45,345 nucleotides of DNA from Pseudomonadota bacterium (GTDB lineage: Bacteria > Desulfobacterota > Desulfobulbia > Desulfobulbales > SURF-16). The stretch covers positions 1-45,345 of the forward strand of contig JAHIVT010000010.1 in NCBI GenBank assembly GCA_018816555.1. Reading direction: 5' to 3'. Below the pieces are notes generated by a model. It was not told the origin of the DNA, searched no databases, and saw nothing but the letters and a program-made list of their open reading frames with translations. Each line of letters opens with the position of its first letter. Positions within the stretch are counted from its first letter, which is position 1. Positions 1 through 45,345 of this stretch are shown one piece after another. The translations under genes and the position numbers were made by a program.

Positions 1-265
1 ATCCATACCGGTTAAGCGCAATACCTTTTCTCTCGTGGTTTCCTTGCCAAAGGAAACCACCTCCAGGTATTTGCCGATCAACCGGCGGATCAGCAGCACC
101 GCCTTTTTCTTGCAGACGTTGGCGAGAAATCCGTAATAGCGGATCTTCATAAACCGCTTCGGCAACACATGAAGTAAAAAACGCCGGATAAACTCCATGG
201 CCGGCAGCACCATCGTCCTGGTGCGGTTGCCATCGCTGAGATCGGAATTCTTGGTGATTTTGTCC
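1..265 (-). mobile_element. IS91-family transposase fragment (runs off left edge)
   Basis: The minus strand is open from about position 265 to the left edge. It encodes a stretch typical of IS91-type (Y2, rolling-circle) transposases: [15 protein letters not shown], then [11 protein letters not shown], then a basic segment with IRYYGFLAN. No start codon belongs to it here, and its upstream end is abruptly joined to an integron integrase reading the other way. The N-terminal part is therefore missing, and the C-terminal part continues beyond the window or is lost. I read this as a transposase remnant, or the inner end of an element that broke an integron. The family call rests on motif recognition. 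Confidence 0.75.
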
Positions 266-273
266 GAGCCAAA

Positions 274-951
274 AGGCCGAGACGCTTACCGGTGGTCTTG
301 AGTCGGGCGGAGTCCAGTCGTCTGCTTCAGGAGCTGCAAAAGCTCAGTTCTCTGCATTACCTGATGGCCGCGTTGCTTTACGGGACAGGGATGCGGCTCA
401 TGGAATGCGTTCGTCTGCGGGTGCAGGATGTGGATTTTGACCAGAATCTGATCATGGTTCGTGACGGCAAGGGCCAAAAGGATCGCGTGGTGCCGTTTCC
501 TCAGAGCTTACGTCAGCCGTTGACCGGGCATCTCGAAGAGATACGCCGACTGCATCAGAAAGATATGGTCCAGGGGTTAGGCGAGGTCTTCCTTCCTGAT
601 GCCCTGGCCCGGAAATATCCTAATGCGGTCAGGGAATGGATCTGGCAGTATGTCTTTCCCAGCGGGAGGCTGTCCGTGGACCCGCGTAGCGGCGCGACCA
701 GGCGGCATCATATTCATGAAAACGGTCTGCAGAAGAGTATCAAAAAAGCGGCTCAGGCGGCTTCTATCAGCAAACGGGTCAACTGCCATGCCCTGCGTCA
801 CAGCTTTGCCACCCATTTGCTGGAAAGCGGCCAGGATATCCGTACCATCCAGGAATTACTGGGTCACGCCGATGTTTCCACTACCATGATTTATACCCAT
901 GTGCTTAATCGTGGCGGCCATGGGGTGCTCAGTCCCTTAGACAGTTTGTAG
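274..951 (+). pseudogene. intI: Integron integrase (IntI), N-terminus missing
   Basis: A tyrosine recombinase catalytic domain of about 225 residues. It begins at [10 protein letters not shown], the point where full-length IntI proteins pass from the core-binding to the catalytic domain. The catalytic set is visible: Arg in [20 protein letters not shown] (His and Arg), [14 protein letters not shown] (His and Tyr). The IntI-specific insert before the second Arg box is present ([12 protein letters not shown], then [11 protein letters not shown]), and the tail [12 protein letters not shown] is IntI-like. A GTG at 292 could start translation, but the DNA-binding N-terminal domain (roughly 100 residues) is absent. 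Sequence upstream is IS91-type transposase on the opposite strand, so the promoter and the attI/cassette side of the integron are gone. Probably non-functional for recombination. Confidence 0.85.
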
Positions 952-1069
952 GATCCTTCTCCAGCCGGGCCACGGTCTCGACATGATTGGTTTGGGGGAA
1001 CATATCCACGAGCTGGAGTTTTTTGAGGCCACCCAACTGCGGCAACGCGGCAAGGTGATCTCCAGAAAA
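929..1069 (-). pseudogene. C-terminal fragment of an RlmD/RumA-like 23S rRNA m5U methyltransferase
   Basis: The minus strand encodes about 45 codons ending in TGA at 929-931. They contain GGLKKLQLVDMFPQTNHVE followed by TVARLEK, the typical C-terminal end of TrmA/RlmD-family uracil-5-methyltransferases (the DMFPQTxHVE block). No upstream part of the gene (TRAM domain, SAM-binding motifs, catalytic Cys) is present. The fragment overlaps the 3' end of the integrase on the other strand, which suggests that an insertion or recombination event cut the gene. The upstream limit of recognisable homology is approximate. Confidence 0.6.
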
Positions 1070-1247
1070 CCCTCGGCCCCTCATTCATTGCAGTAAATTT
1101 TATATTCATCCCACAGGTCTGAACGGAGAAAAAGATTTTCCCCGCTGTTTCTATATCGCGCAAAAAGTGCTGCAACCTTGTCCCGATTTCGCCTGACAAA
1201 TTTAGCCGGATCCTGGGCCGGCATCTGTTCCCCTTATCCTCTTCTGG
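1070..1247. other. Gap with no recognised gene
   Basis: About 180 bases between the methyltransferase fragment and the histidine kinase stop codon. I see no supported ORF, RNA gene or clear terminator in it. It may hold eroded sequence from the neighbouring scar. Confidence 0.4.
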
Positions 1248-2678
1248 TTAAAGGGGAAACTCTATGATGAATTCAGCGCCTTCTCCCTCTTTGCTGGCCA
1301 CGGAAATAACCCCATGATGGCTGTCAATGACATTCTTGACGATCGCCAGCCCCAGCCCGGTCCCCCTGTTCTTGCTGGTGACAAAGGGATGAAATATCTG
1401 GGCAAGCATCTCCTCGGACATGCCGCTGCCGGTATCGGCAATGGACAGAAATACCTTTTTCTGGTCGATTGCCAAGCCGGTGGTAACAAAAATGCTCCCT
1501 CCATCATCTATGGCCTGCATGCCATTGACAAGAATATTCATACAGGCCTGGTAAAGCTGATCAAAATCCCCCTGAATTTTCGGCAGTGAAGGGTCAAGAT
1601 TGCGTTTCACCACGATGTTGCGCTGATCAAATTCAGGCTCCATGAAATCAATCACCTTGGTCAGCACATCATTGACCATGACAGGCTGAAGTCTTGGCTG
1701 CTGGGGCCGGGCAAAATCAAGAAATTCACGGACAATGCCGTCGAGCCTGGTTGTTTCATCGACAATGATGTTTGCCAGATGACTGTTTTCCGGGGCGACC
1801 TTGCTGAGTCTTTTGCCCAGGATCTCCGCCGTGCTCCTGATAATCCCCAGGGGATTCTTGATCTCGTGGGAGACCGACGCCACCATTGTGCCCAGCGAAG
1901 CCAGTCTTTCAGACTGATTGAGTTTCACCTCGAGCTTTCTTCTTTCTTCCGTTCGGGCCTCGATGATGCGGTCCGCCCTGGCGACAATAAAGCGCAGGGC
2001 CAGAAAAAGGCCGCCCATGATGACAAGCGAGGTGAAAATAATCCATGACTGCAGCTTGATCAGGGCATCCAGATCACCGGTCAGGTCCTGGACGATCTCA
2101 ATGACACCCATGACGTCCCGGGTCGGGCTGAACGGTTTTTCCTTGCGCAGCGGGATAAAGGTGCGCAACTGGCAGGTTATCTTCTCCCGGCCGGGCAGCA
2201 GGTTCAACAGCGAACCGTTGATGCGCAGCACCGATACGCTTTCACCCAGCAGCGCCCTTTCATACTCCTCCTTGCCCAGATCCTTTTCGCCGACAATCTC
2301 GCTGATGGTGCTGTATGATACCTGATTTTCCTTCTTGGAAAAGATGGTGACGGAATGCACGTTCATGCCGTGGGTGGCGGTGCGGACAATCTTATCAAGC
2401 TGTTTGAACTGCCGGGGATCCTCCACCGCTATCTGCCTGTTCTGCAGGGCAAGGGGCAGGACAAACTGCTGGAAGATCTGGTGGCTGACATTTTCCGCCA
2501 GCACCAGGTTATAGGCCTCGCTGCGTTCAAGCAGCACGTTTTTCGTATAGTTTGAAATAACCAGCGACAGCACCAGGGAAGCGACCAGGATAACTGCCAG
2601 GCTGGTGAAGGAAAAGAATTTGACCAGCCGGAAAGGCTTGGTGCTGACCATGTCAGCCGCGGCCTCATTATTTTCCAT
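1248..2678 (-). CDS. Membrane sensor histidine kinase
   Basis: 476 residues. Two transmembrane segments (about residues 21-42 and 211-232) enclose a periplasmic sensor domain of ~165 residues. A short charged coiled linker follows. The HisKA domain carries the H-box SHEIKNPLG with the phospho-acceptor His at 271. The HATPase domain shows an N-box (NILVNGMQAI, Asn ~381), G1 (ADTGSGM, ~415) and G2 (GTGLGLAIVK, ~439). The layout is that of NtrB/ZraS-type kinases. No response regulator is adjacent; the lone receiver at 25382 is far away. Its start overlaps the end of the radical SAM gene by 11 bases, so the two are probably co-transcribed. The signal sensed cannot be told from sequence. Confidence 0.93.
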   Translation of the reverse strand: MENNEAAADMVSTKPFRLVKFFSFTSLAVILVASLVLSLVISNYTKNVLLERSEAYNLVLAENVSHQIFQQFVLPLALQNRQIAVEDPRQFKQLDKIVRTATHGMNVHSVTIFSKKENQVSYSTISEIVGEKDLGKEEYERALLGESVSVLRINGSLLNLLPGREKITCQLRTFIPLRKEKPFSPTRDVMGVIEIVQDLTGDLDALIKLQSWIIFTSLVIMGGLFLALRFIVARADRIIEARTEERRKLEVKLNQSERLASLGTMVASVSHEIKNPLGIIRSTAEILGKRLSKVAPENSHLANIIVDETTRLDGIVREFLDFARPQQPRLQPVMVNDVLTKVIDFMEPEFDQRNIVVKRNLDPSLPKIQGDFDQLYQACMNILVNGMQAIDDGGSIFVTTGLAIDQKKVFLSIADTGSGMSEEMLAQIFHPFVTSKNRGTGLGLAIVKNVIDSHHGVISVASKEGEGAEFIIEFPL

Positions 2679-4305
2679 CGCACACCCCGCAGCGCCTGCA
2701 GCTCGCCGTATCGCACACGGATGTTCTCTTGCCCGCCAGAGCCCTCCGGTATTCGGCCCACAGGTAATCGCGCCTGATACCGTGATCGATTACCTCCCAG
2801 GGGAATCTTTCATACCGGTCCCTTTCCCTGGTGTAGTGCTCAGGCTGCACGTCATGCCGGCGGAATACCTGCCGCCAGTTACCGGGCGCTGACGCTAAAT
2901 GAAAAAGCATTTCTCCCACCTTTCTGTCTCCCCTGGCAAGAACCGCCTGAAAAAAGGCATTATCCGGATTATCCACGTTCAGGCGGATATTGGACTGTCC
3001 GGCAAACTGTTTACGCAAAAATTTTATCTTCTCCTTCAGTTCCGGCACCCCGGCAAAGGCGGCGAACTGAAAGGGAGTCCAGGCCTTGGGCACAAAGGAG
3101 TTAAGACTGACGGTAAGCCCTGGCAGTCTGCCCCGTGCCCGGCCCACCGCGCCGACCCCTTCCCTGATTCTGAAAGTCAGATCAGCAAGTTCCTGCAGAT
3201 CTTCATCTGTTTCCGTGGGCAGTCCAATCATAAAATAGAGTTTCAGATTTGTCACCCCTGCCTTGACAAGTTCCTGCGCCGCCCACAGCAGTTCCTCCTC
3301 GGTAATGCCCTTATTGATCACCCGCCGCAGTCGCTCAGAGCCGCCGTCAGGGGCGATGGCCGCAGTTTTCAGTCCGCTTGCCCCTAAAAGCTTAAGCAAC
3401 TGCGGGCTGATGGCATCGGCCCGCAGCGATGAAAAGGAGAGCTGACAGGATGCTGCACCGAGCACCTCGGCAATCCTGGCCAAATCATCAGTCCTGGCCA
3501 TCTCCATGCCCAGCAGACCGACCCGTTTTGTTTGCGCCGACTTTTCCTCCAGGGCCCGGATAATGGATGCCGCCTGCCAGAGACGCGGCGGCCGGTAGAC
3601 AAAACCGGCGGCGCAGAAGCGGCAGCCCCGGCTGCAGCCCCGGCCAAGTTCGGTGAGAAAGAGATCTGAAAATTCCGTATCGGGTGTGAGCAACTGCGAA
3701 TGCCCGGCAACCGCAGGTCCGGTCAGGGTCGCTTTTTTTACCGGATAGGGGACATCGCAACGTCGGTAAACAGCCGCAAGCCGTTGACCCTGGTAATCCA
3801 TGTCATAGAAATGCGGCGCATAGCAGCCCGGCTGGTGAAAGGCCATGTCCAACAAAAATTTGTCCCGGGAGGGAAAGCCCTTTCCAGCGTGCTCAAGCAG
3901 CCGGTTCAGAAACTCCGGCAGGCTTGGCTCGGCTTCGCCCAGCAGAAACAGATCAAAATAAGGCGCCAGTGGTTCGGGATTGATAAACGTCGCCACCCCG
4001 CCCCCCACTACCAGCGGGGCGCCTGGGGCAATACGATCTTCCAGACCGCGTTTAACGGCAAAGGGCTCTATGCCGCCGCTGATAAGCAGTTTCACCAGGT
4101 TGACATAGTCCTGCTCGAAACTCACGGTGCAGAAAAGAATCGCAAAATCTGTCAGGGGGCGCGAGGATTCTACGGATCGGGGCGAAGATGGCGAGTCCGG
4201 CAGAAAAACCCGCTCGCAGACAAAATCCGGGTGGGCATTGACCAGGCCATAGACGAGCTGCATGCCGAGATTGGACATGCCGATATGATAAACATTCGGA
4301 AACAC
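2668..4305 (-). CDS. Radical SAM protein, B12-binding-domain type
   Basis: 545 residues from the first usable ATG. The N-terminal part looks like the Rossmann B12-binding-like region of this family (VYHIGMSNLGMQLVYGL; VVGGGVATFINPEPL). The radical SAM core follows with Cx3Cx2C at residues 224, 228 and 231 (GRGCSRGCRFCAAGF), binding a 4Fe-4S cluster. A later block, LKLYFMIGLPTETDEDL, is also typical. The substrate is unknown. The conserved family start lies further upstream: codons before this ATG read ETGAIRKKW and KLPVALV in frame, and an in-frame stop at 4402-4404 leaves no ATG, GTG or TTG in a good place except a GTG at 4308. The 5' end may have been altered by the inverted repeat inserted at 4408-4604. 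Located after ftsZ on the same strand. Confidence 0.88.
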   Translation of the reverse strand: MFPNVYHIGMSNLGMQLVYGLVNAHPDFVCERVFLPDSPSSPRSVESSRPLTDFAILFCTVSFEQDYVNLVKLLISGGIEPFAVKRGLEDRIAPGAPLVVGGGVATFINPEPLAPYFDLFLLGEAEPSLPEFLNRLLEHAGKGFPSRDKFLLDMAFHQPGCYAPHFYDMDYQGQRLAAVYRRCDVPYPVKKATLTGPAVAGHSQLLTPDTEFSDLFLTELGRGCSRGCRFCAAGFVYRPPRLWQAASIIRALEEKSAQTKRVGLLGMEMARTDDLARIAEVLGAASCQLSFSSLRADAISPQLLKLLGASGLKTAAIAPDGGSERLRRVINKGITEEELLWAAQELVKAGVTNLKLYFMIGLPTETDEDLQELADLTFRIREGVGAVGRARGRLPGLTVSLNSFVPKAWTPFQFAAFAGVPELKEKIKFLRKQFAGQSNIRLNVDNPDNAFFQAVLARGDRKVGEMLFHLASAPGNWRQVFRRHDVQPEHYTRERDRYERFPWEVIDHGIRRDYLWAEYRRALAGKRTSVCDTASCRRCGVCDGK

Positions 4306-4407
4306 CAGGGCGACTGGCAGCTTACCTGTCCATTTTTTCCTGATGGCCCCGGTTTCGTTCGGTCTTGCTGGTCGTGTCTGTTTAATTGGTCTTATTGGCC
4401 CTTAAGG

Positions 4408-4604
4408 ATTGTGGATTTCGGAATTCGGATTGGGGAATTGGAGATCACCCGTTCACGCGGTAATCCCATTCTTTATTACCACAAAGCAAACGGAGATCAC
4501 AGAGAAATATTTTCTTTACAGTTCGTCAGATCTGCAGGCCCTGTGGTAATTTCCCCGCATTCCGTATTCCGAAATTCCCCAATCCGAATTCCGAAATCCG
4601 CAAT
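4408..4604. repeat. MITE-like element with 32-bp terminal inverted repeats
   Basis: Bases 4408-4439 and 4573-4604 are inverted copies matching at 31 of 32 positions (core GGATTTCGGAATTCGGATTG). A 133-base interior carries a second, shorter inverted pair (ATTACCACA and TGTGGTAAT). The element begins just after an in-frame stop upstream of the radical SAM gene and ends 8 bases from the ftsZ stop codon. There is no ORF inside. The right arm could act as a hairpin 3' of ftsZ, but no T-run follows, so I do not call it a terminator. Confidence 0.7.
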
Positions 4605-4611
4605 CGCTTCA

Positions 4612-5793
4612 TCAATTCTCATTACGGCGGATAAAGGTCGGCTCATCCAGTTCGTCTTCATCAAAAATTCTGACAGTGCTATACTTATTATGCCTGGGAT
4701 CAGGGTAGCTCCCGCCGTTTGCCACATGAGGCATTTTGTTCCCCTGACTGAAGGGCAGGGTGCCGCCGACCGCTTTCTGATCCGCCTTTTTCGGCAGAGG
4801 CGTCACCTTATCATGCAGGGGCTCCAGCTCCTCCGCCACCCGGATACCGGTGGCAACCACCGTAACCCGCAGTTCCTCACCCAGAGAATCATCAAAGATG
4901 ACGCCCAGGATGATATTGGCCTCATCGTGCACCTCTTCGTAAATCTTGCTGGTTGCCTCGGTCACCTCGGCCATGGTCAAGGTGTCTTCCCGGGCGGAGA
5001 TGTTGACCAGCACACCCTTGGCCCCGTCAATGCTGATATCCTGCAGCAGAGGGCTGGCAATGGCCATATTAACCGCTTCGATGGCCCTGTTTTCCCCGAT
5101 GCCGACCCCGGCACCCATCAGGGCGGGTCCCATTTCGTTCATCACCGTGCACACATCGGCAAAGTCCGGGTTGATGTAACCCGGCAGGTTAATCAGATCG
5201 GTTATGCCTTTCACCGCCTGCACAAGCACATTATCGGCCATTTTCATGCCGTCCAAAAAGCGGGTTTTTTTCTGGGTAAGGGAGAGAATCCGGTCATTGG
5301 GAATGGTGATAATGGTATCCACATGTTTTTTGAGCTGTTCCCAGCCGATCTCGGCATTTTTCATGCGGGCCTTGCCCTCGAAGACAAAGGGCTTGGTCAC
5401 CACCGCCACGGTAAGCGCACCCAGCTCCTTGCTCACCTTGGCCACGATGGGTGCGGCGCCGGTGCCGGTGCCGCCGCCGAGCCCAGCGGTGATGAAGACC
5501 ATGTCACTGCCTTTCAGGCAATTTCTGATGTCATCAATACTTTCTTCCGCTGATTCACGCCCTTTTTCAGGATTGGCGCCCGCGCCGAACCCCTTGCTGA
5601 CTGTGGGGCCGAGCTGCAACCGCACGTCTGCCTTGGAATGTTCCAGCACCTGCAGGTCCGTATTGGCCGCAATAAATTCCACCCCTTGGAGCTTGCTTTC
5701 CACCATGGTATTTACGGCGTTTCCGCCACCGCCGCCAATACCGAAGACCCTGATCTTTACCCTTGATGTGTCTTCCGCCATTTGAAACTCCAT
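4612..5793 (-). CDS. ftsZ: Cell division protein FtsZ
   Basis: 393 residues, normal length. FtsZ is the tubulin-like GTPase that forms the Z-ring at midcell. Visible: the N-terminal nucleotide site (GIGGGGGNAVNTM), the tubulin signature GGGTGTGAAP, the T7 synergy loop around NPDFADV, a variable linker (about residues 325-375), and a C-terminal peptide DELDEPTFIRR that binds FtsA and related partners. Two starts are possible: ATG at 5793 with an upstream AGGAAGGGGGG, and ATG at 5781 with GGAG six bases ahead. It is the last dcw gene, 88 bases after ftsA. A MITE-like repeat sits directly after its stop. Confidence 0.98.
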   Translation of the reverse strand: MEFQMAEDTSRVKIRVFGIGGGGGNAVNTMVESKLQGVEFIAANTDLQVLEHSKADVRLQLGPTVSKGFGAGANPEKGRESAEESIDDIRNCLKGSDMVFITAGLGGGTGTGAAPIVAKVSKELGALTVAVVTKPFVFEGKARMKNAEIGWEQLKKHVDTIITIPNDRILSLTQKKTRFLDGMKMADNVLVQAVKGITDLINLPGYINPDFADVCTVMNEMGPALMGAGVGIGENRAIEAVNMAIASPLLQDISIDGAKGVLVNISAREDTLTMAEVTEATSKIYEEVHDEANIILGVIFDDSLGEELRVTVVATGIRVAEELEPLHDKVTPLPKKADQKAVGGTLPFSQGNKMPHVANGGSYPDPRHNKYSTVRIFDEDELDEPTFIRRNEN

Positions 5794-5881
5794 ACTTCGC
5801 CCCCCTTCCTGATGAACCTCGCCGAACGTCGTCGTCCGCAGAAATCCTAACTTATAATTTACAGCTAATCCCGCAATTATT

Positions 5882-7114
5882 CTACATTAATTTACCGAAC
5901 AGCCCTTTAATCTTCTTGGCCAGGCCACCGATGCCTTTTGTCCCCCGATCACGGAAGCCTCTTTCCGCCTCGCTTTTCATGCCATAAATAACCAGACCGA
6001 CCCCGGTGGCGCATTGCGGGGTATTGACGATATCCGTCACCCCTCCGATATTTCTCGGATAGCCGATACGAACCGGCAGATCAAAAATCTGCTCGGCCAG
6101 ATCAAGGATATGCACCAGCATTGAAGTACCGCCGGTCAGCACCACCCCGGCGTTGACCAGATTTTTCACCCCGGAATTCACCAGCTCATAATTAATCAGA
6201 GTCAGCATCTCCTCCACCCGCGGTTCAAGGATTTCCCCCATGACCCGCTGGGAAAGTTTGCGTGATTTGCGACCGCCGACACTGGGCACCTCGATGGCCT
6301 GATCCTTGTCGATCATGGAAGATATGGCGCAGCCGTATTTTTCCTTGAGCTGTTCCGCCGCCTTCAGCGGGGTGCGCAGGCCGATGGACAGATCGTTGGT
6401 CAGATTGTTGCCGCCTATGCCCAGCACAAAGGTGCGCTGGATACAGTTCTCGGCGAACACGGCCAGATCGGAGGTGCCGCCGCCGATGTCAATCAGGGCA
6501 ACGCCCAGCTCCCGCTCTTCCGGAGTGAGTACCGCCTCGGCCGAGGCAATGGGCTCCAGCACCACGTCATCCACCTCCAGTCCGGCCCGGTTGCAGCACT
6601 TGATGATGTTGTGCACCGCGGTCACCGAGCCGGTGACAATGTGCACCTTGGCCTCCAGACGCACGCCGGTCATGCCCAGTGGATCCTGGATGCCGCCCTG
6701 GCCGTCCACCTTGAACTCCTGGGGCATGACATGGATCACCTCCTGGTCCTGTCCCAGGGGAACGGCCTTGGCATTCTCCACCACCCGATCGATTTCCTCC
6801 TGGCGGATCTCCCGGTTCTTGACGGCGATGTTCCCATCGCTGTTCTGCCCGGTGACATGGCTGCCGGCTATGCCAACATAAACTGAGGTGATATTGCAAC
6901 CCGCCATCATTTCCGCTTCGCCCACCGCCTTTTTAATGGAGTTGACCGTGCTTTCGATATTGACAACCACGCCTTTACGCAGGCCGATGGAGGGATGGGT
7001 ACCCACGCCGATTATATCCACCCGGTTCTCGACAACCTCTCCCACTACGGCACATATCTTTGTCGTACCGATATCAAGGCCGACAATCAACTCCCCTCTT
7101 TCCACATTTGCCAT
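5882..7114 (-). CDS. ftsA: Cell division protein FtsA
   Basis: 410 residues. FtsA is the actin-like ATPase that tethers FtsZ to the inner membrane. The phosphate-binding blocks of the actin fold are visible (VGLDIGTTKICAVVGE near the start; ALIDIGGGTSDLAVF; GVVLTGGTSML). The SHS2 domain follows the first block. The C-terminus ends in a short amphipathic, Lys-rich helix (AKKIKGLFGKLM), the usual membrane-targeting sequence. I chose ATG 7114 over the in-frame TTG at 7126 because GAGG lies seven bases ahead of it. It begins 8 bases after the ftsQ stop. Confidence 0.97.
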   Translation of the reverse strand: MANVERGELIVGLDIGTTKICAVVGEVVENRVDIIGVGTHPSIGLRKGVVVNIESTVNSIKKAVGEAEMMAGCNITSVYVGIAGSHVTGQNSDGNIAVKNREIRQEEIDRVVENAKAVPLGQDQEVIHVMPQEFKVDGQGGIQDPLGMTGVRLEAKVHIVTGSVTAVHNIIKCCNRAGLEVDDVVLEPIASAEAVLTPEERELGVALIDIGGGTSDLAVFAENCIQRTFVLGIGGNNLTNDLSIGLRTPLKAAEQLKEKYGCAISSMIDKDQAIEVPSVGGRKSRKLSQRVMGEILEPRVEEMLTLINYELVNSGVKNLVNAGVVLTGGTSMLVHILDLAEQIFDLPVRIGYPRNIGGVTDIVNTPQCATGVGLVIYGMKSEAERGFRDRGTKGIGGLAKKIKGLFGKLM

Positions 7115-7122
7115 ACGTTTCC

Positions 7123-7968
7123 TCAATGAACCGCCTTGTAATCACTCATGCGTACCAGCACCTTTCCACCACTGGTTGCGTCCATTTCACCGCCGGCCAG
7201 GTAATTCATATCAATGGCAGCGGCGAAGTCATACTTCTGTTTGCGGTAAAGCCAGGAAAGCACCGTGCTTAATCTATAATATTTTGACTTCATATCTCCC
7301 CTGCCGAGATAAACCGGAAAGGCATGGTCCGCCATGAAGAGGATCAGATCCCCCACCGGGGTCAGATGAATTTCCGAAATATTCTGTTTCGGCAAGGCCA
7401 CCGTCCCCTTTTCCCCAAAGATGATAAAATCAAGGGCCTCAAGCAACCGTTCCTCTTCCTTGATCCCCGGCACGTTATCTATCTCAACTCCTGTAATGAC
7501 GGGAAAATCCCGGTCATCAACCGGCAAAACATCCGCAAAGACCACGGCCCGGCGATCGACATAATAGAGTCCGGATTTCAGACTCAACAGAGCAATGGGC
7601 TTTCGTTCGCTTACGACAATGGACAGCTTGTTCGGCCAATTCCTTTTCACCTCGGCGGTGGCTATCCAGTTCTGGCTCTCCAGCTTCTTCCTGATCCGCC
7701 CGATGCGCACCGCCCACAGATTGGTTTTTACATCAAGTCCGCTCCAGGAAAAGATCTCATTGGTTGTTGTCCTGACACAGCCTTTGATATCCACCTCTTC
7801 AACCTGAAAAAAAACCGAGCGACTCAGTCCCTGGTAGGCGATCATGCCGATAATTCCGCCTGCAATCACAAAAGCAAAGCCGATGCTGATCATTTTCAGC
7901 AGCTGGTCGCCGAACCAGCTTTGATTACTGGCGCGGTAAACCTTTAATCCTTTTTTCTTCCTCTTCAT
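7123..7968 (-). CDS. ftsQ: Cell division protein FtsQ (POTRA domain)
   Basis: 281 residues. A short basic cytoplasmic tail (MKRKKKGLKV) is followed by one transmembrane segment (about 24-46) and a periplasmic POTRA domain starting at FFQVEEVDIKGC, then the beta domain (VSERKPIALLSL). This is the FtsQ/DivIB layout, the divisome scaffold that pairs with FtsL and FtsB. Its start overlaps the murB stop by 4 bases, which suggests translational coupling. Confidence 0.93.
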   Translation of the reverse strand: MKRKKKGLKVYRASNQSWFGDQLLKMISIGFAFVIAGGIIGMIAYQGLSRSVFFQVEEVDIKGCVRTTTNEIFSWSGLDVKTNLWAVRIGRIRKKLESQNWIATAEVKRNWPNKLSIVVSERKPIALLSLKSGLYYVDRRAVVFADVLPVDDRDFPVITGVEIDNVPGIKEEERLLEALDFIIFGEKGTVALPKQNISEIHLTPVGDLILFMADHAFPVYLGRGDMKSKYYRLSTVLSWLYRKQKYDFAAAIDMNYLAGGEMDATSGGKVLVRMSDYKAVH

Positions 7969-8984
7969 TCCAGGCCCAGAATCTTCACTTCAGGCTCCAG
8001 CGTGATACCGTATTTCTCATAGACGACTTTCTGCACAATCCCCATCAGATCAATGATGTCCCGAGCCGTGGCCCTGCCGGTATTGACGATAAAATTGGCA
8101 TGCACCGTTGACACCATGGCTCCGCCGACCAGGCACCCCTTCAGACCGGCCTGATCAATCAGTTGCCCGGCCGTTTTGCCGCCCAGCGGATTCTTGAAAA
8201 AGGAACCTCCGCTGGCCATATTCTGAGGCTGCCGCATCTTGCGACGCTGCCGGTATTCTTTGCACATTTCCTTGAGCATGGCCGGGCTGTCTTTTTTTAG
8301 CCGGAAAAAACCTTCCAGGGCGATTGTCCCCTTCATCTCCCCCCAGGTCCGGTAGGCAAATTGCATTGACTCAACCTCTCTGGTGGAGATGGCGCCCTGA
8401 CCATCCATGATGCTGACCCGGACCAGCACGTCTTTCATCTCGCGCTGCCAGGCCCCGGCATTCATGACAATCGCCCCGCCGACACTGCCGGGGATGCCTG
8501 CGGCAAACTCCAGCCCGGCATAGCCCCGCTCAACCGCCCAGCTGACCAGCTTGGCCAGACTGCAGCCGGCCTCGACCCTGACCACCACGCTGTCCGCAGC
8601 ATCGTCTACCAGCTCAATCTCAGCGAAATCACGGCCGAAAACGATGACCACGCCTTTGAGTCCTGCATCGGCAATCACCACATTGCTGCCCCGGCCGAGA
8701 ATGACCCACGGCACATCCAGACCGTGCAGGCTCCGGACCAGCCTGGATAACTCGTCGCGGCCCTTTGGAAAAACGATGGCCTCGGCCCTGCCTCCCACCT
8801 TAAATGTGGTGTAGACGGCCAACGATCCATGCCAGACAATATCTCCCCTGTGGTGACCAGCCATCCCCTGCTGCAAGGCAGACGCCCATGCAGGGAGTTG
8901 CGCTCCGGATTCACCCAGCGGAGACATCACCTGGTCCCATTTCCCGGTATATACTGCAGCCTCATACATCCCTCCAGTCTCCAT
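7965..8984 (-). CDS. murB: UDP-N-acetylenolpyruvoylglucosamine reductase MurB
   Basis: 339 residues. MurB reduces UDP-GlcNAc-enolpyruvate to UDP-MurNAc with NADPH and FAD. Visible: the FAD-binding start YTTFKVGGRAE, then GRGSNVVIADAGLKGVV, the phosphate-binding GSVGGAIVMNAGA, the catalytic-serine block SGGSFFKNP, and VHANFIVNTGRAT with the C-terminal EPEVKILG. The arrangement fits the type II (short) MurB class. The first ~40 residues are not conserved, so the true start may be one of the internal Met codons (residues 6, 20 or 40). It ends overlapping ftsQ. Confidence 0.96.
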   Translation of the reverse strand: METGGMYEAAVYTGKWDQVMSPLGESGAQLPAWASALQQGMAGHHRGDIVWHGSLAVYTTFKVGGRAEAIVFPKGRDELSRLVRSLHGLDVPWVILGRGSNVVIADAGLKGVVIVFGRDFAEIELVDDAADSVVVRVEAGCSLAKLVSWAVERGYAGLEFAAGIPGSVGGAIVMNAGAWQREMKDVLVRVSIMDGQGAISTREVESMQFAYRTWGEMKGTIALEGFFRLKKDSPAMLKEMCKEYRQRRKMRQPQNMASGGSFFKNPLGGKTAGQLIDQAGLKGCLVGGAMVSTVHANFIVNTGRATARDIIDLMGIVQKVVYEKYGITLEPEVKILGLE

Positions 8985-9073
8985 ATCTCATGCCATACCG
9001 TGGTAAAAGTGACCAAAGCAACCCATTACCGTGACCGGCATAAAGGGCCGTAACGAAATGAGAAATGCCATGG

Positions 9074-10459
9074 TCATTGCGCAACGGCCCCTAAAGCGGA
9101 TAAAAGCTGTTCGCCGGCCCGTAGAATGTCGCCGGCCCCAAGGGTAAGCACAATATCCCCATGCTCCAGCATGGGCTGCACCATCCCTGCCAGATCATCC
9201 ACCCCCGGGGCAAGAAAAACCTGCCGCTGACCATGCTCCTTGATGCCGATCATGAGATTTTCCGCCGTCACCCCCTCGATGGGACTTTCACTGGCCGGAT
9301 AGATCTCGGTCAGAATGAGAATATCCGCATCATGAAAGGCGGTGCAGAACTCCTTGAACAACCCCTGGGTGCGGGTGTAACGGTGCGGCTGGAACATGGC
9401 CAGCAGACGACGGCTCGGCCAGGCTCTTCTGATGGCCGCAAGGGTTGCCTTGATCTCCGTGGGATGATGGCCATAGTCATCGATCACCGTGATGCCCCGG
9501 GCCTCTCCTTTAATCTCCAGACGTCTCTGCACCCCGGTAAATGTGGCCAGTGCTGAGGCAATCTTGGCAAACGGGATCTCAAGCTCCAACCCCACGGCCA
9601 CTGCTGCGAGACTGTTCAGTACGTTATGACGGCCAGGTGAATTGATCATGATCTCACCAAGCAACTCGGAACCCCGGCACACCTCAAAGCTGGTGTTCAG
9701 CCCTTCTGATTTCAACTGCCTGCCGCTGATATCCGCCTGGGTTGTCAGTCCGTAGGTTATGACTCTTTTTTTAATGCGCGGCAGCAGGGAGGCGATATTG
9801 TCATCGTCAAGACAGAGCACGGCAGCGCCATAAAATGGTATCTTGCTGACAAACTGCAGGAAAACCTCTTTAATCTCGTCAATGTCCCTGTAGTAGTCAA
9901 GATGCTCCAGATCAATATTGGTCACCACCTCGATCACCGGGGAAAGCTGGAGAAAAGATCCGTCGCTCTCATCCGCCTCAGCCACCAGAAACTCCCCTTC
10001 GCCCAGTTTGGCATTGGTGCCCAGACTGTTCACCTTGCCGCCGATCACCACTGTGGGATCAAGTCCTGCCTCCGCAAGTAGCCATCCCACCAGAGAGGTG
10101 GTGGATGTCTTGCCGTGACTGCCGGCAATGGCGATGCCGTATTTTTTCAGGCGCATGAGTTCGGCCAGCATCTCCGCCCGGGGAATAACCGGGATGAAGG
10201 CCTCCCGTGCGGCAATCACCTCGGGATTGTTCTCCTTGACCGCCGAGGAGATGACCACCACATCGGCATTGCCCACCCAGGTACCGTTATGCCCCTGGTA
10301 AACCTTGCCTCCCAGGCTCTGCAGTCGCCTGGTGATATCGCTCTGCTTCAGGTCGGAGCCACTGACACTGTAGCCCAGATTGAGCAGCAGCTCGGCAATA
10401 CCGCTCATGCCGATGCCGCCGATGCCGACAAAATGAATATGTTTTGTTTTGTTATACAA
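9074..10459 (-). CDS. murC: UDP-N-acetylmuramate-L-alanine ligase MurC
   Basis: 461 residues, normal length. MurC adds L-Ala to UDP-MurNAc using ATP. The N-terminal UDP-binding domain starts with [17 protein letters not shown]. The Mur ligase P-loop is [10 protein letters not shown] (residues 112-121). A central domain contains EADESDGSF, and the C-terminal domain carries the Mur ligase block [10 protein letters not shown] and [10 protein letters not shown]. It lies between murG and murB on the minus strand with gaps of 63 and 89 bases. Confidence 0.98.
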
Positions 10460-10522
10460 TGTTGTCTGTTTCGTTTTTATTTTTGTCTGTTCTTACGCGA
10501 GTAAGGTCTCCCGCAATCCCTT

Positions 10523-11617
10523 TCAGGCAAACATCAGCTTCTCGCACTGTTCGATAATTCTCTCGGTGGCATCGGGCCTGGCCAGACCCCTGGCAGCCTG
10601 CCCCATCTGCTGCCGCCGCTTTTCATCCACCAGGAGAGCGTTGATTTGCTCAGCAAGCTTTTCTTCCGTCAACTCCTCCTGGCTGAACATCATCGCCGCA
10701 CCGCCCTTCACCAGATATTCACCGTTTTTGCGCTGGTGGTTATCGGCGGCAAAGGGATACGGAATCAAAATCATGGGCAGGCCAAAGGCCGTGATCTCTG
10801 CCAGAGTGGTGGCTCCCGCCCGTGAAACCACCAGATCGGCCCGGCTGTACAGCTCAGCCATATTGGTAAAAAAAGCCGCCACTTCGGCCTTTACGCCCAA
10901 CTTTTCATATCTGCCGGCCACCATCTGTTCATCATCCCTGCCGGTCTGGTGGATGACCCGCAGATTATCTCCTTTTTTTTTCAGTATTTCCATGGCGGCC
11001 ACCATGAGCGTATTCACCCGGTGCGCTCCGAGACTTCCGCCAAGCACCAACAGTGTCAGTCCTTCCTTTGGCCCTCTCTTTTTTTCCGCCGCGTCAGTCA
11101 GTTCCCGGCGCAGCGGATTGCCGGTCATCACCCATTTCCCCTCGGCAAAATAACGCTCACTGCCGGGAATAGAGAGAAAAATCCGGTCAACAAGTCTCCC
11201 CAGCTTGCGGTTGGCCATGCCCGGCACCGAGTTCTGCTCATGGATGCAGGTGGCGATTCCCAGCATTTTTGCCGCAACCAGCACCGGCCCGGTGACATAG
11301 CCCCCCACCCCGAGGACCAGCTGCGGCCTGAACCTTCTCATCAGACGCATGGCGGAAAAGGTGGACAACGGCAGCTGCAACAGGGCGGAGAGTCGCTGCA
11401 CCATACTTTTACCCTTCAGACCCTGACTGCTGATGCTTGCGGTCTCAAATTTTCTGTTGGCCAGCACACGTGCATCGGTTTGTCGCCCGGTGCCGATAAA
11501 AAGCACCCTACTGCCCGGGTACCGATCCAGAAAGGCTTCAGCCACTGCAATCCCCGGGAAAAGATGCCCTCCCGTTCCGCCTCCGCTGACAATCAATCTG
11601 ATTTCCTTGTTTCCCAT
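10523..11617 (-). CDS. murG: MurG, lipid II-forming GlcNAc transferase
   Basis: 364 residues. MurG transfers GlcNAc from UDP-GlcNAc to lipid I at the inner face of the membrane to make lipid II. The N-terminal G-loop GGGTGGHLFPG, the second GGYVTGPV block, the HEQNSVPGMANR motif, and the C-terminal donor site (LVVSRAGATTLAEI, then IPYPFAADNHQ) are all seen. Upstream is a zinc-ribbon gene rather than ftsW, the usual partner here. Confidence 0.98.
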   Translation of the reverse strand: MGNKEIRLIVSGGGTGGHLFPGIAVAEAFLDRYPGSRVLFIGTGRQTDARVLANRKFETASISSQGLKGKSMVQRLSALLQLPLSTFSAMRLMRRFRPQLVLGVGGYVTGPVLVAAKMLGIATCIHEQNSVPGMANRKLGRLVDRIFLSIPGSERYFAEGKWVMTGNPLRRELTDAAEKKRGPKEGLTLLVLGGSLGAHRVNTLMVAAMEILKKKGDNLRVIHQTGRDDEQMVAGRYEKLGVKAEVAAFFTNMAELYSRADLVVSRAGATTLAEITAFGLPMILIPYPFAADNHQRKNGEYLVKGGAAMMFSQEELTEEKLAEQINALLVDEKRRQQMGQAARGLARPDATERIIEQCEKLMFA

Positions 11618-11630
11618 AAATCCTTACGGA

Positions 11631-11822
11631 TCAAACTGTCATTTCAGGCGTCTTCCTGGATCTGTACTTGGGTGACGCCATTTTTATCTCAGCCAGGGTT
11701 ATCTGATAGCAGTTCGGACAAAAACCATACGAATACGTGCCTGTGTCCTCGTCCTTCAAGGGAACCCACCTTCCCGCCTGTTCGTTTCGCTTGCAGCGGC
11801 AACATACTTTTTCCATTTTCAC
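11631..11822 (-). CDS. Small zinc-ribbon protein between murD and murG
   Basis: 63 residues from a GTG start (ATG two codons later). Two CxxC knuckles, CCRC near the start and CPNC near residue 37, predict one zinc-ribbon fold. The rest is polar with a basic tail (KYRSRKTPEM). There is no membrane segment or catalytic motif. It ends 13 bases before murG starts and sits where ftsW is normally found. I do not recognise a named family or function; coding status is supported by the paired cysteines and tight packing in the operon. Confidence 0.6.
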   Translation of the reverse strand: MKMEKVCCRCKRNEQAGRWVPLKDEDTGTYSYGFCPNCYQITLAEIKMASPKYRSRKTPEMTV

Positions 11823-11845
11823 TTTTTCTTTCCCGGTTAATCATT

Positions 11846-11914
11846 TCACTTTTTCAGTTCTTCATCCAGTTGCCCCATCTGCCTTTGCCGTTGGGTCAAC
11901 TGCGGCCCGGACAT
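11846..11914 (-). CDS. Possible 22-residue ORF after murD
   Basis: An ATG with AAGGA nine bases ahead opens a 22-codon frame, MSGPQLTQRQRQMGQLDEEL plus two Lys, ending TGA. It starts six bases after the murD stop codon. It is rich in Gln and charged residues and resembles no family I know. It could be a real small protein, the stub of a deleted gene (ftsW belongs at this spot), or chance. Confidence 0.25.
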   Translation of the reverse strand: MSGPQLTQRQRQMGQLDEELKK

Positions 11915-11919
11915 TCTTT

Positions 11920-13305
11920 TTATTCCTTGACCAGATTCCAGACAGCCCGTTGAAACTTCTCACCGCGGTCGGCATAGCTCTGAAACATATCAAAACTGGC
12001 GCAGGCCGGGGACAGCAGTACCGCATCACCCTCCTCTGCGCAACGGGCAGCCTTGAGCACCGCCTCTTCCAGACTGTCAGCCTTCTCGATGCTGGTTATC
12101 CCCTCAAAGGCTTTGGCCATTTTTTCTCTGGCCTCGCCGATCAGCACCATTTTTTTCACCTTGGCCCGCACACTTTCCGCCATATAGAGGTAATCGCCCC
12201 CCTTGTCCCGGCCACCGGCAATGAGAATCACCGGCTGGGTCATCCCCTCCAGCGCTGACTGCACCGCTCCCACATTGGTGGCCTTTGAATCATCAAAATA
12301 GCTCACCCCCTTGATTTCGGTCACCCGAAAAAGCCGGTGGGGAGGGCGCTGAAATTCCGCCAGCACCCTGTTGATCACCTCATCCGGGCAGGCCATGACC
12401 CGCACCGCCAGGATTGCCGCCATGGCATTTTCACGGTTCGGCGATTTCAGCAGTTCCTCAGGCAGGTCATATTTTCCCTCATGGGCAAACATCCCTTGCA
12501 GGGCAATCTTGCCATCCTCGATAATCGTACCGGGCCGGCCGGCTAGTTCCCTGCCGAACCAGAGTGTTTTCGCGGCAATGGGCGCAGCTGCAAGCCGAGC
12601 CGTGATCTCCTGGTCGTCGGCATTGACCACAGCCAGGTCTTCCGGTTGCTGACAGGCGAAAATCCTCATTTTCGCTGCCGCATAGTCATCATATGATGCA
12701 TACCTGTCCAGATGATCCGGACTGATATTGAGCAGCACTGCCACGTCCGGCCGGAATTGCGCCGCCGTATCAAGCTGGTAACTGCTTACCTCCAGAACCG
12801 CTATCTCCGCATCCTGCTCCCCCAGCAGGTAATCCATCAGCGGTGTCCCAATGTTTCCTCCGACAAACACCTTTCTCCCAGCTCCTTGCAGCAATTCACC
12901 AATCAGTTTTGTCACCGTGGTTTTGCCGTTCGTGCCGGTTACGGCAACAATTGGTATCTGAAGATAAGCAGCACCAAGCCCAAGCTCCCCTATGATCTCA
13001 ACACCGGCCTGGCGAGCTGCTGCAAGCTCGGCCAGTTCCAGCGGCACACCAGGGCTGACTACAATGAGATCGGCATCGAGGAATGTTTCCCTGCGGTGTC
13101 CCCCCGTCTCATAGTAGACATCCCTTTCCTTCAGCCACTCCAGCAGTTTGCCGTCCAGGGCCGACTCCTTGGCCTTTTCGCTGAGCGCCACCCGGCAGCC
13201 CAGCTTATCCAGGAACTTCAGCGCAGCAAATCCCGACTTGCCCGACCCCACAACAAGGGTCTTATAGGATGCCGGAGAGGTGATGAATTCTTTTAAGCTA
13301 ACCAT
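11920..13305 (-). CDS. murD: UDP-MurNAc-L-Ala-D-Glu ligase MurD
   Basis: 461 residues. MurD adds D-Glu to UDP-MurNAc-L-Ala. The N-terminal domain starts TLVVGSGKSGFAALKFL, with VSPGVPLE further on. The P-loop is AVTGTNGKTTVTK (residues 121-133). A NISPDHLDRY block and a C-terminal SKATNVGA and LSPACASFDMF are typical of MurD. It starts 8 bases before mraY ends in transcript order. The next gene should be ftsW but is not. Confidence 0.97.
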   Translation of the reverse strand: MVSLKEFITSPASYKTLVVGSGKSGFAALKFLDKLGCRVALSEKAKESALDGKLLEWLKERDVYYETGGHRRETFLDADLIVVSPGVPLELAELAAARQAGVEIIGELGLGAAYLQIPIVAVTGTNGKTTVTKLIGELLQGAGRKVFVGGNIGTPLMDYLLGEQDAEIAVLEVSSYQLDTAAQFRPDVAVLLNISPDHLDRYASYDDYAAAKMRIFACQQPEDLAVVNADDQEITARLAAAPIAAKTLWFGRELAGRPGTIIEDGKIALQGMFAHEGKYDLPEELLKSPNRENAMAAILAVRVMACPDEVINRVLAEFQRPPHRLFRVTEIKGVSYFDDSKATNVGAVQSALEGMTQPVILIAGGRDKGGDYLYMAESVRAKVKKMVLIGEAREKMAKAFEGITSIEKADSLEEAVLKAARCAEEGDAVLLSPACASFDMFQSYADRGEKFQRAVWNLVKE

Positions 13306-13312
13306 GCCATGA

Positions 13313-14392
13313 TCACCGCAGTTTCAGCGTGGCCAGCGCCATCAGGCCGAGAATGATTGACACGATCCAGAAACGGACAACTACCTTCGGCTCCACCCAG
13401 CCCTTTTTTTCAAAATGATGATGAAAGGGGGCCATGAGAAAAATCCTCTTGCCCCCGGAAATCTTGAAATAACCCACCTGCAGGATCACGGAAATAGCCT
13501 CCATGACAAATATCCCGCCCACCAGCACCAGCAGAATCTCCTGCTTGATAATAACCGCCACCACTCCCAGGGCTCCGCCGATGGCAAGCGACCCAACATC
13601 ACCCATAAACACCTGGGCAGGGTAGGCGTTGAACCAGAGAAATCCCAGACTCGCCCCGGCCAATGCCCCGCAGAACACCGTCACCTCGCCTGCGCCGGGA
13701 ACAAACGGGATCTGCAGATAGGCGGCAAGCCCGGCATGGCCGGCCAGATAGGAAAACAGCAGATAAACGCCGCTGGTCACCACCGTGGGGCCGATGGCCA
13801 GCCCGTCCAGTCCGTCCGTCAAATTGACCGCGTTTGAGGAGCCGGCCACCACCAGAACCATGAAAAAAATATAAAAAATTCCAAGATCCGGTTTCACGTC
13901 CTTTAAAAACGGAAAACTCAGCGAGGTATCAAAACCCGGCTGATTCAATAAAAAGGAACCGACAACAACCACTCCGACGATCTGCAGCGCCATTTTTGCT
14001 TTGGCGCTCAACCCCTTGGAGTTTTTCTTCTTAATCTTGCGCCAGTCGTCAATACCGCCGATGGCCCCGTACCACAGGGTGATGGCCAGTATCAGCCAGA
14101 CGAACTTGCTGGCCAGATCAACCCACAAGAGGGTTGAAATGACCACCGAGGAAATAATCAGCACCCCTCCCATGGTGGGAACGCCACGCTTACTGAAGTG
14201 GCTTTCCGGCCCGTCTTCCCGCACCACCTGCCCCACCTGATTGCGCTTCAGCAACCTGATGAAATGCGGACCCAGCACCATGGCAATTAAAAAGCCGGTG
14301 ACAATGGCCCCGATACATCTGAAGGTGATGTAGCGGAAGACATTAAAGCCCCCATATAGGTTATGGAGTGGATAGAGAAGATGATAAAGCAT
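13313..14392 (-). CDS. mraY: MraY, phospho-MurNAc-pentapeptide transferase
   Basis: 359 residues from ATG 14392; a longer frame to 14497 runs into murF and its extra N-terminus is not MraY-like. MraY joins phospho-MurNAc-pentapeptide to undecaprenyl phosphate, forming lipid I. About ten hydrophobic segments are seen. Hallmarks: RGVPTMGGVLI, the first Asp pair GGIDDWRK, LTDGLDGLAIGP with its Mg2+-binding Asp, FMGDVGSLAIGG, and the His cluster APFHHHFEKKG. It is 10 bases from the murF stop. Confidence 0.97.
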   Translation of the reverse strand: MLYHLLYPLHNLYGGFNVFRYITFRCIGAIVTGFLIAMVLGPHFIRLLKRNQVGQVVREDGPESHFSKRGVPTMGGVLIISSVVISTLLWVDLASKFVWLILAITLWYGAIGGIDDWRKIKKKNSKGLSAKAKMALQIVGVVVVGSFLLNQPGFDTSLSFPFLKDVKPDLGIFYIFFMVLVVAGSSNAVNLTDGLDGLAIGPTVVTSGVYLLFSYLAGHAGLAAYLQIPFVPGAGEVTVFCGALAGASLGFLWFNAYPAQVFMGDVGSLAIGGALGVVAVIIKQEILLVLVGGIFVMEAISVILQVGYFKISGGKRIFLMAPFHHHFEKKGWVEPKVVVRFWIVSIILGLMALATLKLR

Positions 14393-14402
14393 TGACGCCC
14401 GC

Positions 14403-15893
14403 CTACAGCCTGTTCCTGAACTGCTCGATAATTGTTTCCATGCGCATGCCCCGTGAACCCTTGACCAGCACCAGATCACCGCTTGCCAGTTCACCAAGGG
14501 CGATCAGCTTGACAATGGCCTCCACGATATCCTCTTTGTTCTCCATCTGTTTTGCCTGTTTCATGGTCATACGCGCATCGAGCGCGCCTTCCACCACCTT
14601 TCTGGAAAACTGCCCATAGGCAAAAAGATAATCAAATGCCTTGCAGGCAGTTGTTTCACCGAGTCGGCGATGGGCCGAGTCACTGGTCTCGCCCAGTTCG
14701 AGCATATCGCCCAGTATGGCCACACTCTTTTTACTTTTCTTCATGGCCCGGACCGTCTCCAGCGCCGCCAGCATGGATGCCGGGTTGGCATTGTAGCAGT
14801 CATTGATGATCCTGAGTCCGCCGATGGTTTCCATCTGCAGCCTTTTATCATAGGGGGTGAAGTTCATCAGCCCCTGGGCAATCTGTTCGGCCTTTACTCC
14901 GGCGGCGTGGGCCATGGCCGCTGCGGCCAGCGCGTTGCCGATGTTATGCTCCCCAAGGCTGTGAATAGTAATTCTCACCTTTTCGCCGCCCACATGCAGG
15001 GTGAAAAGCATCCCCTCCTCGCCCATGTTCCGCACATGGGTTGCCCGTACAAAAGCATTGCGGGCCCTGCCGAAGGTGATCTGTTCCTGACTGCAGCTGC
15101 GGGCAAGAGCCCTTACCCGCTTATCATCCATATTGACACAGAATTTGCCCCAGGACTTACCGCCCCGGAACAGCTCGCCTTTGGCCCTGGCCACCCCATC
15201 GATGGAATGCAGTCCAGCCAGGTGGGCGCTCTGGATGTTGACGATGCAGGCAATATCCGGGTCGGCGATTTCAGTCATTCTGGCAATTTCGCCGGGCCGG
15301 TTCATGCCCATTTCCAGCACCGCCACATCATGGCAGGCATCAACACGCAGCAGGGTCAGGGGCATGCCGATCAGGTTGTTCAAGTTTCCTTCCGTTTTCA
15401 ATACATTGTATTCCTCTTTCAGAATGGCGGCGCACATCTCCTTGACCGTAGTCTTACCCGAACTGCCGGTAATGGCGATTACCTGCAGGTTAGGCATGGA
15501 CGCCCGGCGATAGGCAGCCAGATCACCCAGGGCCTCCAGCGGGTCAGCGACCATAATAACCGGCACGGGCAGTTTTTCTTCCACCATGCTTGAGACAATA
15601 ACGCCGGCAGCCCCCTTACGGATCGCCTCCTTAACAAACTCCTGCCCGTCAAAACGTTCGCCGGACAGGGCCACAAAGAGATCCCCCGGCTCAAGCGTCC
15701 GCGTATCCGTTGAGATGGCGCGAAAATTCGCCTCCGGCGCCCCGCAGATAAAACGTCCCCCTGTTGCCAGCAGCACCTGGCTCAAAGTCCAGACTGGATC
15801 CTGCACCGTATTGAAGCCATAGCCGAATTCAGCCGTCGCCGGACCGGCTGCAAGTCGGCAGCACTCTTTTTCTGTGCTTCGTTCCAGTTCCAT
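14403..15893 (-). CDS. murF: UDP-MurNAc-pentapeptide ligase MurF
   Basis: 496 residues. MurF adds D-Ala-D-Ala to UDP-MurNAc-tripeptide. The N-terminal domain has ISTDTRTLEPGDLFVAL, a P-loop AITGSSGKTTVKEM (residues 140-153), NINDCYNANPAS-like sequence (IINDCYNANPASM), and AILGDMLELGE. The first 33 residues extend beyond the usual MurF start and may not be translated, though no better start with a ribosome site is obvious. It follows murE by 18 bases. Confidence 0.96.
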   Translation of the reverse strand: MELERSTEKECCRLAAGPATAEFGYGFNTVQDPVWTLSQVLLATGGRFICGAPEANFRAISTDTRTLEPGDLFVALSGERFDGQEFVKEAIRKGAAGVIVSSMVEEKLPVPVIMVADPLEALGDLAAYRRASMPNLQVIAITGSSGKTTVKEMCAAILKEEYNVLKTEGNLNNLIGMPLTLLRVDACHDVAVLEMGMNRPGEIARMTEIADPDIACIVNIQSAHLAGLHSIDGVARAKGELFRGGKSWGKFCVNMDDKRVRALARSCSQEQITFGRARNAFVRATHVRNMGEEGMLFTLHVGGEKVRITIHSLGEHNIGNALAAAAMAHAAGVKAEQIAQGLMNFTPYDKRLQMETIGGLRIINDCYNANPASMLAALETVRAMKKSKKSVAILGDMLELGETSDSAHRRLGETTACKAFDYLFAYGQFSRKVVEGALDARMTMKQAKQMENKEDIVEAIVKLIALGELASGDLVLVKGSRGMRMETIIEQFRNRL

Positions 15894-15911
15894 TCCCTTT
15901 CTCCTTGTCCC

Positions 15912-17507
15912 CTATGCTGCCTGTCTGGCAATGTTAAGCTGCTCTCTGGCCTGCTGTCGATCGTCAAAAAACAACTTCCGGCTGCCGATAATCTGATAGC
16001 ACTCATGCCCCTTGCCGCTGATCAGCACAACGTCCCCCGCTCCCGCGCCGCAAATAGCGATGCGGATTGCTTCCGCCCGTTCCTCGATCACGTCATACCC
16101 CTTAAGCTGCCGGTTCTGCATGAGCTGCTCGCCCTTTCCCTTGGCCAGCTTTTCTTCCCGGATGCCCGCCTCGATCTCTGCCAATATTTTCCGGGGCGGC
16201 TCACTGCGGGGATTGTCCGAGGTGACAAGCAGCACATCAGCAAGTCGCGTCGCCACACCGCCCATCAACGGCCGCTTGCCCCTGTCACGGTCTCCACCGC
16301 AGCCGAAGACCACAATCAACCGTTCAGGACGCAGCGCCCGCAAGGTAAGCAGTACGTTTTCCAGGGCGTCCGGGGTATGGGCATAGTCAACAAAGACGGT
16401 TGCCAACCCTGTTCCTTCCTGCGCCGTGTCACCATCGGGCAACACCCTCTCCAGTCTGCCCGGCACACCTTTCACTCCGGCCAACCCTGTGCAGATGGTC
16501 TGTAGAGCATAACCCAGCGCCGTTCCGCAACCGATAACCCCCAGCAGGTTGCGGAGGTTGAATTCGCCCACCAGCGGGCTGTCCAGCACAAACCGTGCCT
16601 CGGGGGAAACGATCTCAGCCCTGATCCCCTGCAGATCGAACCTGAAATTCCTGGCCTGGATCAGTCCCCTGCCGATACCGCAGGTCAGACAGGCATGATT
16701 GTGCCCGGCAAGAACAGCGATCAGCCGGTCGCACCAGCCATTGTTTTCCTGCTCCTCCGCCTCTCCTGAGCCCAGCACGATAACCCCCTGGCCATGGTCT
16801 TTGAGATAGGAGGCAAAAAGCTTTTCCTTCTCGGCAAAATAGCTTTCCATACTGCCGTGGAAGTCCAGGTGATCACGGCTGATATTGGTAAACAGCGCCA
16901 CATCAAACCACACTCCGTTTATCCGCTGCTGGGCCAGGGCATGGGAGGAAACCTCCATGGCGACATGGGTAACCCCAGCCTCGGACATCTGCTCGAGAAT
17001 CCGCTGCAGCTCCACCGGCTGCGGGGTAGTCAACGCAGCTGGGGTCTCGCAACCTTTATAGCGGACACTGACCGTACCGATCACTCCCGGAACCCCGCCT
17101 GCCTTGGCGATCATTGCCTCCAGCAGATAGGTGCAAGTGGTCTTGCCGTTGGTGCCGGTGATGCCGATCATCTTCATCCTGCGGCAGGGAAAATCGAAAA
17201 AAGCCGCGGCAAGATATCCCAAAACCCTGCCGGTATCATCTACTTTCATGAGCGGCACGGCACATTCTTCGGTATAATCGCGGGAGACCAGCACCGCGGC
17301 ACAGCCTTTGGCCACGGCATCATTGATAAAGCGGTGGCCATCCACCGTAGCGCCTGCCACTGCGACAAAAAGCATACCCTGCACGACCTGTCTCGAATCA
17401 TCCGTCACCCCGCAGATCTCAATATCCTTCTCATCCTCAGGGCAAAGGATGGGAAGTTCTGCTGCGGCAAGAAGATCGGCCAGTCTTTTTTTTCGCATGG
17501 TTACCAT
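15912..17507 (-). CDS. murE: UDP-MurNAc-tripeptide ligase MurE (meso-DAP type)
   Basis: 531 residues. MurE adds the third residue of the stem peptide. P-loop ITGTNGKTTCTYLLE (from residue 116), SSHALAQQRINGV, NISRDHLDFHGSMESY, and VFGCGGDRDRGKRPLMG are seen. The motif TSDNPRSEPP has the DNPR signature linked to meso-diaminopimelate specificity, as in Gram-negative bacteria. GKGHECYQ near the C-terminus is also typical. It starts three bases after the ftsI-like stop; ATG 17498 is an alternative start. Confidence 0.97.
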   Translation of the reverse strand: MVTMRKKRLADLLAAAELPILCPEDEKDIEICGVTDDSRQVVQGMLFVAVAGATVDGHRFINDAVAKGCAAVLVSRDYTEECAVPLMKVDDTGRVLGYLAAAFFDFPCRRMKMIGITGTNGKTTCTYLLEAMIAKAGGVPGVIGTVSVRYKGCETPAALTTPQPVELQRILEQMSEAGVTHVAMEVSSHALAQQRINGVWFDVALFTNISRDHLDFHGSMESYFAEKEKLFASYLKDHGQGVIVLGSGEAEEQENNGWCDRLIAVLAGHNHACLTCGIGRGLIQARNFRFDLQGIRAEIVSPEARFVLDSPLVGEFNLRNLLGVIGCGTALGYALQTICTGLAGVKGVPGRLERVLPDGDTAQEGTGLATVFVDYAHTPDALENVLLTLRALRPERLIVVFGCGGDRDRGKRPLMGGVATRLADVLLVTSDNPRSEPPRKILAEIEAGIREEKLAKGKGEQLMQNRQLKGYDVIEERAEAIRIAICGAGAGDVVLISGKGHECYQIIGSRKLFFDDRQQAREQLNIARQAA

Positions 17508-17510
17508 GGA

Positions 17511-19565
17511 TCAGCGCTTTATCTCCGCCTTCAAAATCACCAGTGTCCCCTCTTTCAACTTGCTCCCGCCTTCGGGATGCTGTCTTTTGACAATGCCCGA
17601 ACCTTCGATTACCACCTTGACATCAAATCCATCCAGTTCCTGCAGAGCCTTGCGGATACTCATGCCTCGCACATCGATCATGATGTCCGCATCACTTTTT
17701 CTGCCCCCCAGCACATCAAAGCCCAACTGTTTATTGCGCAGTATCCAGCGCTGGAAGATTTCCTCCCTGGATATCGACTGCGGGACGGCCTTGGCGTTCT
17801 CCTTCTTATGATGCAATTTGAAGGCTGCCTGCAGAAAGGAATCAACGCGCTGCTTCACTGGCGAAGCCTGCATCAGATTGATTCTGGCATCTTCAATGAC
17901 TACCAGCATCACCAGTTCAGGTTTACTCACCGTGATCGAGGCCAGGGCCAGACCGTCGCAATGCCGGGCAACCAACATATCCGGTTTCGCTTCCGACTCA
18001 GGGGTTGCGGCAGCGGCCGGCGCTGTTTCTCCTTCAGTCGGCGGAGTTATCTTTGCCTCTATGGACGCCATATCACCCCGGGGCCGCAGAATTTCACCCA
18101 CCAGTACGATATCCGCAGGGTGGGCCTTTTCACGCAAAAAAAGAACAAGGTCACGGCTTGCATCTGCGCCGATGACCTTGTTCTCCTGTGGCGACCATGG
18201 CCATTCCTCCAGCTTTCCTGTTGCTGAAAAAGTGGCCTGCAAAATGTGAGGCGTGACTGCATTGCCGCCGTTTACCAGTGCCGCATACCCGCACAGCAAC
18301 CCTAACCCCGTTTCCTTGCCGCCGTTATCTCCAGGGAGGTCGAGCGTGCACTGACCAACTCTGTCCAGGATTTTGCCGAAATCGGAAAAATCAACCTCAC
18401 CGTTTTCCGCCGCCGCCTTCTCATCATCCAGCGCCGCCGCCAGCCAGTCGGATGCATATGACCCGTCCTGAAGTTGTACCCATGGCGATTTTGTCGGTCC
18501 TTCACGTATTTTTTTCATCATCCGGGGCACCAGAGATTTAATCATTTCAACCGGGGCCTGTTCTTCTTCGGTCTGGCCTGCTTCGATGGCCTGCTGCGCC
18601 TGCTCAAAGTTTGCCGCATCCTTGAAAATGAGCGACAGTATCCCGGGGTCCACATGGCCGCCCATCATCCGGTCCACGCCTTCAAAGCCGTTTGCCGTTC
18701 CCAATTTCGTGGCGGAAAAGAACGGCAGTTTGACATAGGCCAGAACTTCGCCCTGGTCCGCATCCATCAGCAGAGCGCTCACGGCTGTCATCGCTTCAGC
18801 CGTCTGATCATCCTGCCGTATGTCATTAAGCAATGCCGTCATTTCCTGCTCCAGCAGCGATTGCATTTTGGCGTCCATGGTCAGAACCAGGCTTTTCCCG
18901 CCGCCACCCCTGGTTACGGAATCCGGTGCCCCCGACCCGCCCAGCAGCAGATTGTCATAAAAGAGTTCTACGCCTGATAAACCGTGTCCGTCTTTTACCT
19001 CGCCGATAATCTGCCCCATGTTCGCCCGGCTGGGATTAAAACGCTGTTCCTGCTCATAAAAATAAACTCCTGGAAGATTTAACGCCGCAACCGCGGCTGC
19101 CTTCTCAGGAGAAATATTTTTCACCACCCATTTGTAGGTCCTCTGGGTTTTCAGTTCCTCAAGCACATCTTTTTCATCAAGATTCAAGGCATCGGCCAAC
19201 ACCGAAACCGTCTTTTCAATGTTGTCAAACTCCAGGGGCTTGACATAGATCGAGTCAACTTTAAAACTGATGGCAAGCTCATTCAGGTTCCGGTCATAAA
19301 TATTTCTGCGCCTGACTTCTCCCTTTTTCTGCGGTACGGCAAGGGGCGCATCCTCATTTACCTTGACGGTCCTGTTTTTTGCGCTGTCTCCCTCTCCGGA
19401 AGGGCTTTGCCGGAAAAAAAAGAAAGAGGCCCCGGCCATGATGAGAATGACCACGAGGCCGGCCAGAAGCTTCAGTCTGGCAATCCTTTTCTGCTTCTCC
19501 TCCTCCTGCCTGTATCCCCCTCCTTTACCCCAGTTACTGTCAAGCGGTCCCTTGTAGCCTGTCAT
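17511..19565 (-). CDS. ftsI: FtsI/PBP3-like protein with degenerate transpeptidase domain
   Basis: 684 residues in the ftsI position. In order: a cytoplasmic tail, one membrane segment (~31-51), the PBP dimerisation domain (RRRNIYDRNLNELAISFKVD at 85-104; GLSGVELFYDNLL), a transpeptidase-like domain (from LVLTMDAKMQSLLEQ, ~227), and a C-terminal PASTA domain (DVRGMSIRKALQELDGFDVK, 631-650). The active-site motifs are missing. Where EPGSxxK should be, the sequence is VDPGILSLIFKD (305-316). No SxN is found in the 340-410 region. The KTG strand area (~485-545) holds an Ala/Glu/Pro-rich insert and then HCDGLALASIT instead of KTGTA. Flanking structural blocks such as GYAALVNGGNAVTPHIL are kept, so the fold is recognisable. 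The frame is intact. It overlaps ftsL by 4 bases. Most likely a non-catalytic scaffold descended from FtsI. Confidence 0.85.
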   Translation of the reverse strand: MTGYKGPLDSNWGKGGGYRQEEEKQKRIARLKLLAGLVVILIMAGASFFFFRQSPSGEGDSAKNRTVKVNEDAPLAVPQKKGEVRRRNIYDRNLNELAISFKVDSIYVKPLEFDNIEKTVSVLADALNLDEKDVLEELKTQRTYKWVVKNISPEKAAAVAALNLPGVYFYEQEQRFNPSRANMGQIIGEVKDGHGLSGVELFYDNLLLGGSGAPDSVTRGGGGKSLVLTMDAKMQSLLEQEMTALLNDIRQDDQTAEAMTAVSALLMDADQGEVLAYVKLPFFSATKLGTANGFEGVDRMMGGHVDPGILSLIFKDAANFEQAQQAIEAGQTEEEQAPVEMIKSLVPRMMKKIREGPTKSPWVQLQDGSYASDWLAAALDDEKAAAENGEVDFSDFGKILDRVGQCTLDLPGDNGGKETGLGLLCGYAALVNGGNAVTPHILQATFSATGKLEEWPWSPQENKVIGADASRDLVLFLREKAHPADIVLVGEILRPRGDMASIEAKITPPTEGETAPAAAATPESEAKPDMLVARHCDGLALASITVSKPELVMLVVIEDARINLMQASPVKQRVDSFLQAAFKLHHKKENAKAVPQSISREEIFQRWILRNKQLGFDVLGGRKSDADIMIDVRGMSIRKALQELDGFDVKVVIEGSGIVKRQHPEGGSKLKEGTLVILKAEIKR

Positions 19566-19939
19566 GGTGCGGGAATCCGTACAATCACCCCGCCCCCGGC
19601 ACTCTGTTCCATGGTGGGGTAGAGTGAAAGTTTTGCTGCAGCAACGGTTTCAATACGCTTTCTGTCAAGCAGCTGCCCCTTCTGGCCCTGCAGCTTGTTG
19701 CTCACCTGCTGCAATGCATGCTTTTCCCCCTGCACTCCGGTCAAACCGTCCAATCCACGTCTGATGCTCCAGGAAAACCAGTAACTGCCCGCCATGCCTG
19801 CCAGAGTAACGCTGACGATCACCACGCCGGTCAACTTCCAGAACCAGCTGCCCAAGCTCAATTTCTGGCCCGGCCCCTTCTGGCCCAGCTTTCTGCTGAG
19901 GCTCGGCTTATAGCGTGAAGAAAATTGCGCGACCATCAC
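19562..19939 (-). CDS. ftsL: FtsL-like divisome protein
   Basis: 125 residues. A basic, Ser-rich cytoplasmic part, one membrane helix (about 36-56, LTGVVIVSVTLAGMAGSYW), then a short heptad-like periplasmic helix (GEKHALQQVSNKLQGQKGQL). This is the FtsL layout; sequence conservation in the family is low, so position between rsmH and ftsI carries much of the call. Start is GTG at 19939, overlapping the rsmH stop by 4 bases, or the adjacent ATG at 19936. Confidence 0.75.
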   Translation of the reverse strand: MMVAQFSSRYKPSLSRKLGQKGPGQKLSLGSWFWKLTGVVIVSVTLAGMAGSYWFSWSIRRGLDGLTGVQGEKHALQQVSNKLQGQKGQLLDRKRIETVAAAKLSLYPTMEQSAGGGVIVRIPAP

Positions 19940-20829
19940 ACACCCCGCACCGCGGCAACGCGCAACCTGGCGCTTCTTGACCGCGGATTTGCCAAGATCT
20001 CTTCATTTGCCGCGATAACCGCTTTTGCCGTTACCAGCTCCAAGGCAGGATTATTTCTAAAAGCCCGCTTCACCAGACGATCCTCCAGAGAGTGAAAGGA
20101 AATTACACAGATACGCCCTCCTGGTTTTACAATATCCGCCACGCTGTCTAAAATTTTCTCAAGATTATCGAGTTCCCGGTTCACCGCGATGCGCAGCGCC
20201 TGGAAAACCTTGGTGGCAACATGAATTTTTTTGGGCCAGAATCTGCGCGGAACAGCGTTTTCGACAATCTTTACCAACTGATCAGTCGTCGCCAGTGGGG
20301 TCTTCCTGCGGACGTCAACCACAAAAGACGCAATCCGCCTGGCCTGACGTTCCTCTCCGTACAAGTAGAAAATGTCTGCCAGCTCCTGCTCGCTGGCCCG
20401 GTTCAACAAATCTGCCGCTGTTTCCGGGCTTCTGACATCCATGCGCATGTCAAGGGGCTCGGAACCCTGAAACGTAAATCCTCGGCCGCTTACATCCAAC
20501 TGCAGGGACGATAAGCCGAGATCAAGAAGCAACCCGTCAACCCGGTCCACCCCCAGCTCCGACAGGACCTCCCTGATCTCGGCAAAATTGCGCCGGACGA
20601 ACTCTACTCTGCCCTGATACCTCTCCAGATTAAGCCGGGCTCGGCCCAGGGCATCTTCATCCCAATCAAACCCTATCACCCGGCCGCCGGGGCTGCTTCT
20701 CTCAAGAATCACCCCGCTATGCCCGCCAAGCCCCAGGTTGCCATCCACATAGAGGCCGCCATCCTGCGGAGCCAGGTAGTGCATTACCTCATCCAGCAAG
20801 ACCGGCAGGTGTACCGGTTTTGTCCCCAT
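19936..20829 (-). CDS. rsmH: 16S rRNA m4C1402 methyltransferase RsmH
   Basis: 297 residues (formerly MraW). It methylates N4 of C1402 in 16S rRNA using SAM. The start HLPVLLDEVMHYLAP, the SAM-binding GLYVDGNLGLGGHSGVIL, the LLDLGLSSLQLD block and GGRICVISFHSLEDR are family hallmarks. It follows mraZ by 3 bases and overlaps ftsL. Confidence 0.97.
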   Translation of the reverse strand: MGTKPVHLPVLLDEVMHYLAPQDGGLYVDGNLGLGGHSGVILERSSPGGRVIGFDWDEDALGRARLNLERYQGRVEFVRRNFAEIREVLSELGVDRVDGLLLDLGLSSLQLDVSGRGFTFQGSEPLDMRMDVRSPETAADLLNRASEQELADIFYLYGEERQARRIASFVVDVRRKTPLATTDQLVKIVENAVPRRFWPKKIHVATKVFQALRIAVNRELDNLEKILDSVADIVKPGGRICVISFHSLEDRLVKRAFRNNPALELVTAKAVIAANEEILANPRSRSARLRVAAVRGV

Positions 20830-20832
20830 ATG

Positions 20833-21312
20833 TTAAAAGAGGCCTAGTTCATGAAGGGTCGAGTCAAATTCATTAAAATCCTGCGGTGTTATACTGCTTT
20901 CCGCCTGCCAGATATCCTTGTCCCATATCTCAAAAAACGACCCCATACCCATCATCACCACATCTTTTTTCAGATCAAGCTGATTGCGCAGATGCATGGG
21001 CAGAATGATACGACCATTCTTATCAATCTGGCACTCCTCCGATCCTCCTATCAGGTAGCGGATCATCTTTTGAAACTGGGGATCTTTTTTTTCCTTGCTC
21101 AGCAGAGTGGCTTCCATTTTTTCCCACTCCTGCAGGGGATAGATGCGCAGACAGGTACGCCATGGCGGGGTAATCAGCAGCCGGTCGTCATATTCACGCA
21201 GGAGTACCTCACGAAAACGGGACGGCACATTCAGTCTCCCTTTCCCATCCAGCGTATGTTCAGACCTGCCTCTGAAGCGGCTTGGCTGACTCACAATGAC
21301 TGTCTCACTCAC
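20833..21312 (-). CDS. mraZ: Transcriptional regulator MraZ
   Basis: 159 residues, two SpoVT-AbrB-like repeats: FRGRSEHTLDGKGRLNVPSR (14-33) and CQIDKNGRIILPMHLR. MraZ binds its own dcw promoter in other bacteria and represses the operon. The start is GTG at 21312, with AGGGG nine bases upstream. First gene of the dcw cluster. Confidence 0.96.
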   Translation of the reverse strand: MSETVIVSQPSRFRGRSEHTLDGKGRLNVPSRFREVLLREYDDRLLITPPWRTCLRIYPLQEWEKMEATLLSKEKKDPQFQKMIRYLIGGSEECQIDKNGRIILPMHLRNQLDLKKDVVMMGMGSFFEIWDKDIWQAESSITPQDFNEFDSTLHELGLF

Positions 21313-21319
21313 TTTCTAT

Positions 21320-21342
21320 CCCCTCTGCACCCTATTGCCCCA
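21320..21342 (-). promoter_or_regulatory. Candidate MraZ operator: three GGG boxes
   Basis: On the minus strand, just ahead of mraZ, three boxes TGGGG, AGGGT and AGGGG start every 9 bases. Known MraZ sites are tandem TGGGN-type boxes with about 10-base period, so this is a plausible autoregulatory site with slightly tighter spacing. It lies between the predicted transcription start and the mraZ start codon. Confidence 0.5.
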
Positions 21343-21558
21343 CTTTACACCATAGTAAGATACTTATAAGAGGCAACGAACAGAAGTGTCAAGAGGAAAT
21401 ATTACCCAGTTTTCAGGCAAAAACATGGGGATGCGAGACTTTTTACCACATATGGTGTGCTACATTATGGGCACAACAATATATAGAAATAATGGGAACT
21501 AACAGAAAGAAAAATAGATAAAATTATTTTTTTCAGGAAGGCTGGTGTAAAGTGGGGC
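21337..21558. repeat. Perfect 16-bp inverted repeat around the mraZ promoter region
   Basis: GCCCCACTTTACACCA at 21337-21352 recurs as its exact reverse complement at 21543-21558. The left copy includes the first GGG box of the MraZ operator. The 190 bases between hold the dcw promoter and AT-rich sequence but no gene. The right copy lies 62 bases from the stop of the GGDEF/TPR gene. Confidence 0.7.
21364..21392 (-). promoter_or_regulatory. Sigma70-type promoter of the dcw cluster
   Basis: Minus strand: TTGACA (21392-21387), 17-base spacer, TTATAA (21369-21364). A start of transcription near 21357 would leave a ~45-base 5' leader containing the GGG boxes. Confidence 0.6.
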
Positions 21559-21619
21559 GGGCAAGCATGGAATGGCGCGGGCCGGCAAACCGCTGGTTAG
21601 ACTGCGCCGGGCAATGCCT

Positions 21620-23734
21620 TTATATCTTCTGCAAGGCGGCCAAACGTTCCGTCGCCTCCCGGCACAGCGGATCCAAACGGAGAATTTTCCTGTACATTTT
21701 TTCCGCCAGCCCGGCATTGCCCCGTTTTTCATAGAGAGCACCCAGCTGGGTAAACAGCCTGCTGTTTCTGCCGTCCAGCGCCAGGCCCTTGCGCAAGGCC
21801 CGCAGGGCATCATCATATTCTCTCAATGCCGTCAGCACCGCAGCCAGCCGGGACCAGTGCCGCCAGTCATCGTCATCAAGCTCCACCGCCTGGCGGCAGA
21901 GGGTAAGGGCAATATCATCCCCCTGCCTCTCCAGCAGAAAAAGTTCGCCGAGCATGCTGAGGGCCGCGGCATCCCGGGGATTATGGCGGGCCGCCTTCTG
22001 CAGGCAGGACATGGCCTTGCCATTCTCGCCAAGGCCCTTGTAGGCCTCGCCCAGAAAACGGTGGACCGCGCCATGGCTGATATCGCGCACACCGCCCGGC
22101 CCCACCTGCTCACCCTTGCGCAGCACATTTACCGCATCGGCAAAGCGGCCCGCCTTGCAATAGAGCTTGCCCAGCTGCAGCAGCAGATCAAAATTATCAT
22201 CCTGTTCCGCCAGGGCCTTTTCAAAATTCGCCATGGCATTGCCTTCTTCCTCCGTGGCCAGATAGGCAAAGCCGAGGTTATAGAGCGCCATGAAATTGGC
22301 GGGCTCCAGGGCAAGGGCCTGCTGAAAAAGCGGAATGGCCTTGCGGTACAGATTCATCTGGGCCAGGGTGACGGCCACGCTGTTCAGCAAATTAATATTG
22401 GCAGGATCAAGCTGCAGCCCCAGGCGATACTCTTTGGCCGCCCGGGCCAGATCACCCTCGTTGTAATAGATGTCACCACTGATATTGAGACTGACACCGT
22501 CAAAAACCGTCATGCTGCCCGGTCCGTAAAAGCCGGTATGCAGCAGAGCCTTGCGGCAATTACCCACCATTTCCATCTTCTTGAAGCCATGAGCGGGATA
22601 GAGCGCAATGCCCAGGGAAAAACTGGCATTGCCGCCGGCGGCCCTGGCCTGGTAATCCCTGCCCCACGCCTCGGCAGCCTGTTGCTCCGCCCCGTCAAGA
22701 TAAACAAAGGCCTCATGCTCATCAATGCGGACCAGCGGCGCACCCGAGGTGTCCGGCCAGGAAACGCTCCCGTTGTCATCGCCATGGTCCCCATGCACAA
22801 GCAGCAGAGCAAACCGGTCGCTGTCCTGCCATAACTTGCGCAGCTCGGCAAAAACCCTTGCCGGCGGCGGACAGAGGGGATGGGCGCTGCGGTTGCTCAG
22901 CGCCTGATGGGAACAGAGGGCAAAAGGGCCACGCTTGCGGGCAACGCCCAGGGCGCCCCAGGCTTGAGCCAGAAATATCTCCCCGGCCACCGCCTGTTCC
23001 TCGGACAGACAGGAACGGATGCCGATCCGGCTCCTGGCGAACCCCTCTCTTTTCAGCCAGCGCAGCAGCAGATCAGCCATCTTCATGGTCTGCACCTCGC
23101 CTACCCCTTCCCAGAGAAGCCCGAAAATACCGCTGCCCAGATGGCAGGGGGTAAAAAGATGGCCGATGAGTGAATCCAGGAAGGCGGCGCTCCTGGCGAT
23201 TATTGCCAGGGCCTGTTCACCGTCCCGGGCGCGGGGATGCATCTCAAGCAGCAGCAGAGAAAAAGGCGTATTACCGTTTTCATGGGCGCGTTTCTTCTGC
23301 AACAGGGCCTGCAGGCGATTATGCAGCATGGGGCCGCCGGGCAGGCCGGTGACGGGATCAAGGGCGAATTGTTTAACCCTGGCCATTTCCGCTGAAATCA
23401 ACCGGCTTTTTTCCAGCAGCATGGATGAGGAGGAGTCCTGATAGGTATCCGGCGGATTGTCCAGGATGGCGACGCAGAAAAGTTTTTCCCCGTCCCACAG
23501 GGGCAGATAGAGGTGCTCCACCTCTCCGCCGTCCACCACCGGTTTCTGGGCATTGCGCACCATCTCGACCCCGGCTTTCCAGGCGGCATGGAGATCCCCG
23601 CCCGGATGCGGCCCGGCAAAATGCACCTTGCGGCTGGGCAGAAAGAGGCGAACGATCTCGGCAAATTCCAGGCTGAACAGATCAATGTCAACCTCATCAA
23701 GCTTCTTGCTGCGCAAGTCAAAGGGAAAGCTCAT
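21620..23734 (-). CDS. Degenerate GGDEF / TPR protein downstream of selA
   Basis: 704 residues. The N-terminal ~125 residues are a GAF-like or unknown sensor part. Two diguanylate cyclase-like regions follow: one starts DPVTGLPGGPMLHNRLQ (~125) and has HLGSGIFGLLWEG where the GGDEF loop belongs; a second has RIDEHEAFVYLDG and SLGIALYPAHG. Neither keeps GGDEF or GGEEF, so cyclase activity is unlikely. From about residue 435 to the end are seven or more TPR-type repeats (YYNEGDLARAAKEYRLGLQL; LYNLGFAYLATEEEGNAMAN; LFTQLGALYEKRGNAGLAEK). No signal peptide is seen; probably a cytoplasmic adaptor. It overlaps selA by 4 bases, so it is co-translated with selenocysteine synthesis. Confidence 0.85.
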   Translation of the reverse strand: MSFPFDLRSKKLDEVDIDLFSLEFAEIVRLFLPSRKVHFAGPHPGGDLHAAWKAGVEMVRNAQKPVVDGGEVEHLYLPLWDGEKLFCVAILDNPPDTYQDSSSSMLLEKSRLISAEMARVKQFALDPVTGLPGGPMLHNRLQALLQKKRAHENGNTPFSLLLLEMHPRARDGEQALAIIARSAAFLDSLIGHLFTPCHLGSGIFGLLWEGVGEVQTMKMADLLLRWLKREGFARSRIGIRSCLSEEQAVAGEIFLAQAWGALGVARKRGPFALCSHQALSNRSAHPLCPPPARVFAELRKLWQDSDRFALLLVHGDHGDDNGSVSWPDTSGAPLVRIDEHEAFVYLDGAEQQAAEAWGRDYQARAAGGNASFSLGIALYPAHGFKKMEMVGNCRKALLHTGFYGPGSMTVFDGVSLNISGDIYYNEGDLARAAKEYRLGLQLDPANINLLNSVAVTLAQMNLYRKAIPLFQQALALEPANFMALYNLGFAYLATEEEGNAMANFEKALAEQDDNFDLLLQLGKLYCKAGRFADAVNVLRKGEQVGPGGVRDISHGAVHRFLGEAYKGLGENGKAMSCLQKAARHNPRDAAALSMLGELFLLERQGDDIALTLCRQAVELDDDDWRHWSRLAAVLTALREYDDALRALRKGLALDGRNSRLFTQLGALYEKRGNAGLAEKMYRKILRLDPLCREATERLAALQKI

Positions 23735-25164
23735 TTCTCCTCCACCTCAAAAACCTCAAACAGCGCAGCGGCAAGCACGGGTATTTCATCATCAGCCACG
23801 GTGCGCACATCCAGCAGCAAGGCCTCGTTTTCAATGCGGCCGATCACCGGCATGGAGGTCTCCCTCAGTTTTCTTTCCAGATCCGTCACCTTCATGGCCA
23901 CGGGCCGCAGGGCAACCGCCCTGCTGGGCAGGTCCTGCTCCGGCATGGCGCCGCCGCCGACCCGGGAGGCGACAGAGACAATGGTCACCTCGCAGCAATC
24001 AGCCAGACTCTTTCTGATCCTGCGGGTCAACCTGACCGCCCGGCGTTCAATCACCGCAGGCGGCAGCCCCATCAGGGCCAGGGTGGGGATGGCGGTCAGC
24101 GCCTTCTCCTCATCAAAGTAGAGCCGCAGAATGGCCTCCAGTCCGGCCAGGGTGAATTTATCAATACGCAGGGCCCGGTTGAGCGGATTTTTCTTGATGC
24201 GGCCGATGATGTCGCGCTTGCCGAGGATCAGACCGGCCTGGGGACCTCCCAGCAGCTTGTCGCCGCTGAAGGTCACCACATCAACCCCGGCCTTCACCAC
24301 CTCGCCCACGGTGGGTTCCTTTTCCAGCCCGAAGCGGGTAAGGTCCACCAGGCTGCCGCTGCCCAGATCCTCCATGACCGGCAGATTGTGCTTCCCGCCC
24401 AACTCAACCATTTCCGGCAGGGTCACCTCGGAGGTAAAACCGATGATGCGGTAATTGCTCGTATGAACTTTCAGCAGCAGGCCGGTTTGTTCGTTGATGG
24501 CGTTTTCATAATCCCGCAGATGGGTTCTGTTGGTGGCGCCAACCTCGCGCAGAAAGGCGCCGCTTTTTTCCATCACTTCGGGGATACGGAAAGAACCGCC
24601 GATCTCCACCAGCTGGCCCCGGGAAACAATCACCTCACGATTCTTGGCCAGGGTATCCAGTGCCAGCAGCACCGCGGCGGCATTATTGTTGACCACCAGA
24701 CCGGCTTCCGCCCCGGTCAACTCGCAAAGCAGATCCTCCACCAGATTGTAGCGGCTGCCCCGTTTGCCGGTGGCAAGATCAAACTCCAGATTGGAATAGC
24801 GGCTGCCCACCTTGACCAGGCCGTCCATGGCCTCCCGCGGCAGCAGAGAACGACCCATATTGGTGTGGATGATAACCCCGGTGGCATTGATTACCGTCCG
24901 GAAATTGGTGGTCAGCTTGTCCTTGAGACGTTTATCAAATTTTTCCAGCAGCACCTCGCGGCCAAGATCTTCCGGCTTGCGGGGCCGGCCTCCCAGGATC
25001 ATCTCCCGTTCAATGTTAAGAACTTCCCGAACGGCGGCCTTGACAAAACGCACCGGCGCCTGCATGTGGTCCACCCAGCCCAGGAATTCATCAACCTTGG
25101 GAATTGCCCGCAAAAGCTCCTGCACTGAAGCCGAATGCGCCTTTGTTTCGTCCTGGTCAGCCAT
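23731..25164 (-). CDS. selA: L-seryl-tRNA(Sec) selenium transferase SelA
   Basis: 477 residues, normal length. SelA uses PLP and selenophosphate to convert Ser-tRNA(Sec) to Sec-tRNA(Sec). The N-terminal tRNA-binding part (SVQELLRAIPKVDEFL) is followed by INATGVIIHTNMGRSLL and the PLP-lysine block FSGDKLLGGPQAGLILGKR (Lys ~303). A GGAGGG lies five bases before ATG 25164. Its presence indicates that the organism makes selenoproteins. Confidence 0.97.
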   Translation of the reverse strand: MADQDETKAHSASVQELLRAIPKVDEFLGWVDHMQAPVRFVKAAVREVLNIEREMILGGRPRKPEDLGREVLLEKFDKRLKDKLTTNFRTVINATGVIIHTNMGRSLLPREAMDGLVKVGSRYSNLEFDLATGKRGSRYNLVEDLLCELTGAEAGLVVNNNAAAVLLALDTLAKNREVIVSRGQLVEIGGSFRIPEVMEKSGAFLREVGATNRTHLRDYENAINEQTGLLLKVHTSNYRIIGFTSEVTLPEMVELGGKHNLPVMEDLGSGSLVDLTRFGLEKEPTVGEVVKAGVDVVTFSGDKLLGGPQAGLILGKRDIIGRIKKNPLNRALRIDKFTLAGLEAILRLYFDEEKALTAIPTLALMGLPPAVIERRAVRLTRRIRKSLADCCEVTIVSVASRVGGGAMPEQDLPSRAVALRPVAMKVTDLERKLRETSMPVIGRIENEALLLDVRTVADDEIPVLAAALFEVFEVEEK

Positions 25165-25381
25165 ATACCCTCCGCACGTTCAATAAACCAGCCGTTATTC
25201 CGTAACATTTTCCGGCAGCAACACTCATTTTTACAGGAAAAAGACGCCCGGCGCAAATAATTCAAAGATAATTAGCGGATTTCTCTCCAATTTATCGAAA
25301 AAAAATCCGGGCATACCACGGGATCAAGAAAAAGAAGGGACGTTACAGCAATGGGTTCCCGCGAACACCGGGAACAAGCTC
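25165..25381. other. Intergenic region with one hairpin
   Basis: Between selA and the receiver gene. It includes a perfect 7-bp stem (GTTCCCG at 25355-25361 and CGGGAAC at 25369-25375) directly after the receiver stop codon. No T-run follows on the minus strand, so its role as a terminator is doubtful. No ORF is supported. Confidence 0.4.
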
Positions 25382-25753
25382 TCAAGACAGGATTCTTTTG
25401 ACCTCGCCTTTCAACTTTTCCGAGGTGAAAGGCTTGACGATAAACTCCACTTTCCCATGCAACTCCGCATATCTTACCGCGCCGGGCCTCAGATAAGCCG
25501 ACATGAAGAGCACCTTTGTGGCAGGATAGGTCCGTTTGAAAACCAAAGCCAGATCCTCCCCGTTCATCTCAGGCATGACCACATCCGTCAACACCAGATC
25601 AACATCACCGTTGGCAATCTCGGCAATCTCCAGGGCCTTCCTGCCGCTCCTGGCAGTCTGCACTTGGTAGCCGGTCGCGGCGAGTATATGCTCGATAATT
25701 TCCAATACCGTCTCATCATCATCAATTACTAATATTTTATGTTTCTTCTTCAT
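25382..25753 (-). CDS. Stand-alone response regulator receiver
   Basis: 123 residues from ATG 25753, chosen because GGAAGAGA precedes it. A single CheY-like receiver: acidic pocket DDD at 11-13, phospho-acceptor Asp57 in LTDVVMPEMNG, Ser/Thr switch in LFMSAYL, and Lys in IVKPFTSEKL. There is no output domain. It may receive phosphate from a hybrid or orphan kinase. No kinase is next to it. Confidence 0.93.
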   Translation of the reverse strand: MKKKHKILVIDDDETVLEIIEHILAATGYQVQTARSGRKALEIAEIANGDVDLVLTDVVMPEMNGEDLALVFKRTYPATKVLFMSAYLRPGAVRYAELHGKVEFIVKPFTSEKLKGEVKRILS

Positions 25754-25899
25754 TTCTCTTCCTTCACGCATCGTAATCCAGCCACTCTTTTCTCTCATCC
25801 CGGACCCTTCCCCACAAGAGCCCGGATATCTCGCCGGTTCTTAATTTTTTTCACTTTATCACAACTCCCCATGTCAGGGGAATAGGCTTTAAAAATAAA

Positions 25900-25942
25900 C
25901 GTTCAAGCGTTTGAACGTGTAAGCGTTTCAGCGTTTAGACGC
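25900..25942. repeat. Octamer tandem array A
   Basis: About five 8-base units: GTTCAAGC, GTTTGAAC, GTGTAAGC, GTTTCAGC, GTTTAGAC. It lies 143 bases before the distal end of the CRISPR array. Confidence 0.75.
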
Positions 25943-26025
25943 GGCGTCTGCATTCTGGGGCGGAAATGCGAGATGGGCAATCCAATGTCATTAACTTAAG
26001 AATGTTCGCATGCTCTATGTCGTCA

Positions 26026-26043
26026 CCCTGGCGAAAGCCGGGG
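26026..26043. other. Hairpin beyond the distal end of the CRISPR array
   Basis: CCCTGGC, GAAA loop, GCCGGGG: a 7-bp stem with one G-T pair and a stable GNRA-type loop. The surrounding text resembles a common bacterial intergenic repeat. It is downstream of the array in the direction of transcription and may stabilise or end the transcript; there is no T-run. Confidence 0.4.
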
Positions 26044-26084
26044 ACCAAAGCTCCTGCCAAATCCCAAAGTACTCTTGGTGATGG

Positions 26085-29000
26085 GTTTCAATCCACGCCC
26101 CCGCGTGGGGGGCGACAAATGCCGCTATTGCATACGCCAAAATCTACAACGTTTCAATCCACGCCCCCGCGTGGGGGGCGACGTTGTCTCGCTTGCGATG
26201 GATTGCACGACTGCCGGTTTCAATCCACGCCCCCGCGTGGGGGGCGACCCTCAAATACCAAGCCAGACCGAGTATGTAACGGTCTGTTTCAATCCACGCC
26301 CCCGCGTGGGGGGCGACGGCTGGCGGAAACGGCGACCGAGGATGAGGCGGTGTTTCAATCCACGCCCCCGCGTGGGGGGCGACCTATCTGCGTTATTCGA
26401 TCCGGGCCAGAATCACCCAGTTTCAATCCACGCCCCCGCGTGGGGGGCGACACCGTAGAAATAGTCACCGGCAACAGAATTGATGTTTCAATCCACGCCC
26501 CCGCGTGGGGGGCGACCCCGTGATTGCCGGGCGGATAATCTGTTCGCCAAAGTTTCAATCCACGCCCCCGCGTGGGGGGCGACACGCAGTCAACGGAGAA
26601 AAATCAAATTCGACAGCGGTTTCAATCCACGCCCCCGCGTGGGGGGCGACTCAAAAAGTACGTTAATTTGGAAACGGCGTTAATGTTTCAATCCACGCCC
26701 CCGCGTGGGGGGCGACCGATGGGGTTTTCCGCGCTTTCCGCCGTCCAGATGTTTCAATCCACGCCCCCGCGTGGGGGGCGACGGATCTGATCAAGCGTCT
26801 TGAGGCGCACGTTCCGGTTTCAATCCACGCCCCCGCGTGGGGGGCGACGAATATGCTGTTCCCCTCCACCTTCCGGGCTACTGTTTCAATCCACGCCCCC
26901 GCGTGGGGGGCGACTTGTAATGGAAAGTAATGTGATACCTGTTGAACGTTTCAATCCACGCCCCCGCGTGGGGGGCGACAGACCTGGACCCCAAAGTGTT
27001 ACTCGATGATGCTGTTTCAATCCACGCCCCCGCGTGGGGGGCGACAATATTGCGATCCGCAATTGCACATTTAGTAACAGTTTCAATCCACGCCCCCGCG
27101 TGGGGGGCGACCATATCTGACCAATCACCTGTTTGTCCCCAAGATGTTTCAATCCACGCCCCCGCGTGGGGGGCGACTCCATTTCTTTTGGAGAATCATA
27201 CGTTGGGTTATGGTTTCAATCCACGCCCCCGCGTGGGGGGCGACTTCCAGAGTTTCTCCCAACCTCCGATACCATAGGGTTTCAATCCACGCCCCCGCGT
27301 GGGGGGCGACACAGTACCGATTGGTTTTTAAAATAAATACTGTGTTTCAATCCACGCCCCCGCGTGGGGGGCGACGTCAATTCCTTCCTCGCCTTCTTCG
27401 ACCATAAAGGTTTCAATCCACGCCCCCGCGTGGGGGGCGACAGGAGTTATAGCCAGCGTATTAATTTGCTTCCAGGTTTCAATCCACGCCCCCGCGTGGG
27501 GGGCGACATGGTCGGGTTAAGCTTGCCCTTTATCGCCTCGCTGTTTCAATCCACGCCCCCGCGTGGGGGGCGACCTCAAAATTGGACCAAGACAGACCTC
27601 ACCGACAATGTTTCAATCCACGCCCCCGCGTGGGGGGCGACTGCAGATGACCCTTGTCGCTTCAGAGATTGAGCGGTTTCAATCCACGCCCCCGCGTGGG
27701 GGGCGACGGCCAAACGGGGGACCGATTGAGTACAGCGACGTTGTTTCAATCCACGCCCCCGCGTGGGGGGCGACATCCTCAAGCAACTCCCGGAAAGCTG
27801 CTGGCAATGGTTTCAATCCACGCCCCCGCGTGGGGGGCGACTGCACCGGAGCCATGCCTTCCACCTGCATCAAGCAGTTTCAATCCACGCCCCCGCGTGG
27901 GGGGCGACCTTACATCCCTTATCCACGAATGATCCTCCTGGTGTTTCAATCCACGCCCCCGCGTGGGGGGCGACGCTCAAACAGCTTCTCCTGCAGCCAC
28001 AGACCAGAGTTTCAATCCACGCCCCCGCGTGGGGGGCGACCCAAAACCGGCTGGAGCGTGGACGGGGTGGAAATGTTTCAATCCACGCCCCCGCGTGGGG
28101 GGCGACTGAGATCCGGGCCTGGGGCTATGGCATGGAGCAGGTTTCAATCCACGCCCCCGCGTGGGGGGCGACCGAGGTAACGTTCATTAAGCCGCTGTTT
28201 TGGGATGTTTCAATCCACGCCCCCGCGTGGGGGGGCGACGGCATCCTGCGCTGGCTGGTGGAAGGGGCGAGGGTTTCAATCCACGCCCCCGCGTGGGGGG
28301 CGACACTTCCTCGAAAGCCGGGGATTGCCCAAGGATGCGTTTCAATCCACGCCCCCGCGTGGGGGGCGACCGCTGCGCTGCTGTCGACCGGAAATGTACA
28401 TCATGTTTCAATCCACGCCCCCGCGTGGGGGGCGACTGTTGCCGGGGGCGATGATTTAAAAACACGTTTGTTTCAATCCACGCCCCCGCGTGGGGGGCGA
28501 CGACCATCTGGACGCCTGGAAGATCTCCGTCATGGAGTTTCAATCCACGCCCCCGCGTGGGGGGCGACAAGCGCAACGTCTCGCCCATGGCGGCATACTG
28601 CAGGTTTCAATCCACGCCCCCGCGTGGGGGGCGACGCCACCATCGATTGGAGTAGGCCAAACAAATTTTGTTTCAATCCACGCCCCCGCGTGGGGGGCGA
28701 CCTGATTGGGATGTTCCAGCGCAAAGAAATTGGGGTTTCAATCCACGCCCCCGCGTGGGGGGCGACTAACCATGTGGGCGCTTACAATGCCCAAGAGACG
28801 GTTTCAATCCACGCCCCCGCGTGGGGGGCGACAAAGACAACCTGGAGAAGTTCGTCAAGGACTGCCTGTTTCAATCCACGCCCCCGCGTGGGGGGCGACA
28901 GACCATCATCGCCGCGGTACGGGCAACCGCCAAGTTTCAATCCACGCCCCCGCGTGGGGGGCGACCCGATGATGATGAGATCATCGAGGCCACCGACCAG

Positions 29001-30096
29001 TTTCAATCCACGCCCCCGCGTGGGGGGCGACTGCCCCGGTCTGCCCACCAATCATAATATTGTCCTCGTTTCAATCCACGCCCCCGCGTGGGGGGCGACC
29101 CCCCTTGCCGCCCACACGCCGTTGACCATCTCGTGTTTCAATCCACGCCCCCGCGTGGGGGGCGACTGGGCATTGTAAGCGCCCACATGGTTACCGCGCC
29201 GGTTTCAATCCACGCCCCCGCGTGGGGGGCGACGCAGCCACCGTGGTAAAGTCGAAGCAAGGCGCAAGGTTTCAATCCACGCCCCCGCGTGGGGGGCGAC
29301 GATGGATATTGAAATTAAGGAGGACAATGCAGATGTTTCAATCCACGCCCCCGCGTGGGGGGCGACTCAACCGGGAGTATTTTATGTCTGGTACTCGAAT
29401 AGTTTCAATCCACGCCCCCGCGTGGGGGGCGACTAAAGCAAATGGAAACTCAGAAAGTATTAATCAGGTTTCAATCCACGCCCCCGCGTGGGGGGCGACC
29501 GGGGAGCGGGTGAGACGGTGAATAATACATGGGGTTTCAATCCACGCCCCCGCGTGGGGGGCGACTTTTGCAGCTCTTCAGCGAATTGAGCGGGCAGCAA
29601 GTTTCAATCCACGCCCCCGCGTGGGGGGCGACGGGTAATTGACCGGGTGATGACGAAGGATATCCGGGTTTCAATCCACGCCCCCGCGTGGGGGGCGACG
29701 TTCCTACTTTTGAATATGTTTCAAATCCCCCCAAGGTTTCAATCCACGCCCCCGCGTGGGGGGCGACTGGTCACAAGGCATCTGCAGCAAGACGAAAAGC
29801 AGTTTCAATCCACGCCCCCGCGTGGGGGGCGACGGGTATGCGTAAGGTGGCCGGTGCCCAGCTGATGTTTCAATCCACGCCCCCGCGTGGGGGGCGACGT
29901 TAACAGAACTGGAAAGGATAGGAGGGCTTCCTGTTTCAATCCACGCCCCCGCGTGGGGGGCGACTTTGGAAATCAGTAAAATAAAGGTGATCAAACCGGT
30001 TTCAATCCACGCCCCCGCGTGGGGGGCGACGATTCGTTTGGCACTGAGCGTGCTTGTGGAACAGGTTTCAATCCACGCCCCCGCGTGGGGGGCGAC
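26085..30096 (-). CRISPR. Type I-C CRISPR array, 61 repeats and 60 spacers
   Basis: I counted 61 copies of a 32-base repeat. In the transcribed (minus) sense it begins GTCGCCCCCC and ends GCGTGGATTGAAAC, a standard type I-C repeat with a strong GC hairpin. Spacers are 33-37 bases, mostly 34. All copies appear identical except the one at 28207-28239, which has one extra G in the G-run. The last (distal) repeat at 26085 is intact. Orientation follows from the repeat type and the neighbouring cas2 and leader, so the newest spacer should be 30031-30064. Plus-strand open frames across the array are artefacts of the repeat. I could not match any spacer to a target. Confidence 0.99.
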
Positions 30097-30283
30097 TGTT
30101 TCCTTTCAATCTGTTACGACACCTCCTCTTTTCGCGGCTTTCCCGCGAATCCAGAAAAAATAAATAAAAAATCCCCGTAGCTGGGGGCACATTCCGGGGA
30201 AAAACCAACTTTTCCCCACGTAGTTACCGACAGCGCGAACCTCCCGGCAATTTAATGGGAACTCGTGGTTCGCGCACCCCATC
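30097..30283 (-). promoter_or_regulatory. CRISPR leader
   Basis: 187 bases between cas2 and the first repeat. In minus-strand order it has a 9-bp inverted repeat (GCGCGAACC, 30233-30241 and 30267-30275), an 8-bp one (GGGGAAAA/TTTTCCCC, 30196-30217), a GC hairpin with a T-rich tract (30155-30188), and a 7-bp stem (TTCGCGG/CCGCGAA, 30131-30149). Next to the first repeat lies GATTGAAAGGAAAC, which echoes the repeat end GATTGAAAC. The promoter of the array should be in here; I cannot place it surely. Confidence 0.7.
30155..30188 (-). terminator. Probable Rho-independent terminator after cas2
   Basis: On the minus strand a CCCC/GGGG stem (30187-30173) with a 6-base loop is followed by ATTTTTTATTTATTTTTT. 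It may end the cas4-cas1-cas2 transcript inside the leader, or simply be the AT-rich part of the leader. Confidence 0.5.
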
Positions 30284-30574
30284 TCAAACAATCAAAGGCC
30301 CTTCCTGATCTATGCCTTTTTTGGCCCCGACATGCTCTACCTTATGCTGCCAATTCGAACCAAGAAAATAAAACCGCAGACTATCCGCCTCTTCATCAAT
30401 CTCATCAAGCAGCTTCTGCCGGAAAACCGTCCATTGGGCCGGATCAACGATACATTCAAAAACGGAAAACTGGACCCGCTGCCCAAAATTCTTGCAGGCC
30501 TTTGCCACTCGCCGCAACCTTCTCTGCCCGGCCTTATCCATTGTCGACACATCATAGCTTACCAGAACAAACAT
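30284..30574 (-). CDS. cas2: CRISPR adaptation protein Cas2
   Basis: 96 residues from ATG 30574, preceded by GGGGGGAGAG; an upstream in-frame extension is not Cas2-like. Ferredoxin-like fold with the start MFVLVSYDVSTMDKAGQRRL, where the first Asp lies in the SYDV strand. FGQRVQFSVFEC and later RFYFLG strands match the family. It forms the Cas1-Cas2 integrase that inserts new spacers. It ends 187 bases from the array. Confidence 0.97.
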   Translation of the reverse strand: MFVLVSYDVSTMDKAGQRRLRRVAKACKNFGQRVQFSVFECIVDPAQWTVFRQKLLDEIDEEADSLRFYFLGSNWQHKVEHVGAKKGIDQEGPLIV

Positions 30575-30622
30575 TGGTTCTCTCCCCCCTGGCGACCACG
30601 GATACAAACATTCCGCTAAAAA

Positions 30623-31654
30623 TTATTTCCAGAGAAAAACAGGATAGCCATCAAGATCACCTCGCAGATGCCGGGCCAGGAGCAGGGCCTGACTGTGAAA
30701 CAACAGACCAACCGGCATTTTTTCCTTGATAAAGGGATGCATAATCTCATCCTGTTTCCGGTTCTGATAGGCGACCAAAACCGTCTTGCGCGTTTCGTCA
30801 TCCATCAACACCGCCCCGGATTCCATGATCCGAAAACCCTTATCCTTTACCTGTGAAAGATTGATCAGCGACAGGGCCAGGCGGTCGGCAAGAAAAGAAC
30901 GAAATTCCTCCATCATGTCCAGGGCCAGACTCGGCCGTCCGGGACGGTCACGATGCAGAAATCCGACAGCCGGATCCAGCCCTACACATTCCAGGGCCGA
31001 TCGAACATCATGCATGACCAGGGTATAAAGAAAGGACAGCAGGCAATTTACCCTGTCCAGCGGCGGCCGGCGGCTTCTCTCGTGAAAAAGAAAATTTTCC
31101 TTCTGCGAAGTGATCAGGTTGTCAAAGACCTTAAAATACACCTGGGCTGCCTCGCCCTCATAGCCTCTGATGGTATCCAGCGGGATGTCCTCGCGTACAT
31201 GCATGAGAATGGAATTAAGCCGGTCAATGGCAGCCTGCAAAACCTGGCCATCGACTTTGTCGGCATGATCGCGCAGACCGCGCTGCAAAACCGTGCGGCT
31301 GTTGCTAATCTTACCGATCACGGCTGACCGGGCCACAGACGTTGATTTCCGCTGATCATCGGCCCAGCGGTACTGTTCACGCCTGAGCAGTACGTTGCCG
31401 GAAACCGGCCCCTGCACCTTGGCCAGAAAGCGTCCGTGTTCCGTCAAAAAGCTTATGGCAACGTCATTTTCGGCGCAGAACCCCATGAGAAAGGGGCTGC
31501 ATGACACCTGTCCGAAACAGACAATGCCGCCCAGGGTATGAATCGGCAACTGCAGACGAACCTTGCCTTCCACCTTGACGGCAACCGTCTCGCCTTCCTT
31601 AGCCAGATACGCACCCTGGGTGGTGACAAACAATGTGTTCAAATGTTTTTTCAT
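30623..31654 (-). CDS. cas1: CRISPR integrase Cas1 (type I-C)
   Basis: 343 residues, normal length. Metal-dependent DNA integrase. The N-terminal beta domain (LFVTTQGAYLAKEGETVAVK) is followed by the helical catalytic domain with Glu in RGYEGEAAQVYF, His in GFLHRDRPGRPSLALD and the nearby Asp in LALDMMEEFR. It starts in a TAATG overlap with cas4 and is 48 bases ahead of cas2. Confidence 0.97.
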   Translation of the reverse strand: MKKHLNTLFVTTQGAYLAKEGETVAVKVEGKVRLQLPIHTLGGIVCFGQVSCSPFLMGFCAENDVAISFLTEHGRFLAKVQGPVSGNVLLRREQYRWADDQRKSTSVARSAVIGKISNSRTVLQRGLRDHADKVDGQVLQAAIDRLNSILMHVREDIPLDTIRGYEGEAAQVYFKVFDNLITSQKENFLFHERSRRPPLDRVNCLLSFLYTLVMHDVRSALECVGLDPAVGFLHRDRPGRPSLALDMMEEFRSFLADRLALSLINLSQVKDKGFRIMESGAVLMDDETRKTVLVAYQNRKQDEIMHPFIKEKMPVGLLFHSQALLLARHLRGDLDGYPVFLWK

Positions 31655-32292
31655 TATTTTTCGTAAGCCTGATCCAGATAGCTCTCCACTTTTCTCTTCT
31701 TTTCCAATAGCCGTGGCAGGCAGAGTTCATAAAACGAACAGGAATCACACCTTTTGGTATAAACCGGCGCCGGTGTTCTGCCCGCAGCGATAAGTTCATG
31801 CAGCTGCAACGCGGCATCTTCCGTCTCCCGCCGCAGTTCATCAGAAAAAAGCACATCCTGCCGCCGGCGATTTTTGCCGTAAAAAAGCGCACCCGCCGGA
31901 ACCCCTAGCCCAAGCATCTCCTCAAGACAGATGGCCTGGGCGCAGAGCTGCACCTTGTCCCAGTTTTCCTTTTTTTGCTTGCCCCGTTTATATTCCACCG
32001 GGAAAGGCAGCCACCTTTTCCCTGCCCCTGCCTCCAAATGAAATTCCACCACATCAGCCTTGCCGATCAGGCCCAGTCGCAGGCAACGCAGGGGCATGGC
32101 GTATTCGATCCGCACATCTTTTCTCGACTCACGGCCCGACTGATCGACCCGTTCATGCATCAGCCTGCCCTGGGCGGTGAACAGGTTCTCCTGCCAGGCC
32201 TGCTCGATGTGAATCAGGGCGCACTGCCGGGGGCAGAAAAGCAGATGCTGCAGGGCAGAAAGGGGCAGGAGATCATCTTCGGAATATGGCAT
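31654..32292 (-). CDS. cas4: CRISPR exonuclease Cas4
   Basis: 212 residues. RecB-like nuclease with a 4Fe-4S cluster that trims prespacers and helps PAM choice. The N-terminal Cys (HLLFCPRQCALIH), the nuclease core with the GxxxHxxxD-like GRLMHERVD, Asp in KADVVEFH, and the PVEYKRGKQKKE block are visible, as are three C-terminal cysteines (CDSCSFYELC). It is the first gene of the adaptation half, divergent from higB across 46 bases. Confidence 0.96.
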   Translation of the reverse strand: MPYSEDDLLPLSALQHLLFCPRQCALIHIEQAWQENLFTAQGRLMHERVDQSGRESRKDVRIEYAMPLRCLRLGLIGKADVVEFHLEAGAGKRWLPFPVEYKRGKQKKENWDKVQLCAQAICLEEMLGLGVPAGALFYGKNRRRQDVLFSDELRRETEDAALQLHELIAAGRTPAPVYTKRCDSCSFYELCLPRLLEKKRKVESYLDQAYEK

Positions 32293-32303
32293 AGTGTTAA
32301 CCC

Positions 32304-32332
32304 TTGACGATAATATCTTGTGAGGTTATTAT
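32304..32332 (+). promoter_or_regulatory. higBA promoter, overlapping the cas4 upstream region
   Basis: TTGACG (32304-32309), 17-base spacer, TATTAT (32327-32332). The expected transcript start falls on or next to the higB ATG at 32339, so higB may be leaderless. An imperfect inverted repeat (GATAATAT and ATATAATAA on opposite strands) spans the promoter and is a candidate HigA operator. Confidence 0.55.
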
Positions 32333-32338
32333 ATTGTC

Positions 32339-32620
32339 ATGATCAAATCCTTTGCCTGCAAAGAGACGGAGAAAATATTCTCCGGCCGCTTTTCCAAAAA
32401 ACTTCCGCTTGACATTCAGCGCCTGGCGGAACGCAAGCTGGTCATGCTTCATTATGCGAAAACGCTGGATGATCTCCGCATTCCACCGGCCAACCGCCTT
32501 GAGCAGCTGAGTGGTGACAGACAAGAACAACATAGCATTCGCATCAACAGACAGTGGCGTATCTGTTTCGTCTGGCGGGAAGATGGCGCCCACCAGGTGG
32601 AAATTACTGATTATCATTGA
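32339..32620 (+). CDS. higB: HigB-type toxin (RelE superfamily)
   Basis: 93 residues. Starts MIKSFACKETEKIFSG, the typical HigB start, with a middle RLAERKLVMLHYAKTLDDLR and the RelE-fold strands SIRINRQWRICFVW. HigB proteins cut mRNA on the ribosome. It precedes its antitoxin, the usual order for higBA. No good ribosome site lies ahead; see the promoter. Encoded against the cas genes. Confidence 0.93.
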   Translation: MIKSFACKETEKIFSGRFSKKLPLDIQRLAERKLVMLHYAKTLDDLRIPPANRLEQLSGDRQEQHSIRINRQWRICFVWREDGAHQVEITDYH

Positions 32621-32630
32621 GGTGACCGAC

Positions 32631-32933
32631 ATGAGAAATTTCCCTCCTGTACATCCCGGCGAAATACTGCTGGAAGAATTTCTGAAACCTTTGCATCTCA
32701 GCCAGTACAGGCTGGCCCATGACCTCAGCGTCCCGGTCATGCGAATCAACAAGATCTGCCGGGGGGAACGGGGTATCAGTGCCGATACGGCCCTTCGCCT
32801 TAGCCGCTACTTCGGCAATTCGGTGGAGTTCTGGACCGGCATCCAGTCCCACTTCGACACCGAGACTGCCCGCATGAACCTTGGCGACCGACTCGAACGG
32901 GAAGTCAAGGTCCTTGAGCCCCAGGCCGCCTGA
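32631..32933 (+). CDS. higA: HigA-type antitoxin (XRE HTH)
   Basis: 100 residues from ATG 32631, with TGAGGTG seven bases ahead. Starts MRNFPPVHPGEILLEEFLK, then a helix-turn-helix (LSQYRLAHDLSVPVMRINKI), then FGNSVEFWTGIQSHFD, all typical of HigA. It neutralises HigB and represses their promoter in studied systems. It is 10 bases after higB and convergent with the RhuM-Fic gene. Confidence 0.95.
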   Translation: MRNFPPVHPGEILLEEFLKPLHLSQYRLAHDLSVPVMRINKICRGERGISADTALRLSRYFGNSVEFWTGIQSHFDTETARMNLGDRLEREVKVLEPQAA

Positions 32934-32946
32934 TAGCCGGGGCACC

Positions 32947-33951
32947 TCATCCTTCCTCCGCAATCAGGTTCATAATCAGCCGGATCAATATTTCCTTCTG
33001 CCCGGACTCGCTGGCTGCGGTCAGCAGGGCCAGAGCCACCAAGGCACGGTTATCGAAACTCCCATCATCCAGCAGGCCGTTTGCCCTGAGAAACAACAGA
33101 AAAAGAAAAGAGCCGATACGCTTATTCCCGTCCGTGAAGGGATGATCCTTGATGACGAAATAAAGAAGATTGGCCGCCTTTTCCTCCACACTCGGATAGA
33201 GATCCCGGCCGCCGAATGTCTGCTGGATAGCACCAATAATGCCGACAAGGCCCTGGCCCCTTTCCTGGCCAAAGATTTCACTTGCCTCTCCCCTGCTTGC
33301 CAGATCCTTTTTCAAAGCATCAATCGCCTGCCGGGCCTTGTCAATCTCCAGGACGGACTTGGACTCGTGTTTTCTTGCAGGCACCGGCATATTGTCTTCG
33401 TCATATTGCAGAAGAAGCTGCCAGGTCCTGGCATAACGATTGACAACCTCCAGCACCGCCCGGCCTTCATCGCTGACCAGATTCCGGCTTTCCAGGGTCC
33501 CGGCCAGCAGACGCAGAACCTGCCGCACCTCTTCGACGCCTTTTTCCGCCAGTCGTCGTTGATTGAGCGAATAACCGCGCACCAGATGGTCTTTTAAAAC
33601 AGAGCTGGCCCAGATGCGGAACTGGGTGCCACGTTTGGCGTTCACCCGATAACCGACAGCAATAATGACATCTAAATTATAATAATTCGTCCGGTACGTT
33701 TTGTTGTCGGCAGCAGTATGTGCAAATTTTGCACATACTGCTTTTTCGTCTAATTCTTCTGTCCGAAAAATATTGTTAATATGCTTTGTTATAACACTTC
33801 TTTCCGTTTCAAAAAGGGAGGATAGCTGTTTCTGGCTGAGCCATACAGTCTCATCCTGCAGACGCACATCAAGAGCAGCCCGCCCATTCTCAGACTGATA
33901 CAGAATGATTTCACCAAGATTTGCATGCAGGTTTTCGGGTTTTTTAATCAT
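32947..33951 (-). CDS. RhuM-Fic/Doc fusion protein
   Basis: 334 residues. The N-terminal ~150 residues are the RhuM (virulence RhuM family) domain: TVWLSQKQLSSLFETERSVI, NYYNLDVIIAVGYRVNAKRG, FRIWASSVLKDHLVRGYSLN. The C-terminal part is a Fic/Doc domain with the motif HPFTDGNKRIG at residues 270-280. The Lys after Asn is as in Doc (HxFxDxNKR), which phosphorylates EF-Tu, rather than the GNGR of AMP-transferring Fic enzymes; activity is inferred. It may be a toxin-like or regulatory factor. Its ATG overlaps the stop of a short open frame at 33951-34052 (TAATG). Confidence 0.88.
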   Translation of the reverse strand: MIKKPENLHANLGEIILYQSENGRAALDVRLQDETVWLSQKQLSSLFETERSVITKHINNIFRTEELDEKAVCAKFAHTAADNKTYRTNYYNLDVIIAVGYRVNAKRGTQFRIWASSVLKDHLVRGYSLNQRRLAEKGVEEVRQVLRLLAGTLESRNLVSDEGRAVLEVVNRYARTWQLLLQYDEDNMPVPARKHESKSVLEIDKARQAIDALKKDLASRGEASEIFGQERGQGLVGIIGAIQQTFGGRDLYPSVEEKAANLLYFVIKDHPFTDGNKRIGSFLFLLFLRANGLLDDGSFDNRALVALALLTAASESGQKEILIRLIMNLIAEEG

Positions 33952-34052
33952 TACGACTCTTCCATGTTATTCATTTTTGCCTCACAGCCGCTTTCGAATT
34001 TCCGTTCGACCAGGTAGATCTCAGCACTGCCTTGTTGCCCGTTTCTATCCTT
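33951..34052 (-). other. Short open frame without a start codon, upstream of RhuM-Fic
   Basis: 33 codons with no start codon at the upstream end, ending TAA in a one-base overlap with the RhuM-Fic ATG. It encodes AEIYLVERKFESGCEAKMNN among others. The TAATG junction is typical of coupled genes, so this may be the 3' stub of a lost partner gene. I do not recognise the family. It may also be chance. Confidence 0.25.
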
Positions 34053-34084
34053 TTACCCTTCCATATAATTATTCACATTAAGCG

Positions 34085-34124
34085 TTGCTGACGCGGGCAC
34101 TTTTATGTACAATATTCTTGTACA
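34085..34124 (+). promoter_or_regulatory. yefM-yoeB promoter and operator
   Basis: TTGCTG (34085-34090), 17-base spacer, TACAAT (34108-34113). Two TGTACA hexamers at 34106-34111 and 34119-34124, 13 bases apart, cover the -10 box. TGTACA cores are the known YefM operator elements in E. coli. A strong AGGAGGT precedes the yefM ATG. Confidence 0.75.
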
Positions 34125-34144
34125 ACAATTAACAGGAGGTAACC

Positions 34145-34423
34145 ATGCTTCAAACAACCTATTCCAATGCCCGAGCCAACTTAGCCAGCCTCTGCGACGA
34201 GGTCACGGAAAACCGCGAGATCGTCGTCATCCGCCGCCGCAAGGGAGGCAGCGTTGCCATGATCGCGGCCGATGAACTGGAGAGCCTGGTTGAAACAACC
34301 CATTTGCTCCGCTCCCCGGCAAACGCCGAACGGTTACTCTCCGCCCTTGACCGCGCTCTCAAACGTGAAGGCCAGCCAGCCTCGCTAGAAGCGCTCCGGC
34401 AGGAAACAGGTCTTGAGAAGTAA
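34145..34423 (+). CDS. yefM: YefM-type antitoxin
   Basis: 92 residues of the Phd/YefM family. Starts MLQTTYSNARANLASLCDEV and continues ENREIVVIRRRKGGSVAMIA, the dimeric DNA-binding fold; the C-terminal part (SALDRALKREGQPASLEALR) should bind the toxin. Best ribosome site in this region. Its end overlaps the yoeB start by 11 bases. Confidence 0.95.
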   Translation: MLQTTYSNARANLASLCDEVTENREIVVIRRRKGGSVAMIAADELESLVETTHLLRSPANAERLLSALDRALKREGQPASLEALRQETGLEK

Positions 34424-34682
34424 ACACCGCGAGGCCGTCTTCCAGCCGGAGTTCCGTGACGACCTGCGCCACTGGGTCGAAACTGACCGCAAGGTGGCGC
34501 TCCGCGCCTTCGACCTGATAGAGGCCATCATGCGCGATCCCTTCACCGGCATCGGCAAGCCGGAGCCACTCAAGTATCTCGCCCCGGGCGTCTGGTCCCG
34601 CCGCCTCACCCAGGAACATCGCATTGTCTATCTTGTCCGCGATGACCGGATCGATTTTCTCCAGGGTAGGTATCATTATTAA
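34413..34682 (+). CDS. yoeB: YoeB/Txe-type toxin
   Basis: 89 residues from a TTG start, with AGGAAACAGG ahead; no ATG fits. RelE-fold ribosome-dependent mRNA endonuclease. Typical blocks: FQPEFRDDLRHWVETDRKVA, IMRDPFTGIGKPEPLKYLAP, GVWSRRLTQEHRIVYLV and the C-terminal GRYHY with the catalytic His. It ends two bases from the stop of the opposing BRO-N remnant. Confidence 0.95.
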   Translation: MRSKHREAVFQPEFRDDLRHWVETDRKVALRAFDLIEAIMRDPFTGIGKPEPLKYLAPGVWSRRLTQEHRIVYLVRDDRIDFLQGRYHY

Positions 34683-34840
34683 GAGTGCCGGGACGCTTGT
34701 TTCATGTGCTGAACAAAATGTTTGGGGTCTTTCGACTCGATCAGAGCAAGCACCATATCCTCGACGACAAACCACCATTCTTTGTTATGCAGCGTTCGTC
34801 GAATTTCTTTGGCATTAGAATCAAGTTTTTTTGTTCCCAT
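34679..34840 (-). pseudogene. Truncated BRO-N domain protein
   Basis: 53 residues, too short to be a whole gene of this type. From ATG 34840 it reads KEIRRTLHNKEWWFVVEDMV, then LALIESKDPKHFVQHMKQ and stops. This is the start of a BRO-N (phage antirepressor-like) domain, which normally continues for 50 or more residues and then a second domain. The rest is missing exactly where the yefM-yoeB pair ends (opposed stop codons overlap by 2 bases), so the TA module probably replaced it. 56 bases upstream is the end of cas7. Confidence 0.7.
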
Positions 34841-34896
34841 ATTATATAATCATAGAAAGGGGAGATATAAATTCATCCCGTTTTCACCATACAATC

Positions 34897-36009
34897 TCAT
34901 ACTGAGGACGCTTTAAACTCAGTCACTCCAGTTGGCAAAATCCCCTTAATTTCAATCTGAGAATAATCAGCAAAGGAACGAATGGGCTTATTATCATCCA
35001 TGGGTTTGGGGTTGGCCACCATCTCAAAGAGCTTTTGCGCCGGGGCATTTCCTAGTGCGGATTCATGCTTAAAAATGATCAGTTTCCTGGTGCTCATAAG
35101 ACCACGGGCAGCGGAATGGTCATGATCGAACATGTTGCTCAGAGCCTCCCAAAATAACTTCAGGTCATTCTCGGAAAAGAGAGTCTGGGCGGCAAGATGG
35201 GGTGAGATGAACCCGTGGCAACGGTACAGGCCATAGGGGACAGTGTATTTGCGGCCCATGGTGCGGTTATCTCCCTGTTGTTTTTCTGCCTCTGCCTCGG
35301 TGGCCACCGCCATGCGGGTAATGCTGTGTTCTAGCGCAACAATCTGGTCAACGCTCCGGGCAAAAGTAAGCTGTACCGGCCCCCGCACCTGACCGCAATT
35401 GGGCGCTGATTTCAGGGAAAGCACCCCGCCAAATGTCCGAATATCGTAGTAATCTTTACACATCCTGCCCCTTCCCTTTTCCACCTCGACACCCGTGGGG
35501 CGCCTTGACTTCGCTTCCTTTATGGCTTTAGTGACAGCAGCCTTGACTGTCTTGGATGGTTTTGCTTCTTTCAGCCAATCATTGATTTCTTTTTTGTCTG
35601 CATCGGCAGCCACAACAAGCGTATAGGTGTTGCTGTCCTCGTCAGTATCGAGGCTCAAACCCTCATGCATCCCTATCTCCTCAAGTCCTTCATGGATTTC
35701 CTTGGTGATGGAAGCCCTTGATTCTTCCCCAAGCTTGATTCCCAGATCATTGAAAGCCTTCACATGGGCGCGGCCAAGCACAGCTTTTTCTTTCACATAA
35801 ATATCAAAGCCTGTAGCACACTTATTCGCCAGTTGTACATAATTCCGCACTTTGCGCTTGAGACAGACATCAGTGACCAGACCGTGGCCGGTTTCGGGAT
35901 CGATGCGAGGCAGATTACCGGCATCTGGATCGCCGTTCGGGTTGCCGTCCTGTACATCGAAAAAGAGGATAAAATCATACCGGTTTTTAATTAATTCGTT
36001 CATCGTCAT
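34897..36009 (-). CDS. cas7: Type I-C Cascade backbone Cas7 (Csd2)
   Basis: 370 residues. RAMP protein that lines the crRNA. Starts RYDFILFFDVQDGNPNGDPD, then VCLKRKVRNYVQL; later CKDYYDIRTFGGVLSLK, RGPVQLTFARSVDQI and PYGLYRCHGFISPHLA. Most Csd2 proteins I know are near 290 residues; the extra ~75 are a charged segment around residues 100-180. The first Met codons (36009, 36003) are both possible. It is 5 bases after cas8c. Last gene of the interference half before the inserted island. Confidence 0.96.
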   Translation of the reverse strand: MTMNELIKNRYDFILFFDVQDGNPNGDPDAGNLPRIDPETGHGLVTDVCLKRKVRNYVQLANKCATGFDIYVKEKAVLGRAHVKAFNDLGIKLGEESRASITKEIHEGLEEIGMHEGLSLDTDEDSNTYTLVVAADADKKEINDWLKEAKPSKTVKAAVTKAIKEAKSRRPTGVEVEKGRGRMCKDYYDIRTFGGVLSLKSAPNCGQVRGPVQLTFARSVDQIVALEHSITRMAVATEAEAEKQQGDNRTMGRKYTVPYGLYRCHGFISPHLAAQTLFSENDLKLFWEALSNMFDHDHSAARGLMSTRKLIIFKHESALGNAPAQKLFEMVANPKPMDDNKPIRSFADYSQIEIKGILPTGVTEFKASSV

Positions 36010-36014
36010 TCTCC

Positions 36015-37763
36015 TTATCTGTTTTCATTCTTTTTGGTGAAATAGTCCTGCCGCTGGTGATAGTAACCGACAGCGAAACGTCCCTGATCCTCGAGCGCAA
36101 GATGAGCCGGCATCTCCGCCTTAATGCCATCGACTATCTCCCCAATGAGAGACTCAAAATAGACCTTGCTACGGGTTGGCAGCTTGGCGACATGATGATT
36201 TTTCAATTTCAGCAATTGGGGAAAGACAGTGACCGGAGAACTTGCAGCCGCGCCATAGAAGCGATCACGGATGGTCGTATTTATTCCTGGGCTCGCCTTT
36301 TCCTGAATCAGTTCCAGAACGGAGAAAAGCCTTCCCAGCCTATAGGCCGGATTCATGTTGGTTTTATCAAGCGACACGGTAAATACCTCCTTTGCTATTT
36401 TTTGGTAAATCCGGTTATGCCGGTTCAGATACGCCTTGATGATGGCGGCCCGGATACGGGTAACATTTCTTTCGGCCCTGATGCGCCGCACACATTGCTG
36501 TAACAAGGTGGCAGGATACGACGTGCCGTTCAGAATGGCCTGCATGACGGCCCCGGCTAGATTAGGCGGCACATTGCTAATTTTGAATTCCAGCGCCGTA
36601 TGGACCAGTAGCCGATGGAGGGAGAAATATTCATCGTCTTTTGGGCCTCTGGCAATATCGAGGTCATCAAAATGGGCCTTAATTCGATAAGCGAAATCCC
36701 GCACTGTTCCCTGCACCCAAAAACGGACAGCAATGCGAGCAGCATTCGGCGCCAGACCAAGGACATAAAATCTATTGCTATCCTCTGCCGACAGCTGGCC
36801 GGCAGCAATACTTTCATAGAGTTGTCGCACAGCCCTAACGCCCTGATCAGGGTCATCTTTCGGAGAACTGGTAAAGAAAAGAGAGAAATCGTTTTCCAGT
36901 TGCGCAGGCCTTGCCGCCCAAAAAACCGTGGTGGTATCGCCAACCAGCATATGGGTTTCGCCCTTTATCAGGGTATTCAATGCCGTGGTATAAGCCGCAT
37001 GGGCATATTTACTGACCGGGGCATTAAACCCCTGCTCCTTGCCGTAGGAGTCAAAGCCTGAGTCTTTCTGAAAGCCCACCAATTTTCCACTCGCCTGCCC
37101 ACCGGAAATGGCGGTTGATGCGCTCAGACGTTGAACAATCCCTTTCTTCCCGGTAATCAGGCAATTGGCCTCATAGGTTTCTGTTTTATCGGGGAGCAGG
37201 GCGATGGCCTTGTGATAAGTGATGACTACCTCTCTCCCTGTGACAGGTTCCGTTTCGCCCATAAGCCGGAAAGTCAGGTTACAACCGCTAATCCCGCAAC
37301 ACTCTGACCAATTGTCCAAGGTGGGAACCTTCTTATATTCTTCTTTCTCATAAAATTTGAGCACTGCGGCAACGCTTGGGTCGGCCTTAACCTGGACTGG
37401 AAGACTGAACAACTTATCAATGAAGGTCCTCAGCTGTTTTTCGGCCATGGCAAGGGCCTTGGCTCGATCCGGCTCATCCTCCTTGGGGTACCCCAAAACA
37501 TAGCCGTAATGGTCCCAGAGCAAAAATGTTGTCTGCCAAGCATTTGACCCAGTCGACTTAGCTGACTTTGGCAAAAGGAACATTTTTTTGACCGACTGCT
37601 TCCCCGTTCCCTCTCTAGTATTCTCCAAACTTTTCACATTACCGTCCGCGTCAATGACAATGAGAAAACGGATCTCCTTCCACTCAAAACCGACCGGAGC
37701 GATACCACTCTCCTGGTCTTGCGCCTTTCGTTCATAATAATCATACAGGGCTTGCAGAATCAT
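36015..37763 (-). CDS. cas8c: Type I-C large subunit Cas8c (Csd1)
   Basis: 582 residues from ATG 37763, which has AAGGAGG nine bases ahead; the longer frame is not needed. Starts MILQALYDYYERKAQD. Later blocks: CLITGKKGIVQRLSA, GFQKDSGFDSYGKEQGFNAP, FFTSSPKDDPDQGVRAVRQ and GLAPNAARIAVRFWVQGTVR are typical of Csd1. It recognises the PAM, and in I-C systems an internal start within this gene often yields a Cas11-like small subunit; I could not identify that start with confidence. It overlaps cas5 by 4 bases. Confidence 0.97.
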   Translation of the reverse strand: MILQALYDYYERKAQDQESGIAPVGFEWKEIRFLIVIDADGNVKSLENTREGTGKQSVKKMFLLPKSAKSTGSNAWQTTFLLWDHYGYVLGYPKEDEPDRAKALAMAEKQLRTFIDKLFSLPVQVKADPSVAAVLKFYEKEEYKKVPTLDNWSECCGISGCNLTFRLMGETEPVTGREVVITYHKAIALLPDKTETYEANCLITGKKGIVQRLSASTAISGGQASGKLVGFQKDSGFDSYGKEQGFNAPVSKYAHAAYTTALNTLIKGETHMLVGDTTTVFWAARPAQLENDFSLFFTSSPKDDPDQGVRAVRQLYESIAAGQLSAEDSNRFYVLGLAPNAARIAVRFWVQGTVRDFAYRIKAHFDDLDIARGPKDDEYFSLHRLLVHTALEFKISNVPPNLAGAVMQAILNGTSYPATLLQQCVRRIRAERNVTRIRAAIIKAYLNRHNRIYQKIAKEVFTVSLDKTNMNPAYRLGRLFSVLELIQEKASPGINTTIRDRFYGAAASSPVTVFPQLLKLKNHHVAKLPTRSKVYFESLIGEIVDGIKAEMPAHLALEDQGRFAVGYYHQRQDYFTKKNENR

Positions 37764-38500
37764 TTGTGTACCTCCTTGCTGTCCCATGGCGGCACGATAA
37801 TTCTCCCCTGCCGCAACTCCGCCCGGAAAAAGGCCGGTCGCGGATCATCCGGGTTGGCAAAATCCAAATCATAGAGCATGAAGCCCAGATCGCGGCTCTC
37901 CGCAATTGGCAAGGCGCATTCCTGTTCCGGATTTTCGATAAACCGGAAATAGGCTGAAAACTCCCGGCAGCCGAGATAGGGCTGGTTGAAGCACTGCCCC
38001 TTCCTGGCCCGTCGCTCGAACATGGCAAGATACTTTCCCGGAGTTTCGTCCTGCTTTGTCTGCCAAGCGGTCCGGTTATCTTCCATTTCCTGGCGCTCGT
38101 CGTTATCCCAGAGCATTTCCGGTACTTGGCCAATGGTCCTTTTCCGCTGACCAACCGGGATATATTCCAACCAGGCGTGTAGCCGGTAGCGCACATCCCG
38201 CAGGAGAAGTCCGGCCCGTTGCAGCCGATGCTCCTCAATAAATACGCAATCTTTCCCAGCGCTGGCTGTTGCCCCAACCTCATTACGGCGCACCGAAATC
38301 CAACGGACGGGACTGAGCACCTCAATCTCCCTGATATGCCAACGGATGGCAGGTTTCCAGAAGATCGCCTCGAAAACAGCCCGCGCCGCAGATGGGGTGA
38401 TAACATCGTAGCTCACCCGTTCCACTTTCATCTCGGGCCGGGTAAAGCAAGCATAATCACCCCACACCTCAAGACAGAATCGTTTTTCCAAGTTCGTCAT
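37760..38500 (-). CDS. cas5: Type I-C Cas5 (crRNA-processing Cas5d)
   Basis: 246 residues. In I-C systems, which lack Cas6, this RAMP protein cuts the precursor crRNA. Starts CLEVWGDYACFTRPEMKVER, followed by SYDVITPSAARAVFEAIFWK; ends PPWDSKEVHK. No cas6 is present, as expected. It sits between cas3 and cas8c. Confidence 0.96.
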   Translation of the reverse strand: MTNLEKRFCLEVWGDYACFTRPEMKVERVSYDVITPSAARAVFEAIFWKPAIRWHIREIEVLSPVRWISVRRNEVGATASAGKDCVFIEEHRLQRAGLLLRDVRYRLHAWLEYIPVGQRKRTIGQVPEMLWDNDERQEMEDNRTAWQTKQDETPGKYLAMFERRARKGQCFNQPYLGCREFSAYFRFIENPEQECALPIAESRDLGFMLYDLDFANPDDPRPAFFRAELRQGRIIVPPWDSKEVHK

Positions 38501-38531
38501 AGGCTGTTCTCCACGCTCATGTTAATCTTGT

Positions 38532-40796
38532 TCAATACATAAAATTCGCTTCATTCCAAACAATATTCAATCCCACGAAACCGAGCCGCTTGTCATAGAC
38601 CCCATCCGCTGCCTGGCACCAGATTCCGTGCTTCTCATCCGGCACTTTCTCAAGCCCGGACTGCGCTTGCACCAGACACCGTTCAGGAATGGTAATGGTG
38701 AAACGTTGCAGCTTGCGCATCAGCTCCTTACTTGGTCCGGCATAACGCAATTTTTTAATCAAATCTCTACTGTTTGCCTTCTCATCCGCAAACCATACAA
38801 CCACCGGGATTTGCTGCTGGTCGTCAATAAGATGAAATTTTTGTGCTGCTTCGCGAAACTGAAATTTACCTTCCCGCGCAGCTTGTTCCAGAAGGGTTTT
38901 TATATCCTTCGTATCAAAGGAGTTTACCTTTCCATAAAACAGATCAAAATATTTCTGAAAAACAGCCGGTTCCAGATTTTTACACCCATCAGGGTCGCAA
39001 GCCCATATCTCCCGCCCGGCATCGGCACCCTTGCGTAACAGGCCAGGGGGGGCGGCTTTGGGAGGTTCAAAAACCACCACCCGCCCCAAGTTTAGCAGAC
39101 CTTCCCGATTACAGCGTCCTGCCGCCTGGGCAATGGAATCAAAACCACCCATGGCGCGATAGACTACAGGGAAATCAATATCCACCCCGGCCTCGACCAG
39201 TTGGGTGCTGATGACCCGTATCGGCTGCTTGTCATGAAGCGCCGCTTTGATTCTGGCAATGATCTGGCTGCGGTGAGCACCACACATATTGGCCGACAGA
39301 TGAATGGTATCTTCCGGCATCAAGCTATGAAGCTCTCGACAGTCGCGACGGGTGTTGACAATGCAAAGCACTTGCTCATACGCTGCCAACTTACTGGCCA
39401 GTTCAGTCCAATCAGTGACCTTATCCTTCTGCATCTGGACCTGTACCCGTTGGAATTCCCTGGTCAGTTCTTGGGGATTGCTCATTATCTCCCTGACCGC
39501 CTCTTGATCAATACCTTCGAACACTGCTTGGCCAGCACCGATTCTGCCAGTCAAAGCGGGCTGGGTGGCAGTGCAGAGCACCATAGACACCTTAAAATGC
39601 AACACCAGGCTTTTCATGACCGAAACTATGGGCCGCAAATACTCAGGCGGCAGCATCTGCGCTTCGTCAAGGATGATTATACTAGCGGCAATATTATGCA
39701 GTTTACGGCAGGCAGAACCTCTTGCGGCAAACAACGATTCAAAGAGCTGGACATTGGTGGTGACGATGATCGGTGCGTCCCAATTTTCACTGGCCAGGCG
39801 GCTTTGACGTGAATCAGTGTCTGGGTCAAGGCTGCTGTGATGCTCAATCACATTTTCCTCGCCGAATACCTTCTTGTACACTTTGGCTGTCTGCTCAATA
39901 ATGCTGGTGTAGGGAATTGCGACGATAATTCTCTTTTTCTTGTTACTGGGAACAACCGCGTGCTCCAGAGCAAAGGCCATCGCTGAAAGGGTCTTGCCGC
40001 CGCCTGTAGGCACGGTCAAACTGAAAAAACCAGGGTCCCAAACTCCGGCCGAACGGCATTCACACAAGATTTGCTGTCGCAGCCGATTAACTTCGGTTGA
40101 CTCGGCCTTGGTTGCCAAGCTGTCCATATAGGAATCAAATTTACTTTTTAATTCGGATAAAGGAGGATATGTCCCTCGTTGCGCCCATTGATCAGGCCGC
40201 ATAAACTCTTCGGTATCGAGAAAATCGGCATCAACCAAAGAAGAAAACAGCATGCGAACCCAGAGATGGAAGGCTTCTTCCGTGAAGCACTGACCACAGG
40301 GAGGAGTATTAGGAACCACTACCCTGGAAACGACCAACGCCTGCCAAGCTTCCCGCACTTGGGGCAAAACGTTCCGTTCCTCCTCACTTAACCGATGCTC
40401 AAGATTGCCGCCAATACCCGGTGTGTGAAACCAATCAGGGAGACCCGCATGGTGACCGGCCACCAGATAGGCCAGAATTTTGCCGGTGCCCTTCAGATTT
40501 TCAACTGACCAAACCGCCCCATGACTGGAATGGTTAACTTTGCCCGGCGATGTTTCAATATGAGCCTCGGTATCAAAACCAGTCACTTGACGGATATAGT
40601 GCTGGAAGGCGTCCGACCCCTTGCCCAGATCATGCAGAAATCCGGCGGCGTTTCCCCAATCACCATTCCCGAACACCCCTGCAAACTCTCCTGCCAGCTT
40701 GGCCACACCGGCAAGATGCTCCTCAAGAGAATGAGTACGCCATTCACCGGTCTTATCATCCTGTATGGCGTGAGCCAACAATTCAGAATTGTTCAT
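38532..40796 (-). CDS. cas3: CRISPR helicase-nuclease Cas3
   Basis: 754 residues from ATG 40796 (GTG 40829 is an alternative). The HD nuclease domain comes first: HSLEEHLAGVAKLAGEFA, AAGFLHDLGKGSDAFQHYI, VAGHHAGLPDW. The SF2 helicase follows with Walker A (TVPTGGGKTLSAMAF), DEAQ box (IILDEAQMLPPEYL), SMVLCTATQPALTG, and motif VI (GRCNREG) preceded by STQLVEAGVDIDFP. Cas3 is recruited by Cascade to degrade the target. First gene of the intact operon, 31 bases before cas5. Confidence 0.97.
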   Translation of the reverse strand: MNNSELLAHAIQDDKTGEWRTHSLEEHLAGVAKLAGEFAGVFGNGDWGNAAGFLHDLGKGSDAFQHYIRQVTGFDTEAHIETSPGKVNHSSHGAVWSVENLKGTGKILAYLVAGHHAGLPDWFHTPGIGGNLEHRLSEEERNVLPQVREAWQALVVSRVVVPNTPPCGQCFTEEAFHLWVRMLFSSLVDADFLDTEEFMRPDQWAQRGTYPPLSELKSKFDSYMDSLATKAESTEVNRLRQQILCECRSAGVWDPGFFSLTVPTGGGKTLSAMAFALEHAVVPSNKKKRIIVAIPYTSIIEQTAKVYKKVFGEENVIEHHSSLDPDTDSRQSRLASENWDAPIIVTTNVQLFESLFAARGSACRKLHNIAASIIILDEAQMLPPEYLRPIVSVMKSLVLHFKVSMVLCTATQPALTGRIGAGQAVFEGIDQEAVREIMSNPQELTREFQRVQVQMQKDKVTDWTELASKLAAYEQVLCIVNTRRDCRELHSLMPEDTIHLSANMCGAHRSQIIARIKAALHDKQPIRVISTQLVEAGVDIDFPVVYRAMGGFDSIAQAAGRCNREGLLNLGRVVVFEPPKAAPPGLLRKGADAGREIWACDPDGCKNLEPAVFQKYFDLFYGKVNSFDTKDIKTLLEQAAREGKFQFREAAQKFHLIDDQQQIPVVVWFADEKANSRDLIKKLRYAGPSKELMRKLQRFTITIPERCLVQAQSGLEKVPDEKHGIWCQAADGVYDKRLGFVGLNIVWNEANFMY

Positions 40797-40875
40797 TATT
40801 AGTGATTCTCCAAAAATTGACGGCTTCACAACAAGTCAAAATTTCTCAAAATGCTGAAACTACCTCGATGAGTTA

Positions 40876-41148
40876 CTACGCAAAAAACCATTTTTGGGAC
40901 TTTTTAGGAAAACCTGGACAGAACTGTTTTTCATCTTCAAACCCGTTTTCGGCATACAGTTTTGCCTGAAAGGCATCCGCATACTTGCCGAGATCATGCC
41001 ACAACCCGGCCAGGTAGGCCCATTGCTCGCCGCCGAAAGGTCTGGCAAATTCTGCAGCCATCTCAGCCACGTTTTTCAAGTGTTCTTCCAACGGCTGCCA
41101 TTTTTCCGGCGGCTGATTTTCCAAACTGTGGGCGTAATATTTGGTCAT
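40876..41148 (-). pseudogene. Truncated second Cas3 HD domain
   Basis: 90 residues from ATG 41148. It reads YYAHSLENQPPEKWQPLEEH, then FGGEQWAYLAGLWHDLGKYA and DAFQAKLYAENGF, the start of a Cas3 HD domain with its HD pair. It then runs into unrelated residues and a stop. It is not a copy of the neighbouring cas3 start (different sequence), so it is likely the stub of another, displaced cas3. Its ATG directly adjoins the octamer array, with no ribosome site visible. Confidence 0.8.
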
Positions 41149-41151
41149 AAG

Positions 41152-41322
41152 CGTTCCAGCGTATAAGTGTTCCAACGTTTAAACGATCCAGCGTTCAAGC
41201 GTAAAAAATGTTACAGCGTTCAAATGTTCCAATGATCAATCGATCCAGGGATCCGGCGATCAAACGCTCCAGCATTACAACGATTAAGCGATCCAACGTT
41301 CAAGCGTTTAAACGCTTTTCCC
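41152..41322. repeat. Octamer tandem array B (diverged)
   Basis: About 21 consecutive 8-base units kept nearly in phase but diverged: for example GCGTTCCA, GCGTATAA, ACGTTTAA, ACGATCCA, GCGTTCAA, TCGATCCA, GCGATCAA. A one-base slip occurs near 41215. It fills the gap upstream of the Cas3 HD remnant. Confidence 0.8.
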
Positions 41323-41324
41323 CC

Positions 41325-41359
41325 ATCCTACCACCCTCACTGTGTCAACCGATGTCATA
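41325..41359 (-). promoter_or_regulatory. 35-bp shared element, copy 1
   Basis: Matches 45184-45218 at 31 of 35 bases. In minus sense it has TATGACATC then GTTGACA, i.e. two TGACA words starting 10 bases apart, then GTGAGGGTGGTAGGAT. It is upstream of the Cas3 HD remnant and cas operon, next to an octamer array. Possible operator or promoter. Confidence 0.5.
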
Positions 41360-41433
41360 CCCCATAAATTTTGACTGTCTCACAAAAAACCCTTCGACAG
41401 CCGTACATTGCATGATAAGTCTATGATTTACCG

Positions 41434-42435
41434 TCACGAAAATTTGTCTCCAGGACTTTTTACGAAGCCATAAATTTTCGTCATTTTTTCAATTTCTTCG
41501 CGCACCAGGTTTTGCAGCTCCTTTGGTGCGACGACCTTCACCTCGGCGCCGTGGCTCAGGATTTTTTTCACCAGCTCCCGGAAATCAGCCACAGTGAACT
41601 GCAGCAGCAGGCTGCCGTCAGGTTCTATTGTTGTTTTCTGCTCCGGGTGCCAGATCTGCTCGCTTACCCAGGCGGCGGCCTGCGGGGAGAAACGCAGCAC
41701 GGCCTCAACCGGGTCCGCGCCCTGCATGATGCCGAAATGGCGACGGGTATATTCCTTAAGCGACGGCAGAGCCTTAGGCAGCTCAATCCGCTCAGTGGAA
41801 GGGGCAATGGTCTTGATGCGTGACAGGGCAAAGTCGCGGATATTGCAGCTCTTAGCGCACCAGGCAAGGAGATACCAGCTGCCCATGTAGTGCATGAGAT
41901 GCAGGGGCCGGATGTGGCGGGTGGAAGTTTTAGCGGTGTGGGGCGAATGATAGGTGATCAACAGGGGCGAGTCATCGAAAAGAGCCTGGACCGTCTGCCG
42001 GAAACACCAGCCATCAACTTTCGAGTATTCGATGTTTTTTACGGAGATCCTATCGCTGACATGTTCGAGACAGGACTCCCTCTTCTTGCCGGTGGAATGG
42101 AGCACCCTGTCGATCAGCCGGCAGAGATCATCCTTGAAGGCGTGGTCGGGGATGGTGGAAGCCAGGCGGATTGCCAGGGCCAGCGCCAGGATATTGGTTT
42201 CGCTGAACCAGTGGCCGGGCAGTTCAAAGGAATCATCCGTGTAGAAATAGCCGCGCCGGCGGCGATCAAACTCAAGCGGCGCTTCGAGGTGAACGCGCAT
42301 GAAATCGATGTCCCGCTGGGCGGTACGGGGCGAGATCTCAAACTCCTCAACCAGCCGCGCGGCATTGGGATAGCGGCTGGACTTGATCCGGCCATGGAAC
42401 CAGTAAAAGCGCTCGTATTTCAGCCGGTCGGACAT
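41434..42435 (-). CDS. HTH-WYL transcriptional regulator
   Basis: 333 residues. An N-terminal DeoR-like winged helix (KYERFYWFHGRIKSSRYPNA, LVEEFEISPRTAQRDIDFM), a middle WYL domain (LLITYHSPHTAKTSTRHIRP, HYMGSWYLLAWCAKSCNIRDF; the tryptophan-tyrosine-leucine signature lies in SWYLLAW), and a C-terminal WCX extension (VLRFSPQAAAWVSEQIWHPE). WYL regulators bind nucleic-acid-type ligands and often control CRISPR or phage-defence loci. It is encoded directly upstream of the cas operon in the same direction, so it may regulate it; this is inferred from position. Confidence 0.92.
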   Translation of the reverse strand: MSDRLKYERFYWFHGRIKSSRYPNAARLVEEFEISPRTAQRDIDFMRVHLEAPLEFDRRRRGYFYTDDSFELPGHWFSETNILALALAIRLASTIPDHAFKDDLCRLIDRVLHSTGKKRESCLEHVSDRISVKNIEYSKVDGWCFRQTVQALFDDSPLLITYHSPHTAKTSTRHIRPLHLMHYMGSWYLLAWCAKSCNIRDFALSRIKTIAPSTERIELPKALPSLKEYTRRHFGIMQGADPVEAVLRFSPQAAAWVSEQIWHPEQKTTIEPDGSLLLQFTVADFRELVKKILSHGAEVKVVAPKELQNLVREEIEKMTKIYGFVKSPGDKFS

Positions 42436-42658
42436 TTTTTCTTCATGCGCATCCTCTGTGGATCATGAGAGGTTCTTATTGCCACGAGGAGGGAGTGACC
42501 TGTAGCCGGAATCCCCTCGGGCAAAAAGCATAACGGAAAAATACTACTGCAGTTTTTTGTTATTCACCACCAAAAAAGTTATAAAGATTGTGATGTTACG
42601 GCTTGAAGGTTCAACCGATCAAGCGTTTGAGCGTTTAAAAGTTTCCACGTTTGAACCC
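42436..42658. repeat. Intergenic region with octamer tandem array C
   Basis: Bases ~42608-42657 hold about six diverged 8-base units (GGTTCAAC, CGATCAAG, CGTTTGAG, CGTTTAAA, AGTTTCCA, CGTTTGAA). The array reaches the stop codon of the four-helix-bundle gene. The remaining ~170 bases show nothing I can support. Confidence 0.65.
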
Positions 42659-43107
42659 TTACTTCTTCAAATACCCCTGGAGCAGGGCGTCAAATTCGGC
42701 AAGTTTCGGGTCGGGCTTGGGGGCCTTATATTTCTGGCCCTTGAATCTGCTGCCTTTCAGGTGCTCCATGAATTTATGGATCATGATGGAAAGTTTTTTG
42801 TGCTGATCCATCAGGGCCTCGGCCACCTCCCGGTTGACATATCCCTGATCCAGGGCCACATAAAGCTGGCAGCGGACCTCGCCGCAACTTCCCTTGGCAA
42901 TGGCAAGAAACTGGATGAACTCCTGGTTGCCGCCACGTTCATAGCCCTCGGCGATATTTGACATCACCGATACCGAGGCCGCTGAATCTGGTTGCACAAC
43001 CCGAAATCATTGGCAAATCCGACGTCTCTGGTGAGTTTGTATATTTTATTGGTTAATGACCGGGCCAGTTGCCAGATTTCCAGGTCTTCAAAATTTTTCG
43101 CGGTCAT
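42659..43107 (-). pseudogene. Four-helix-bundle (23S rRNA intervening-sequence type) protein, frameshifted
   Basis: Two frames together make one protein. From ATG 43107 (GGAGGAAG ahead) it reads KNFEDLEIWQLARSLTNKIY, then FGLCNQIQR, where the frame breaks near 42980. The next frame continues ASVSVMSNIAEGYERGGNQE and FLAIAKGSCGEVRCQLYVAL to the stop. This is the whole family pattern. One missing G in a short G-run (CAGCGG then CCTCGG) explains it. It could be a real mutation or a sequence error. Function is unknown; such proteins occur in rRNA insertions and near mobile or defence genes. Confidence 0.8.
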
Positions 43108-43120
43108 GTACACTTCCTCC

Positions 43121-43212
43121 GTTGCAGCGTTTGAACGTTTCAGAGTTTGAGCGTTCCAGCGTTCCAGCGTTTAAGCGTTTGAACGTTTGAGCGTTTACAC
43201 GCTGAAACGCTT
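43121..43212. repeat. Octamer tandem array D
   Basis: About 11.5 units strictly in 8-base phase from 43121: GTTGCAGC, GTTTGAAC, GTTTCAGA, GTTTGAGC, GTTCCAGC twice, GTTTAAGC, GTTTGAAC, GTTTGAGC, GTTTACAC, GCTGAAAC. It fills the gap between the coiled-coil gene and the four-helix-bundle gene. Confidence 0.85.
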
Positions 43213-43215
43213 CTT

Positions 43216-44289
43216 TTACTTGCTCTCATTCTGGCCGGAGCCTTTTGGCGAGGATTCGTTGTAATAGCGTTCCCTTGGGCTCGAAACCGCCTTGACGGCA
43301 ATGTCCTGCACCTTGCCGTAGGCCTTGTCAATCTGGGAGGCAAGCAGCTCAATCTGTTTCTTCTGGTCAGCGGCAACCTGCTCCAGGCCGGCAATCCTGG
43401 TGGTGAGCACATTTTTTTCACCCTCCAGTGTCTTGCGCAGCAGTTCCTCATTTTTTGCGGCCTCGGCGGTCAGCCGCTCCGAGGTCTCCTTGACCGCTTT
43501 CTTGATACCTTCCTCAAGTTCCCTGGGGAATTTCTCCACCTGGATATCAAGTGCGACAATGCGTTTTTCCTGCTGGGTCACCGCCGTCTCACGCTCCTTC
43601 AGGCTGGCTTCCTTGTCCGCCACTTTCTTCTCAAACTCCTCCTTCTTCTGATGCAGTTCCTTTTCCAGCCGGTTGACCTCATCCTGCAGGGCATTGGTCT
43701 TCTGTTCCCGGTCCCGCTTGAGCTTGTAGTCATACTCTTCCTGCTCGCGGCGACGAGTTTTTTCCAGCTGCTCCTGCTGCTCCTTTGCTCTGGCCCTGGC
43801 CTCTGCCTGCTCCTTTTCCCAGGCCGCGCGGTCACGTTTTATCGCCGACTCCAGTTCCTCGCGACGAGAGGCCATCTCTTCCTCAAAGGCTGCTCGTTTC
43901 TGCTTTTGCGCCTCGACCAGGGCGGCCAGGGAATAGGCTGATTTCTCCATCTCAAAGATTTCGGCAAGCTCCTTCTCCTTAACCGCAACCGCCTCTTTGA
44001 CCTTGCGGTAACGATCAGTTTGCTCCTCGATCCTCACGGCGATGTCGGTAAGGGCCGAGCCGATCTCGGTCTTGATTGAGCCTATGGCCTCGCTCACCCT
44101 GACTGCGGCAAGTTCTTCGGCAACAACGGTCACTTCCCTGGTCCGCCGTTCCTCCTTTTCCTTCTCCGGCCGCAACTCGTTGCCCTCGCGCTCCTCCAGC
44201 TTCCCCACCAGTTGACTATACGCCTCAAGAATCTCCTTCTTGGTATTTGACGGTGTTACCTGCGGTATCTCATCCTGTTTTTTGCTCAT
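43216..44289 (-). CDS. Long coiled-coil protein of unknown function
   Basis: 357 residues from ATG 44289, chosen for GAGGTGAG ahead; an upstream frame runs only into repeat sequence. Starts MSKKQDEIPQVTPSNTKKEI. Residues ~110-330 are almost wholly charged heptad-like helix (EQQEQLEKTRRREQEEYDYK; DEVNRLEKELHQKKEEFEKK). No membrane segment, signal peptide or catalytic motif. The tail SSPRERYYNESSPKGSGQNE is disordered. It looks structural, perhaps a filament or scaffold. Next to a TPR protein, with which it probably forms an operon. Confidence 0.75.
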   Translation of the reverse strand: MSKKQDEIPQVTPSNTKKEILEAYSQLVGKLEEREGNELRPEKEKEERRTREVTVVAEELAAVRVSEAIGSIKTEIGSALTDIAVRIEEQTDRYRKVKEAVAVKEKELAEIFEMEKSAYSLAALVEAQKQKRAAFEEEMASRREELESAIKRDRAAWEKEQAEARARAKEQQEQLEKTRRREQEEYDYKLKRDREQKTNALQDEVNRLEKELHQKKEEFEKKVADKEASLKERETAVTQQEKRIVALDIQVEKFPRELEEGIKKAVKETSERLTAEAAKNEELLRKTLEGEKNVLTTRIAGLEQVAADQKKQIELLASQIDKAYGKVQDIAVKAVSSPRERYYNESSPKGSGQNESK

Positions 44290-44311
44290 TGTCTCACCTC
44301 GTTTGATAATT

Positions 44312-44350
44312 GTTCCAGCGTTTAAGCGTGCAAGCGTTCCAACGTTCCCG
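44312..44350. repeat. Octamer tandem array E, overlapping a gene end
   Basis: About five units, GTTCCAGC, GTTTAAGC, GTGCAAGC, GTTCCAAC, GTTCCCGC. The left part is intergenic; the right part (44322 on) encodes the last residues GTLERLHA and the stop of the TPR gene. Confidence 0.75.
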
Positions 44351-45161
44351 CGCCCAGCCAATCCAGATAATCCTGCAGGATCTCCGGCGCCAGATTTTTC
44401 AGACCCCGGCGGGCAGTCACCATGGCCTGGTGATTGCCGAGACGCCTTGCCTGTTCGGCCTGCCGCAGCAGTTCATATACCCGTGCTTCCCGGGTGACTG
44501 GTGGAGTTTCCTGCTCCACAAGAGGAAGAAGACCTTCCAGAAAACCATAGATCGGCGCAAGGACCGGCCCGTATTCGCCAATAACGGCTGCCAGCAGCCG
44601 GTTGCGCATCACCTCGACCGCAACCTCCTGCGGGGCAAGCAGCAGCGCTTTGGCATAGGCTGCGCCGGCGATTTCCGCCCGACCTTGCATCCACAGGGCA
44701 TCGGCAAGATATGCATGCAGACGCCCGTTTTCCGGCAAACTCCCAAGCACCGCCCGCAGATGGGTTTCCGCGGCAGCATAATTGCCAAGCTGCAGATGCA
44801 GATAACCGCAGCAAAGATCAGGTGGGGCATAAAATGCGGGCCTGCCCTCCATCAATGTCAGCAGATTGTTGAGCAGGTTCAGCCGTAATATCCGGTAGCT
44901 TTCGGAATTTCCAAAACAAAATCCGTTGATCCTTTCCCACATGAAGCGGAGATCGGAGTCCGCTTCATGCCCCGCCATATTGCAAAAAACTCTCTCCCAG
45001 TATTGCAGATCCCGCATACCACGCCCGGCCTCGGGATGATTGGGTAAATCCCTGAGCACCCCTGAAAAACGACTCCGCGCGTCGTCAAAATCAAGCCTGG
45101 CAAGGCTGTTGTAGCCTTTGCCCACCGCAATTAAATCCCACTGAAAAAGACTGAGTTGCAT
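44322..45161 (-). CDS. TPR-type protein of unknown function
   Basis: 279 residues. Starts MQLSLFQWDLIAVGKGYNSL, then repeat-like helices: ARLDFDDARSRFSGVLRDLP, CCGYLHLQLGNYAAAETHLR, LADALWMQGRAEIAGAAYAK. There is no signal peptide or catalytic motif. AEQARRLGNHQAMVTARRGL near the end resembles another TPR-like pair. The C-terminal GTLERLHA is encoded by the 8-base repeat, so the natural end of the protein may have been changed. It is 32 bases from the coiled-coil gene and likely co-transcribed. Ribosome site GGGAGAATGGG is near ATG 45161. Confidence 0.75.
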   Translation of the reverse strand: MQLSLFQWDLIAVGKGYNSLARLDFDDARSRFSGVLRDLPNHPEAGRGMRDLQYWERVFCNMAGHEADSDLRFMWERINGFCFGNSESYRILRLNLLNNLLTLMEGRPAFYAPPDLCCGYLHLQLGNYAAAETHLRAVLGSLPENGRLHAYLADALWMQGRAEIAGAAYAKALLLAPQEVAVEVMRNRLLAAVIGEYGPVLAPIYGFLEGLLPLVEQETPPVTREARVYELLRQAEQARRLGNHQAMVTARRGLKNLAPEILQDYLDWLGAGTLERLHA

Positions 45162-45183
45162 TTCCCATTCTCCCTCATCCTTT

Positions 45184-45218
45184 ATCCTACCACCCTCACC
45201 CTGTCATCTGATGTCATA
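45184..45218 (-). promoter_or_regulatory. 35-bp shared element, copy 2
   Basis: Matches 41325-41359 at 31 of 35 bases, lying 22 bases upstream of the TPR start codon. It also carries two TGACA words 10 bases apart in the minus sense and sits beside an octamer array. Confidence 0.5.
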
Positions 45219-45234
45219 GTGAGAAAAAAATAAC

Positions 45235-45345
45235 GTTCAAGCGTTCAAGCGTTCAAGCGTTCAAGCGTTCAAGCGTTCAAGCGTTCAAGCGTTCAAGCGT
45301 TCAAGCGTTCAAGCGTTCAAGCGTTCAAGCGTTCAAGCGTTCAAG
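45235..45345. repeat. Octamer tandem array F, uniform, runs off right edge
   Basis: 13.9 exact copies of GTTCAAGC, continuing beyond the window. Uniformity suggests recent expansion or strong homogenisation, unlike the other five arrays. Confidence 0.97.

Follow-up and report, generated by a model that had tools for sequence, protein, structure and literature searches.

Paired loss of FtsW and of predicted FtsI transpeptidase activity across the class Desulfobulbia

Comparative sequence analysis indicates, with very high confidence, that every well-sampled member of the class Desulfobulbia, cable bacteria included, has lost FtsW and encodes an FtsI that is enzymatically dead. FtsW and FtsI are usually regarded as the universal septal wall synthase, and ftsW is normally located between murD and murG. 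The window analyzed here is a stretch of 45,345 nucleotides (contig JAHIVT010000010.1 of assembly GCA_018816555.1) from a genome of this class, and we compared it with the remainder of its assembly, with 145 genomes of the class, and with other lineages of the phylum.

Results

The dcw cluster of the window

The window carries, on the minus strand, a dcw cluster comprising rsmH, an ftsL-like gene, ftsI, murE, murF, mraY, murD, murG, murC, murB, ftsQ, ftsA, and ftsZ. Its features are as follows:

4612..5793, minus strand, ftsZ
5882..7126, minus strand, ftsA
7123..7968, minus strand, ftsQ (POTRA_1 and FtsQ_DivIB_C domains)
7965..8984, minus strand, murB
9074..10459, minus strand, murC
10523..11617, minus strand, murG (TIGR01133, 327.9 bits against a cut-off of 250)
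11618..11919, no strand assigned, murD–murG interval and usual slot for ftsW, 302 bases, ftsW absent
11631..11822, minus strand, zinc-ribbon-like gene, 63 aa (CCxC ... CPxC), conserved in place, weak NCBIfam match
11846..11914, minus strand, 22-codon open reading frame (ORF), unconserved in the closest relatives
11920..13305, minus strand, murD (TIGR01087, 415.7 bits against a cut-off of 212)
13313..14497, minus strand, mraY
14403..15893, minus strand, murF
15912..17507, minus strand, murE
17511..19565, minus strand, ftsI ortholog, predicted transpeptidase-dead (transmembrane helix, pedestal/PBP_dimer, degenerate transpeptidase fold, PASTA)
19562..19939, minus strand, ftsL-like gene (by position, hydrophobic segment, and a weak TIGR02209 match, E 0.002, below the cut-off)
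19936..20829, minus strand, rsmH (mraW)
20833..21312, minus strand, ORF in the mraZ position (by position)

The gap between murG and murD measures exactly 302 bases and contains no ftsW, bearing out the first-pass annotation, which had reported ftsW missing from an interval of about 300 bases; a single SEDS gene was found genome-wide (see below). That annotation had also placed a zinc-ribbon gene and a 22-codon ORF in the interval and had proposed comparing it among relatives, and the comparison revealed an ftsW-less slot throughout the class and conservation of the former ORF only. The 63-codon ORF (CxxC...CxxC) has counterparts between murD and murG in about two-thirds of those class loci whose interval could be read, with the family consensus CC.C...SHGYCP.C, and in the loci lacking it murD and murG overlap or almost touch. 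Its product gave a weak zinc-finger match in NCBIfam (E 0.029), no match in Pfam, and no match in a search of phages; it presumably resembles the zinc-ribbon tails found on response regulators of deltaproteobacteria. We rejected it as a functional substitute for FtsW, considering that the protein is soluble, 57–79 aa long, and missing from part of the class. The 22-codon ORF, which lies upstream of the zinc-ribbon gene, is missing from the closest relative and was discarded as a gene, its sequence being probably a chance reading frame.

The window genome is a draft (4.93 Mb, 183 contigs, 97% complete), which might suggest that ftsW was lost to an assembly gap or a misassembly, but one unbroken contig spans murD and murG, and the ftsW-less state also occurs in single-contig genomes, such as G024 (3.10 Mb), and class-wide. 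Because ftsW is missing from every one of the 145 class genomes sampled, neither chance nor an assembly gap can explain it, and the probability of an artefact in the window genome is negligible.

SEDS proteins and penicillin-binding proteins of the window genome

A search of the whole assembly with PF01098 returned one SEDS match (C91:5651–6703). This protein scores above the RodA cut-off (TIGR02210, 419.7 bits versus 336.7) and below that for FtsW (TIGR02614, 302 bits versus 337.5), falls into the RodA clade in a phylogenetic tree, possesses the catalytic Asp, and is encoded by the last gene of an mreB-mreC-mreD-PBP2-rodA operon, next to PBP2. No SEDS gene lies between murD and murG, and no SEDS protein of the assembly exceeds the TIGR02614 cut-off. 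Matches to PF00905 were limited to PBP2 and 4 proteins that also bear a Transgly domain and hence are class A penicillin-binding proteins (PBPs). A motif search located the glycosyltransferase EDxxF, SxxK, and KTG motifs in all 4 class A PBPs, and SxxK and KTG in PBP2, the sole catalytic class B PBP (bPBP) of the assembly. Beyond these 4 proteins, 2 further Transgly matches are present, on contigs C78 and C109. One class A PBP of about 1100 aa, whose transpeptidase domain contains a long insertion, is encoded on contig C167 of the window genome (G000, L040:6782–10096); it was found in most class members sampled and is missing in G061.

As the genome encodes a single SEDS protein and a single catalytic class B PBP, the FtsW–FtsI pair has been lost rather than moved. 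The genome-wide search proposed in the first-pass annotation does not support its suggestion that the pair had been relocated or replaced as a unit: we found neither a second SEDS gene nor a second catalytic class B PBP, and no dedicated new SEDS–bPBP pair, only RodA–PBP2 and the class A PBPs.

FtsI as a pseudo-enzyme

The first-pass annotation described the window FtsI (17511–19565) as transpeptidase-dead, and our analysis agrees: the protein matches PBP_dimer and PASTA only, with no match to PF00905 and no catalytic motif found. Neither the catalytic Ser nor the Lys of the SxxK site was present in any of the 49 dcw-encoded class members; SxN and KTG were lost as well, with no KTG at its proper place. 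Reference FtsI proteins from other lineages of the phylum, which were picked as catalytic and nearly all of which are encoded beside ftsW, possess SxxK, SxN, and KTG with all seven motif residues (22 of 22). Thus, the class protein lacks the motifs of a DD-transpeptidase, and yet by descent it is a full-length FtsI ortholog, in which a transpeptidase fold comes after the PBP_dimer pedestal and whose gene is located between ftsL and murE. PBP_dimer was matched in 47 of 47 class proteins, PASTA in 46, and the transpeptidase domain, weakly, in 34. A profile of the family aligns over positions 19–517 to Pseudomonas aeruginosa FtsI from the FtsWIQBL complex (8bh1_B; E 1e-66), and the top Foldseek matches of a predicted structure (mean pLDDT 77) were PBP2x and PBP3/FtsI. 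The named relatives recovered in a scan with an 11-member alignment were Desulfobulbales (Desulfurivibrio, Desulfobulbaceae, and Desulfogranum japonicum).

Strongly conserved columns of canonical FtsI are retained at 61% in the pedestal versus 35% in the transpeptidase domain, as would be expected of a scaffold kept after its active site had been released. A functionless relic, with division running without it, is an improbable reading for the class: outside Desulfobulbia the protein does shrink repeatedly, down to 248–343 aa in families f32 and f57, but in the class long open frames are found across 15 families and exceed 600 aa in almost all members, the operon position is fixed, and residues of the pedestal and PASTA domains are invariant among 47 members. 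Judged from these alignments, FtsI is kept as a catalytically dead pseudo-enzyme that is still under selection.

Extent within Desulfobulbia

To a survey of 145 Desulfobulbia genomes of at least 90% completeness, 140 contributed exactly one SEDS match, 2 a second match that proved to be a split gene or a fragment, and 3 none; two full-length SEDS genes were found in no genome of the class, and most families in the rest of the phylum have two. The 3 SEDS-less genomes are within the expectation from gaps of a few per cent, and 2 of them miss the whole mreB–PBP2–rodA set together. These 2 metagenome-assembled genomes (MAGs), G057 (L259) and G105 (L248), retain the dcw cluster, and G105 also lacks any Transgly match and hence any known peptidoglycan polymerase; the losses are probably assembly gaps. 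In the single-contig genome G031 (2.77 Mb), the sole SEDS gene, rodA (L348:6156–7288), is frameshifted at a run of six C, likely a sequencing error, the rest of the gene being well conserved.

All 30 class SEDS proteins examined belong to the RodA clade and possess the RodA catalytic Asp, and 29 adjoin PBP2. At the diagnostic columns, class RodA is RodA-like at a fraction of 0.83 and FtsW-like at 0.07, with two class-specific substitutions only, and we rejected the possibility that RodA has turned FtsW-like. FtsB is present, and FtsZ, FtsA, FtsQ, and the FtsL-like protein are also retained. At least one Transgly domain was detected in 57 of 58 genomes. Several single-contig genomes without FtsW (G349, G227, and G302) encode exactly one Transgly protein each.

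The absence of ftsW, together with that of zipA and ftsN, has been reported for Ca. Electrothrix aarhusiensis, Ca. E. marina, Desulfobulbus propionicus, and D. japonicus (Geelhoed et al. 2021, PMC7873302). These four Desulfobulbaceae belong to the same class and, as here, combine a missing ftsW with an mre-pbpA-rodA cluster. FtsI was taken in that study as present and active ("FtsI activity"), its inactivation going unnoticed, whereas we find ftsW absent across 145 genomes, FtsI dead in all 49 proteins inspected, and the two losses again paired in additional lineages of the phylum. The first-pass annotation had allowed that the arrangement might be common to the order and already described; it is indeed shared by the order and the class, and the lack of ftsW was on record for four genomes, but the dead FtsI was not described there. 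In the open-access literature searched, we found no report that FtsI is inactive, that the loss extends over the whole class, or that it recurs in other lineages of the phylum.

Repeats elsewhere in the phylum

Lineages with a single SEDS gene outside the class are of 2 kinds. The first kept FtsW and FtsI and lacks RodA and PBP2 (e.g., G171, G208, G279, and G331); the second kept RodA and PBP2 and lacks FtsW (families f26, f32, f35, f36, f52, f57, f58, f64, f69, f70, f81, f85, and f93). Every lineage of the second kind with a readable dcw cluster has a catalysis-free ORF in the ftsI position, of 643 aa in f26, 514–563 aa in several lineages, 455 aa in f69, 410 aa in f36, and 324 aa in f35, the shortest being those of f32 and f57. 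The f32 and f57 ORFs would be FtsI remnants, as judged by position and weak similarity, with only a weak PASTA match left in f32; in f35, f32, and f57 the inactive protein may be a weakly constrained relic. The coupling of ftsW loss and FtsI death as a unit, which the first-pass annotation had implied, thus holds throughout the class and in lineages outside it. One apparent exception is G318 (f34), in which FtsI is canonical and no FtsW was found, although two SEDS genes are present in G348, a member of the same genus.

In a tree of eight dcw enzymes, Desulfobulbia, f35/f69/f93, and f36/f58/f64/f70/f81/f85 were united with a support of 0.65 (1.00 for each part), f32/f57 were separate, and f26 was unresolved; the rooted tree excluded G318, for which the dcw region obtained held only ftsI. 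From this placement of the FtsW-less groups, the paired loss of FtsW and FtsI activity therefore probably happened 2–3 times.

In f32 and f57, a polytopic membrane ORF of 263–264 aa lies between murD and murG, in the ftsW slot (L249:5085–5879 and L250:4692–5483); it has no Pfam match, the structure model of the 264-aa f32 protein was uninformative (pLDDT 52), and the ORF may derive from FtsW by decay or have replaced it. On contig C91 of G346 (f57, L209), a second SEDS gene encodes a highly divergent protein of 470 aa. That a divergent FtsW or another kind of polymerase escaped our search would fit the polytopic ORF, and strongly diverged SEDS genes could evade PF01098; however, the window interval is too small for such a gene, PF01098 readily picks up RodA and distant SEDS proteins elsewhere, and the catalytic death of FtsI argues against any remaining FtsW partner, making this explanation very unlikely.

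Discussion

Because the inventory of known polymerases does not include FtsW–FtsI, septal peptidoglycan must be made by another enzyme. Comparison of the genomes indicates that the ancestor of Desulfobulbia lost FtsW and, with it, the transpeptidase activity of FtsI. The pseudo-FtsI is probably a structural and regulatory hub of the divisome together with FtsZ, FtsA, FtsQ, the FtsL-like protein, and FtsB, the genes of which are all present; as these partners remain, so does the platform by which FtsWI is normally activated. By analogy with known systems, a class A PBP would perform most of the septal synthesis, with the pseudo-FtsI retaining and controlling it at the septum, and RodA–PBP2 would keep elongation and may share in septation.

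Two systems provide the analogy. Vegetative division of Clostridioides difficile is carried out by the class A PBP1, with RodA–PBP2 elongating the cell (PMC10693644). In this species, the class B PBP3 forms a complex with PBP1 and promotes synthesis of the septum independently of its own catalysis (PMC12539705), illustrating that a class B PBP can work noncatalytically in the divisome, as we propose for the pseudo-FtsI. Like C. difficile, Desulfobulbia would divide without a canonical FtsW/FtsI pair, keep RodA–PBP2 for elongation, and have a class A PBP; by sequence, they show no FtsW/FtsI activity for vegetative division and an intact class A PBP. Unlike Desulfobulbia, C. difficile is without FtsA and uses a catalytic SpoVE/SpoVD pair, encoded in its dcw cluster, for sporulation, whereas Desulfobulbia keep FtsA and FtsQ, have no SEDS gene in the dcw cluster, and have FtsI itself as the dead protein. 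Catalytically inactive PBP 2B of Bacillus subtilis still supports division structurally (PMC5656894), and this FtsI ortholog thus resembles the pseudo-FtsI in having a division role independent of catalysis; however, it is an engineered mutant in cells with FtsW, in which PBP 3 supplies transpeptidation, whereas in Desulfobulbia the inactive form occurs naturally and FtsW has been lost.

Given these precedents, we rank a class A PBP with a pseudo-FtsI scaffold, to which we assign an even chance of being the septal machinery, above RodA–PBP2. The class A PBPs of the window genome are intact. An obvious septal-targeting domain was found in no class A PBP, and RodA–PBP2 is equally universal in these genomes. 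RodA–PBP2, as the only SEDS–bPBP pair left, might instead make both side wall and septum, with the pseudo-FtsI recruiting or switching it to the divisome. This lesser but real possibility is favored by the retention of the pair in almost every genome of the class and in all FtsW-less lineages that we examined beyond it, by the intact catalytic Asp, and by the usual septal polymerase being a SEDS protein; it is weakened by the absence of any FtsW-ward shift in RodA and by the two MAGs with a dcw cluster and no mreB, rodA, or PBP2, which assembly gaps may explain. The fuller picture built on class A PBP synthesis, in which the whole class and, independently, other lineages use an FtsW-free divisome whose septum is made by a class A PBP under a pseudo-transpeptidase FtsI linking to FtsQLB, FtsA, and FtsZ, is put forward tentatively, at rather less than an even chance.

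Desulfobulbia, with cable bacteria and Desulfobulbus among them, have thus dropped the septal polymerase and silenced the cross-linker while keeping the remaining dcw genes. The class offers a natural test of the noncatalytic roles of FtsI, of the ability of class A PBPs or RodA–PBP2 to drive division, and of the evolutionary tie between the activities of FtsW and FtsI. The assumption of an active FtsI in cable bacteria is corrected, which suggests that FtsI-directed beta-lactams should not affect division of cable bacteria via FtsI.
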